Positions 1 to 64,000 of a stretch of 64,000 nt of DNA are shown here, piece after piece. The DNA is taken from NCBI GenBank assembly GCA_015680905.1, contig CM027378.1, forward strand, positions 87,635,501-87,699,500, written 5' to 3'. Positions within the stretch are counted from its first letter, which is position 1, and each line of letters begins with the position of its first letter. A program made the position numbers and the translations under genes. This DNA comes from Coptis chinensis. Taxonomy: Eukaryota; Streptophyta; Magnoliopsida; Ranunculales; Ranunculaceae. The notes below the pieces were generated by a model. It searched no databases, had not been told where the DNA came from, and saw nothing but the letters and a program-made list of their open reading frames with translations.

Positions 1-1007
1 TTTTGAGCAAGTCTTCTTTTGTAACAAGGCCATCCATCTCCAATCTTCTGAGTTAAGGATATGACTTTCAGTCTTCTGAGTTTGAGTCCTTTACCTTTGA
101 CCTTTGACTTTTTCTTTGAATTTTTTAGCACTTTTTCATAGCAGCTTGAGTCCTTATAAGAAGCGTTAATAAAACTCCTTTTGACGCTAAAATGTATCTT
201 TTATGGTAAGTGGTATGAAATGACCTGTAACCTGCAAAAGATAGTAAAAGCTATGAGTTGTCTGTTTATTATGCGTAAGAAGGGTTGTAATGCAGTAATG
301 TAAAGATAATAAAGCGCACATTTGGGAGCTGATCAGCCCACATAATGAAGCGGCTCAAATTTGATTAGATAAAATTACAAGAAATGGGCCTCACCTCCTT
401 GGTTTTGATCTAGGTAAATAAAAAACCTTCCCGTTCGGCCCGCACCACATAATTTCCCCATTTTTGAGGAAAAAAGAAATCACGGATCTCTTTCTTTTAT
501 CTTCTTATTTTCTTTCTCCCCCTTCTGCCCTTTAGAGAAAAAATAAACCATTTTCAATCATTGTCTCCTTTAATCAGTTCAATTTATTTACTTTCTATTC
601 TATTATGTTCGATTTTGAAAGGTTTTTTTAGAAAGTTTTCATTTACAATTCAAAAACTGTGCATGATTACGCTACAGAGGAGTTTGGTTCATTGGAATAT
701 TTAATCTTGAATCAAATCATTCATCTCTTCAACTTGTTTTTTGAATGAAAAATAACGGTCTTCCAATTGGAGTGGGCATAATCATTTTTTCATTTGTTTT
801 CAATTTAATTTCATGTGTATTGAAAAAGATTAGTGCAAATTTATCTTTTCAATTGGTGGATTTGGATATGTTAGTTTTTACTTTTTTCTGTTTTTTTATG
901 GTGGATTAGTTTTTGACTTTTCATCAAAATTTGATTTTATTTCAGTGGCTTAATTTATTTCTTTTCCTGTGTTATAAATGGACATTTCAATGTGCTAATT
1001 TTTTTTT
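1..1007. other. AT-rich intergenic DNA, no gene seen
   Basis: No convincing reading frame is visible on either strand. A pyrimidine-rich stretch around 480-600 looks like a promoter or 5' UTR of some transcription unit, but no coding region follows it, so nothing is called. Confidence 0.5.
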
Positions 1008-1011
1008 GAAT

Positions 1012-1365
1012 AACAAGTTGACTATGTAAATTTATTTTTGCATATAATTTTGACTATGCAAATTTAGTTTTGCATAACATTTGATATGTAAATTTAGTTT
1101 TGCATAGAAATTTGACTATGCAAATTTAGTTTTGCATAACATTTTGGTATGTAAATTTATTTTTGCGTAGCAAATCGACTATGTAGATTTATTTTTGGAT
1201 AGTAAATTGACTAGATAAAGAAAATATTTATGCATATTAAATCGATTGTGAAAATTTATTTTTGCATGACAATTTGACTATGCAAATTTATTTGTGCATA
1301 GTAATTTCGAATGAAAATGTATTTTTACTTAGCATTTTAACTATGTAAATTGCTTTTGTATATAT
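1012..1365. repeat. ~39-bp tandem repeat, about nine degenerate units
   Basis: The phrase GACTATGCAAATTTA followed by TTTTGCAT recurs about every 39 bp with point changes and small indels. Within a unit, ATGCAAA and TTTGCAT form inverted arms around a short AT-rich loop, so each unit is a small imperfect palindrome. A 60-90 residue open frame over its 3' end is low-complexity and not credible as a gene. Confidence 0.75.
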
Positions 1366-1713
1366 TTTTCAGTATGCGAAACAGTAATTGTAGTGTACTA
1401 TGTAAAAACAAATATGATTTTTCAACAAATTTTGGATTATTTAGCCTAGCCTTTTGTTTTGCAAAACTACACATTTCTTTAAAAAAAAAACAGAGGCTTT
1501 TGTGGTATTTTAGTTTAGACTTTTCTTTTTGTGTGAAAAAACAAATATCTTTACCTTCATCTTCATTTTTTATTTTTATTTTTTTTTGGAGATTTTTGGC
1601 AGGAGAAAAGTGAGATCTTTGTATTGAGTTTACTATTTCTTTTTAATTTTTAATAGAAGAAAGGACGTAGAAAAAAGTGAGAATGTATTTCTATGTTTGG
1701 GGGCTAAGTTACC

Positions 1714-1731
1714 GGGGGGGGGGGGGGGGGG
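1714..1731 (+). repeat. G18 homopolymer
   Basis: Eighteen consecutive G residues interrupt an AT-rich context. Such a run can fold as a G-quadruplex. Its exact length may be an assembly estimate. Confidence 0.85.
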
Positions 1732-1807
1732 TATTTGTGTCCATTTAAGTTATGATTTTGATTTTGAAAAAAAATAGGGAGGTTTTATAAGTTCTCTCGC
1801 TTGGGAG

Positions 1808-3067
1808 TAGGGGTGGGCAATGGGCCGAGTCGGGCTAGCCCGGCCCTAAACATTTAAAGCCCTTCAAATATTAGAGCCGAGTCGGCCCGACCCTAAAGTC
1901 AGCATAGGGTCGGGTCGGGCCGGGTCACAAGTCTAAACCTCAAGCCCTTACCCTACCCTAAGCCCTCTTTAAAGGCTTTAGGGCCGGGCCTATATATATA
2001 TATATATATATATATTTACTACATCAGTTTTAAAACTCATTTATATTACAAAAATGTACAATAATCTACAAACTCAAAGTCCAACCAATCTAGTAATAAT
2101 CTTGTATAAGTCTAAAATTTTAAAATGCACATCCACAATCTAATGAACTGAAGTACATCGAGAGTTCGGAATTTGTTCTTCCTTGTACTCAAACCTCACT
2201 AAAATTACATTTTAAATTGAAATACATAGACAAATAATTATATTATCGTTTTAAAGGAAGAAGTAATAGATATAAAGAAGAAACATAATAGTTTTGGTTA
2301 AGGGTCATGGAAGTTGTTAAACTATTTGTAATATCATAAATTATTTCTATAATAGATTCAAACAAATATAATATTATCTTTCTTCTAATTTAAAAGTGAT
2401 TCAAGCTTTGTATATGGAAATGAAAATATTGGCTTTTGAACAAGTGATGGAGAAAGGTTTGAGATTACAAATGTCATTTTTCCTCGACAAAGGTTGTTTT
2501 TAGTTTCTATGTTACAAATGTCTGCTTTGTATTTTGCTTTAATGGTGTGGAAGGAAATCTTTAGTTTTAGACTTGGCTTGGATGTGAATAAAAATATAAT
2601 TTATAAGAAATAAGTGAGAAAAGAAATTGAGAATAATAAGTTATGGACTTTGACTTGATGATCAAAGGAATAAAGTCTTATTTTTTATTAGGCTAGTGCT
2701 CATTGTTCTTCATGGCTGTTAAGTTGACAAGTTTTTGTTATATAAGACAAGTTATTGAAAGTACCCTTGGGTGTAAGTGATAAATTACAAAGGACAATGT
2801 TATTTTAATTGAAAATATTTAACAAAGAGTTGGACAATTATAGTATGTGTATTTATAGTGAAAGTGTGAAACAGGGCCGGTTAGGGCTTGGTTAGGGTCG
2901 GGCCTATGTTTTAGAATCTTAGCCCTAGCCCTGCCCTAGAAGGCATTAGGGCCGGGCCGTGCCGGCCCTAAACTCTGTGAGGGCTTTAGTTGTGAGGGAT
3001 TTATAGGGCTTAGGGTCGGGTCGGTCAGGGCCGGATTAGGGTCGTTAGGGCCAAATTCCCACCCCTA
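1808..3067. mobile_element. Non-autonomous hAT-superfamily DNA transposon
   Basis: The element starts with TAGGGGTGGGCAA and ends with the inverted counterpart CCCACCCCTA. The 8 bp just outside, CTTGGGAG, are repeated perfectly on both sides (1800-1807 and 3068-3075). An 8-bp target duplication plus this TIR is diagnostic for hAT elements. Subterminal regions at both ends are packed with GGGCCGGGCC and GGGTCGGGC-like words, as expected for transposase-binding subterminal repeats. The interior has an AT microsatellite near 1990-2014 and no transposase frame, so mobility would depend on a transposase supplied elsewhere. Confidence 0.93.
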
Positions 3068-3434
3068 CTTGGGAGGAGTTTTTATGGACCGGATTATGGA
3101 CTTAGGGAGATTTATCGTAAAACCTTGATAAAATTAACGCAAATTTGGTTAGTATGAAAAAAATAACAATATAATATACTGTCAAAAATCAAATTACCTG
3201 ATGAGAGACGATTATCAAAGTGAAGAAGAACCAGTATAAGGCATCAGGAGGAGGGAGAGACCTTCGCGCGAGAAAAAAATAATAACGATTTGACATAGAG
3301 AAACTGTTTACAAAAAAATAGTTTTCCTTGAAGCATCGCCAGCGTTTGGGTGGTTTTCTTCGAAGGTTTAGTGGGTAGTAACTGTTTTTCCTAATTTTAA
3401 GGACAATTGTTTTTATGAAAACAGGAAAGGACAA

Positions 3435-5168
3435 TGATAAGCACCCAAAACTATAATATTAAACCCTGAGAGACATAACATTTTGATCGATTATGTGTTT
3501 AATAATCATGTAATAATTATATTTTCGTACTTTTGCAGGTTTCCGCAGTTAACATGAATATAATGATAAAACATGTATCGAAGTACGGGAATACTGTAAT
3601 ATTTGAAGTTCCCCACTCAACCCTAGTGAAGCCCAACAAAGCCAGACTAGAGCCGAAGTTTCCAAAAGAACAAAACCAGTGCAGAACGGGTCCACATATA
3701 AAGAAGCAGCAAACTTCCGAAGCTCACATCTGATAAATCTGGATGTCGACGTTGGCGAGTGAACTACCAGAGCGACGAACTCTACGCAAAGACAGAAAGT
3801 TGTAAAAATGCCAATATCAGCGCCGCCACTGAACACACTAAGTGGACCCACTCTGCAGGCCCAAAAGGCATGACGAAGTCGATAAGCGGTGTGGCAAGTG
3901 ATGGTCACAAATTTGTGCCACCTTGCAATGGGAAAGACATCGCACCAATTCAATGTTTGAATTGAATTGGGCTAAAAAGACAAAACCAAAACATAAAAAG
4001 ACAAAACCTTAATAAGTAAAAGACAAACCAAATTAAACAAAGTAAAAACAAAACTTTGTTATTCAAAGTTTTGAACGTCTCAATTTGAGAAACGGACAAA
4101 ACCCAATTAAATCCTTCACAAGGCTCTCAGCCTATATATATATGAGGGGGGTCTTCATTATTCGCCTTCAAAAGATTTTATGCTTTAGCCTATACATTAG
4201 CTAGTTAATCGTCTGTAGTTTTTCATTCCAGCAGCTTAAGTTCCGTCATTTTCATTTCAGCAGCTTAAATACTGTAAGTCATTTCTTCTTAATAAAATTC
4301 ATTTCTTTTCAAGTTTAATTCCTGTCCTGTATTTATTTATTTAATGTATACAGCAAGTTTAATTATTCCTTCAATGACCATGAGCTAATCCCCCCTCTCA
4401 GGGGGAGGGTTATGCTGCTCGTGTGAGAATCCGGATTGACTATTTAATATTCTAGAATCACTGCTTAGGAATTAGGTGTAGATTAGACATCCGGTCCTAA
4501 AATGACTGAGAATGTACAAATTTGCGATCGATGCTCGAATCAGCCTCGCGAGAGACCCAAAATGTCTGTCGCTACTCTGCAGTGTCAGACAACTCTCCAA
4601 TTTGTCCAGCTAATGTAGAATCGAGCTAGGAGCTGAAATGATATTCCAGAGATGCAATATTAGTTCAACTTCTTATGCTAGTGCGATGCGACTCAGAGAT
4701 GTGCGCGTTTCGCTAGGGATCAATACTCGACGTCATCTCGGGTTTGTCTATGAACTCGAGATGAATTAGAGCTGTAGTGATGTGGTAATATAAATTGTTA
4801 AAAAATAATTCTTGCATGAGTATGATTAACCCTCTCCCTGTTTCTCTATCTTTGTTTATTCACATCGAAATCATCGTTAGTAATTTACATTATTTACATT
4901 ACCGTTAATTTAATTAAACCAACTAAAAAACCTAAAATCATACTCACTAAAAGTTGTAATTCCAGTTGTGAACCTTGCCGAGCCCTAAGGTTTGGACGAT
5001 CCCTTACTCAACCTATCCTACTAAACCCACGTGAGTAAGGTAACTTGACTAAACAGACGACTATACGGACTTTGGACTTTGGTCTTCGGACTTCGGACTT
5101 CGGACTGTGGACTTCGGACTTAAGTAAAAGAATAAAAACCAATTTAACATGGATTTAACGTTTTATCA
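3435..5168 (+). mobile_element. Solo LTR of Athila-like family A
   Basis: Begins TGATAAGCACCC and ends TTTTATCA, giving the same 6-bp inverted termini (TGATAA/TTATCA) as the LTRs of the full element at 9209-26999, which it matches along its length. Flanking 5-mers are GACAA (3430-3434) and TACAA (5169-5173), a target duplication with one mismatch. No primer-binding site or internal region follows, so this is a solo LTR left by LTR-LTR recombination. It contains a TATA-like CCTATATATATATGAGG near 4131-4147, probably the LTR promoter, and a GGACTTY heptamer array at about 5069-5120. The 60-134 residue open frames inside it are LTR sequence, not genes. Confidence 0.92.
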
Positions 5169-5539
5169 TACAACAATTTAGTAGAGTTAGAATAGATTTT
5201 GCATAGGGTATGTTTATGCCCTTTAGTTATGTTTTTCACACCACATTATAATAGCCTTTGTTCTTTGTATTTTCGCCCTCCAAAATCATATGGATCGGAT
5301 GAATCTACCCACTTAAAGGAATAAAGGCTAATCAGATAATAACTAGGAACACTTCATCATCAAAAGTTAATCATTCACATTTCACCCCACGTCTCCATCC
5401 TCTCCTTCTTCACTTTCACTATCAAAGAACATGTATGTTATATATGTATGTTATATGCATTTATGAGAAATGCCTAGTCCCTAGAAGATCAAAGGTTTTA
5501 AGTTATTTCAAAGATTTGCATATATATACCAAGACACAA
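5169..5539. other. Intergenic, nothing recognised
   Basis: AT-rich sequence between the solo LTR and a retroposon insertion. I see no gene, repeat or structured motif here. Confidence 0.4.
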
Positions 5540-5694
5540 TGGCAATGACCAGCCAAGATCTGTTATGGTTAGCATATATACTGCCCACCCTATACAACAC
5601 CCCTTTTGTACTTTTGTTAAAGTTTTAATGAATTTAAACTTACCAAGCAAAAAAAAAAAAAAAAAATGGCAATGACCAGCCAAGATCTGTTATG
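5540..5694 (+). mobile_element. 5'-truncated LINE-like retroposon with 28-bp target duplication
   Basis: The 28-bp sequence at 5540-5567, starting TGGCAATGACCAGCC, is repeated exactly at 5667-5694. Between the copies lie about 80 bp ending in a run of roughly 18 A. The inserted piece ends in a T/A-rich TTTTGTAC...TTTTAATGAA stretch resembling the 3' UTR of plant L1-type LINEs. Long perfect duplication, poly(A) tail and 5' truncation together are the signature of target-primed reverse transcription. Confidence 0.8.
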
Positions 5695-6211
5695 CTTTAA
5701 AAAAAAAAAAAAAAAGATTTGTTTATGGTTCCGTGAAGTATCTTCAATATGGTGGGGGTTTAAAAGTGTACAATCAAATAAGAATAATGTAAATAAAAAA
5801 AATGCATATGGTGAAGTCAAACAATTTCTTCTTCTTCCACCTTCTTCTTCTTCTTCTTTCAAGTGTTAATTTTTTTGGTTTTTAAGAATTGGGTTTTAAT
5901 CGGGTTATCTGAAACTGAAATCGACGAAGTACCCAACCCAGTCGGATGTAGGATAGGTTTTGGTGGTTGTTTTCCTCTTTCTACCCGAACCCGAAACCAA
6001 ATCAAAATTGTTGGTTAGGTTTTTGGATTACCCAAACCCGAAAAAAAAAATATGAACTTTCGTTTATAGGTAATCTAACCTGAATGAATACCCGTAAGAT
6101 TTATAATGACTAGTGTGTGTGGGCATGCACACTTTGTGCAAAACATTTCGGTCGATTTATGTTCACTAATTACGTTACTATGATAAAGTGAGCATTTCAC
6201 TAAATAAAGAT

Positions 6212-6545
6212 TTATTTATTTATTTTTTGAAATATTTATAGAGTTAAGGCTTACATTGCCCGAAGGCTCATCAACCCCGATGGAAACCCAGCTAGCCTGA
6301 AAGCTCTCTCCGATGCTTTGAGTAAACCCACCTCCATCTTGTCCATTAAGGACTTGCTTTCGATTCTTGGTCCACCCACCGTAGCAGCACTCTATCTCTA
6401 GCTCGAAGGCTCACTTGGGCTTTTAGGCCCATCACATAATTACACAAGAAATAAATCCCAACCAACACTTGGCGGGAATTCAAACTTGCAACCTCTCCCA
6501 TGAGTAGAGCGGTACACATCCAATTCAATTGAGCTATAAGCTCTA
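6212..6545 (-). mobile_element. Probable tRNA-derived SINE
   Basis: Read on the minus strand, the 5' end has TAGCTCAATTG, fitting a pol III A box, and about 55 bp later GTTTGAATTC, fitting a B box. The body is about 330 bp and ends in an A-rich tail (AAAAAATAAATAAATAAA) at 6212-6230. The layout of A box, B box, body and A-rich tail is that of a tRNA-derived SINE. I could not find a convincing target duplication, so the boundaries are approximate. Confidence 0.55.
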
Positions 6546-7518
6546 GTGTTAACTAATTAATATTTGGGGGGTTGTCATAAAACCCCTAATTAATGTTTTT
6601 GAAAGAGATTTTTTGACAACCACCCAAAACCATGTAGCGTTTTGACTTAACCCTCCATTTTTAAAATCATTTGACTTAGCCCCCTAGTCAATATCTTACC
6701 TAATGCTAATATTGCCCTTCTTCTTCATCAAGTCATCAACCATGGAAATCAATTCCCGGAAAGTGGTCCTATCCTCAAAACAAGACACAATTAAAGGTAA
6801 AAGCCAACTCATACACACAATAAATAAAAACAAACTTTATACCTTGTATTGCCCCTATATCAAATTGTATTGCCATTTTTATATAGTTTATTATTGTTGG
6901 AGATTAAATTATTTGATGGGGGCAAAATAGTCATGAAAAAAGTGACCAAGAGTCACACATAAAAAAATATTTTTTCACTGTGCTGTAACTGTAGATCGGG
7001 CTGCGATTTTTTAAGTTAGTAGAGATAGAGTAATATAGATATAGATATAGATATAGATACCAGTTCTTAGGTTTTGCTAAAAATGACACTATTTGAATTT
7101 CTTATTCGTATATTCCTAAAATATAACAAATATTATTAGTTTTAATGATAGTAAAAAATATGGAAGTGTGGGCTATTGGGATTCGAGTCCCGGAACATTA
7201 AAAATTAAACTTACTTGTTCCATATATTCTGCAAATAAAGTGAAGAGAATAAAATAATGCAAAATCTAGAGTGCGTAGGCTGTACATGGAGCAGATAATC
7301 TGGGCCCTCCTATCAGCAAAAGGTGCGTGTGTACTGCCCCACAAAGTCTTGAATCAAGGCTCTAGAATCCAGCGCACCGGTGCATCCAGCGCACTCTAGA
7401 ATCGCTAATAAAATAAATAGGAAAGATGTACATGCTTACAAATAATGAGGGGAGGCATCACTAACTAATGAAATATGAAGGAGGTGGGAAAAAAAAATAC
7501 ACTGTTCGGTTAGTTAAA
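6546..7518. other. Intergenic, AT-rich, with GATATA microsatellite
   Basis: No gene seen. A short (GATATA)n run lies at about 7034-7058. An open frame at 6703-6930 is low-complexity and has no family features, so it is not called. Confidence 0.4.
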
Positions 7519-7918
7519 GTGACATCCTACCGTGACATACTACTGTTTGTGTCCTTAAAGCCCAGCCCATGAACTCAACAAAACACAAAACAAAAATTGG
7601 TGAACAAATACCTTCATGAAACAGTGTCCGAAACCAACCGAGTTGAAAAACACTCCAAACTCCGAAAACTCCAAATTGAAAAACCCACTCCGGCATTCAA
7701 GGTCATCGCAAGCTTTAACCCCAGGTTAGTTACTTCCCTTATTGCCCATTGCATTATTTGTTACTTGTTATTTTTCTGTTATTTTAACATTAAACATTTT
7801 AACCCGTGAGGTATGGTGATTACTTGTTACCCTCCTCACAGATTACTTAAAATCAAATGCCCATTCTACTATGCCCATTGCAATAATCAAATAACCATTG
7901 CATTACCCATGATTTCAG
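7519..7918 (+). repeat. Left TIR of Mutator-like element 1
   Basis: About 400 bp, inverted copy of 27407-27804. Both copies contain the same spurious 60-codon open frame, in opposite orientations, which is how the pair shows up at once. Confidence 0.85.
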
Positions 7919-8409
7919 TTCACTATTCTCCATATTTCATTCAACATTGATCAACTACTTGCATACTGTCTGTAACTAGTTATTATCTAGTTATTATCTA
8001 TAAGTTTCATGTGGAATTGAAAAGTACTTGATCATTTTTCCCAATTTTCCCAAATTGTAATTAGAATGATTAATCCTTTGACCAATTAAGTTGATTACCA
8101 ATTTCTGATAGAGTCACAAGTTCGAGTGACTTAATGTGAGAAGGACGATTGCATGAAAAGGAAATTAGTCTTTGCTTGTTCGGGTATGGGGATTCTAGAG
8201 GGTCCTGTATAGACCATGAAAGTGTATATGAGTACATAGCTCATGGTTGTGTTGTTATTCAATGTTATGTATATTGAGGTCATAGCTCTGTTATTGTAGC
8301 TCTATACTAGACTTTTTATATACACCCCGTATCAGTGTTTAACTACCAATGTCTGGTTTAGAATTTTACAGTAACTGTCTTTTAAACTTTCTGTAGTATT
8401 TGTACATCC

Positions 8410-8793
8410 ATGAATAAGAGCAAGTGTCCATTATGTGGAAGCTTTGTATTCGATAGAATTTCAAGAACCGCGTTGAATCCTAGACGGCGTTTCTTCATTT
8501 GCGCAAGAAATACAGATCATTTACCGGTAGAACATAGATGTACATATTATATATGGGAGAAGAATGAGATAAATTATGGAAGTTGTTCGTCTGCCCCAGC
8601 TCTAACTCCATCCACAAATTCTTTTGCACCAACTCAAACTGAAAGTGAAGTTTCCATTTGCGCAAGGAAGATAAAGACTGATTTATTTATTCACTGGATC
8701 AACATGCTCATTTTGAGGTTGTTGCTGGTGTGTATGCTTTTAGTGGTTATCTGTATTATCAAATACCTAATTAAGGTGACATGGTGCTTTTGA
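8410..8793 (+). CDS. GRF-type zinc-finger protein with C-terminal membrane segment
   Basis: A 127-residue frame starts KCPLCG and continues through an RRRFFIC segment and an HRCTYYIW segment. This spacing of Cys/His plus aromatic residues is that of the GRF zinc finger, thought to bind nucleic acid. Residues about 96-120 are strongly hydrophobic and could span a membrane, an arrangement seen in many small plant GRF proteins of unknown role. It lies between the TIRs of Mutator-like element 1, so it is probably a captured or element-borne gene rather than a host locus. An upstream exon or promoter is not evident. Zinc finger: fairly sure. Expression and function: unknown. Confidence 0.6.
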   Translation: MNKSKCPLCGSFVFDRISRTALNPRRRFFICARNTDHLPVEHRCTYYIWEKNEINYGSCSSAPALTPSTNSFAPTQTESEVSICARKIKTDLFIHWINMLILRLLLVCMLLVVICIIKYLIKVTWCF

Positions 8794-9208
8794 TGGTTTT
8801 GAAGAGGATGGTATATCTGCTCTGTTATCTGTTAAGAATATGTTATGAATTTGTTGAATCTGTTATCTGTTGAATTTTTTCGGCTATCTGTTAAGAATCT
8901 GTTGAATTTTTTCGGTTATCTATTATGAATCTATTAAGTGTGTGTTGAATGTGTGTTATGAAATTTGCTTGGTACAGGAAAGAAGAGTACTGATTCGGTC
9001 TCTTTGCAAACCTTGTGAATGTAGACCGAACATGATACTTGACATTTGCAGCTGGAAAGCTAAAATAGAAATAGAAATACTTGACACTAGTGTGAGTGAA
9101 ACTCTAGTTGTTTAGTTAACCCCTATTGTAGTTGAAAAGCTAAAATAGAAAGAGTACTACGATGCGCTCTGACATGATTTTCCAACTGCTAATTCAAACG
9201 ATACAATG

Positions 9209-10918
9209 TGATAAGCACCCAAAACTATAATATTAAACCCCGAGAGACACAACATTTTGGTCGATTATGTGTTTAATAATCATGTAATAATTATATTTTC
9301 ATACTTTTGCAGGTTTCCGCAATTAAAATGAATATAATGATAAAACATGCATCGAAGTACGGGAATATGGGAATATTTGGAGTTTCCCACTCAACCCCCG
9401 TGAAGCCCAACAAAGCCTGACTAGAGTCGAAGTTTCCAAAAGAACAAAACCAGTGCAGAACGGGTCCATATATAAAGAAGCAGCAAACTTCCGAAGCTCA
9501 ATTCGGATAAATCTAGATGTCGACATTGGCTAGTGAAGCTGCTATAAAGAACCCGGCGAACTTTAACTCAGGCGAGGACGAGAAAGTCGTAAAAAACCAA
9601 AATCGGCGCCACCATGGACACACTAAAGTGGACCCACTACTCTGGGTCCGTAGGCATGACGAAGTCAGATAGGCAGGTGGCAAAGGATGGTTTCAATTTG
9701 GTACCACCCGCAAGAGAGAAGACATTACATAAATTCAAACCGGGTGGTTTGAATTGAAATGAGCTACAAAACAAAAACTTAAAAAGCAAAAGACAAAAAG
9801 CTAAACAGATCAAAACAAAACTTTGATTCTCAAAGTTTTGAACAAATCAATTAGCTAACGAACAAAACTCAATTAAATAGTTCACAAGCCATCCAACCTA
9901 TATATATGAGGGGTCATTATTTCCCTTCAAAGATTTTCATGCTTTAGCTTCCGCCCTAGTTAGTTTATTTCTTCAAGATTTACATTCGTCATTTCCATTC
10001 CAATAGCTTAAATATTGTAAGTTATTTTACCCTTAATAATCATTTTCTTTTCTAGTTTAATTCATCCTGCATTTATTTACTTAATGTATACAAAGTTTTA
10101 TTATTCCTTCTATGACCATGAGCTAATCCCCTTGGGGAGGGTTATCTTTGCTTCGTGTAAAATCCCGATTGACTCTTTAATATTCTAGAGTCACTACTTA
10201 GGAATTAGGCTTAGATTTGACATCCGGTCCCAAAATGACCGAGGATCGTACAAAGTTGGATCAGCGATGCTCGAATCAGGTCTCGTCGCTGAATCTAAAA
10301 TGTCTCAAGCAAGACGACTCTCTCCTCGTCGACATGCTCTTCAATTTGTCCAACTGATGTGAAATCGAGCCAGGAGCTGAAATAATATACCAGAGATGAG
10401 ATATTATTGAAACTCCTTATGCTAGTGAAATGCGACCTAGAGATGTGGGCATGCACTAGGGATCAATACTTTCGCCGCTCCTAAAACGAGACGAATTAGA
10501 GATGTAGTGATGTGGTAATATAAACTGTTGAAAAATGATTCTCGCATGAGTATGACTAACTCTCTCCTTGTTTCTCTATTTTTGTTTACCTACATATAAT
10601 CGCCGTAGTAATTTACATTATTTGCATTACCGTTAATTTAATTAAAACCAACTAAAAAGAAACCTAAAAAATCCTACTCACCAAAAGTTGTAATTCCAAA
10701 TGTGAACCTATCCGAGCCCTAAGGTTTGGGCCGATCCCTTTACTCGACCTATCCTACCAAACCCACGTGAGTAAGGTAACTTGACTAAAACGCATTTACT
10801 ATACGGACGTTGGACTTTGGACTTGGGTCTTTGGACTTCGGACTTTGGACTGTGGACCTCGGACTTAAGAAAATAAGTAACTGAAATCAATAAACGTGTA
10901 TAAAGAGAATTTTTATCA
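9209..10918 (+). repeat. 5' LTR of element A
   Basis: 1710 bp, termini TGATAA/TTATCA. A TATA-like CCTATATATATGAGG lies near 9897-9912. A GGACTTY-type heptamer array lies at about 10806-10866. Compared with the 3' LTR it shows scattered substitutions plus a cluster of differences around CG-rich words at about 10240-10360. Confidence 0.93.
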
Positions 10919-10920
10919 AA

Positions 10921-10943
10921 TGGCACCGCTACACGCCGAAGGA
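10921..10943 (+). other. Primer-binding site of element A
   Basis: Two bases after the LTR the sequence reads TGGCACCGCTACACGCC. It begins like the tRNA-Asp-type site of Athila elements (TGGCGCCGTTGCC) but is clearly decayed. Element B has TGGC at the identical offset. Confidence 0.6.
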
Positions 10944-12134
10944 CTCTGGACTTAACGTAATGACTGGAATACATCCATAAAAACCCCCTCCCCTACCTCC
11001 TCATCTTTTTAAATTTTCATTTCTGTTACAATACTAACAAGTTACGTAACTCTTTACCGTAACTTTTTACCCTAACTTTTTCTACTAACAAATATCTGTG
11101 AACCAAGTTTTGTTTATTTTCATTAGCACAGTCTAAGTACTCCGTAGGAATTTGAAGTACTGAACAGCACAAAAGAGTCTCGACGAGACTGAATTAGTAG
11201 CACGCGAGACTAACCTCGAGTATCAACACTCGGTTTTCAGGTACATGCCACTTTCCTTTTCAAGACTTTTTTTGGCTCTCTCGTCCCGTTTTTTCTAGTA
11301 AGCATAAGCTCGGGAGTTAGTCGATTGCTATACGAGGAATCGCGGGACGCCAGGTTTCAAACTCTTAAACTCCTCAAACTTTGTCGAGGATATTATTTGC
11401 TATAACCTGTTTTACCTCGTATATTTGTATGTTGGCATGACTCCTTGCATGTAAAGGTGGTTAGTCATTACATATTCACGTTAACACAATATGATTCAAA
11501 TATATTTTTATATATGCGTAGCGTCAAACCATCTGCTTAGAATATTTTTGTATGTGTATGTTACATCAATTCACGTACACGGTATTCAATTGCATGAGTT
11601 TGTTCTCGACATTCCCCTAGCTCACGTATAACTTACATATAGTTGCACGTATAGGTAATATAGATTTGCATGAGTAGACTTTCTGCGTAAACTAGAATAT
11701 GTTAGTTAGTTTCTATTTTGGCATCTATCATTTTAATTGCATATTTCGTAATCACGTCTCTATAATACATTAATTACGTAAACAAAAAAATTAAAAAAAA
11801 AAAAATCATAGTAATTAAAAATTTCATCTAAATCATCTTAATAACACCCCGCATAATACACCATCATAAATCATCATCCTATTCCATCATTGCCTAGAAA
11901 CTTGAAAAAAAATTGAGGTTGCCTAATTAAAGGAACGTGCTAGCACGAACAACCTCCCCTCAATTCTCTCGGTGACTGGCTGTTTGGAATATTCACACGC
12001 TATCCTAGCTTCACCGCCGAAAGTTAGCAAATACAGCTCAGAAGACGGCTTCAACTCCCTCCTTCCTAAATTCTAAAACCTCCGGTCATTATTCGCTCCT
12101 TATGAGCCTTAAAATTAAAATTTATATTTGTATG
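10944..12134 (+). other. Untranslated leader of element A
   Basis: About 1.2 kb between primer-binding site and the first gag codons, without a credible frame. The end shares words with the leader of element B (for example TATTC and CTAGCTTCAC next to GTTAGCA), so it is homologous and probably holds packaging signals. Confidence 0.5.
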
Positions 12135-14077
12135 AGACTACGGTCCGGTAAACATAAGGAATTAGAATTTACATATCATCGTCGAAAATACAAGAAACAA
12201 CTGTTTATGTTATCTCCTAGACATAGTCCCTCCTCCTCCGTGAAAATCAACCTCGTCAAACATCTCCGTTGCCATTATCTCCTTTAACTATGGTCGAGGA
12301 AAATCTCATCGAAAAAACCCCTTTCGATTTCTATATCGCCTTACAGAAGGACTTGCTTCCTGTATTAAACTCGATCGCGATTGTAGGTGATTTTCGTGAT
12401 TCCGCCAAACATTTTGGTTTGTTACCTGCTTACCATGGTTTAGACCATGAAAAACGTATTAATCATCTTCGCCGGATGCAACAAGTAGTCACCACTTTCC
12501 GCCATCCGACCGCTACCAACGAACAAGTCTTGCTTAGGTTGTTTCCCTTCACCTTAGTCGATAAAGCTTCAGTTTGGCTCGCCGGACAAGCGCTGCAATC
12601 CATTGACACATGGGCCAAACTTGTTCAAGCATTCATGATAAAGTTCTATACTCAGAAGAAAACTACAGAAATGCTTCAAAAGATTCAATTCTTTCGCCAA
12701 AGACCCCGTGAATCCTTTTCGGAAGCGTGGAGCAGATTTACTGATCTACTTCTCGAATGTCCCCATCATCAATTCGACACCGCTGTATTAGTCCGTTCAT
12801 TCTTTAATGGTTTCTCTGACCATCAAAAGGAAACATTAGATATCATGAACGGCGGTTGTTTCATGGACAAGGGCGCCATCAAGCATACACTTTTTCTTGA
12901 AAAACAAGCTTCACGGCACTCATCGGGGAAACACCGATTCTTCTAGATCTTCTAAAGACACTCCTACCAAAGTTAAGTCTATGTTCGAGGTCAAACCCGA
13001 TCCGGAATTAAAAACTCTAATCGAGTCCCTAAACAAAAAGGTCGATGCTCTTTCGGTACAAGTAAATGAACAAAAACCCAAACAGTCATGGCTGCCAATG
13101 CTTCCCCATGCCCCTCTTTGCTTAAGTCCCCGAAAGAAAGCCGATTCTTATTGTCCTTTGGTATATGAGTGTCCTCCCCAACCTTCTGAAGAGGCTTGTG
13201 CTTTCAACATCCCTAATGCACCTTGGTGATAACATCCGAATGTAGCTTGGGCACCCCCTGTCCAACAACAAGCTCCTCCAGGTGGCAACAACGTTCCTGT
13301 ACGACCACCCGCGAACTACAATTCCTATCGTCAAAGAAATCCTCTACAATTCCAGCAAGGGCAAAGTAATTTTCCCAACAACGCAAATATAGGGTACCAA
13401 AACAACCGCAACCTTGTTCCCGCTAATCAAGGATATGGCTACCAAAATCAACCCATGAATAATAACCGTGAACTAGTTCCTGCTGCTCCTTTGGTCAATC
13501 TACAGCTGATAAAATGGCTGAAACTTTCCTGACATACATGAATCAACAGAATCAAATCCTAGCTTCTATCCAACAATCTCTTCAGCTGTTAGCTCAGGAT
13601 AAAAGTCAAAAGGGCGTGTTCCCTGGCCAAGCAGTTCCAAACCCTAAGCCTACAAACACTGCCTTTGAACTCAACAATGCACCAGGATCTAGTAATCCAA
13701 GCCAGGGTGAGGTAAATGCCATTACCACTCTTCGTTCTGGCCGAACCATCGACAATAATATACGTATGCCAGACGAGGAATCGACGGAAGCCACGACTTA
13801 CATCCTTCCAACTCCTACCTCGCAACCTATAACGGACGAAGTTGTACCTTCAAAATCTACACCCACGTCCCTAGGAAAAGATACTACTGATTCTTATACG
13901 CGATTCCGCCCAAAAGCTCCGTTCCCTGCCCGTTTGGTAAAGAACAAACATGACGAACATTTTGATGAGATCCGTGAAACCTTCAAAAATTTGACCATAA
14001 ACTTACCTTTCCTAGATGCGCTAAAGCATTTGCCCAAGCATGCCAAGTTTTTGAAGGACATGTGCACCACCAAATGA
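12135..14077 (+). pseudogene. Athila gag polyprotein, frameshifted
   Basis: Starts at the ATG of an MRLRSGK segment, a basic start typical of Athila gag. The retrotransposon-gag core at 12269-12946 contains the PFTLVDKASVWL and SIDTWAKLVQAF motifs. The frame then shifts (12897-13229), has a TGG-TGA stop at about 13229 where element B reads TGG-AGA, and continues in another frame from 13514 to 14077 with a Q/N/P-rich linker and a PKAPFPARL segment leading to protease. At least three frame changes are needed to read it, so no complete Gag can be made. Confidence 0.85.
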
Positions 14078-14169
14078 CGTACGAATGTAGCTCAACAAGC
14101 GTTCCTCACTGAGTAGTTTCCCTCGATTACCACTACCAATGGTGTGGTAAAGCACAGGACCTGTGTCGA

Positions 14170-14595
14170 CCACCAACTGTACCATGCACGTTGGGCGACA
14201 AGTATACCACTACTGCACTTTTAGACCTAGGTGCCAGTGTTAACCTACTTCCCTACTACTTATTTAAGCAGTTAGGTCTTCATTAATTAAAACCTACCAA
14301 TATGACTCTGCAACTCGCAGATCGCTCCATCAAGTACCCAAAAGGCATAGTAGAGAACGTTATAGTAAAGGTCCAAGATTTTTACTACCCAGTGGATTTT
14401 GTCATTTTAGATACTGAGGTGGCCTGTGACTCCATTCCTATCATTTTGGGACGTCCTTTTCTTGCAACTGCTAACGCTCTCATAAATTGTCGGGACGGTT
14501 CAATGACATTATCTTTCGAGAACCTTTCTGTCGAACTCAACATGTTCAAATTAATGAAACAGTTTCCCGATCCTATAATGGAGGGCTTAGATTAG
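14170..14595 (+). pseudogene. Retropepsin-like aspartic protease, broken
   Basis: The active-site region reads LLDLGASVNLLP (DLGAS, the usual form in Athila-like elements) at about 14217-14252. A downstream stretch with ADRSIKYPKGI and FVILDTE, then IILGRPFLAT, matches the second half of the pepsin-like fold with its ILGRPF flap-side motif. A TAA at about 14285 interrupts the frame where element B has a Glu codon. Confidence 0.8.
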
Positions 14596-14821
14596 CTTCG
14601 GTTGATAGTCCGAACATGATTATTTTACAAACTCTTTTCCCCGCACGAGATACACCAATTTCTTTCTTTTGATAATCCGAGTTTGACGATGACTCGTACA
14701 TAAAGGATGTCCATGCATTATTAAGTCGCACTACACTATTTGACCCTAATGTTGCGTTGCAAACCGATTCGTAAGAACCGGATTCGCTTCTTTCCATTGA
14801 AGAGATGATCCTCACGAATCC

Positions 14822-16345
14822 TTGATCCCCAATCCTCCAACTCCGGATTTAAAACCTCTACCCTCCGAGTTGAAGACGCGGCATCTCGATCTCGATGGTA
14901 GTCACCCTATAATAATTTTTGCTCACTTGACTACCGACGAAGAGGCACGTTTGATTCATGTCATTTGTGAACACCGCTCCGCTATCGGATGGTCCATAGA
15001 TGATATCAAAGGAATAGACCCTAGCATATGCACGCATCGCATACATCTCGATGACGGCACAAAGACATCGCGAGAACCACAACGCCGCCTTAATCCCGCC
15101 ATGAAGGAAGTGGTGAGAGAGGAAGTTTTACGCTTACTTGATGCGGTATCATATACCCTATCTCGATAGTGATTGGGTTAGTCCCGCCCACGTTGTTCCC
15201 AAAAGTCCGCATTCAAGTTGTACAAAATGAAAATGGTGAGTGCATCTCCACTCGCATTCCTTTGAAATGGAGAATTTGCATTGACTATCACAAACTTAAT
15301 GCCAGAACCCGTAAAGATCACTTCCCTCTCCCATTCATTGACCAGATGCTAGAACGTTTAGCCGGTCATGCTTACTACTGTTTTCTTGATGGCTATTCCG
15401 AATACTTCCAAATTGTCATCGATCCCGCCGATCAAGAAAAGACAACTTTCACGTGTCCTTTTGGAACCTTTTCATACAGAAGAATGCCTTTTGGTCTTTG
15501 TAATGCCCCAGGCACTTTCCAACGCTGCATGCTTCATATTTTTAGTGATATGGTGGAACGTTATATGGAAGTCTTCATGGACGAATTTTCCATTTACGGA
15601 AATTCCTTTGACGACTGTTTATCCAACCTTTCTAAAGTATTAACGCGTTGCGAAGAGAAAAATCTGGTACTCAATTGGGAGAAGTGTCATTTCATGGTTA
15701 CCAAAGGACTTGTTCTAGGTCATATTGTTTCAAAAGACGGGATAGAGGTTGATAAAGCTAAAATTGTTAAAATTTCTTCGTTACCTTTCCCACGTACAGT
15801 TCGTGATATCCGTGCCTTTTTAGGCCACACTGGGTTTTACAGGCGATTTATTCAAGATTTTTCTAAAGTTGCTCGACCCTTAACCAATCTCATGCTTAAA
15901 GATGCAGTATTCGACTTCAATTTCAATTGCAAACAAGCTTTTGATACTCTAAAACCGCCTCGACTACCGCCCCTATCATTCAACCCCCGATTGGTCTCAA
16001 CCATTGAACTGATGTGTGACGCTTAGCGACTTTGCTATTGCTGCCGTACTAGGCGAACGACGAGACGACAAACCCATTGTCATTTACTATGCTAGTAAAA
16101 CTCTTAACTACGCTCAACGTAATTATACCACAATTGAGAAAGAGTTCCTAGCTATTGTCTATGCTTTGGATAAGTTTTTCCCCTACCTAGTTGGAACATC
16201 GACCATCGTATATACTGACCATGCCGCAATTCGGTACTTACTTTCGCGAAAAAAGGACGAAAACAACGATTGTTCCACTGATCCTTCTCTTACAAGAATT
16301 CACCTTTGGAAATCAAAGACAAGAAAGGAACCGAAAATATCGTGA
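14822..16345 (+). pseudogene. Reverse transcriptase-RNase H, frameshifted
   Basis: 14822-15169 carries the N-terminal RT region (AIGWSIDDIKGI, then EPQRRLNPAMKEVV). 15169-16026 carries the palm with FLDGY, MPFGLCNAPGTFQ and the catalytic box VFMDEFSIYG, followed by the thumb (FLGHTGFYRRFI). 16016-16345 is RNase H (IVIYYASKTLN, IEKEFLAIVYALDKF, VYTDHAAIRYLL). The catalytic box is MDEF rather than MDDF, so the second catalytic Asp is replaced. Three frames are used in succession. Non-functional as read. Confidence 0.9.
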
Positions 16346-16559
16346 GCCGACCATTTATCAAGGCTGGTTGGTGACATCGATAGTGATTCTCCGCTATCGG
16401 TGATCCCTTCCCGCATCTAATACTTGTACTCTATTTTCATCTCCATGGTAATGCGGATATCGTTAACTACCTAGTTACCGGGAAGTCCCTCCTTTTGGTC
16501 ACGCCCCGATCATAAAAGTTCTTATCCATCGTAAAATATTATTTCGATGAACCCTATCT

Positions 16560-17690
16560 CTTTAAGTATTGTTCCGACCAACTCATTTGTCCGTGCATTC
16601 CCGACCGGGAACACACCGACGATTATCCTTTTGCCATGAACAATCTTTACTTGGAGGTCATTTTCAGTGGAAAGAAAACATGCGCCAAGGTGTTACAATG
16701 TGGTTTTTATCGCCTACCCTTTTTCGCGATGCACACAAACATTGAATAGCTTGCATTCGTTGTCAGCACCTAGGTCGAATTACCAAACGAAATATGATGC
16801 CCCTAAATCCTATCTTGATTGTGGAAATTTTTGATGTTTGGGGCATTGATTTTATGGGACCTTTCCCTATTTCTCAAGGTTTTCTATATATTTTAGTCGC
16901 TGTAGACTGTGTCCAAATGGATTGAGGCACTCGCATGTCGCTCAAATGACCATAAGACTGTCGTGAGATTTGTAAAAGAAAACATTTTCTCTCGTTTTGG
17001 TGTTCGCAAAGCTATCATCAGTGATGGGGGTACACATTTTTGTAACAAAATTTTTGGGTTTTTAATGAAGAAATATGGAGTTACTCATAAGGTTGCTACT
17101 CCATACCACCTACAAACGAGTGGCCAAGTGGAAGTCTCCAACAGAGAGATAAAGTCTATTCTGGAGAAAATTGTCAACCCATCAAGAAAGGACTGGTCTC
17201 TCCGCTTATCGGATGCCTTGTGGGCATACCGAACATCATTTAAGACACCTATAGGGATGTCTCCTTACCGCATTGTTTTTGGAAAACCTTGTCATCTGCC
17301 AGTTGAACTTGAGCATCGTGCCCTTTGGGCCATCAAAACCTTAATTACAATATCATCGAGGCAGCGAAAGTGAAAACTGCAATTAAATGAGCCGAGGAGG
17401 AGATTCGAGTGATGCTTATGATCTCTCAAATCCTACAAAGCTAATATGAAAAGAGTGCACGACAAGCACATTTTGGCGTAAGGATTTCAAAATTGGCCAA
17501 AAAGTTTTATCAGCATAACTCCATATTACACATCTTTCCCCGGTAAATTGAAAACAAGATGGTCCGGTCCTTTCATTGTGGTCACCTGTGAAACATTATG
17601 GGGCAATCTCTTTGCTTAATCCAAAAGATAACAAAGTGAATTTCAAGTTAATGGACAACGCCTAAAACATTACCACGAATTACGCCACCG
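16560..17690 (+). pseudogene. Integrase, frameshifted
   Basis: The zinc-binding N-terminal domain (about 16590-16790) is degraded, with a stop before ACIRCQ. The catalytic core is well kept: GIDFMGPFP (first Asp), IISDGGTHF (second Asp), and [13 protein letters not shown] (Glu), followed by [16 protein letters not shown] frame change lies near 16905. The C-terminal domain (17390-17690), with KTRWSGPFIV and NFQVNGQRLKHYHE-like text, is recognisable only across frames. Confidence 0.85.
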
Positions 17691-17889
17691 ATGTTGAATG
17701 CACTCTTCTTCTTAATCCAAAGATACACCGACTAGATGTTTCGCTTGGCGTATCAATCTTGTTTCTATAGAGGGTACGCCATTTTGGTAGCCGGCCATCT
17801 TCTATCTTATGATCTCCAAAGTTCTTTGAAGTGTGTGGTTGCAAGCTTTAACCTTAGTCCACGAAAAAATTTTTTCGAACCGAGTATAA

Positions 17890-18237
17890 ATGTCTTCGCA
17901 ACACGAAAGCAAACGTGCTTTTTTTGGTAAACGATGGGTACCTAAAATTTCACCTCCTTCCTTCTCTTCCCTTTTTTACTCTCTACCTCGTGAACTTCAG
18001 CTAATCATTTGGTGTAAGTCTCACTCATCATGAATATGGAATAGTCGTAGTTCTTTTGCTCGTAAACGACGTGCGCGAAGGATGGGCTGGTGTATGCATT
18101 GCCAAACACCCTTCTGTCTAGGCCCTGACTTCCTATCCGATACTAGCCAGTTTAAGGTATACTTTTGTCTGACACCAGCTGCGCAGGATAATCTTCGTCA
18201 CCGCGCCGTTTATCCCACAGGTTGGGATTCATCTTGA
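17890..18237 (+). CDS. Conserved 115-residue Cys-containing ORF downstream of integrase (element A copy)
   Basis: The frame runs from ATG to TGA over exactly 348 bp. Its counterpart in element B (48215-48562) has the same length, start and stop. It begins MSSQHESKR. The middle has LPRELQLIIW, then a very basic FARKRRARR (residues 56-64), then C68-x2-C71-x4-C76 in MGWCMHCQTPFC and a fourth Cys at 93, ending PTGWDSS. The Cys spacing suggests a small metal-binding or redox unit beside a nucleic-acid-binding basic patch; that is inference. One in-frame TGA at 18031-18033 interrupts it where element B reads CGA, consistent with C-to-T decay. I do not recognise the family. Confidence 0.65.
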
Positions 18238-18324
18238 GAATCTGACGTTAAAAGACTCGATTCGTCTTGAGGATCTGACGTTAAAAGACTCGATTCGTCT
18301 TGAGGATCTGACGTTAAAAGACTT
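18226..18324 (+). repeat. 33-bp tandem repeat, three units, TGACGT core
   Basis: Three consecutive 33-bp units with the common core CTTGAGGATCTGACGTTAAA. The array starts on the last codons of the preceding ORF, so the first unit supplies its stop codon. Element B has a four-unit 34-bp version in the same place. TGACGT is the core recognised by plant bZIP factors of the TGA class. Confidence 0.9.
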
Positions 18325-18599
18325 ACCTTGTAGATATGTTTATATTGTTGCCTTTTCCCTTTGCATTAAGTTTTGCACATGGGATTCGTGTCCAACCTCA
18401 GATGTTGCATACTTGGAACACAAACGGGCAATAAATTCCACCAGACCAACCTTAGAATTGGTTACTTTGAGTCCCTTGGGGCGGTTTGAGGATAGCCGTA
18501 TGTAATAAGGGCAATTTTATTAGACCAGAAGCGCCATTACGGTCTAAGATGGTACCGCCCCGCCCCTAACCCCATAATACATAGAGGTGAAGCCACACC

Positions 18600-18628
18600 C
18601 GGCTGGATTGGGTTCGCTCCCAGAGCCG
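18600..18628 (+). other. Conserved stem-loop (element A)
   Basis: CGGCT (18600-18604) pairs with AGCCG (18624-18628), and inside it TGGG pairs with CCCA around a TTCGCT loop. Element B keeps both stems but with a TTCG tetraloop. The surrounding non-coding sequence is less conserved, which argues for an RNA structure. Confidence 0.55.
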
Positions 18629-19175
18629 ACATGACAGACATTTGTCTATGATTTAAGATGGTGACTCTCCTAGACATCCGTTTTTTCACGATATCTCCCT
18701 TTGTATATAAATAAAACCTTTGTTTATAAATAAAACACTCTCCTTCTTTTAAAAAACCTTGTGACCTTCAAGAATGACTCATACAATTGATAGCATTTTT
18801 TTCGTGCCGATCGTTTCGGGTATCTCATTCGTCCAATTTGGAGTCCAAACGAGTCGTGGGTAAGCATTTAGATTTTTTAGGTTTAAATCGGGCTTTAGGC
18901 TTGATTTGGGCTTGGGGAAAATTTTGGCCCAACCAAAATATCGAATTCTCGATCCATTTAAACACAAAAACCGAACACACGCCACATTTACATCATTCTT
19001 CTCCCTAAAAAACCGGATCTTGCCCCCTCTTGATTTAGTCTCGCACGAGACAGGCCCACACTAAAACCAGGTCTCGCGCGAGACTCTCACATCTCCAACC
19101 AAGTTTTCCTTCCGTCAGAACATCCCATTTCTTCCCCTCATCAAGAATCAATAGCCATCCTCTCTAAGACCAAGA

Positions 19176-20390
19176 ATGGCCGGAAACAGCGGATTTGTGT
19201 GGAAATTTTTTGGAAATTTGTTTGAAAACGGGATGTTTGCTCCATTCTTTGATCACGAAATTCACTCTAGAGGATGGGAGAGTTTGTTATATGCCAATGG
19301 AGGGCTTTATTCCAAGGATTTGGTGATGAAATTCTACGACAATGGGAGCTTTAATGGCGACCATTTTGGGTCACCGTTGAGGGTGTCGCCACGGTCACAC
19401 CTGTGTTGCTTCTCCCGATCACGGGCATTCCTCCGGTCGACCACGCATCGACTCAGCAGCAGTCCGTGTACCCACGGACTTACGACCTAATGCTCGACAC
19501 GCTAATTGAGGGAGAGTACAACATCGACAGGAAATGCGCCAGACGTATCGCGTTCGTCGACGCGAACCAAATTGGGTCAGTGACTCAATGGTCGGATCAA
19601 CGTCATTGGCACCTCGGCCTTCGACATCAACAAAACCTTCCTCCACCTTATCCGATCCTCCAGAGTGAAAGGGGTAACTTCTACATCGCTACCTTTCCTT
19701 TTGATATTATCACACATGCTACTCTTAGGTCACCCCTCTTGCCGCTCTAGTAACGCAAGTTATGATTAATCTGGGTTTTCCGTCCGCCACCCCACTACTC
19801 CCTATACCACAATATGAGAATATGCTTGTCTTCAAGAAATGCATACAGACCCTTTGGGAACCCACAAAGACCTAGGGCTGCCGAAAGCACGCTTAGCGTA
19901 GGATCCTCTCACCCACCCTACTTTGATGAGATCGCCATGAGTAAGATCACCCACCCCATATAGGCCTTTACGCTGCTATGAAATGTGGTCCGAGAGACAT
20001 GTACACTCGCCAGGTATCGATGAGACGCACTTTGGGCGAAGTTAAGGACAGATATGACCACTCGCCACGAAGTCGATGATGATGACAAAAAGATGGGCGA
20101 ATTCCAAATAGAAAATGAGAGCTTCCATGACCGCATTTCAGACAATATGCTTTACTCGCCGTAACCGGTTCCAAATAATGTTCATGGCGAGCCAAAGATC
20201 GATTTCGTGCTCGTGTGATGGATACTCTTGGTGATATCTAGGAGCAGTTAGCCTCCACGGAGCTCAGATCGCACGCCATGAACCCGGGGTTCCGCTAAAA
20301 TATCCGGTTCTTCTTTCCGCAGCCCCGAGGATTCTCGCTACAAAGATCCGAGGATCATCGATAGCTAGATTTATTTTTCCGGTCTTGTAT
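19176..20390 (+). pseudogene. Athila 3' ORF, paralogue 1, decayed
   Basis: Starts MAGNSGFVWKFF and has the signature RGWESLLYANGGLYSKDLVM followed by KFYDNGSFNGDHF, paralogous to the ORFs at 21291 and 22548. The frame changes at about 19400, after which LIEGEYNIDRK and a VTQW segment align with HGEYNRKN and VIQW of paralogue 2. Beyond about 19750 only scattered pieces are readable. The domain resembles plant-transposon protein families attached to Athila elements (I would test Transposase_32 and ATHILA ORF-1 models). No counterpart is seen at this position in element B. Confidence 0.6.
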
Positions 20391-20642
20391 AATATTTATA
20401 TCAGATATTTTATTTACGTGTTTGCATTTTCCAAATTTAATAGTAGATGGTTCCTAAATATTTCTATCTTGATATATTAGCTATATCTAATATTATAGTA
20501 TATAGGTAGGAACATATATTGGTAATAATAAATTATATACATATATATAAATATATATTTTAAATGTCATACTTAAACAACAAATTTTAACGTAAACTAA
20601 CGCTTTTATAAAACGCTCGAAACCGATAATGAAAACGATAAA

Positions 20643-20724
20643 AACGGTTAGAAAACGGTCATGAACCACATCTAAAAAACGGTCAGAAAACGGGTCGTAA
20701 AATGCAATTTTCTTTCTATAAATA
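20643..20724 (+). promoter_or_regulatory. Putative internal promoter: four AACGG boxes plus TATA box (element A)
   Basis: AACGG occurs at 20643, 20654, 20678 and 20689, three times as AACGGYYA, followed by TATAAATA at 20717-20724. Element B has the same arrangement (four AACGG boxes, then TATAAATA). AACGG is the core of the plant MSA element (YCYAACGGYYA) bound by MYB3R factors in G2/M-phase genes. The next ATG is 103 bp downstream of the TATA box, a normal plant leader length. Promoter activity is inferred. Confidence 0.6.
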
Positions 20725-20819
20725 AGTTCAACTCTTCCTCCATATTCACTCATTTCATATTCTTCCCTCTACACTTCTTATTCTAAAAACGTTTTTAGAT
20801 CACTCCAAGCTCAAGATTC

Positions 20820-20939
20820 ATGGATGCACTAGAAAAGTTTGAGCAGCAGCAGATTGAATATGCTACTCAAGTCTTCATGCTCGGTTGTTTTATTATAGTC
20901 ATGTTGTTAATGTGGCATATAGTTCTATCTAATATTTAG
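20820..20939 (+). CDS. 39-residue single-pass membrane micro-ORF (element A)
   Basis: ATG at 20820, TAG at 20937-20939. The N-terminal half is charged and Q-rich (LEKFEQQQIEYA), and the second half (about residues 17-37) is a hydrophobic segment (GCFIIVMLLMW) long enough to span a membrane. It aligns without gaps to the 43-residue micro-ORF at 49482 in element B: L/I-E/D-K/R-F/W at the start, Q-x-E-[YW]-A before the membrane segment, and a shared LL. Both sit behind the same AACGG/TATA arrangement. Below the usual ORF-calling cutoff, so it is easily missed. Function unknown. Confidence 0.6.
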   Translation: MDALEKFEQQQIEYATQVFMLGCFIIVMLLMWHIVLSNI

Positions 20940-21049
20940 GTTTGTATTTAAGTCATCGTATCATTATGTTGTGTTTCCATACCGTTGTACGTTCTTACAT
21001 CTTATTGTGATCGTATATCTACATTTTCCTTGTCCTTCTACTTACGCTT

Positions 21050-21085
<36 letters not shown>

Positions 21086-21211
21086 CTTGTCACATGCCCC
21101 ATTCTTCTTATCCACACTACATCCACTTTTGCGCATATCTTAGAAGATACACGTGGTCTAGCTACCCTGTGATACCTCGAAACGTATCTTTTACATTTTC
21201 GGATGGGTGCC
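20940..21211 (+). other. Spacer with A28 run (element A)
   Basis: Non-coding between the micro-ORF and the next TATA box. It holds a run of about 28 A at 21053-21081 and a CACGTGG G-box near 21150. Element B has AT and ATA microsatellites at the matching place. Confidence 0.5.
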
Positions 21212-21220
21212 TATTTATAA
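21212..21220 (+). promoter_or_regulatory. TATA-like box upstream of paralogue 2 (element A)
   Basis: TATTTATAA preceded by GCC, 79 bp before the ATG at 21291. Element B has GCC-TATAAATC 62 bp before its homologous ATG. Confidence 0.4.
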
Positions 21221-21290
21221 CAAGGATAGACACCTCAAAAATTTAACTTTCCTTTTTCCAAAATAATCTTTTTTCATCACTCCATCTTTA

Positions 21291-22298
21291 ATGGCCCTCA
21301 CTCGAAGTTTCGTGCCCGAGCAAAATTTTATGGAAAATTTCCAAAATGGTCTTTTTCATCCTTTTTTTTACACTGAAATATTACGTCGAGGATGGTACCC
21401 TCTTTTACACCATAAGCAAGCATTTTATTCCAGAGAATTGGTCTTGTTATTTTATAAAAGCGGTTATTTCCAAAACGGACAATTCTTTGTCCGTGATAAC
21501 GGATGCGAACATGAATTGACTATGGAAATCATCTCTGAGGTACTTCAAATTCCTATTACAAACCAAGGAGTACACCTTCAGGATTCACCTTTCGATAATA
21601 TCCGGCATCTGATGTTTGCAACTATCCTTCATGGCGAATACAACCGGAAAAACTGTATTGTTTATCAGCGATCTTTACAAAAGAACCAATTATCTGTGAT
21701 CCAATGGGTAGCTCATAATGTCCTAGGCACGTTTAAGACTTCCGAAATAACCAAACCCCTCCTCCATTTACTCTGGGTCTTGCAAAGTAACTTCAATGAT
21801 TTTTGCATTATTAAATTTCTCTAGAATGCGATCGCACGTGTCAGGAAAAAGGCAGCTCCTTTACCAACCATTGTGACACTTATCATGATACATTGGGGTT
21901 TTTCTTGTACTTCTCCTCATACACCTCTTCGAACAGCTAACATTCTTACCATTCACTCAGTATGTAGGAACGGATTCTGGAACCCCGACGTTGCAAAGAA
22001 CCATGTCGGTGCAGGAACCAACGAAGATTGTTCCACCGACAACATCTTTACTGAAAATGCATTATGCAACGTATTTAATCCCATGGAAGGGCTTCACTTA
22101 ATTCAACAAGGACTGATGACATTATTCAAACGTCAGAACATTATTATCACCAGCCTTCTTGAATTTCAGGACCTATGGACAATAAACGAAGAGGAACAAG
22201 CACAATTCTTGCACAACCACAACCAATTCTTGGCAAATCATACTCTCATAATGGAGAACCACGCCGAGATTTACCAGACAGAAAGCAAAATGTTGTAA
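21291..22298 (+). pseudogene. Athila 3' ORF, paralogue 2, one in-frame stop
   Basis: A single frame of 1008 bp runs from MALTRSFVPEQNF to the stop at 22298, interrupted only by TAG at 21822-21824. Element B has TGG at that site, so a single G-to-A change explains the stop. Early part: RRGWYPLLHHKQAFYSREL, then VLLFYKSGYFQNGQFF and a HGEYN motif, as in the other two paralogues. Late part: Q/N/H-rich with coiled-coil character (EEEQAQFLHNHNQF). Compared with the frameshifted gag-pol of the same element this ORF is strikingly well kept. It is in the position of the env-like gene of Athila, but I see no signal peptide or clear fusion-protein layout. Confidence 0.7.
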
Positions 22299-22547
22299 CA
22301 GTTTCATTGCAACGGATTGACGGCATAGAAAATCTTATAAACGGATCCCTCCCACAAAAGGATCCTCGCCGCTACTTGGGCCAATGAAACCATTTAAATT
22401 TTGCAATTTTATATTATTTATCATTTTCTTTTTAGTTTTTAATTTTCGTATGGTAATTTGTTTTTACTTTATTATTCTCATCATACTCTAATATTTGTCT
22501 ATCCTTGTCTAAACAGGTCACATTTTTTTTTCCACATATCTTCTACA
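22299..22547 (+). other. Spacer between paralogues 2 and 3
   Basis: T-rich non-coding stretch ending TCTAAACAG just before the next ORF. This looks like a 3' splice site, so paralogue 3 may be expressed from a spliced transcript. Confidence 0.35.
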
Positions 22548-23210
22548 ATGGAAGCTCCAAAGATGATTCCAGAACAATCTTTCCATTCGTTGCTAAATTC
22601 TCCGGCATATGGACATCTTTTCAGAGACTACATCACTCAAGTTGGTTGGAACTTTCTTATTCTACACCCGGAGCAGACATACTCCCCAGGTTTGGTAACT
22701 TATTTTTATGATCACATGGAAGATCTACCAGCTGTCCAGGGTTTCTATTTGAATGGTTTTACACTACGTATTGGTAACACCCGACACACTTTTTATGAGC
22801 CAACAGTGGCTATGGCTCTAGACCTTCCTCCTCTTCAGCCAGATCTCCCCATTCAATACATGATAGAGAATGACTTTAATGACTATTCTAAGGAAGATTT
22901 TGCTGCCCGATATGGTGATGGCCTTGCCCACGTCAAAGAACGTGCCGAAGCTGGCCGATGGCCGGACTTCACTATTCCACTAGCCAGTATGACCATGAAT
23001 GTTGGAATTGCCATGTTATTTATTCTTCTGAACATCATGGGGGATTGGCATTTTTCCACTGCATCAAAGTTAGCGTGTAAGACATTCCATGCATTGGCCC
23101 AGCAACATACCGCCTTCGACATTACAGACCTAGTAATTGAGAATCTTAAGAAGGCTCGGTCTTTTCGCCAACACTATATCACCCCGCCAAGCATTCAGCA
23201 TGCGGGATAG
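22548..23210 (+). CDS. Athila 3' ORF, paralogue 3 (220 residues, intact)
   Basis: Start chosen at MEAPKMIPEQ because the homologous ORF of element B starts just before a PPKLIPRKQSFQS segment. It contains YGHLFRDYITQVGWNFLIL, then YSPGLVTYFY, the same W..L...YS..LV..FY pattern as paralogues 1 and 2. Residues about 142-170 (PLASMTMNVGIAMLFILLN then IMGDWHFSTA) are hydrophobic and nearly identical in element B, so this block is under constraint or only recently split. No stop or frameshift across 663 bp. Role unknown; candidates are an accessory or structural protein. Confidence 0.7.
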   Translation: MEAPKMIPEQSFHSLLNSPAYGHLFRDYITQVGWNFLILHPEQTYSPGLVTYFYDHMEDLPAVQGFYLNGFTLRIGNTRHTFYEPTVAMALDLPPLQPDLPIQYMIENDFNDYSKEDFAARYGDGLAHVKERAEAGRWPDFTIPLASMTMNVGIAMLFILLNIMGDWHFSTASKLACKTFHALAQQHTAFDITDLVIENLKKARSFRQHYITPPSIQHAG

Positions 23211-23697
23211 TGAGGGGACGCACTTCCCTCGGTTCGCCCACCTTCAGACTTTGGGTAAAGGTCGACTCTATGTGTCCAACAAACAAGATAATTCGTTCTT
23301 TGCGATTTCGACATGGCGACGCAAGGTATCTTAAGAAAGTTCATTCTTTCCCTAATGATGATAAAATGATAGCTCATCTAGACAATGCAAAGAAGAGGAA
23401 GTGGAGTGAAGTCCGAAAGCTATGATAGATTGGCGGGATGCAAGAGAATGACATTTCTACAGGGGACGAGGCAAGGAGGGACTATCCCCCGCCAAGGTTG
23501 GGGCAATGTGAGTTGATGCATGCATATTTTGTTTTACGCTTTGATGTGAAATAAATAATAACCTAACAAAGGTTACTCTAACATTGCTTCTACTTTTTAT
23601 GATGTATAATATATAGTGTGTTACAATAAATTTCTGTGGAAGATCTCAGCTTTATTTGTGCTCAAAGCCTCTCAGGTATACTCTTTCTTCCTCTTAA

Positions 23698-23736
23698 CAC
23701 TTTGAGGACACAGTGTCCGACTGTTTGGGGGGTGGT
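23698..23736 (+). other. Internal polypurine-tract-like site (element A)
   Basis: TTGAGGACA followed by GTTTGGGGGGTGG, the same words as the true polypurine tract region before the 3' LTR. Flanking CACT (23698-23701) and AGTG (23712-23715) can pair. Element B has a related site at 52822-52852. Confidence 0.5.
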
Positions 23737-25235
23737 AAGAACCTTTTGCAAAGATTAGGCATGCATAGTTGTATATATTTTACTTAATGTCTAAATAAAC
23801 GTATTTAGTGACAAATTCTCGTTTCCATTCTATGATGAAAAATATTTAGAGATCTCACCCTAACACCAGAATTAGGACTTGTTCTTAGAAACTTAATTTA
23901 ATACGGATGCAATAGTTTTTACATCTTTTCATGAGCATTCATGCACTGACTATCATTAAATGTACACAGCAGTAAGTTTCTGGGACCCACGGTTAGACAA
24001 TTTAGTTTCCATATCCTATAAGAATCTAACTAAAAGCCTCAAAATGTGTGATATATGAGTAATGACACAGAGGAGTAGTTCTTCCGAATAGAGAAGTTCA
24101 CACATCTACTTACTTGATCACTACCTAAATTCTAGGCGAGAATTTAGGCCTTCTTTGGATCGATATAGCCAAAAATTCACACTTGTAAAAAAAATTTACC
24201 GCTAGTCGCCCCACTGAACCTTTCATTAATCCTTTCTACTTCACAAAAAAAAAAAACATTACCCATCTAGTAACCACAAATAAATAAGCCAACCTAGATG
24301 ATGAGTATGAGAAATAGGATGAAGTGCAAAAAAATGAAGAGAAAAACTTTGTCACAAATCAAAATCAGTTACCTGTTTCAGAAGAAAAGAAAAAGAAAAA
24401 ATTAGAAATATGTTTCCAAAAATCAAAAGAAATGTCAAGGTTAGAATTCCCCAAAAAAAAAAAAAAAAATCAAATCAAAAGGGAATACAAAAGCTTGAAA
24501 AATCCAAGTATGGAAACCCATGTTAGAAGCAGGAAAGAAAATAAGGATTCTTTAGTATAAATATCTCGAAGACCTTATTCTCTCATACTTATCATTTTTG
24601 AATTTTCCATTCCATTTTCTTCTACACTACCACCTAAGCCCCATAACACCTAATAAAGACCTCTAGCTCAATTAGGAATAGGATAGTGTGATAATAAGTA
24701 GTAGTTGTGACTTCTCGACCTCGGCTCCTCTGACTGTCATTGAGTATGTGAGGAAACGTGTGCCCACTGCACACTGGAGATAGCAAAGCTTGAGTGGAAA
24801 AATAAGAGAGAAATTGTGTTTCGACACATACCTGTGAGAACCTACTTAAGGACGCTATCCAAAGGATCCAGAAACGGCCCTGCTCGTACATTTCATTATT
24901 AGATCACTGCATGCATGCTCATACGTAGATGTTTCGATTATTGTATGTATATTAACTTGAATTTCGAAAGAATAAAATCCTTGTTTCCCCTGCTAGTGAG
25001 ATGTCTAGATACCTGAGATTAATTAAGGAAACAAGCCTTTGTTACTAAGTCATTGTAGTATAAAGTAAGTTTGTGAGTATCTTCTCTGGAAAACTCTCAC
25101 GAGGCTATAACTCGTCCACTAGGGAATTCCTAGTGGTTCAAGGCCTTGTTGCATACGGTCAATGCAACCGCACTCTGCGAAATGAGATTTAGCTTAGGAC
25201 AACACATTTTTGACCACTTATCCTTTTAATGTCTC
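23737..25235 (+). other. Conserved non-coding 3' region of element A
   Basis: About 1.5 kb without a credible ORF but clearly alignable with 52853-54308 of element B. Shared words include TTAGTGACAAA, GAGAATCTAAC-like phrases, TCTTTGGATCGA and CTAATAAAGACCTCTAGCTC. A purine-rich AAAAGAAAAAG stretch lies near 24385. Confidence 0.6.
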
Positions 25236-25237
25236 TT

Positions 25238-25277
25238 CTTTGCTTGAGGACAAGCAAAGTGCTGTTTGGGGGTGGTG
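25238..25277 (+). other. Stem-loop and polypurine tract before the 3' LTR (element A)
   Basis: CTTTGCTTG-AGGA-CAAGCAAAG (25238-25259) is a perfect 9-bp stem with a 4-nt loop. TTTGGGGGTGGTG then runs directly into the LTR at 25278. The G-rich run is the plus-strand primer; the hairpin is identical in element B. Confidence 0.8.
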
Positions 25278-26999
25278 TGATAAGCACCCAAAACTGTAAT
25301 ATTAAACCCCGAGAGACACAACATTTTGGTCGATTATGTGTTTAATAATCATGTAATAATTATATTTTCGTACTTTTATAGGTTTCCGCAATTAAAATGA
25401 ATATAATGATAAAACATGCATCGAAGTATGGGAATACGGGAATATTTAGAGTTTCCCACTCAACCCCCGTGAAGCCCAACAAAGCCTGACTAGAGCCGAA
25501 GTTTCCAAAAGAACAAAACCAGTGCAGAACGGGTCCATATATAAAGAAGCAGCAAACTTTCGAAGCTCAATTCGGATAAATCTAGATGCCGACGTTGGCT
25601 AGTGAAGCTGCCATAGCAACCCGGGCGACGAACTCTGCGCAAGGACAGAAAGTCGTCAAAACGCCAAAATCGGCGCCGCCACTGGACACACTAAGTGGAC
25701 CCACTCTGCGGGTCCAGAAGGCATGATGAGTCAGCATAGGCAGGTGGCAAAGGATGGTTTCAATTTGGTACCACCTGGCAAGAGAGAAGACATCGCATAC
25801 AAATTCAAACCGTGGTTTGAATTAAAATGAGCTACAAAACAAAACTTAAAAGCAAAAGACAAAAAAGCTAAACAGATCAAAACAAAACTTTGATTCTCAA
25901 AGTTTTGAACAAATCAATTAGCTAACGAACAAAACTCAATTAAATGGTTCACAAGCCATCCAACCTATATATATGAGGGGGTCGCCTTCATTATTTCGCC
26001 TTCAGCATTTTCATGCTTTAGCTTCCGCCTAGTTAGTTTATTTCTTCAAGATTTACATTCTCATTCATTTCCATTCCAAAGAAATTAAATATCGTAAGTT
26101 ATTTTACCCTTAATAAAATTTTCTTTTCTAGTTTAATTCCCCGTCCCGCATTTATTTACTTAATGTATACAAAGAAGTTTTATTATTCCTTCTATGACCA
26201 TGAGCTAATCCCCGGGAGTGGTTATCTTTGCTTCGTGTAAAAATCTAGATTGACTCTTTAATATTCTAGAGTCACTACTTAGGAATTAGGCTTAGATTTG
26301 ACATCCGGTCCCAAAATGATCGAGACTGCATAAAGTTGGATTTGCTTGATGCTCGAGCAGTCTCGCTAACCCAAAATGTCTCGTCGCGCGACTCTCGATA
26401 ATGTCGAACATGACTCTCCATTAAATCCGGTGATGTGAAATCGAGCCAGGAGCTGAAATAATATACCAGAGATGAGATATTATTGAAACTCCTTATGCTA
26501 GTGAAATGCGACCTAGAGATGTGGGCATGCACTAGGGATCAATACTCGATGTCGTCTCCGAAAATGGGACGAATTAGAGATGTAGTGATGTGGTAATATA
26601 AACTGTTGAAAAATGATTCTCGTATGAGTATGACTAACTCTCTCCTTGTTTCTCTATTTTTGTTTACCTACATATAATTGCCGTAGTAATTTACATTATT
26701 TGCATTACCGTTAATTTAATTAAAACCAACTAAAAAGAAACCTAAAAATCCTACTCACCAAAAGTTGTAATTCCAGTTGTGAACCTATCCGAGCCCTAAG
26801 GTTTGGACGATCCCTTACTCGACCTATCCTACCAAACCCACGTGAGTAAGGTAACTTGACTAAAACGTACGACTATACGGACATTGGACTTTGGACTTTG
26901 GACTTGGGTCTTTGGACTTCGGACTTTGGACTATGGACCTCAGACTTAAGAAAATAAGTAACTGAAATCAATAAACGTGTATAAAGAGAGTTTTTATCA
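25278..26999 (+). repeat. 3' LTR of element A
   Basis: 1722 bp, TGATAA...TTATCA, homologous over its whole length to 9209-10918 and to the solo LTR at 3435-5168. It carries the same TATA-like word near 25965 and the GGACTTY heptamer array near 26880-26946. Confidence 0.93.
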
Positions 27000-27001
27000 C
27001 A

Positions 27002-27244
27002 ATGCAAAATACAATACAAAATAACGATGTGTCCTCTGTTAATTCAAACGATGTACATAATCACGAACTAGATTACAATATAGGACAAATCAGACTTTCG
27101 AATCAACACGATCGTAATGTGTTTCCATTGCAAACAACATCTTCAAACCCAAATAATGCAAACTTAATATACAAAAAAAAAGTATCATGTGAAAGGAAAC
27201 ATGAAAATGAATATACTGAAAGTAGGTTCAAGAACAGATTATGA
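27002..27244 (+). CDS. Short N-rich ORF in Mutator-like element 1, unrecognised
   Basis: An 80-residue open frame, rich in Asn and Ser, starts inside the CAATG duplication of Athila A, so its true beginning lay on the other side (before 9209) and is now separated. The word AATTCAAACGAT occurs on both sides of the retrotransposon (9191 and about 27041), hinting at a small repeat in the original gene. No family recognised. It could be the 3' end of the element's own gene or non-coding. Confidence 0.25.
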   Translation: MQNTIQNNDVSSVNSNDVHNHELDYNIGQIRLSNQHDRNVFPLQTTSSNPNNANLIYKKKVSCERKHENEYTESRFKNRL

Positions 27245-27406
27245 GGCATCAACAATCACTTGGTTTCTTTTTTTTTTTTAAAGTTTTATCAGAATGCACA
27301 CTGCCAAGAACAAACAACATGAGTCGCACCAACAGCAAAGACAGGTGTTTTTTTGGTGTAGCAATGGGCAATGGTGTTTGCATTACTTGTTATTTTTCTA
27401 GTTACA

Positions 27407-27804
27407 TGAAATCATGGGTAATGCAATAGTTATTTGATTATTGCAATGGGCATAGTGGAATGGGCATTTGATTTTAAGTAATCTGTGAGGAGGGTAACAA
27501 GTAATCACCATACCTCACGGGTTAAATGTTTAATGTTAAAATAACAGAAAAATAACAAATAACAAATAATGCAATGAGCAACAAGGGAAGTAACTAACCT
27601 GGGGTTAAAGCTTGCGATGACCTTGAATGCCGGAGTGGGTTTTTCAATTTGGAGTTTTCGGAGTTTGGAGTGTTTTTCAACTTAGTTGGTTTCGGACATT
27701 GTTTCACGAAGGTATTTGTTCACCAATTTTTGTTTTGTGTTTTGTTGAGTTTATGGGCTGGGCTTTAAGGACACAAACAGTAGTATGTCACGGTAGGATG
27801 TCAC
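27407..27804 (-). repeat. Right TIR of Mutator-like element 1
   Basis: Inverted copy of 7519-7918, ending GGTAGGATGTCAC. Only about 40 bp separate it from the start of the second Mutator-like element. Confidence 0.85.
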
Positions 27805-27978
27805 CCTATCCCCTCCGATCGATATATACATAAATATTATTTTGCTCTAGTCAGGACTTCCCAGATAAAAAAAACTTCTGGACCAAACAAATTCACGTGA
27901 CTTTTTTTTTCTCTCTATTTTCTCTCCACTTTTTTCTCCAGCCCCACCTTTTCTCTCTCTTCTCTTTCCACATATTCA

Positions 27979-28012
<34 letters not shown>
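27979..28012 (+). repeat. (CT)n microsatellite in the left TIR of element 2
   Basis: Uninterrupted CT repeat within a wider pyrimidine-rich region (27900-28140). A 78-residue open frame across it is an artefact of the repeat. Confidence 0.85.
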
Positions 28013-28017
<5 letters not shown>

Positions 28018-28481
28018 CTTACCTCACACACTCTCTCTCCACTTTATTTCACGTGAACTCAAACCATTTCTTATTCTCTCTCCTCTCTCTCTCCAATTTT
28101 GCTTCTCACGCCTCTCTCCTCTCTCTCTTTTAATTCTTTTATCCACACTTCTCAACTTCCTACCCCACCTTCACTATCACCTCAATATCACCACCACACT
28201 TTTTCCACTTTTTAAGAGTGTTTCAATGTGGAACAAATTAGCCAACGCTAGACTACATTTGCTTTTCAGCATCAGTGCACTGGTACGCTCAAATTTTTTC
28301 CTGTTTTTTTTCTCAAATATTTATTATTAAATGCTAATTAATTATATTCTGTTTTCAACATATTGAGGTGGTATGATCAATTTATATATACATTTAATTT
28401 CTCAAAAATTATTATTAAATGCCAACTAATTATAATTTAGCTCATATTTTGAAATTGTTATGCATGTGTAGCATCTATTGA

Positions 28482-30770
28482 ATGGATATGGAGTTTGAAC
28501 ATTCAGACTTAGATGAAGAAGAACAAGCTGATATGGTTTATATGCCTGAAGTAAAGGAAGATTGCAAACCGAAAATAGGACAAGAATTTCACTCTTTGGA
28601 TGAAGCTTATGAATTTTACAACAATTATGCAAAAGTGGTTGGATTTAGTATACGAAGTAATTCTACTAAAAGGGATAAAGAAGGCAATGAAATAACTAGG
28701 AAGGAGTATTGTTGTTTCAAAGAGGGGAAATCTAAACAGAAAAATGAAAGATAAAAGAAAAGGCGTCGGGGGATTGTTCGTGAGGGTTGTAAGGCAAAAT
28801 TGTCAATTTTGAAGAATAAATTGAAGTCGGGTTACAGCATTAGCCAATTTATCGAGGTCCACAACCATTCACTTTCGACCCCTCATAAAGTACATCTATT
28901 AAGATTTCACCGTGGCGTATCTGATACAAAAAAGTCATTGTCTAATCTTTTATCATCTGCTAATATACCTATAAACCAGCAAATTAGTATTCTTTCAATG
29001 GAAGCGGGTGGAATAGAAAATATTGGTTGTACAGAAAAAGACCTTAGAAATTTTGTTAGAGATTCAAAGAGCTTAGTAGATGGGCATGATGCAGAGATAT
29101 TGATGGAATATTTTTTGTCATAGCAAGAAATGAATTCTTCATTTTCTTTCAAAACTGAGACCGGTGATGAAGATAGGTTGACTCATTGTTTCTGGGCTGA
29201 TGCAGAGGCAATAAGGGCGTACAAGCTTTACGGTGATGTAGTAGTGTTTGATACAACCTACAAAACCAATAAATATGGTATGATATTTGCACCATTTGTA
29301 GGGGTGGATAAACATCGCCAGACTGTAATATTTGGTTGTGCATTCCTGTGTGATGAGGCGACAGAATCATTCATTTGGCTACTCCAAAAATGGATGGAAG
29401 TAATGTCAATTGGCTCTCCTAAAATGATTATCACCGATCAAGACCCCACTATGTCAAAAGCTATTGCTTAAGCTCTTCCAAATACATATCACCGATACTG
29501 CATTTGGCATATTCTGAACAAGTTTTCTGAAAAATTGGATGCAATCATCTATAGAGATCACTATACTGCGTTTCAAAAATGCATTTGGAATACAGAGTCT
29601 GGGGAAGAGTTTGAGGTAAAGTGGCAAGATACAATAGGGAAAAGCGAACTAAAAGATAACACTTGGTTAGCTGCTTTGTATGGTATGCGGTCTAAGTGGG
29701 TTTCGTCATTTGTGAAACACATTTTCGCTACCGGCATGTCAAGTAGTCAAAGGGCAGAAAGTTCACATGCATTTTTCAAGAGGTATGTCTCTAAAGAAAA
29801 TTCTTTAAAAGAATTTGTTACGTGATTTAATAGGGCATTTGAATACCAGCTTCATAAAGAATTGCAAGCTGATCATGTTGATAGCAATGAGCGTCCCGTG
29901 ATGAAAACCTCAATTTCTATGGAGAAACAGATGGCATATATTTATACATTGTCTATTTTTCTTAGATTTCAGAATGAGTTGTGGGAGAGTTTGGAGTACT
30001 TTATTGAAAGTTCAGTAGATAATGAAAAGTAGGTTGTCTACATGGTGAAAAGGCCAAGTGCAAAAGATTTTAGACCGCGGAAAGTTGTATATGATATGGC
30101 TCTAAATTTTGCTACCTGTAGCTGTAAGAAATTTGAATTTGAAGGAATTCCTTGTAGACACATTTTGGCTTATATACTGCGTAGATGGAAGAAAGACACA
30201 AAATTGGAAGAAATAATAACAGATGGTGGGAAAGAGGTGAATGAAAATAGTAACAACTTTATGTTGTTGAGACACACAAAATTATCTCATCTTACTTCAA
30301 GGGTACTTGATGACACTGTAGTTTGTGAAGAGGCAAGTGAAGTATATAAAGAACATTTGAAAGTGGTACATGAAAAGATTAAGGAAGTGCTGGCTATTAA
30401 AGGAGTTGGAATTTCTCCAATAGAAAAAACGCATCGACATGTGACTTTGAATGAGCCTAATCCTGTTAGAGCAAAAGACAGTGGAAAACATAGATTACAA
30501 GGGGGAAAAGAGAAGGCACAGGTTCAAGCAAGTCAACTAAGGCGTTGTAATGGATGTGGACTTACTGGGCAATCACATGACAAAGAAACTGTCCGAAGTT
30601 GATTGGTAATGTTCGATTGCTTACTATTTTTATTTAATACTTACTCTTTTATTTTTATTTTTATTTGTACTGAGCTTAATATTGGATGTTATAGGTTCAA
30701 CTGACACTCAAAGTCCAGCTGATGGTGGTGGTAACTCTTCAGCCTCTACAGAAGTTGAACGCTTGCCTTG
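28482..30770 (+). pseudogene. FAR1-like Mutator transposase, five in-frame stops
   Basis: One frame is kept from 28482 to 30602. FAR1 DNA-binding region: GQEFHSLDEAYEFYNNYAK, then GFSIRSNSTK and a downstream CKAKL and EVHNH. MULE transposase core: VVVFDTTYKTNKYGM (Asp), IITDQDPTMSKAI (Asp), SSQRAESSHAFFKRY (Glu). SWIM zinc finger: CSCKKFEFEGIPCRHIL. C-terminal CNGC knuckle. Stops are TAA 28752, TAG 29121, TAA 29469, TGA 29823 and TAG 30030, with no frameshift. A last exon after an AG at about 30694 may end at the TGA at 30768-30770. Host FAR1/FHY3 genes share this layout, but the TIRs around it favour an element-borne transposase. Confidence 0.85.
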
Positions 30771-31800
30771 AGTGGACCATAATAGTGAATTGGTGGTGCT
30801 ATCCATTTGTGAAATGGAGTTAGTAGTTTTATTTCTTTGGTAAATTAAATGGGGTTCGTAGCTAGAATCAGCACTGTTATTTAGTATGTGGATTAGCGGA
30901 AAAAAATAACTATTCTTTAGTATATGAATTGAGGTGTTTCTATTTTAATTTTTTAAGCTAATGAATTCTTAAACTTATAACTTTTAATGACCTTCAGCTA
31001 GTACTCGGTACAAGTTTGCTAAAGACCACTGTTTCTGGCATAAATTTGTAGTACGTGATGGGACCGTAATTCTATTGTTCTTGTAAAGAGAACTTAATTA
31101 GTCAAGGTAATATAAAACTCTGCCAAACCTCAAACACACGGATTGTGATGTTCAAATAGAAAAAGGACACTAAAGATCTTTTTGATGATATATCATCTGT
31201 GTCGCCAGCTTGTTTGACAATAGTTGCATTGCGAGAAAGACCCATGCAGGTGGCTTATATCAACATTTGATGGTCCTATGCATGAAATCTTTGGATAGGG
31301 GAAATTGACTTGGCATGATTGTTTCTGCTTGAGATCCATGACATTAATCTATATTATGATGTTAAAACTTGAAAGTCATTGATGACTAGTAAATTCTGGT
31401 AGGCTTGGGAAGCTAATGTATCGATGTCATTTGCATACTTATGCCATAGATGTACTGTACGTGTATTGTCTTTGATGTCTTACAATATATTTATTGAATC
31501 TCATACCCTGTTTATTATTCCGTATTATGTGTTGTTGGAATTGATCCGAAGGTGATTAAAGAACCTTTTGCCATTAGCTAGTACTTTCGGTACCATCTTA
31601 AATAGCTTTTTCCACTCGGTACAAGTTCCATCAAGCTTACGACATAAATTTATGACACCACAAATTGGTGTCATAAAAAGTTCCACACCACGCGGTTTGT
31701 AGTCTCACACCTTATATCGTCTAACTAACAAGAGAAATCATCCACACTACAGGCCGGGCCCTAGTGTGTGACTATGTGAGGACTATTTACTTCTCACGGT
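30771..31800. other. Non-coding interior of Mutator-like element 2
   Basis: Probably the transposase 3' UTR followed by AT-rich filler. I see no coding similarity on either strand. Confidence 0.4.
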
Positions 31801-31986
31801 TACATAACATAGAAGATTCAACAAATCAACAGAGGTGCGATACGTATAGGAAGCAGCAAAAGAAACTTTCTTGATCTCTGACCACCTTCCAGCTCCATAC
31901 TTCGAGGCCAACTTGATAACCTCACAAAGAGTCCAACTGTCCAAGCACAATGGTGCTTTCTCCGAAACCCATAATTTGAAGCTGTC
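31801..31986 (-). pseudogene. Myb/SANT-domain gene fragment (TRF-like type)
   Basis: On the minus strand a 62-codon open stretch contains WTLCEVIKLASKYGAGRWSE followed by IKKVSF and YTYRTSVDL. Regular tryptophans and the YGAGRWSEIKK motif are those of plant Myb-like/telomere-repeat-binding-factor-like SANT repeats. The domain is cut at both ends and no start codon belongs to it, so it is a captured exon. Confidence 0.65.
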
Positions 31987-32218
31987 AAGGCCACATTATA
32001 ATCTGAACCGTCTGCAAAGGAATCTGCATAATCCACCTAATAAATTTGATGCTCTTCACTAAATGTATAAATTGGTTGCAATTTGTTAGCAGTGAACGTA
32101 ACTTGAAAGTTAAAATGAGGTGATCACTACCATTTTTCTTGGAAAAAAAAATCAAAAGATGCACTTGTACAGAACAAAACAGAGTAGAATATTCAAATTG
32201 GGACCAGTATGATTTTAC

Positions 32219-32542
32219 CTTTCTAGGAGGAACAACAGTAATAGTTGTTGGTTTCTTGTACAAATCTTGTTCATAATCATAACCGAAACATGAATAAAGA
32301 TCTGCTTCTCCATTATATGTGTAATGAAGCAGCCCAAATTTTGTCTTGTTGACTTAAAGTATCTTGAAGTTATTGGTAAACCATCTTCATAGTCCCAGTT
32401 TCCAAATGCTGGAACATGGCTTCTCTTAAAATCCTTCAAAACAATAACCAAGTAACCAACACACAAACATCAATAACAAGCCAAACAAAAATAAAATTGT
32501 TAAAAATTACACAAGGTATAGTACAAGTGTACTTACATCCAT
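32219..32542 (-). pseudogene. RIN4/NOI-domain gene fragment with its first intron
   Basis: On the minus strand ATG-GAT at 32542-32537 is followed by GTAAGT. A second exon opens after a TTTTGAAG acceptor at 32433 and reads DFKRSHVPAFGNWDYEDGLP, the VPxFGNW signature of the RIN4/NOI (AvrRpt-cleavage) family, with tail KKPTTITVVPPRK before a GTAAAA donor at 32218. A frameshift lies about 20 codons into exon 2. Kept splice sites show that genomic DNA, not mRNA, was captured. RIN4-type proteins are membrane-attached immune regulators; this fragment lacks the C-terminal part. Confidence 0.65.
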
Positions 32543-32811
32543 AGAAGAAGAAAGGAGTTGTGCTTTCTTTTGTAGTTACTGACTAGTGACAAGCAAAGTG
32601 TGTAGAGGTTGGGTGAAGGGGGAGTTAAATAGAGTCGAAAAAGAAGAATGGGGAAAACAACTTTTTGTCAACTTCTATGCACTTCACTAAATCCTCCTTC
32701 TCTTCTAATAGAACAAGACTAAAAAGCATTGAAACAAACTACTGATAAACATTATCGAGGGCTATTCGAGAAACAACTTCAATCATCTTTTTTTTTTTGT
32801 TTGTTTGAACA

Positions 32812-33046
32812 GGAAATGAAGCAGCCGGGAGAATCAGATAGCAGAATCCAACTTCTTCATGAAGTAAGTGGCTCATTTCGTCCAAGTGTTTTGACATGTC
32901 TCATGGGTGTCAGTGGTGCTGGAAGGACCATCCTGATGGATGTACTAGCTGGAAGAAAAACCGGAGGATATATTGAGGGGTCAATCACTATTTTTGGATA
33001 TCCTCTCAACCAGTTTGTTTCTTCTTACACTTTTGAGGAGCAGTAA
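32812..33046 (+). pseudogene. ABCG/PDR transporter exon fragment
   Basis: After a T-rich tract and a TTGAACAG acceptor the frame reads [20 protein letters not shown], then [20 protein letters not shown], then [14 protein letters not shown]. This is the start of the second nucleotide-binding domain of pleiotropic-drug-resistance transporters. The Walker A Lys is Arg and the following Thr is Ile, so it could not bind ATP normally. The similarity stops abruptly at 33046, 25 bp before the COX5b copy. Confidence 0.85.
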
Positions 33047-33071
33047 AGAAAGAATCAATCAATTAGGAAAA

Positions 33072-33557
33072 ATGTGGAGAAGGTTGTCAACTAAGCTTAG
33101 AAACCTACCTGCATCATCATCATTACTAAAACCCAATAATAACTCCATCAGAATCAACAATCTCCAAACCTCTTCCTCTTCTACCCCTCCTCCTCCTTCG
33201 TCCGCTCCTCTCTTTTTAGTTGGGAAGTAGATGGTTGAAGATTTCATGCCAATTGCAACTGGTCATGAAAAGGTGGAACTTGTGGCTCAAATTCTGGGAA
33301 GGGATCTTTTAGAAATCAATCACCCCGTTGGTCCTTTTGGCACCAAGGAAGCGCCAGCTATTGTGAAATCTTATTATGACAAAAGAATAGTTGGATGCCC
33401 CGGTGGTGGTGAAGGTGAGGACGAGCAGGACGTTGTATGGTTTTGGTTAGACAAAGGCCATGCGCAGGTGTGTCCTACGTGTTCTCAATATTTCAAGTTG
33501 GAAGTGATTGGCCCCGGAGGACCTCCAAACGGGCATGGGGATGGCGATCATCATTAG
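33072..33557 (+). pseudogene. COX5B: Cytochrome c oxidase subunit 5b retro-copy, one in-frame stop
   Basis: The frame runs 162 codons from MWRRLSTKLRNL (a mitochondrial presequence rich in Arg, Ser and Leu) through VEDFMPIATGHEKVELVAQ, then GPFGTKEAPAIVKSYYDKRI, VVWFWLDKGHAQVCPTC and LEVIGPGGPP, ending HGDGDHH. This is the full length of plant COX5b, the zinc-binding nuclear-encoded subunit of mitochondrial complex IV. A single TAG sits at codon 53 (33228-33230), between presequence and mature part. No introns are present, whereas plant COX5b genes are usually interrupted, which suggests capture of a retro-copy. An ATG directly after the stop could restart translation of the mature part without targeting sequence. 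Confidence 0.85.
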
Positions 33558-33755
33558 TACATCTGCAACCTTCCTGTCAAAATAAACTTTGGTGAGATAA
33601 TTAGAAAGTTTATACAGCATAGCCTCGGACAGGTTTACATTCTAACAGATCTTTGGAAATAATAAGTAGTCGATTCATCATACTGTTGTTGGAAGTGAGT
33701 GGTGTAGAAGATGCTCCGTGTCTCAAGAAGCCTCTTGTATGTTATCTAGAATCAA
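33558..33755 (+). other. Probable 3' UTR of the COX5b copy
   Basis: AT-rich sequence between the COX5b stop and the GA-rich right end of element 2. It contains AAATAAAC and AATAAAAAT words that could act as polyadenylation signals. No poly(A) remnant is visible. Confidence 0.4.
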
Positions 33756-34171
33756 ATAAAAATCGCCACCGTAGAAAAGAGGGATAGCAGATTCAGTGTT
33801 TTAATGGCAGATTTGAGAGAGGAGAGAGGGGAGATTGGGTTGCTGGGATTGATGGAGAAAGACTGAAATGAGAGAGAAAAGCCTAAACTATTTAATGTTA
33901 GAGAGAGTGTGCCTAGGTCAGAAGGGATAGAGAGGAGAGAGAGTGAGAAAAGTTGGAGAAATAGTGTGTAGGGTCGGAAGGGAGAAAACATTGAGAAAGA
34001 AAAAATCACATAAAATTGTTTGATAAAGGGGTGAGGAGAGAGAAAGAGAGTACGTGGAGTCGAACAAAATCAATAAAGTTGAGAGAGAGGAGAGAGAATA
34101 AAAAATAGTTTGAAGTCACGTGAATTTGTTTGGTCCGAAAGTTTTTTTATTCGGGAAGTCCTTACTAGAGA

Positions 34172-34173
<2 letters not shown>

Positions 34174-34226
<53 letters not shown>
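34174..34226. repeat. (TA)n microsatellite at the edge of element 2
   Basis: About 26 TA units immediately outside the right end, hiding any target duplication. Confidence 0.9.
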
Positions 34227-34228
<2 letters not shown>

Positions 34229-34238
34229 AGGTTTTTTA

Positions 34239-34256
34239 CCCGGCCATATGGCCGGG
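34239..34256. other. Perfect 18-bp palindrome
   Basis: CCCGGCCATATGGCCGGG equals its own reverse complement and sits just after the TA run in otherwise AT-rich DNA. Confidence 0.85.
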
Positions 34257-36639
34257 CTCTTTTAGAGATTCCACTTTTATTTCCACTTTTAATCTTGTGT
34301 GGTTGATATCTTCATAAAAAAACTAAAACTTAATGTTGTGTTCCCATAGAGTTATCATCCCACCTAGTGTAGTTGCTTCCATATGTGTTTTAGTAAATGA
34401 CCATAATCCATTGAATTGGTATCTCCAATGCATCTTCAAAGTTGTCAAAGTGGCATTTAAATTTGAATTTACCTAGTAATGAACCAATTCCTGGATCATT
34501 TTCCAAATGAGAATCTCCATAGCGTGTGCTTCAAATCTTCTCTTGTTTCGCACATACATTAAAGCAACACTCTCCACCATAGGATGACATTTAGCTCAAT
34601 AATTAGTGTTGATATCATGGCCACTCATTTTCCAATGTTATCTAAACCTTCTCTATAAAATGCTCATATTACTTAAAGTCCTAGATTGCCCTCATAAACT
34701 CCATCTGTTTTGATCTTGACCTCTGACATATTATTATGTGCAGTGACAAATTCGCTAGCTAGGTACTACCAATCATAGTCACAAATTCGGAATTATTCAG
34801 CCTCAATTCGGCAAAGATGAAATCGTTAAGTCGTACAAATTTGTTAAAAAAATAAAAAAAAATCGAAAAAGCCATAAATAATTAAAATATAAAATAGTAT
34901 GTAGTATGTGATTATGCATCATGTCAAGGTTACTTCGAGCATATATCAAATTCAAAATTTGCAAATATATATATGTAAAGTTTTGTTATATCTTACGATA
35001 TCCTACAATTAATTGCAATTTAGAAAATAAAATATTAAAATAAATTAATAGAAAGCTATCCATCATAAAAAAAAAAAAAATCGCTAAAAATTAGTAAACA
35101 TCAAGAATTATGAGACCTTTACCATTTTTATTTTTTATTCGTTTTGAAATTTGGTAACCTGTCAATTTGGAGACTTTTTACGTTCTTTAGAAAAAATCAG
35201 AGATTTTTGTGACTAAGCTCCCAATATGCACGAATGTCCTCAAAATTGTTATTTTTGTAAAGTGGTAATTTTGAGCGATCACGGTTCTACTACTTGACAA
35301 AGTTTGTAATGGCTCATTGGTTTATTTGATTGTGGCAGCATAGCCTAAACTTTGTGAGTTGTTTAGGTAAAAATCAAAACCACTCCAATTCAATCAGTTC
35401 CGAGTCTTAAATTTTAATAAGTTTATAAAACTCATGATCTTCATGCTATACTAAGCTGTATGTATCAGTAATAACGACCCAAATATCTAGTTACTTTTTG
35501 TGCCACAAATTGCATATGCATAGCGTTGTAGCTGTTGAATTGGCTACACTGCTAACCATTTTTGTTCTCAATCCGGTATTCACAAGAGACCACAAAGACT
35601 GTGGTAGCATTAAACCTAGCAGGACTACAGGAATGCTCCAAATTCTTCTATTCAAAATTTGCAACTCAATCTCATATGTGAACATTCAATTCCTAGAAAT
35701 ATATTTTAGCAATAATAAGATTTGTTATACATTAGGAATCCCCTAATTAATAGCAACACTTATATTAGCAAGGATAAAGAAATCACACAAACAGATGTAC
35801 AGTAAATACAGTTATAGGATCACAAACCTTTTGCCTGCACTGAAAGGATTATAAATATAGCATCACATATATGCATTTTCTTGATCGAAAATCCAAATGC
35901 TCAATAACCATTCAAGATTTTCTAGCACTATACGTCAATCTCACCTGCCAATATGCATAATATTTTTGGATAGCATCTTCTGATTGAATCCGGTTAAGCC
36001 CTAATTGTTGCAAGACCAAATGGCAATGTAACATTATAACTTAGTATGTAGCTTATTAAGATAAAGACCTGCACGAAAAATTTAGAAGTAACAATACCTA
36101 TAACTGAGAGATTAAAGTGCTTGATAGAATTGATAGAGTATCTATAACAATACCTCTGACAAAGGATTCATGATTCATCACGTACAATATAAATCCAAGC
36201 AAAACTTGATAAAGAAAAAAAAAACGTGAGGGAGTGGTCATCTATTATAGCAAATCATGTAAAACCAAAGAATGGGGTACGTTTTTGGGGGATTGCTTGC
36301 AAAGGTTGTTATTTGCAGAGTTCTTTAGCTTGTTATTGCAAGGAATTAAATGACTGTGATAATTATTAGCGTAAATATTTAGAGTTGGTTTAGCAAGGTT
36401 TCCTTATTAGAGTTGTATGAGATTTTCTTGTGAGATGTTGATTGACTTATTAGAGTTGTGATGTATTAGGAAACTTGTTGAGATTAAGAGTTCACGTTGT
36501 ATTAGGAAGCTTCTTATGCTTAATTAAGAGTGTCCACGTGGCATACTTATGTCTCAAGAATGCGCCACCTAGGAAAAAGGTTGTCCACATAAGATGTACT
36601 CTGCTTTAATATAGAGAGAGGTGATTGCTAGATTTTTCT
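34257..36639. other. Intergenic, no gene seen
   Basis: AT-rich DNA. Open frames of 60-80 codons near 35.5 kb on both strands lack any family feature. Poly(A) runs near 35068 and 36212 hint at old retroposons, but no duplications were found. Confidence 0.4.
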
Positions 36640-38404
36640 TTTTCAATAGGGGAAGAATTCCCATTATAATAGGAGAATGCTTTTCGTTTTAATTAGAAAT
36701 GCTATAATTTCTCTTTTCAATAGAAAGACAAATTCCCTTTTTAATAAGAGTTGATGACACATAATTTGAAGAGAGTCAGAAAAATACCCCTTGTGGGAGC
36801 TTTAATATTAATACTAGAAAGTAGACCCGTGCATACGCACCGGCTCTTTTAAAATTCTAACAAACCGTGATTCATGTTTTCGTCGTTAACTCGTTTTAAT
36901 TTCTCAACAAATTATTTTAATTAAGTTTTAAAAACCCGTTTTTTAACTGGGGGAGAGATACCATTTTAATAAGAGAATGATTTATGTTTTAATCAGAAGT
37001 GCTAGAATTTCTTTTTTCTAATAGATGAAGAATTTCCGTTTTAATAGGAGAATAATTTATGTTTTAATTAGAAATGCCTAAAAAAAGAAATTCAATAGGA
37101 AAGGAATTTCTGTTTTAATAGGAGATGATGATGTGGAACTTTAATAGAGCTCGAAAAATACCCCATGTGTAACTTTAATACTAGCTTGTAGGCCCGTGCA
37201 TACGCACCGATTCTTTTGAAAATATTTTGATTTCTTTTAGAAAATTGGGACTAACGTTTTAGTCGTTAACCTGTTTTAATTTTCTAACAAATTGTTTTAA
37301 TTAAGTTTTAAAAGCCGTTTCTTTTTCAATTGGGAGAGAGATTATGTTTTAATAGGAGAATAATTACCGTTTTAATTAGATATGCTAGATTTTCCCTTTT
37401 CAATAGGGGAGGAATTCCCATTTTAATAGGAGAATGATTATCGCTTTAATTAGAAGTGCTAGAATTTGTTTTAATAGGAGAGAAATTCCCGTTTTAATAG
37501 GAGATGACGTGGAATTTTAATAAAGCTCGAAAAATACCCCTTGTGGGAGTTTTAATATTAAGACTAGCTTGTAGGCCTGTGCATACGCACTGGCTTTTTA
37601 AAAATATTTATATTTTATTTAGAAAATTGGGACTACCGTTTTAGTCACTAACCCATTTTAATTTTCTAACAAATTGTTTTAATTAAGTTTTAAAAACCCA
37701 TTTTTTCAATTGGGAGAGAGATCATGCTTTAATAGGAGAATAATTCTCGTTTTAATTAGATATGCTAGATTTTCATTTTTCAATAGTGGAGGAATTCCCA
37801 TTTTAATAGGAGAATGATTCCCGCTTTAATTAGAAGTGTTATAATTTGTTTTAATAAGAGAGGAATTCCCGTTATAATAGGAGAGAAATTTCCATTGTAA
37901 AAAAAGATTCCTATTTTTCAAATAGGAGAGAAATTCCCATTTTAATAGGAGATGACATAGAATTTTAATAGAGTTAAAAAAATACCCCGTGTGGGAGCTT
38001 TAATATTAAGACTAGAAAGTAGACCCGTGCATACGCACCGGCTCTTTTAAAAATTTGCTCAACAATCATAACAAATTGTGATTCCTATTTTCGTCGCTAA
38101 CCTATTTTAATTTCCTAACAAATTGTTTTAATTAAGTCTTAAAAACTCGATTTAATTTCTTAACAAATTGTTTTAATTATGTTTTAAAAACCCGTGTTTT
38201 TTAATTGGGGAGGGATACCATTTTAATTTGGAAATAAAGAGTTTTTATGGTACTATTTGAGTTTTGGTTTTAAAAGGAAAGGAGATTCCCGTTTGAAGTT
38301 AGATTCTAAAAGGAAAAGAGTTTCCCGTTTTAAGTTAACTATTAAGTTGATGACGTGAAATTTTAATAGAGCTCGAAAAATACCCCTTGTGGGAGCTTTA
38401 ATAT
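36640..38404. repeat. Tandem array, about 4.5 units of 370-460 bp
   Basis: Units start at CTAG at 36814, 37181, 37564 and 38022, each followed by GTAG.CC.GTGCATACGCAC. Each ends with GAGCTCGAAAAATACCCC and TTTAATATTAA. A partial unit precedes (36640-36813). Within units a ~40-bp subrepeat with TTTTAATAGGAGA and GGAATTCCCGTTTT is itself reiterated. GTGC-ATAC-GCAC is a small hairpin. The last unit ends at an ATAAATATAGATATAAG tail. The identity is not recognised. Confidence 0.8.
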
Positions 38405-38678
38405 TAAGATATAAATATAGATATAAGTCTATAATTTTGCTTGGATTAATTTACAATGTGGTTATAATGTTAAGAATATGCCTCTATCCCTCCCATATAT
38501 ATAGGGTGATCTTGGATACACTCATACACCCATTAAAATACTCCCATACCCCATAACTAACATAAATTTTTGCTATACCCCAATAACTGTCTAAATTCAA
38601 TAATATCTCCCATATATTTTTGGGGTATTTTCTACAAGGGTAAAAGGATTAAAAAAACAGAAAAACAAAATAACGACA
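38405..38678. other. Short intergenic stretch before chromovirus C
   Basis: AT-rich sequence without a gene. It ends at CGACA just before the LTR terminus TGTCACAGCCCG. Confidence 0.4.
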
Positions 38679-39347
38679 TGTCACAGCCCGAATTTCTAAA
38701 CAATTACACAATGAATATTTGAAATATAAATATCTCAAACATCGCTATGTTATTGTCTAAAAACCCAGGCTATGACGGGGTAGATACAACACATGCCAAA
38801 AACCTAAAACCCCACATCATAAAAGAATCAACTTAAATTAAAATAATCCCAAGAATTTTCCACCATCACTTTATTAAGCCATCTTCCGTCCAAAGAGAAT
38901 ATCAATAAACTCTATGAATAAAATTCCTCACTACCATGTTCTCATGTCATGCTAATAAGTAAACTACGTTATTATATCATTCCAATAAGAATCAGACCTA
39001 ATAAAAGAACTAACAGACTGCTACAGGCAAGAATCCAAATCACACGCCGCGGTTCCACTGCCTTCCACCTATGTTCCCAAGAACACACCCACGTTGCCAA
39101 AACAAAGCAAACATGGGTCAAGAAAATGGAATTTGCTGGTATGAGTAGACTAACCACATATAAACATTTCCAGTCTTTACTTATCAAACTAACTCTTTAA
39201 ATATATCATAACTTAAACATTCTCAGTTTGGAAGACATGTAGTTCCGTCATTTCAACCGGCATAGTTTCTTCCCAAGCAAGACTTCCATTCTATTAACTC
39301 ATTATAATAACTCGTTTTAATAACTAAGTAATTTAATTAAAACTTAC

Positions 39348-40123
39348 TGATAAACACCCAAAAGTGTATTATGAAACCCCATTGAGACATATAAATTTGG
39401 TTAATTATGTGTTTAATAATGATGAAATAAATATGTTTTCATACTTTTGCAGGTATTTACATTAAACATGGAAATATTGGTTAAACCTGAAATAAAGCAC
39501 GAGGAACGGCGTATATACGAATTCTCCCAAATCCACACAGAAGCATCAAACTTCCAAAGCTCCTACCCCTCGAACTAGGACTCCGAATGCGACACGAGAG
39601 ATACTCAGACAATCAGGGCGATGAACTCTACGCATAGGCGGGAAATTGTAACACTGCCCAAAATACCGGACCGCCACTAGACTGCACATGGACCCACTAT
39701 CTTGGGGACCACAAGATTGGATGAGTCATCAATCATGGAGCATGTCAAGACAAAGATAACAAATTATTGGTGCAAAGTTGACACCTTGCATGTAATAAAT
39801 TAGATTAGGTGTTAATAGTGAAAAAAAAGGCAAGGTGTCACTTTGTTTTAATGTGGTGGATAAAAATTCATTAATGTGGTTTGATAATTCACGGGAGGAA
39901 ATGAGATTTCTCTCAAATGGAAAAGAAATTAGACAAGGGTGGGGGACACTCCATTTACTCCCTTGACTTATTTTCCTCACATGACATTATTTTTTAGTTC
40001 CTTAGTGAAAGAAATGTTAAGTTAGTTTTTTAGTTTTTATTAGAAAGCTTGTAATAGTTTTAATGGAGGAACACTTGTTTCTTCTAGAAAATTAAATAGA
40101 AGTGAGTTTGATTGTTTAGCTTT

Positions 40124-40211
<88 letters not shown>

Positions 40212-40853
40212 GTTTATAAATCCTTGTCCCAAGGATCATGAGCTAACTTCCCCTTTGGGGAGTTAATCCAACTCATGTGAGGGTAAATCAATTTTTGTTG
40301 GTTTGATAGGTTGTTAGGAAGAACAACTAGCTCTACACCCTATCCCAAAATGATAGTTGGTGTAGTGTCTAGTTAGGAATCAAAACAATGAGCTTAGAGA
40401 TAAGTCATTGTTTAGTTCCACTTGCTAGCATGTGTGAGCTCTTAAGTGAGCCATACATGCTAGGGATCAAATCTTTTCTTCCATTAGGGGCTTGTCTATG
40501 AGTCTAGGAAGGATCAAATAACCTTTTTCAAATCAACAACTAATGATAGTTCACATGAGGAGGATTAACTCTCCACCTTTTCTTTCAAATCTCTATTTTG
40601 GTATTAAGTGCATGTTTTCAACTTTAATGTCTTTCTTAATGTTTGTATAGGAAGGAAATCCTAGCTTAAATATTATAACCTTACTCCTTAGTTCCCTTAA
40701 TTGTAACATCCAATTTGTAGTTGTTCTAAACTTTAGGTTAGTTCGAATCCTTATTCAAACTCTATGAAACAAAGATCGTGAGTAAGGAACCTTGAGTGCT
40801 TTTGCATCAATTTAGAGTTCAAAACTCTAAGTAGTAGTAACAAGCATATATCA
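39348..40853 (+). repeat. 5' LTR of element B
   Basis: 1506 bp, TGATAAACACCC...ATATATCA. It contains a CT microsatellite of roughly 37 units (about 40125-40200), about twice as long as in the 3' LTR. Apart from the microsatellite, differences from the 3' LTR concentrate in the first 250 bp. Confidence 0.93.
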
Positions 40854-40855
40854 AA

Positions 40856-42612
40856 TGGCTATTGTTTTCTAAAGCCATAGAACTTGTGCTAAAGATCGGA
40901 AGTTGCATCAAGGGGGAACCCCATTCTCTTCCTTCCTTTCCTTTTCGCTCGCTTTCGCTTTTTGTTGTTTTTTCGTATTTTTGCCTCGCGATAGACCTGT
41001 AATCTAAAAATTGCTCCACTTTCAGGTACCAAAAGTTAGGACTGGGAAAGATAAATACAGGCGATTATAAGACTTCTGAGAAAATTTGAAAGTATTCTGA
41101 ATTACTGGACACGCGTGCGCAGTTGTGGAGTCGCGTGAGCGAGTGGGACCCGCGTCCGCGGGTGAATTTCTTCAGTTGTTGCTCCTGTTCAACCACCAGC
41201 ATCTCCTGATCTACCTTGATCCATTTCCAGGCCTAAATATCTGGCCCTGTACCTGAAAAATTCGATAATCCTTTGGGATTAATCGCGTCGACGAATTGAA
41301 ACGTTTGTTTCAGTTCAAGGGTGAAAACGCGGGAAGCTACAGGTTCCAATTTTCAGTATTATTGTAATTTTTTTATTATGTTTTTCTGCATGTATGCCAT
41401 GTATATAGTATTAGGAAATATTTATGGATTATTATTTAAGTTTTAGCCTTGAATTATGTATGAATCAAGTTCGTATACCGGTAAATATTTATATACGATT
41501 ACTTGGACATGATCTGCATATTAATGTATATTTACATATTAATGGTACTGTTTGGCATGGGTATATGTCTTTCTACGTATAAATGTTTCTTGTTACATGT
41601 TTGATATTTCTCTACGTATACGTACACAGTATTGTCTAATAAATCGATTTTGTCAAGAAAGAGGAGAACATTCCAACGAGGGTTAAAATCTGAGTTGGGT
41701 AAGTTGTTTCTAAACCCTATGGGGTAAAGCTGCTCTCTATAGGACATTCGCAATCTCAATGAGTATTGTCGAAATCGATTTATTATGCAATACAAGAGTC
41801 GTATTTTAGTTTAGGTATAATACTTTGCATGTTTAGTTTTGTCGCCTATTCTCATTATGTATAATCGTATTCGTATGATAATGTATTTAGATAATGCATG
41901 AGTGATTCAAATTCGCCATATCGCTTGATATATCGCTTACGTAATATCGATTTACAAATTAGCGCGTACATATATATTATTATTGATGTATATTTGCCCT
42001 GCGTATGGAAATATTTATCGATGACACAAGCTTGCCTATTCGTATAGCTATACGTATGAGTAGAGTATCTTCACATGCTACTGCACTTAGTATTGTATGA
42101 GTAGATCGTATTTGCATGTTTGTATTTTAACCCTTGCATAAATCTTTAAAAATTAAATTAAATTAAATTAAATTAAATTAAATTAAAATTAATACCACCT
42201 TTGCATAAATTTTAATTCCATAAATCTTAAATCATATTCCAATGGTGTCTAGGAAACTTGGAAGATTGAGGTTACTTAATTAGAACCGTGCTTGGACGGA
42301 AAGCCTCCCTCATATCTCTCTTGTGACCTGGCTGTTGGTTTATGCACACATATTCCTAGCTTCACTGCTACGTTAGCAGCAGCTTAGGCATATGTTGTTA
42401 AACTATAATGCTTAAGATAATAATAAAATTCGAGTCCTACTAAATTCCTTCTGCTTGCATGAGATTAAGGTCCGGTTCCACTAAAGAAATTGAACATACC
42501 TATCGCCGAAAAAAAATACGATAAGCAATTGCGTAAGTTCTCACCTAAAAATTGTTATTCTTCTCGCTAATTACCTTCATCACAATCCTTCGCCGCCATC
42601 AACTTCGCTATT
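40856..42612 (+). other. Primer-binding region and leader of element B
   Basis: TGGC starts 2 bases after the LTR as in element A; the rest of the site (TATTGTTTTC) does not match a tRNA end I can name. The 1.7-kb leader has no credible ORF. A TTAAA pentanucleotide repeat lies at about 42150-42186. Confidence 0.5.
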
Positions 42613-44471
42613 ATGGCCGACGATCCCACCACCAGAGAAGCCCCTCTCGGACTTCTATAATTTGGATTACGTGAAGGACCTTCTTCCCCGCATCAAACTT
42701 GAGGACATTGTCGGTGATTTTTTCGTATCCCACCAAACGCTTTTCAGTTTGTTACCAATATATCATGGTTTGGAGCACGAAAAACCGCATAATCATCTTC
42801 GTGAGCTTCAACAAGTGGCAACAACATTTCATCATCCAAATAGCCTCTAAGGAACAACTCTTGCTTCGATTTGTTTCCATTCACTTTAGCGGAAAAAGCG
42901 TCAATCCGCTAGCAGGACAACAATCACAATCCATAGACACATGGAATAAACTAGTTCAGCTTTCATGCTTCAGTTTTACACTCGAGAAAAAAACAACCGA
43001 AATGCTTCGAAAATTCAATTCTTTTCACAAAAATCCTCATGAATCCTTTTACGTAAGCATGGAGTCGCTTTTATCGATCTTCCGTTAGAATGTCCTCATC
43101 ACCAACCGGAAAAAGTCATTCCTTGTTCGCTCATTCTTTAATGGTCTTTCGATCATAAAAAGAAACTCTTGATATAATGAACGGCGATTGCTTCATGGAC
43201 AAAAGAGCTACCGAAAGCTTATACTTTTCTTGAAAACAAGCGAAAAAAGGGTACACACCGGGTAACACCGAAGTCGCCTAGGTTATCAAAGGACAATGTT
43301 ACAAAGGCCACATCTATTTTTGAGGTAAAACCCGATCCCAAAATAAAAATTTGATAGAATCCCTAACTAAAAAGTAGATGCCCTTGCGGTTCAAGTAAAC
43401 GATCAACTACCAAAACCGGTCATGAACGCGTTGACATCCCTTGTGTCCTTTTGTCTTAGTCCCGACCATCCCGATGCATATTGTCCCTTGTTATATGCTT
43501 CCCCTACTCAACAATCGGAGGAGGCATGTGCATTCAACATTCCCAATGCACCGTGGAGACAACATCCGAATTTCGCTTGGCGCCAAAATAACCAACAAAT
43601 GGGGCTCCTCCGGTTTCGCTTAATCCACCTGTTAAGCTCTACCAACAATTTTATTCTATACCGCCAAGGAAATAATCAACAATACCAACAAGGTCAATTT
43701 CCAAATAATTCCAATGCTAATTATCAAACCAACCGCAGCCTTGTTCCAACTAATCCAGATCCCAACTATAATCAACAACTTCTAAGCAATAATCGAGAAC
43801 TACTACCTCTTGCACAACCTGCGCCAACCATTACGGATAGGACAAATGAGACTTTCTTGGCTTACATGAACCAACAAATCTCAAATTTTAACGCCTATCC
43901 AACAATCACTTCAAAGAATTTGCGCAAGAAAAGAGTCGAAAGGCGTGTTTCTGCACAAGCGGTTCCAAACCCTAAACCAAAAACACGACCTTTGGAAACT
44001 AATGCCCTCGGTACAAGCACCCCCAACCAAGGTGAGGTGCATGCAATCACTACTCTACGATCTGGAAAAACTGTAGACAATCAGATACGTATGCCAGATG
44101 ATCAACCAAAAGAAAAAGAGGGTTCCAAGGAATCTATTTCTAATAATGAACCTATGGAAGATTCACCAGATTCAACAGAGTCAACACCTCAGAATGTAGG
44201 AAACAAGCAAGTAGACCCTTTTGCCAAATTCCGCCCTAAGGCACCATTTCCTGCACGCTTGGCAAAGAATAAACCTGATGAGAATTTTGCTGAAATTCGA
44301 GAGACTTTTCAAAATTTAACAATCAACTTACATTTTCTCGATGCCTTAAAATTATTACCAAAACATGCAAAATTTCTGAAAGATATGTGCACCACAAGAA
44401 GGAGAACTAATGTTCCTCAACAAGCGTTCCTCACTCGACGGTTTCCTCCATCACCAACAACAATGGTATAG
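42613..44471 (+). pseudogene. Athila gag of element B, multiply frameshifted
   Basis: MADDPTTREAP start, quick frame loss, then core pieces YHGLEHEKPHNHL and SIDTWNKLVQ in different frames. The long C-terminal piece (43422-44471) has NIPNAPWRQHPNFAW, a Q/N-rich linker, then PKAPFPARLAKN, HLPKHAKF-like text and DMCTTRRRTNVPQQAF. The linker part is open over 349 codons while the core is shattered. Confidence 0.8.
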
Positions 44472-44499
44472 TAAAATACAAGGACCCCGGTAGACCAAC

Positions 44500-45142
44500 G
44501 GTTCCATGCACCTTAGGTGACAAATACACGGCTACTGCACTACTAGACCTAGGAGCTAGTGTGAACTTACTTCCATATTATTTATTTAAACAACTAGGTC
44601 TTCATGAGCTCAAACCTACCACCATGACTTTACAGTTAGCCGATCGTTCCATAAAGTATCCAAAAGGAATTGTGGAAAACGCCCTTATAAAAGTCCAAGA
44701 TTTCTTCTATCCCGTAGACTTTGTTATTTTGGATACGAAGTTGCATGTGATTCCATTCCGATCATCTTAGGACGCCCGCTCCTCATCGCTAATGCTCTCT
44801 TATTAACCGTCGAGATGGTTCCATGACCATGTCCTTCGAAATCTTTCGGTCGAGGTGAATGTGTTCAAGTTGATGAAACAACTTCCGAGCGACATTGATG
44901 GTGAGGTCAACAGATTGACAAATTTCTCGCAAGAGTATTTTACAAACTCTTTTCCTGAAGATGAAGTGTACCAATTTCTTTCCTTTAGCGAATCTGAATT
45001 TGAGGACGATGATTACACACAAGAAGTAAATGAGTTATTAGAGTCAGTACCATTATTTGACCCTACAACAGTGATGTCAAGTAACTTGATGATCATCAAT
45101 CTGCTTACTACATGGATGATGACCTTCCTCAAGAATCTTTAA
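44500..45142 (+). pseudogene. Retropepsin-like protease of element B, broken
   Basis: ATALLDLGASVNLLPYYLF holds the DLGAS active site, followed by LADRSIKYPKGIVENALI. A frame change near 44745 disrupts the ILGRP region. The linker to RT (44855-45142) is acidic (SESEFEDDD). Confidence 0.75.
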
Positions 45143-45149
45143 TACCCAC

Positions 45150-46779
45150 CCCCTGAATTAAAACCACTTCCTTCGAATTAAAATACGCATGACACCTTTG
45201 ATGTCGATGGTCGTCACCCAGTTATTATTTCTTCACAATTAACTGACGATCATGAAGCTCGTTTAATTAATGTCATTCAACAACATCGTTCTGCTATTGG
45301 ATGGTCCCTCGATGACATTAAAGGCATTGAACCTAATGTGTGCACCCATCGCATACACTGAAGAAAATGCTAAGACGTCAAGGAACCACAAATACGCCTA
45401 AACCCTACCATGAAAGATGTGGTTAGGGAGGAAGTGTTAAAATTACTAGATGCGGGTATTATTTACCCTATCTCTGATAGTGTTTGGGTGAGTCCTATAC
45501 ACATGGTTCCAAAGAAATCTGGCATTACAGTTGTGCGAAATGATAAAGATGAATGCATTTCCGCCCGTATCCCAAAGAAATGGCTTATATGCATTGACTA
45601 TCGCGAAACTTAATGCCGCCACTCGTAAGGATCACTTTCCACTTCCATTCATCGATCGATGCTCGAATGTTTAGCCATGCATGCCTATTACGCTTTCTTG
45701 ATGGTTATTCAGGTTATTTTCAGATAGTCATCGACCACCGATCAAGAAAAAAGACAACGCTCACCGTCCATTTGGTACATTTACATATAGATCGAATGCC
45801 TTTTGGCCTTTGCAATGCACCTCGGTACTTTTCAACGCTGCATGCTTCATATTTTCAGATATGGTTGAACGGTTTATGGAAGTATTCATGGACGACTTCT
45901 CAATTTATGGAGATTCTTTCGATAGTCGCCTATCATCAAATCTTGAAAAGGTCTTTACACGCCAGTGAAAAGAAAAACTTGTTCTTAATTGGGAAAAATG
46001 CCATTTCATGGTTACTAAAGGAATAGTTTTAGGACATATCGCTTTCAAAGGACGGAATCGAAGTCGACAAAGCTAAGATAGAAAAATTGCTTCACTTCCT
46101 ATACCAAAAACAGTTCGAGACATTCACGATTCTTAGGACACGCAGGTTTTCTATAGAGATTTATTCAAGATTTCTCAAAGGTTGCTAGACCTTTAACCAA
46201 TCTCCCCGCTTAAAGATGCCGCTTTTGATTTCAGTTTCAGCTTGCAAACAAGCCTTTGAGGTATTAAAACCGCGATTAACTACCGCCCCATAATTCAACC
46301 ACCGATTGGTCTAAACCTTTTGAATTAATGTGTGACGCGAAATTACTATGCTATTGAGCTGTACTAGGGCAACGCCAAGAAGATAAGCCGGTTGTCATTT
46401 ACTCCGAAAGTAAAACCCTTAATGAAGCTCAACGTAACTATACCACCACCGAGAAAGAGTTTCGCCCATTGTATATCGTTAGATAAGTTTCGGCCCTTAC
46501 CTAGTGGGTTCTCCAACTATTGTCTACACTGATCATGCGGCACTTCGTTATCTATTAGCGAAAAAAGATGCAAAACAAAGGTTGATCCGATGGATTCTCC
46601 TTTTGCAAGAGTTTACTCTCGAAATTAGAGATAAAAAAGGTAGCGAAAATGTGGTTGCAGACCATTTGTCAAGACTTGTCAGTGATGTTGATACTGATAC
46701 TGAACCTATCTGTGATTCCTTTCTAGATGAACACTTGTACTCTATTTTTTTCGGCCCCTTGGTACGCGGACATACATAG
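45150..46779 (+). pseudogene. RT-RNase H of element B, multiply frameshifted
   Basis: Pieces in order: EEVLKLLDAGIIYPISDSVW and MVPKKSGITVV, RMPFGLCNAP, the catalytic box VFMDDFSIYG at about 45880-45915 (unmutated, unlike element A, but out of frame with its neighbours), then RNase [21 protein letters not shown] and [20 protein letters not shown]. More than six frame changes. Confidence 0.85.
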
Positions 46780-46824
46780 TAAATTACTTAGTTACCGAGG
46801 AAGTTCCTTTATCTTGGTCTCAGA

Positions 46825-48010
46825 ATGACCGAAAAAGTTTTTATCCACTCGCGAAATTCTATTTCGGATGATCCCTACCTCTTCAAGTATTGTTCGGACC
46901 AACTAATTAAGCCAAGTTGCATTCCCGACCGGGAACACAACGATGTGTTATCCTTCCGCCATGAACAATCTTGTGGTGGTCATTTTAGTGGTAAGAAAAC
47001 TGCGCCAAGGTACTACAATGTGGTTTTTATTGGCCAACACTGTTTAGAGATGCACATGAGCATTGCAAAGCATGCAATCGTTGCCGCCAGCTTAGGTCGC
47101 ATTACTCAACGCAATATGATGCCCTTAAATCCCATTCTAATTGTGGAAATCTTTGATGTATGGGGCATCGACTTCATGGGTCCATTTCCAAATTCTCATG
47201 GCTTCCTATACATACTTGTAGCAGTTGACTATGTGTCAAAATGGATTGAGGCATTGGCATGTCGTGGTTAACGATCATAAAACGGTCGCTTTTGTTTGTA
47301 AAAGAAAATATTTTCTCTCGATTTGGTGTTCCAAAAGCTATAATTAGTGACGGGGAAAACATTTCGCAATAAATTTTTGAATCATTAGTAAAGAAATATG
47401 GAGTCACGCACAAAGTGGCAACTCCGTATCATCCTCAAACCGATTGGTCAAGTAGAAGTCTCTAATCGAGAAATAAAATCCATTTTGGAAAAAACTGTCA
47501 ATCCATCTAGGAAAGATCGGTCTCTACGATTATCCGATGCCTTGTGGGCATACGTAATGCCTTTTAACACACCTATAGGGATGTCTCTCAGATCGCCTCG
47601 CTTTTGGAAAACCTTGTCATTTGCCGGTTGAACTTGAGCACCGTGCTCTATGGGCCATCAAAACCTCAATTATAACACTAACGCGGCGCTTAAAAGAGAA
47701 AATTACGCTTAAATGAGCTTGAGGAAATTCAGAGTGATGCCTATGATCTCTCGAATCCTATAAAGCCAACATGAAAAGAGTGCATGACAAGCACATATTT
47801 CAAAAAAAGAGTTCAAAGTCGGCCAAAAGTTTTGATGTACAACTCAAGATTACACATTTTTCCGGAAAATTAAAACTTGATGGTCCGGTCCTTTCATCGT
47901 TCTCTCGCTGTCCCCCTTATGGGGCTATCTCCGTGGAAAAACGTAAATGATGGTAGCGAATTTCAAGTAAATGGCCGGTATGTAAACATTATCATGAGTT
48001 GCGCTCCGGA
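46825..48010 (+). pseudogene. Integrase of element B, frameshifted
   Basis: The zinc-finger end [15 protein letters not shown] and the core start [20 protein letters not shown] are in one frame to 47271. The second half ([26 protein letters not shown]) is in others. The C-terminal domain is visible only as KLDGPVLS-like scraps to about 48010. Confidence 0.8.
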
Positions 48011-48214
48011 TGTCGAAGAGACTCTTCTAAATGATCCAAATTTTACACAGGGCTAATAGATTCGGCCGGTGTACTTCGCTCCATGTATTTAAACAGAAAA
48101 GTATGCCATTAGGGTAGCCGGCCCTCTTCTATTTTCTTTTCTAAAAATCCCTAGTGTGTGGTTGCAAGCCTTAACCTTAGTCCACAAAAACTCTATTTCA
48201 GAACGAAAGTATAA

Positions 48215-48562
48215 ATGTCTTCGATAATCGAAAGCAAACGCGTGCCTCCGTGAAAACAATGGGTACCAAAAATTTCAACTCCTTCTTTCTCCTCCCTTTT
48301 CTATTCTCTTCCTCGCGAACTCCAACTCATCATTTGGTCCAAATCTCACCCATCTCGAATTGGTAATGGTCGTAGTACTTTTGCTCGAAAGTGACGAGCG
48401 AAAAGGATGGGGTGGTGTATGAACTGTCAAACTCTTTTCTGTCCAGGTCTTGATCTTTTATCCGAGATGAGCCGGTATAAGGTATATTATTGTCTGACAC
48501 CAGCTCAACAGGATAAACTTCGTCATCGTCCCGTTGCTCCAACAGGTTGGGATTCGTCTTGA
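48215..48562 (+). CDS. Conserved 115-residue Cys-containing ORF (element B copy)
   Basis: Exactly 348 bp, as in element A, with no indel in a region otherwise full of them. Shared blocks: MSS..ESKR start, SLFYSLPRELQLIIW, the basic RAKR before MGWCMNCQTLFC, KVYYCLTPAQQDKLRHRPVA and PTGWDSS end. All four Cys (68, 71, 76, 93) are kept. Two in-frame TGA codons, at 48251 and 48392; the latter aligns with CGA in element A. The non-coding run-up (GTGTGTGGTTGCAAGC, then TTAACCTTAGTCCAC) is also conserved, ending GTATAA directly before the ATG in both. Confidence 0.65.
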
Positions 48563-48688
48563 GGATCTGACGTTAAAAGATTCACATTCGTCTTGAGGAT
48601 CTGACGTTAAAAGACTCACATTCGTCTTGAGGATCTGACGTTAAAAGACTCACATTCGTCTTGAGGATCTGACGTAAAAAGACTCAAC
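48553..48688 (+). repeat. 34-bp tandem repeat, four units, TGACGT core
   Basis: Four units of TTCGTCTTGAGGATCTGACG plus TTAAAAGACT and four more bases. Same position as the three-unit 33-bp array of element A; the last unit has a one-base change (GTAAAAAG). Confidence 0.9.
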
Positions 48689-48956
48689 ATGTATATACTC
48701 GTTTTGTTTTATTAGCACCCAGAATGGTGCCCAAAGAGAGTCGTGTATGCACCATCCGAATTTCCTAGTTCGTGACGGGGCAATGGATTCCACCGTGCCA
48801 ACCCCCGATCGTTTTCTATGTGGATCAAGCTTCGGGCGGTTTGAGGCTATACCATATGTACTAAGGGTAATATTATTATTAGACCATTGCACATTGGTCA
48901 AAGATGGTACCGTATTGAACCCTAGGCCCCCAAAACATAAAGGATAAGCCACAGTC

Positions 48957-48983
48957 TGGCTGGATTGGGTTCGCCCAGAGCCG
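48957..48983 (+). other. Conserved stem-loop (element B)
   Basis: GGCT-GGAT-TGGG-TTCG-CCCA-G-AGCC: an inner 4-bp stem closed by a TTCG tetraloop inside an outer 4-bp stem. Homologous to 18600-18628. Confidence 0.55.
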
Positions 48984-49329
48984 ACATGAAAGTTGCCCGA
49001 AAGTTAAAGGTTGTGATGTGTTGTTTTATTTGGATTTCCGGTGTTCTTGACACATTCTTCTCGACTTGTACATTTGTATATAAAAGTGTAAATAAATAAA
49101 AACAAAAAAAAAATGTTTGAATGTGATTTTTTTCATATTTTAGTGGATGACATTTTTAATGTTGATCGTTTCGATATCTCATCCGTTCAATTTGGAGTTG
49201 AAACGAATCGAATTTCCACGTTTGAAATTTCAGAACATTTCGGAACATAAGGGGAATTTATATAATTCATTTGTGCTTGAGCCAAAATTTTGACCCGACC
49301 CAAAAATCAAAAATCCGGGTACAAAGCCC

Positions 49330-49398
49330 AACGGCCTGATCCAAACGGTCAGATGCCAACGGTCAGATGCCCAACGGTCAGAAATCTACTTATAAATA
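49330..49398 (+). promoter_or_regulatory. Putative internal promoter: four MSA-like boxes plus TATA box (element B)
   Basis: AACGG at 49330, 49344, 49358 and 49373 (spacing 14-15), the last as CCCAACGGTCA, a full match to YCYAACGGYYA. TATAAATA follows at 49391-49398, 91 bp before the micro-ORF start. Parallel to 20643-20724 in element A, while the sequence between the boxes has diverged. Confidence 0.6.
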
Positions 49399-49481
49399 CA
49401 ACTCTCCTTTCCACTTTCACTCATTCCCTTCTCTCACTCTTCACAAATTCTTCTTCACAAATTTTCAATTCCTTGAACATA

Positions 49482-49613
49482 ATGAATCAAATAGACCGAT
49501 GGAAAAAGGAGCAACGCGAATGGGCTATCACATTAATCGTGATAACAAAGTTGTTTATCATTATTCTCTTGTCACTCATGCATAACATGATCCGAACATC
49601 TAGATCTATGTAA
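49482..49613 (+). CDS. 43-residue single-pass membrane micro-ORF (element B)
   Basis: Begins MNQIDRWKKEQREWA (charged, amphipathic) followed by a hydrophobic run ITLIVITKLFIIILLSLM and a short basic tail (RTSRSM). Gap-free homologue of 20820-20939 in element A. Intact, unlike everything upstream in this element except the 348-bp frame. Start chosen as the first ATG after the TATA box. Confidence 0.6.
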   Translation: MNQIDRWKKEQREWAITLIVITKLFIIILLSLMHNMIRTSRSM

Positions 49614-49748
49614 CCGTTTTTTTTTTTCTGATTTTCATTTTGTATATTAGTATGGTGTGTTAAATAATTCTCACACATTTGTATGCGGTTACGATTAAAT
49701 GGAGAAGTTCCAGATTAAATATTTGTGTATATTAGTTGTCTTTTCCTC

Positions 49749-49818
<70 letters not shown>

Positions 49819-50210
49819 AATAATAATAATAATAATAAGTAAATAAATAAACAAACCATAACAAAGAAAGGCCATCCAAAACTCACCAAAATAATTAATG
49901 GATACACATAGTGTTCAGAGAAAATCACAAGACGCTACAAGGTACACATAACACTTGTCACACATGCACTTCGATTATTCTATCCATATTCTATTACTGA
50001 GTTATGATCATCATTTCTGAAATTACGTGTAAGTTTAACTACCCTGTGAAACTTTTCTCCGTATTTTCTAAACATTAAACCATCTCATTAATTGTATTTG
50101 GATATCTGACATGACAAAGACTTACTGTGGATCCCCTATAATGCTGTTCATAATCACATGGGTCATTAAATACACTTGGACTCCATATTGGTATAGCCTC
50201 ATAGATTGCC
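49614..50210 (+). other. Spacer with AT and ATA microsatellites (element B)
   Basis: Non-coding, with (AT)n at about 49758-49811 and (ATA)n right after, followed by AT-rich sequence. Confidence 0.5.
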
Positions 50211-50218
50211 TATAAATC
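50211..50218 (+). promoter_or_regulatory. TATA box upstream of paralogue 2 (element B)
   Basis: TATAAATC after GCC, 62 bp before the ATG at 50273; matches the position in element A. Confidence 0.4.
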
Positions 50219-50272
50219 TCTTCTTTTTAAGCCATTCTTATTCATACAATTTTCACTATCCTTCCCTCAGTA

Positions 50273-51290
50273 ATGACTCAACCAAGAAAAATAACGGCAG
50301 AGAAAGACTACCTAAAAACTTTCGAAGAAGGTCGGTTTTCTCCTTATTTTGACACCGAAAGCATACGTCGCGGATGGACGCCTCTTCTATATCATTCAGC
50401 AGCTAGTTATTCCCGAGAATTGGTTTTGATGTTCTACCAATTTAGCGGATATGAAGATGGAAAATTCTACTTCAATGCCTATGGACAATGATTGGAATTG
50501 AATAAGGAAATGATCTCCGACATACTTCAAATCCCAATAAAAACACAGGAGTCCCTTGTTCAAGAGTCATCATTCGATTCCGCAAAAACTTTATCATGAG
50601 CTACCAGATCTCATGGCGACGCCGAAAAATACACATCACATGGTTCTTCAACGCTTTTGAAACGTAATCAACGTGTTGTGCTCCAATCGGGTTGGGACAT
50701 AATGTGGTAGGTACATCACACTAATCGAGGAAGTCACAAAGCCTCAACTTCACCTACTTTGGATTTTGCAAACTCAACGAGATGATTTTTGTCTAATCCA
50801 ACACCTCTGGAACGTAATCACCAAGAAAAAAAGAAGGTCAGCACCTCTACCCACTTTGGTAACGCAGATTATGATGCGTTGGGGTTATCCAATAATTTCT
50901 CCAGACACCCCTTCAAAGAGCATATATAAAGGTACTTCAAAACAGACTACTTCGTTGGTTTTGGACCCCGATACTCGATAGATGAAAGCGTAACACCCCA
51001 AGCTCAAATTCTCACCATTTATTTGATGAAAATGTCATGTCAATATTATTAATCCCATGGAAGGCATTAAACTTCTTCATCGTGGGTTTGAGGGAACTAC
51101 ACGCCGTCGAATATCATCATCACAACTCTTCGTGATTTCCAAGATCGCCAAGCAACGCATGATGTTGAACAGAGGAGATCTTGGAAAATCATTCTCAATC
51201 CTTGCAAAATCACGCCTCCTAATGGAAAATCAAACTGTACTCTCGCCGACCAAGGGGACATTCAGATGCACCGCCAACAAATAGAAGACC
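50273..51290 (+). pseudogene. Athila 3' ORF, paralogue 2, element B
   Basis: Intact for 72 codons (YLKTFEEGRFSPYFDTESI, RRGWTPLLYHSAASYSRELV) then a TGA at 50489-50491. Further pieces (QHLWNVITKKKRRSAPLPT; MEGIKLLHRG) follow in other frames. Homologous to 21291-22298. Confidence 0.65.
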
Positions 51291-51579
51291 TAAACAGCTT
51301 TGGTGCAAAATATGCATCTCCAAGAGCAATATAAGAATCCATGATATTACTAAGTCAATAAGTATATAATCATCTATGTTATTACGTTTTCCGCCCTTAC
51401 TATGTATTTTGTCTTATCTTTTTGTCTTCTTTTGTATGCAATGCTTAATAGGATTGTCATCATTTCCATTGTGACTAATATAATTTTAACATGTGCTACA
51501 GAGGGTCTATTTTCTTACATACTCATTTTTCCATCCAAATGGCCTGTAGATCGTTACCCATTTCTTTACTTCATCCACC

Positions 51580-52560
51580 ATGGCATCTTCATCAAACATT
51601 GCATCTTCATCATCCATGGTACCTCCCAAACTCATTCCCCGAAAGCAATCCTTTCAGTCTATGATGGATTCCAATGCCTATGGCCATCTCTTCCATGATT
51701 ACATCACAAACATTGGGTGGTCTTCCCTAATTCTTCAACCCCGACCAAACTTATTCTCCGAAGTTTAGTCGCATACTTTTATGCTAATATGGATGACACA
51801 CCAAAGATTCAACCATGCATGGTTTCTACTTAGACGGGTTCACAATCCGAAGTTGGTGACACACCTCATATCTTTTATGAACAACAACTTGCCCTATCTT
51901 TGGACCTTCCATACCACTTAACCCGGCGCATCTTGGCAAAGACATCTATCATAATTCTTACAATTCCTTTCAGTGGCAAGCGTTTCCACGACTCTTTATG
52001 GTGATGGTCTTGAGATCAAACGAGAAGGAGATGGCCATGTGCCATGGCGCAACATCACCATTCCATTAGCAAGCATGACCATGAACATGGGGACTGCAAT
52101 GTTATTTGTACTCCTAAACATTATGGGAGATTGGCATTTTTCTACCGCCAATGAGGCCGCTTATGCGTTGTATTCATTACTAGCTCGCTCGGTCATGCAT
52201 TATTTAACATTTTAGGTTGTGTTATCTCCAAATGAAAACGAGCTCGCGACTTTTCAGATCGTAAGATATACTTTTACCAACCACCGCTTGCGGATCATGA
52301 AGACACATTTCCCACGTTTGCACCACTTTTCATGATCGGGTCAAGGTAGATTCCATGTGCCCAAAGAAACGTAATCATTCGCCATTGAGGTTTCATCAAT
52401 GGAAGCGTCCCGCCGATACCTAAGGCATGTTCGATGTTACCCAAAGGACCTAAAAAGATGAAGACCAATTTGAGGGAATCCGAGACAAAGAATGGGCAGA
52501 AATTTGGCGACTATTATCTATTGGCGCGATGCTAAGGAAATGCATTTCCTTAAAGAGGAT
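51580..52560 (+). pseudogene. Athila 3' ORF, paralogue 3, element B
   Basis: Ser-rich start, then PPKLIPRKQSFQSMMDSNAY and YGHLFHDYITNIGWSSLIL. A stop at 51766-51768 and frame changes follow. The conserved hydrophobic block ITIPLASMTMNMGTAMLFVL then LNIMGDWHFSTAN is at 52045-52155. Homologous to 22548-23210. Confidence 0.65.
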
Positions 52561-52821
52561 GCCCGACCTTCACGCCCCCGGATGGTGGTAAACTCGAGTT
52601 TGCCATTGTACATATATCTAGCAAAACCTTCGCTTGGTGTGCTATTATTTTTCATGTTTCGTATGCTATGGTTCATTATTTCGGTGGTATGTTTAGTGTG
52701 CTATTGAACATTTACTTGTTCTTTTCCTAATATATTATGATCTCCAATCTCTCGTCCAAAGAATCTAGCCCTAATTTTGCTCACGGTTCTCGTGTACTTT
52801 CTCTCTTTAATTATTGATCCT

Positions 52822-54308
52822 TCGAGGACTAAGCATCATTCTCGTTTGGGGGTGCTTTAAACCCTCAGAGCAAAAAATTAGGCATCTTGTAGCCTATATA
52901 TAGTTTTTATTTTCATATTAATAATTGTACTTAGTGACAAAGTCTTGTTTCCTTTTCAATGATGAAAATTGTCTAGAAATCTCACATTAGTATCCTAATT
53001 AGGATTTGTTTTAAGAAACTTTAGATAATAATGTGATGCAATAGTTTATACATCTTTTCATGAATATTCATGTAATCGAGTATCATTGATTGTACATAGC
53101 AAGAAGTTTCTCGAACCAACGGTTAGTTACTTAAACTATAAATCCTGTGAGAATCTAACCAAAAGCCTTGATATGAGTGATTTGTGTGTGATGACACAGG
53201 AGGAGTAGTTTTTCCGATTAGAGGAAATTACGATCTACTTACTTGATCACCACCAACCCTAGGCGCAGAATTTAGGCCTTCTTTGGATCGACATAGCTAA
53301 AAATTCTTACTGTTACAAATTTTACCGCTAGTCACTCCAATCGAACCGTTTCATCAAACCTTTCACTTTCACCAAAAAATCCTTACCCATTTATTAAACC
53401 AAATAAAAGAACCTACCTAAGTGATGAGTATGAGAAATAGGATGAAATGTGGAAAGAATAAAGATAAAGACTTGTCCCAAATAAAAGTCAGTTACTTGCT
53501 TCAGGAAAGGAAAATATAATCATGTTCTTAACCTTTATATATATATATATATATATATAAAGGCTTAAGAACAAGGTTGGAAAAACTCAGTTAGAAGAAG
53601 GAAAGGAAACAAGGATTTCTCTAGTGTAAATATATGAAGAACCTATTCTCTCATACTCGTAAATTTTGATTATCCATTTCCATTTTCTTGTACACTATCA
53701 CCTAAGCCCCACAATACCTAATAAAGACCTCTAGCTCAATTAGGAGTAGGGTGGTGTGATAATAAGTAGTAGACTTGATTGATCGACATCGGCTCCTCCT
53801 CGACCGTCATTGAGATGTAGGAAACGTGTGCCCACCGCACCTTTGGAGTTAACAAAACCCGAAAGTGGTAAAATTTTGAGTGAAATTGTGTTTCGACACA
53901 TACCGTGAGAACCCATTTAGGTACGCCTCCAAGGGATCCGAAACAACCCTCGCTAGTATATTTCAATGAAAAGTTCACTGCATGAATAATCATATGTAGA
54001 TGTTTTAATTATTGAATACATATTAACTTGAGTTTCAAAGAAATCAATCCTCGCTCCCCGCTAAGGAGGTGTATGGATATCCGAGATTAATTTAGGAAAC
54101 GAAGTTTCACATCGAAGTTGTTGTAGTATAAATGAAGTTTGTGAGTATCTTTTCTCGAAAACTCTCACGAGGCTATAACTCGGCCCACTAGGGAATTCCT
54201 AGTGGTTTAAGGCCTTGTTGCATATGGTCAATGCAACCGCATCTCTGCTAAACGAAATTAGTTTTAGGACTACACATTTTTGGCCACTTATCTATTTTTA
54301 GTGTCTCT
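52822..54308 (+). other. Internal polypurine-like site and conserved non-coding 3' region (element B)
   Basis: Begins with TCGAGGACTAAGC and GTTTGGGGG (52844-52852), then about 1.46 kb alignable with 23737-25235 of element A. It contains a TA microsatellite at about 53534-53558. No credible gene. Confidence 0.55.
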
Positions 54309-54309
54309 T

Positions 54310-54348
54310 CTTTGCTTGAGGACAAGCAAAGTGTCGTTTGGGGTAATG
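54310..54348 (+). other. Stem-loop and polypurine tract before the 3' LTR (element B)
   Basis: The 22-nt hairpin (54310-54331) is identical to that of element A. GTTTGGGGTAATG then leads into the LTR. Confidence 0.8.
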
Positions 54349-55108
54349 TGATAAGCACCCAAAAGTGTATTATGAAACCCCATTGAGACATATAAATTTG
54401 GTTAATTATGTGTTTAATAATCATGAAATAAATATGTTTTCATACTTTTGCAGGTATTTGCAGTAAACATAGAAATATTGGTTAAACCTGAAATAAAACA
54501 CGAGAAACGGCATATATACGAATTCTTCCAAATCCACACAGAAGCATCAAACTTCCAAAGCTCCTACCTCTCGAACCAGGACTCCGAATGCGACACGAGA
54601 GATGCTCAGACAATCAGGGCGATGAACTCTACGTATAGGCGGGAAATTATAACATTACCCAAAATACCGGACCGCCACTGGACTGCACATGGACCCACTA
54701 TGCAGGGCCACAAGATTGGATGAGTCATCAATCATGGAGCATGTCAAGACAAAGATAACAAATTATTGGTGCAAAGTTGACACCTTGCATGTAATAAATT
54801 AGATTAGGTGTTAATAGTGAAAAAAAAGGCAAGGTGTCACTTTGTTTTAATGTGGTGGATAAAAATTCATTAATGTGGTTTGATAATTCACGTGGGAGGA
54901 AATGAGATTTCTCTCAAATGGAGAAGAAATTAGACAAGGGTGGGGGACACTCCATTTACTCCCTTGACTTATTTTCCTCACATGGCATTATTTTAGTTCC
55001 TTAGTGAAAGAAATGTTAAGTTAGTTTTTATTAGAAAGCTTGTAATAGTTTTAATGGAGGAACACTTGTTTCTTCTAGAAAATTAAATAGAAGTGAGTTT
55101 GATTGTTT

Positions 55109-55154
<46 letters not shown>

Positions 55155-55811
55155 GTGTTTTTTTTTAGTTTATAAATCCTTGTCCCAAGGATCATGAGCT
55201 AACTTCCCCTTTGGGGAGTTAATCCAACTCATGTGAGGGTAAATCAATTTTTGTTGGTTTGATAGGTTGTTAGGAAGAACAACTAGCTCTACACCCTATC
55301 CCAAAATGATAGTTGGTGTAGTGTCTAGTTAGGAATCAAAACAATGAGCTTAGAGATAAGTCATTGTTTAGTTCCACTTGCTAGCATGTGTGAGCTCTTA
55401 AGTGAGCCATACATGCTAGGGATCAAATCTTTTCTTCCATTAGGGGCTTGTCTATGAGTCTAGGAAGGATCAAATAACCTTTTTCAAATCAACAACTAAT
55501 GATAGTTCACATGAGGAGGATTAACTCTCCACCTTTTCTTTCAAATCTCTATTTTGGTATTAAGTGCATGTTTTCAACTTTAATGTCTTTCTTAATGTTT
55601 GTGTAGGAAGGAAATCCTAGCTTAAATATTATAACCTTACTCCTTAGTTCCCTTAATTGTAACATCCAATTTGTAGTTGTTCTAAACTTTAGGTTAGTTC
55701 GAATCCTTATTCAAACTCTATGAAACGAAGATCGTGAGTAAGGAACCTTGAGTGCTTCTGCATCAATTTAGAGAGTTCAAAACTTTAAGTAGTAGTAACA
55801 AGCATATATCA
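54349..55811 (+). repeat. 3' LTR of element B
   Basis: 1463 bp, TGATAAGCACCC...ATATATCA. CT microsatellite of about 19 units at 55113-55150. Confidence 0.93.
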
Positions 55812-58160
55812 CTTACCGATATCCCCTTATGTATAAGGGTAGGACCGCGTCCCTGCACAAAATATTAGTAAGTCCTACCCTCCTGCAAACGAAAGTTAGA
55901 AATTTTATATAACATATGTAGATATCATATAGGTATTCAAATATAAGCCCAAACACACTCGCATAATCAAATCAATTTCTCTTATTAATTAATCAATTAC
56001 TTTTCTTATACACCCACCCTTTTGTACCTACTCCACGATTTGCACTCCACACATTTGCCAAATCACATATTCATGTGTGCCTCTCTCCCACCGAATACCA
56101 TAATATCATAGCCATCTTTGGGCTTTCATACACATATTTCACAGCCTCTTCTAGCACAAAAACTCAGGTCATTCATGGCACATTCAATGAATACCTTAGG
56201 TCATTCCCACCACATTCAAGGAATACCTATCATATCACTAACGGGCCATTCATGGCACATTCAAAGAATGCCCTGGGTCATTCCCGCCACATTCAAGGAA
56301 TACCCAACCCTACATTCCCGTACACTCAAGGAATACAACTAACCCGCAAGGCGAATACATTAGTTTCTCTCTAGGGCAATCCAAACAATCTGGTCATTCA
56401 TGGCACATTCAATGAATACCCATTTATAACGCTAACGGGACATTTATGGCACATTCAATAAATGCCCACCTAACATATGACATTATCAGTCATAAAACTC
56501 ATTTCCAAAACTTAAGGCGTGGATAGTTCTAAAAGGGTGCGGTAAATTTGTTTACTCATTATTGAACTTTATTGCACATATTATTTCAGAGAACGAAAGA
56601 GTATCTTGTTTCATGTATTTTTTGTTTACACGTTATTAATTAAATTGATGTCTAAGTGTCATAGCGTCGTATATCATAATAGACTGAAATATCACATAGT
56701 AGTTAATACACGTACACACGTATATATAGAAAAGTCTTAGCCTAAAGCCAAGCACGCTAATAGCCCTAGACCTATCCTAATAGACCAATTCATAATCTGA
56801 GTTAAAAGTCAAACTAGGTCAACTGGTCAAAGTCAACCCTGGTCAACAGTCAAAGTCAATTAGCCAGGTCAACAACAGTCAACTAAACTTAAACTCCTCT
56901 AACCCAAAAGTCCAAAGACTAAGGCCCAAAGTCTAAAACTTAAGTCCAAAATGAAATTTCAAAAAATTAAAATACTCAAGCCCACCCACGAAGTTCAGCC
57001 CAAGCCCAACAAAAAAAACATCACTGTTCATCTTCCTCTCTCCCACTCTCCAGTGTCTCCACCACCAATCAACCACCACCAGCCTCCACTAGTCTGCCAC
57101 CCTCACTCCAGCGGTTCGGTTATTTTCGAAAACCCCTATATAACTATACCAACAAAACAAGATTCCCACTCATATGCTAGGTCATCTCTTCCCCACTTCC
57201 TCCACCACTGCAGAGCTCGCCGGACCACCACTCACCTTTCAACCTAACCGAAATTAACTTAAACCAAAACCCCTACTACTTTAATCAAAAGCAAGAACCT
57301 AAATTCTTGAATTCGAAATCCTTCAACCAAAACTATATCTGGAATTTCTCGCCGCCATTAATCAATTTCTTCAAGCTTCAATCGTCCCTCTCCAGCACCC
57401 ATTCAAACCAAACACCAATTCAATACCCAACACTTCACCACAACAACCAAACATCATCAATCATAACCACAACAGTTAACATCACTACAAAATTCAAACA
57501 AAACAAATCATTTCAACAAAACAAAACAGGACGATTTGGTTCTTTTGACGAAACGCGAAAGTGCTTAGCCAATACATAAAGCGACCAATTTGTTTACAGC
57601 AACAATCAATTTATTACCCTCGTTTTATCACGGAATATGGACGAATTTTCCGGAGACAGACAGTTCTTCAAAGTTGTGTACGTAGTTAACACTAAATAGT
57701 ATACAGTATAAATCAGAATCATACAACAGTATGTGAACAGTAAAAATCATATTTGTTCTATCCTCATGCAATCTACAGTAAACGAGAACTTTATAAAAAC
57801 ATAATATATCTACTCACCTGTAGTACGCTCCGACTATCAGCTAGCTATCAGAAAAACTCTTCCTTTTCTTCTTTCAAGAAACAACCCCACCTTTTTTTTT
57901 TAATGTATAAAAGCTTTTCTGTGTTTTTCCCTAGAAACTCTACGTGAGAATCTCCTTTTTAGTTTTAAAAACCTCACCGAAAAACAAGGATGAAAGTTAT
58001 CTATTTACCTACGGGGCTTTTATCCTTAACTGATAGTTATCATATCTTTTGTTTTACCTATTATCATTATTATTATTATTATTATTATTATACTAGAGAA
58101 ATACAATAAAAAGACGAGGTGTTATAATATACACACCTTAAAAGGATCTCCTCCCGAGAT

Positions 58161-58409
58161 TCAAGGTAGAGTGTCAAAGAAAAGCTTAGGATGCATCTGT
58201 CTTACTTTTTCTTCAAGTTCCCAAGTCACATCATTTTCCCTTTCACTCCACTGCACTTTTACCAAGTTTACAATCCTCCTCCTAAGGTGTTTCACATCCC
58301 TATCTACTATCATGATAGGCCTCACTGTAAAAGTTACATCATCGTTCAATTCTAGCTCTGCTGGCTGAACAACCTCGGTAAGATCTTTCACACATTTCCG
58401 TAGCATAGA
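58161..58409 (-). pseudogene. Integrase C-terminus of chromovirus C, cut off by solo LTR D
   Basis: The minus-strand frame starts MLRKCVKDLTEVVQPAEL and holds RIVNLVKVQWSERENDVTWE, the chromodomain-like C-terminal strand pattern of Tekay-type integrases. It continues directly from HDVFHVS at about 61990 once the solo LTR and one ATAGA copy are removed. Confidence 0.8.
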
Positions 58410-59943
58410 TGTAACGCCCGTATTTAAAATACGTATTTATTTATTTATTTATTAATTTATTTATTTAAAATTCGCTGGATTGGATTTGGGATACGTAGGC
58501 CTGATTTTTGGGCCCGAGTCTGTGTTGGGCTTAGGTTTCAAACCCATGCATATATACATATTTTTCCAAAGAATAGGTTTTTTAGATAAAAATAAAATAA
58601 AAATGGAGGCGGAGATAAAAGCTCGCTTGCTAGAGTGTTAGAGCGCGACGATTCGGACTATGATGAATTCGTTGAGCTTTTAATTAACGTGAGTAGATAT
58701 TTTATGGATTTTTATTTTATAAAATTCTTGTTACTGTTGATTTCATTTCTGTTCACATACTGTATTAGGATTCTGTTTTGTTGTGTTATTGTTCTGTTTT
58801 AGTACGGCATGCTATTTTGGGTTAACTGCGTTTACCATATTGATTATTGTTTGATGAACCAACTCTGCCTCCGAAACTCTGTCTCCGAAAAACTTGTCCA
58901 TAGCTATTGATAATATGCGAGAAATCCATTGATTAAAGGTTACTGTAATTTTTGTGGTCTATATATGTATTGAATATGCGTTTTCTCATTTTTGATTGAT
59001 TGTGGATTGTTGGGTTATGGGGGACGTCGGGATTGAAATTTGGGTGTGTTGTTGGAGCTTGAAAGGGCGTTAATGGCGGCCCAAAGAAATCGCTCAATAG
59101 ATTAGATTAGGTGAACTTGTATTGTTGTGATTGGAATTGGTTGGTTGATGTCGGGGGAGTTAGGGATGGATGCTTGGTTGTTGGTTGGAGAGTGGGGGCT
59201 GTTGGGAGCTTGAAGACTCGTCAATGGCAGTCGGGGGTCGAGTTTTGGAGGTGAAAGGAATCGAGTTTTGTGGGTATGGAAAGATAGGGTTTTTCACAAG
59301 GGTCAAAACCGCTGGGGTAAAAGAGGGGAAGGAGGAGAGTTGGTGGCCGGCGCGTGAGCTGGAACGTGGAGGAGAAGAAGTTGCTGGAGGGAGGAAGACG
59401 ACTGTTAGTTTAGTTGGGCTTGGGCTTTGGGCCAAAGTCTTTGGTTTAAGTTGTTGGGCCGGATTCATTTATATTATTTTGGGCCATACCACATTAGTTC
59501 GTCTTTGGGCCTTATTGGTTTTCTTTGGCCCGATTTTAGTTTGTTTGGTCGGGCCAGTTCTATTTAGTTGCTGGGCCGAAATCTAATTTTTGTTTTGGGC
59601 CGGATCTAATTAGTTAGTCTTTGGGCTAGATTCTTTTATTTTCCTTAGGCCGAATCACTTAAATTATTTTGGGCAAGTTTCTAATATTGTTTGGGGCCAG
59701 CCCATATAACTTAAAATGGATCCAATGGGGTCTTTAAATATTTAGATTTTTGGGCTCTGATTGTGAACTTTTGACTGTATAATTGTGCTACGTTTTATGT
59801 TGTAAATTGTATGGACAAATCAAATGCTAAAATACTATGGAAGCTTGTATAAATTTGTTTGTCATTATCTAATTAAGATTGACGTGAGTAGTGTGTAAAG
59901 CATACAAATATTGGCACGTAACAAGAGGGGAATTCTTATAAGA

Positions 59944-60001
<58 letters not shown>

Positions 60002-60689
60002 TTTATGAGAATTAAACTACATACGGACTTAGATTCATGGACTTTACTTTTGGGCTTTTGATGGTTGATCAGTTTGATTTGACTTGTGATTTGGACTCGA
60101 ATAATTATGCATGATATTTGGACTTGAGTTGTTATTTCTTTTTAAAGTTGTTTCATTTTGACATTGGTAGAATAGACATATAATTTGATTATTTATTTAC
60201 TATTTATATTGTGCACAAATGGAAATAATGCGTGCCTCTGATGATGAATTAAGTTCACATAAATATATTGAACGAATACATTACATGATTGATTATTATT
60301 ATGAGTTGCTACTTAAATGAATTGTAGTATTTATGAAGACTTGATATATATTCCATATGGTGTAGTGCAATATATGATTGGCACGTGAAATAATAAGTTT
60401 TGAGATTTGATATAGAGATGCTTGGATATCGTGCAATGAATAGTATTGGCACGTGATAATGTAGATTTTTATTATAACGAGAAACGTTGAGCTTCAGTCC
60501 AATTAAGTATACTGACATGAGATAGAACAAGAATTATTATTGAGATATTTCCAATAATTTATTTAGCACGTGATAGAGTAAAATGGTTATGAGATACTAA
60601 GGTATGACACCTGAATAAATTACGTAACGAAAATCCTAGAACCTAGCTACCACAACTCATGTGATTTGGCCCTAGTGATGGGCATATGT

Positions 60690-60800
60690 GATATGATTGG
60701 CCCTTCTGGCGTTTCAGTGAATCTGAATGGCTCTTCTGGCGTAAGTAATTTGATTGGCCCTTCTGGCGTTTCAGTGAATCTGAATGACCCTTCTGGCGTA
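60690..60800 (+). repeat. TTCTGGCGT repeats in solo LTR D
   Basis: Four copies of TTCTGGCGT alternate with GTTTCAGTGAATCTGAATG, a 57-bp unit present almost twice. Confidence 0.8.
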
Positions 60801-61254
60801 GCCGAATAGTGGCTTGATTATTCCGTTCGCAAAACTATAACGAGACGCGCGATATTTTATGCCGAATAGTGGCAATACTCACATAATGGCTTTCATGTGA
60901 GGGTTACCTGGTATGCGATATCCCGCTTAGGGTAGCTGCGCACGGAGTGGTTCATTATGTGAGGGGAGGCATGTTGATGTACATGTCCGGCGTTGTGTAG
61001 TGATTGTGGTATGTAGCCAGAGAAACTAGGTAAGACATAGATACGATGTGATTTTAGGGACACGCAAAGAAAACCTTAAATAATATAATTATAGTAATAT
61101 GTTTGTTAATGAAATATCTTTAAATATATGAATGTATATGGTTTTGCAGAATTGTGGGTCAAACTAATTACTTGTGCAGAGACGACCCACTCTGTAATTG
61201 AGCTTGAAATGCGGTAAGTATAGAATATGCTTGGCTGGTTATTAGTTTAGTTAA

Positions 61255-61490
61255 AACCTAAGGCGCCTCGGTAGAGGAACTAAATGTCTTTGTATTATTG
61301 TTGGGAAGCTAAGGCGCCTCAACGGAGGAACTACATGCCTTATTTATTATGCGTATGGTTTGTTGTGTGGTTAGTGGGAAGTTAAGGTGCCTCAGTGGAG
61401 GAACTACCTGCCTTAATTTTTGTAATTAAGAATGTTGTATTAGTCTTTGGAAGTTAAGGCGCCTCGGTGGAGGAACTAAATGCCTTATGG
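61255..61490 (+). repeat. Four copies of a ~34-bp phrase in solo LTR D
   Basis: TAAGG.GCCTC...GAGGAACTA...GCCTT recurs at about 61258, 61311, 61384 and 61454. GGCGCC/GAGG words inside can pair with each other. Confidence 0.8.
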
Positions 61491-61992
61491 ATTGGGTATA
61501 TATATGTATAAGTATAATGTGTGTTTTAGGGCTACTCACACCAGCATTGTTTATAATGCTGACCCGATTTGCATATTTGCTTATCGAGTGTGTTCATTAA
61601 ATGAACATAGTTGATAAGTCTTGACAGGTTTCATGTTGAAGAAGGTGGGTTGCTGCTTGTGGTTTGCATTAGCGTCGCATTCAGGATATGTTTTGTTTTC
61701 CCTTAAGGTGTAATAGATTTTAGTTGAGACAAATGTTGTTTTATATTTTCAGTTGTAATTATAACTAAAGAGGGTTGAAAGGAGATTTGTAACTTAATCA
61801 GATTTGTGAATTTTTGTAATGAAGAGGACTTTGTTTATCTTAAATTTTTTTTTATTGGTTTTTAATTATCCGCGTATTTAAACTGATTATGGGTTTTTGG
61901 GAGTTGAGAGTGTATCACACCTTGAAAATCGAAGAGTCGAGAACAAATATTGTTTTTCCGAATTCTGTTGAAATTCGAGGTGTGACAATAGA

Positions 61993-63147
61993 CACATGGA
62001 AGACATCATGAATCATCGCTAAGTTAGGTGGCAAAGCAAGACGGTACGCCAAACTACCAACGGAGGCTACTATCTCATATGGTCCAATATATCGTGGACT
62101 CAACTTTCCTTTCATGCCAAACCTCATAACTCCTCTCATAGGGGAAACCTTCAAAAACACAAAATCGCCTACAGAAAACTCAACCCGTTTCCTCTTCAAA
62201 TTTGCATAACTTTTCTGCCTACTCTGTGCTGTCTTAATCCTTTCTCTAATGACTTTAATATGTTCAGAGGTCTCTCTCACTATCTCAGGCCCAAGTAATA
62301 CGCGATCTCCCACATCTGCCCAACAAGCAGGTGATCGACATGGACGCCCATACAAAGCCTTAAAGGGTGCCATACCGATGCTCGACTGGAAACTATTATT
62401 ATATGCAAACTCCACCAAAGGTAAATGCTCCTCCCATCCTCCACCAAAATCCATTACACAAGACCATAACATATCTTCTAATATCTAATTCACCCTCTCT
62501 GTATGTCCATCTGTCTGAGGATGATAAGTCGTACTCATTGCCAAACTAGTGCCCATAGCACGCTGAAAACTCTTCAAAAACTCGAAAGTGAACAAAGGAT
62601 CTCGATCTAAAACAATACTCATTGGAATCCCATGTAACCTGACCACTTCTCGAATGTACAAGGAGACCAACTTATCTATATTTCTACGCATGTCAATAGG
62701 AATGAAATGAGCAGACTTCGTTAAACGATCAACAATAACCCAAATAGATTCATTACCTCTCCAAGACTTAGGCAAGCCATCAATGAAATCCATAGAAATG
62801 TGCTCCCATTTCCACATCGGTATCTCTAATGACTGCAATAATCCAGAAGGCCTCTGATGTTCTGCCTTAACCTGCTGACAAGTTAAACACTGAGAAATAT
62901 ATTCTCCGACATCTCTTTTCATTCCTTCCCACCAAAAGGTCCTCTTCAAGTCTTGGTACATCTTCGTTCCTCCAGGATGAATTGTAAACCGAGAACGATG
63001 AGCTTCATATAATATCTCCTTCTTTAACTCTGCATCATCTGGTACACACAATCTCCCATGAAATCTCAATCCTCCCTCAAAATCAACTGCCCAATCTGAC
63101 GGACAATCATCTAAAATATCAATGACCAGATCATCTAACCGACTCAA
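61993..63147 (-). pseudogene. Integrase of chromovirus C
   Basis: Minus strand, 63147 downward: zinc finger EAHRSRFTIHPGG (His pair) and CLTCQQ (Cys pair); catalytic core SMDFIDGLP (Asp), IVLDRDPLF (Asp), QTDGHTERVN (Glu). A TAG at 62485-62487 follows, in the position where related elements have Gln. The rest (62472-61993) reads EEHLPLVEFAYNNSFQSSIG, ALYGRPCRSP, KLSPRYIGPYEIV and IHDVFHVS. Confidence 0.88.
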
Positions 63148-63170
63148 AGAAAAATCGGGCTACGTCTTTG

Positions 63171-64000
63171 CATGGCAATCACTCTATCAAAATCACCGGC
63201 CTAACCTCCAAACCGCATATATACCCTCATCTCAGATGCCGTGTAGTCCAGACATCATAAGCTACTATAGTCTCTAAACTCTTCCACTCTTGCACCATAA
63301 GAGTGGTCAAAACACCAGGCAATAAACTAAGTGCATCCGCAACTACATTGCCCTTGCCTGGGTGATACTGAATCTCGAAGTCATAACTATTTATGAATTC
63401 CATCCATCTCTGCTATCTCATGTTCAACTCTTTTTGTGAATAAAGATACTTCAAACTCTTGTGATCTGTATAAAGCTCGAACTTCTCACCATATAAATAA
63501 TGCCTCCACACCTTCAAAGCAAAAACCACTGCCGCTAACTCCAGGTCATGAGTAAGATAACGCCTCTCATGTATCTTCAACTGTCGTGAAGCATACGACA
63601 CCACCTTCTGGTCTTGTATTAACACACAACCCAAACCAGTTCCACTAGCATCTGTAAAAACCACTAGTTTTCCGCCTCTAGTCGGGATTACTAGAATTGG
63701 ATTGGTAGTCAACCTCTATTTCAATTCTAAGAAAGCCTTCTCACAATCATTAGTCCACATAAACTTCACATCCTTCCTAGTTAACTTCGTGAGTAGAGCT
63801 GCAATAAGCGAGAACTTCTCAATAAATCTTCGATAATATCCAGCTAACCCCAAGAAACTCATAATCTCTGTATTCTTTCACTGTAGCAACCTTCTTAGGG
63901 TCTACAACAATCCCTTCACTAGATACCACATGTCCCAAGAAATGAATTTCTTCTTCCCAAAAATGGCACTTGCTAAACTTAGCATACAACTTCTGTTCTC
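63171..64000 (-). pseudogene. RT-RNase H of chromovirus C, partial at window edge
   Basis: From the right edge on the minus strand: LYAKFSKCHFWEEEIHFLGH (end of RT, about 63990-63930), frame disturbances around 63850-63720, then RNase H (63712-63413) with [15 protein letters not shown] (Asp), [18 protein letters not shown] (Glu) and [12 protein letters not shown] (Asp). TAG at 63413-63415 after NMR, where CAG is expected. Only the thumb end of RT is inside the window. Confidence 0.85.

Follow-up and report, generated by a model that had tools for sequence, protein, structure and literature searches.

Two Athila-type elements and the unit downstream of pol

The window analysed here is a 64-kb stretch, C2:87635501-87699500, of the 935.6-Mb assembly of Coptis chinensis. 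Comparison of the window with itself using blastn revealed two Athila-type LTR elements, A and B, lying in the same orientation (Table 1). The LTRs are paired in both elements, and the matches to PF03732, PF00078 and PF00665 in A exceed the cut-off, which places the elements in the Ty3/gypsy group. The K2P distance between the 5' and the 3' LTR amounts to 0.099 in A and to 0.026 in B, and the gag-pol region of A lies between positions 12.1 and 18.6 kb. The order of features is alike in the two elements: pol, a micro-ORF unit, env-like ORF1, env-like ORF2 and the 3' LTR. A third A-type LTR lies upstream of element A at 3435-5128 and is some 79-80% like the LTRs of A; in the self-comparison, the stretch separating this LTR from element A contains nothing that matches the internal part of either element.

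The unit of element A consists of four AACGG boxes, a TATAAATA box, a leader and an ORF of 39 residues with one helix, all of them just where the original prediction had placed them. The same layout, with an ORF of 43 residues, had been described for element B and is indeed found there, running from the AACGG at 49330 to the TAA at 49613. The leaders of A and B are partly alignable by eye. Nowhere else in the 64 kb do at least three AACGG fall within 150 bp on one strand, and clusters of four AACGG in 50 bp, of which two are observed, did not arise in any of 200 dinucleotide shuffles of the window. Each peptide has a single hydrophobic stretch of 19 residues, with a mean Kyte-Doolittle value of 2.66, and its N-terminal part is charged.

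AACGG is the core of the plant MSA element, which is bound by MYB3R proteins in G2/M genes and has the consensus YCYAACGGYYA. The boxes of B agree with this consensus at 10, 10, 10 and 11 of 11 positions, one of the four therefore fitting in full. Agreement is lower for the boxes of A in the window (8, 8, 8 and 6 of 11) and for the other boxes of the A family (7-8, giving 6-8 for the family as a whole). What the units have in common with MSA elements is a repeated AACGG core near a TATA box; the difference is that the A-family boxes agree with the consensus in the core and on its 3' side only, the 5' YCY side being missing. A possible control in G2/M by MYB3R is the weakest step of the model set out below.

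Downstream of the unit, two frames of A match PF20167 with scores of 20.5 and 16.9 bits, under the curated cut-off of 45 bits. The first of these, env-like ORF1, is preceded by a TATA-like box of its own, 62-79 bp before the ATG, in A, in B and in a further A-family copy, copy C (L056). The A-run that follows the micro-ORF in A is 24 nt long in copy C (L056 8023-8046); B lacks it and has a (TA)n/(TAA)n tract in its place. Upstream of the unit, A carries an extra, decayed copy of env-like ORF1 with protein matches to 21267-21821 and to B 50231-50488. This extra copy is also present in copy C (DNA match, L056 6111-7217) and was not seen in B; its presence in A and C suggests that a duplication took place long ago in the A family.

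Table 1. Features of elements A and B, in window coordinates
Feature	Element	Position	Strand	Remarks
5' LTR	A	9207..10922, ends approximate	+	blastn self-comparison
gag piece	A	12227..12946	+	Retrotrans_gag PF03732, E 2.6e-16
Reverse transcriptase piece	A	15142..16026	+	RVT_1 PF00078, E 3.2e-26
Integrase piece	A	16906..17373	+	rve PF00665, E 5.2e-9
Partial extra copy of env-like ORF1, decayed	A	19155..19872	+	upstream of unit
Four AACGG (MYB-type) boxes	A	20643..20693; starts 20643, 20654, 20678, 20689	+	
TATAAATA box of micro-ORF unit	A	20717..20724	+	
Leader	A	20725..20819	+	pyrimidine-rich, without ATG
Micro-ORF, 39 aa	A	20820 (ATG)..20939 (TAG)	+	one hydrophobic helix
A-run, 29 nt	A	21054..21082	+	about 115 bp past micro-ORF stop
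TATTTATA	A	21212..21219	+	79 bp upstream of env-like ORF1 start; same in copy C
Env-like ORF1 (Transposase_32-like)	A	21291..22298	+	one in-frame stop; PF20167 E 4.7e-4; homologous pieces in B
Env-like ORF2	A	22548..23210	+	PF20167 E 0.0061; homologous pieces in B
3' LTR	A	25276..27004, ends approximate	+	blastn self-comparison
5' LTR	B	39348..40853, ends approximate	+	blastn self-comparison
Four AACGG boxes	B	49330..49377; starts 49330, 49344, 49358, 49373	+	period 14-15
TATAAATA box	B	49391..49398	+	
Leader	B	49399..49481	+	pyrimidine-rich, without ATG
Micro-ORF, 43 aa	B	49482 (ATG)..49613 (TAA)	+	one hydrophobic helix
(TA)n then (TAA)n tract	B	49754..49840	+	after micro-ORF
TATAAAT	B	50211..50217	+	62 bp upstream of env-like ORF1 start
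Env-like ORF1 region, broken	B	50273..51281	+	pieces match A 21267-22295
3' LTR	B	54349..55811, ends approximate	+	blastn self-comparison

Copies of the unit

A search of the same genome with the DNA of the A unit gave 42 rows at no fewer than 40 places, on sequences C1-C8 and C80 (best 40 of 1167 candidates scored), and one with the B unit gave at least 40 places, on C1, C2 and C4-C9 (best 40 of 1643 candidates scored). When the A peptide was used, 146 of the best 150 of 2215 candidates were without a stop and 74, the window's own included, were identical to the query. This list is ordered best first, so that neither figure is a measure of constraint; likewise, the first-look counts of 1167, 1643 and 2215, of which 40, 40 and 150 were scored, are not copy numbers. 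The unit, whose ORF the original prediction had proposed looking for in other family members, recurs in many copies of both families, and we conclude that it is a family feature of both A and B.

Twenty-two A-family copies were compared, namely A, copy C and 20 of the 39 further A-unit places; the latter rank highest by DNA match once the window's own is set aside, and counts among them hence give no share among all elements. Copy C was the sole match in a scan of 20 neighbouring 10-kb stretches (200 kb, a contiguous sample). A loose scan of nine downstream stretches (90 kb) gave three rows at two sites (L060 and L061), with no membrane ORF and no copy of the unit. The TATAAATA box is present and invariant in all 22 copies. 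The micro-ORF is free of indels in every one and its frame is intact in 20, L073 and L076 carrying nonsense changes. Its ATG is the first after the TATA box in 21 copies, an earlier ATG occurring in L086. The AACGG boxes number from three to eight per copy and are spaced at 11, 22, 24, 34 or 35 bp, with eight boxes and a repeated 35-bp spacing in L084; from these spacings we take the array to behave like a variable tandem repeat. Within the family the TATA box shows a diversity of 0, the ORF of 0.022, the leader of 0.028, the sequence immediately 3' to the ORF of 0.040 and the box array of 0.050.

Outside this genome, the pattern AACGGTCAGA-N(0-30)-TATAAATA occurs in 36 stretches of IMG/VR; over the roughly 240 bp inspected in each, 35 contain one AACGG and one contains two. 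The box array was present in none of the 36, and these matches were set aside as chance occurrences. RT searches of IMG/VR gave 9 and 55 pattern matches with no relative among them. The corresponding search of prokaryote genomes gave 106 pattern matches, including two relatives (L037 and L038) that are 99.6% alike. These lie on contigs of some 9-10 kb with a plant Ty3/gypsy gag-pol frame, in the assemblies of Solirubrobacter sp. CPCC 204708 and Geminicoccus harenae CPCC 101083, and look like plant DNA contaminating bacterial assemblies. From pol to the contig end, L037 has one AACGG on the + strand, with no cluster and no TATAAATA on that strand; a single TATAAATA is found on the - strand at 9435. 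Env-like ORF1 gave no hit in the genome that contains L037, a result that carries no weight as evidence of absence. Because this related plant element is without the unit, the unit is not universal in the wider lineage.

Coding capacity of the micro-ORF

Scoring of the 174 ATG-started ORFs of 35-60 residues in the window, A's included, against the B peptide identified the A peptide as the best, with 0.66 BLOSUM62 units per residue; the runner-up scored 0.11. The two peptides share seven identities. They had been claimed to align through the N-terminus and the helix alike. The claim is upheld for the N-terminal 16 residues, which align better than shuffled sequences (P 6e-4), and fails for the helix, whose alignment is no better than shuffled (P 0.39). 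In neutral simulation the pair as a whole reached a P of 0.0014, and the N-terminus, simulated at the divergence of that part, a P of 0.019; dN is 0.99, and dS is not computable. Neither peptide has a Pfam match at E 1 or better, and with 39-43 residues they do not qualify as a retroviral envelope, which is a large glycoprotein made up of a surface and a fusion subunit.

That the ORF has survived next to a shattered gag-pol had also been offered as evidence, and to this we give no weight, since some 40 codons survive decay by chance. The ORF, at about 120 bp, is about 50 times shorter than the gag-pol region, and the LTR divergence is 0.026-0.099. Gag-pol decay is therefore uninformative, and its use as proof of selection on the micro-ORF was rejected on the grounds of ORF size and low LTR divergence.

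Among the 22 A-family copies, the ORF contains 22 variants, of which seven are synonymous, 13 nonsynonymous and two stops, as against expected neutral shares of 0.19, 0.72 and 0.09. The synonymous excess (P 0.11) is no clear departure from these shares. At the rate of the flanks, 6.4 synonymous, 24.0 nonsynonymous and 2.9 stop variants would be expected; the nonsynonymous shortfall has a Poisson P of 0.011 and the total number of variants a P of 0.025, the error of the flank rate being ignored in both. Dead copies should look near neutral, and substitution within the A family appears to be so, with at most a hint of constraint.

For comparison between families, two B-family copies, L088 and L089, were chosen for low DNA identity before they were read. 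The frame of L089 is broken. That of L088 is open over exactly 39 codons and ends NI-stop as in A, an end that differs from those in B and L089. It was because of its open frame that L088 was taken for the coding test, a mild choice in its favour. A and L088 align without gaps over the 39 codons, with the stop in the same position, and 12 residues are identical and 28 identical or similar. Segment-preserving permutation gives a P of 1e-5, the limit of 100,000 shuffles, and neutral simulation 0 of 5000; pS is 0.78 versus a pN of 0.42 (Fisher P 0.004 on rounded counts). We regard this comparison, of one pair in which L088 was preferred over the broken-frame L089, as the strongest evidence of coding. 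In L090-L092 the differences are all synonymous, which provides no test as these copies were chosen for 100% peptide identity. The expectation of dN/dS below 1 is thus borne out between families, for the one pair of A and L088, and is not borne out within the A family, with its near-neutral counts. Overall, the peptide is probably real and the micro-ORF was probably once useful to the element.

A proposed internal promoter and membrane peptide

Among the marks of an accessory gene of plant LTR elements are an ORF found in the same place in most copies of a family and conservation of its protein between families. Here the ORF lies behind TATAAATA in 22 of 22 A-family copies, 20 of them fetched as top matches, and the protein is conserved between A and L088, one pair only. 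With a probability of about two in three, we take the unit to be an independent accessory micro-gene of the Athila-type lineage, consisting of an internal promoter and a single-pass membrane peptide. This proposal builds on what can be read directly from the DNA, that is, the layout, its occurrence in many copies and the codon-level constraint between A and one B-family copy. In the model, the AACGG array and the TATAAATA box would form an internal RNA polymerase II promoter, with initiation expected some 30 bp below the TATA box. No ATG occurs in the leader, and the first one after it opens a frame of some 39 codons. This frame would encode a peptide, charged in its N-terminal part, that spans the membrane once and resides in membranes of the host, most likely those of the ER or the nuclear envelope. 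Its synthesis would be separate from that of gag-pol and of env-like ORF1, the latter having its own TATA-like box a few hundred base pairs downstream. Transcription, translation, membrane location, MYB binding and use in mobilisation are what we infer from this arrangement.

In our ranking, the independent micro-gene is favoured over a reading in which the promoter is real but serves the env-like region, the micro-ORF serving as uORF or leader in a longer transcript that continues into env-like ORF1 and ORF2. Such an arrangement is possible, if doubtful. The internal ENV ORF promoter of Arabidopsis Athila6A, an element that also has an intron (PMC4977677), may act this way, env-like ORF1 follows immediately on the unit in each of A, B and C, and a splice-donor-like sequence can be picked out by eye after the stop codon of A. 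However, the TATA-like box that env-like ORF1 possesses in all three copies would leave it with a start of its own, the A-run (A and C) or AT-rich tract (B) separates it from the micro-ORF unit, and the codon-level constraint seen between A and L088 is not required of a mere leader. This last observation also bears on whether the frame encodes anything at all, since the likeness of A and B could reflect shared regulatory DNA, the frame of about 40 codons having arisen by chance and survived because it is short. A 120-bp frame easily survives LTR divergences of 0.026-0.099, the within-family shares are near neutral, and the two stops seen are close to the 2.9 expected at the flank rate. We nevertheless consider a non-coding origin unlikely in view of the equal length and stop of A and L088, the 28 of 39 residues that are identical or similar, the excess of pS over pN and the simulation result of 0 in 5000, to which may be added the 13 nonsynonymous variants where the flank rate predicts 24 and the absence of indels from the ORF in 22 copies though the box array varies in length.

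The A-run raises the further idea that a host transcript or small gene, perhaps a G2/M gene, was captured, leaving a relic of its poly(A) tail about 115 bp past the stop, 29 nt long in A and 24 nt in C. There is a parallel in poplar Tpb1-1, where a polyA of 47 bases and a 19-codon transmembrane ORF occupy the same interval after pol and where, in the available text, the authors suggest an integrated cDNA (PMC1142308). A cDNA would not carry its own upstream promoter, however, and B has its (TA)n tract instead of an A-run. Moreover, the best 150 of 2215 A-peptide candidates are all at least 92% identical, so that no diverged host relative is seen among them, although one could rank lower. Capture is in our estimation improbable, somewhat more so than a chance frame.

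Parts of the arrangement favoured here, the independent micro-gene, have already been published, namely promoters for env inside the element and, downstream of pol, a short membrane ORF. Athila6A has in common with A and B an internal promoter ahead of an Athila env-like ORF; the published work attributes that promoter to the ENV ORF, and the available text mentions neither an AACGG array nor a micro-ORF (PMC4977677). Tpb1-1, and soybean Diaspora with its predicted transmembrane stretch after pol, likewise have a short predicted transmembrane ORF or region in this place, and the polyA of the former resembles the A-run. They differ in that Tpb1-1 has an ORF of 19 codons and Diaspora one broken by two stops, and the available text, which refers to data not shown, describes no promoter and identifies no env-like gene (PMC1142308). 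In sunflower Athila 14, a 70-residue single-helix ORF(-) accompanies a 487-residue Transposase_32 ORF(+), so that a small one-helix protein and a Transposase_32-type protein again occur in an Athila element, whereas the former is longer than the peptides of A and B and, being marked (-), probably on the opposite strand; the available text describes no promoter motif (PMC11728184). Gene23 of maize Grande is an accessory gene situated after pol and before the 3' LTR, with its own promoter, as proposed for the micro-gene; unlike the latter it is antisense and, according to the available text, encodes a nuclear protein (PMC7264820). A literature search at the level of titles and abstracts, mostly outside subscription journals, found no MYB/AACGG array with a micro-ORF in Athila.

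A bolder version of the micro-gene model would make the unit a conserved micropeptide gene of about 39 codons, belonging to an endogenous-retrovirus-like lineage, activated by MYB proteins in dividing cells independently of gag-pol, and acting like viroporins or the small single-pass membrane proteins of plant viruses. We hold this to be speculative and rather doubtful. If it were true, the peptide might serve in ER remodelling, cell-to-cell movement or passage through the nuclear envelope at mitosis, and it would supply the function for which the env-like regions of plant elements have long been examined. That function is debated because the cell wall leaves an envelope little use, as set out in the available text of PMC7264820. 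A separately promoted membrane micropeptide common to two diverged families would be a concrete, testable product of such a region, and one that illustrates how annotation relying on long ORFs may overlook a transposon gene even when its copies are numerous. The MYB-box array, which varies in length, may be a reason for tissue- or cell-cycle-linked expression.

As env-like ORF1 has a TATA-like box of its own, two tandem promoters in sense orientation may be present between pol and the 3' LTR. Just before env-like ORF2, at 22460-22520 in A and at 51440-51505 in B, there are pyrimidine-rich stretches that end in AG and by eye resemble splice acceptors; splicing may give access to this ORF.
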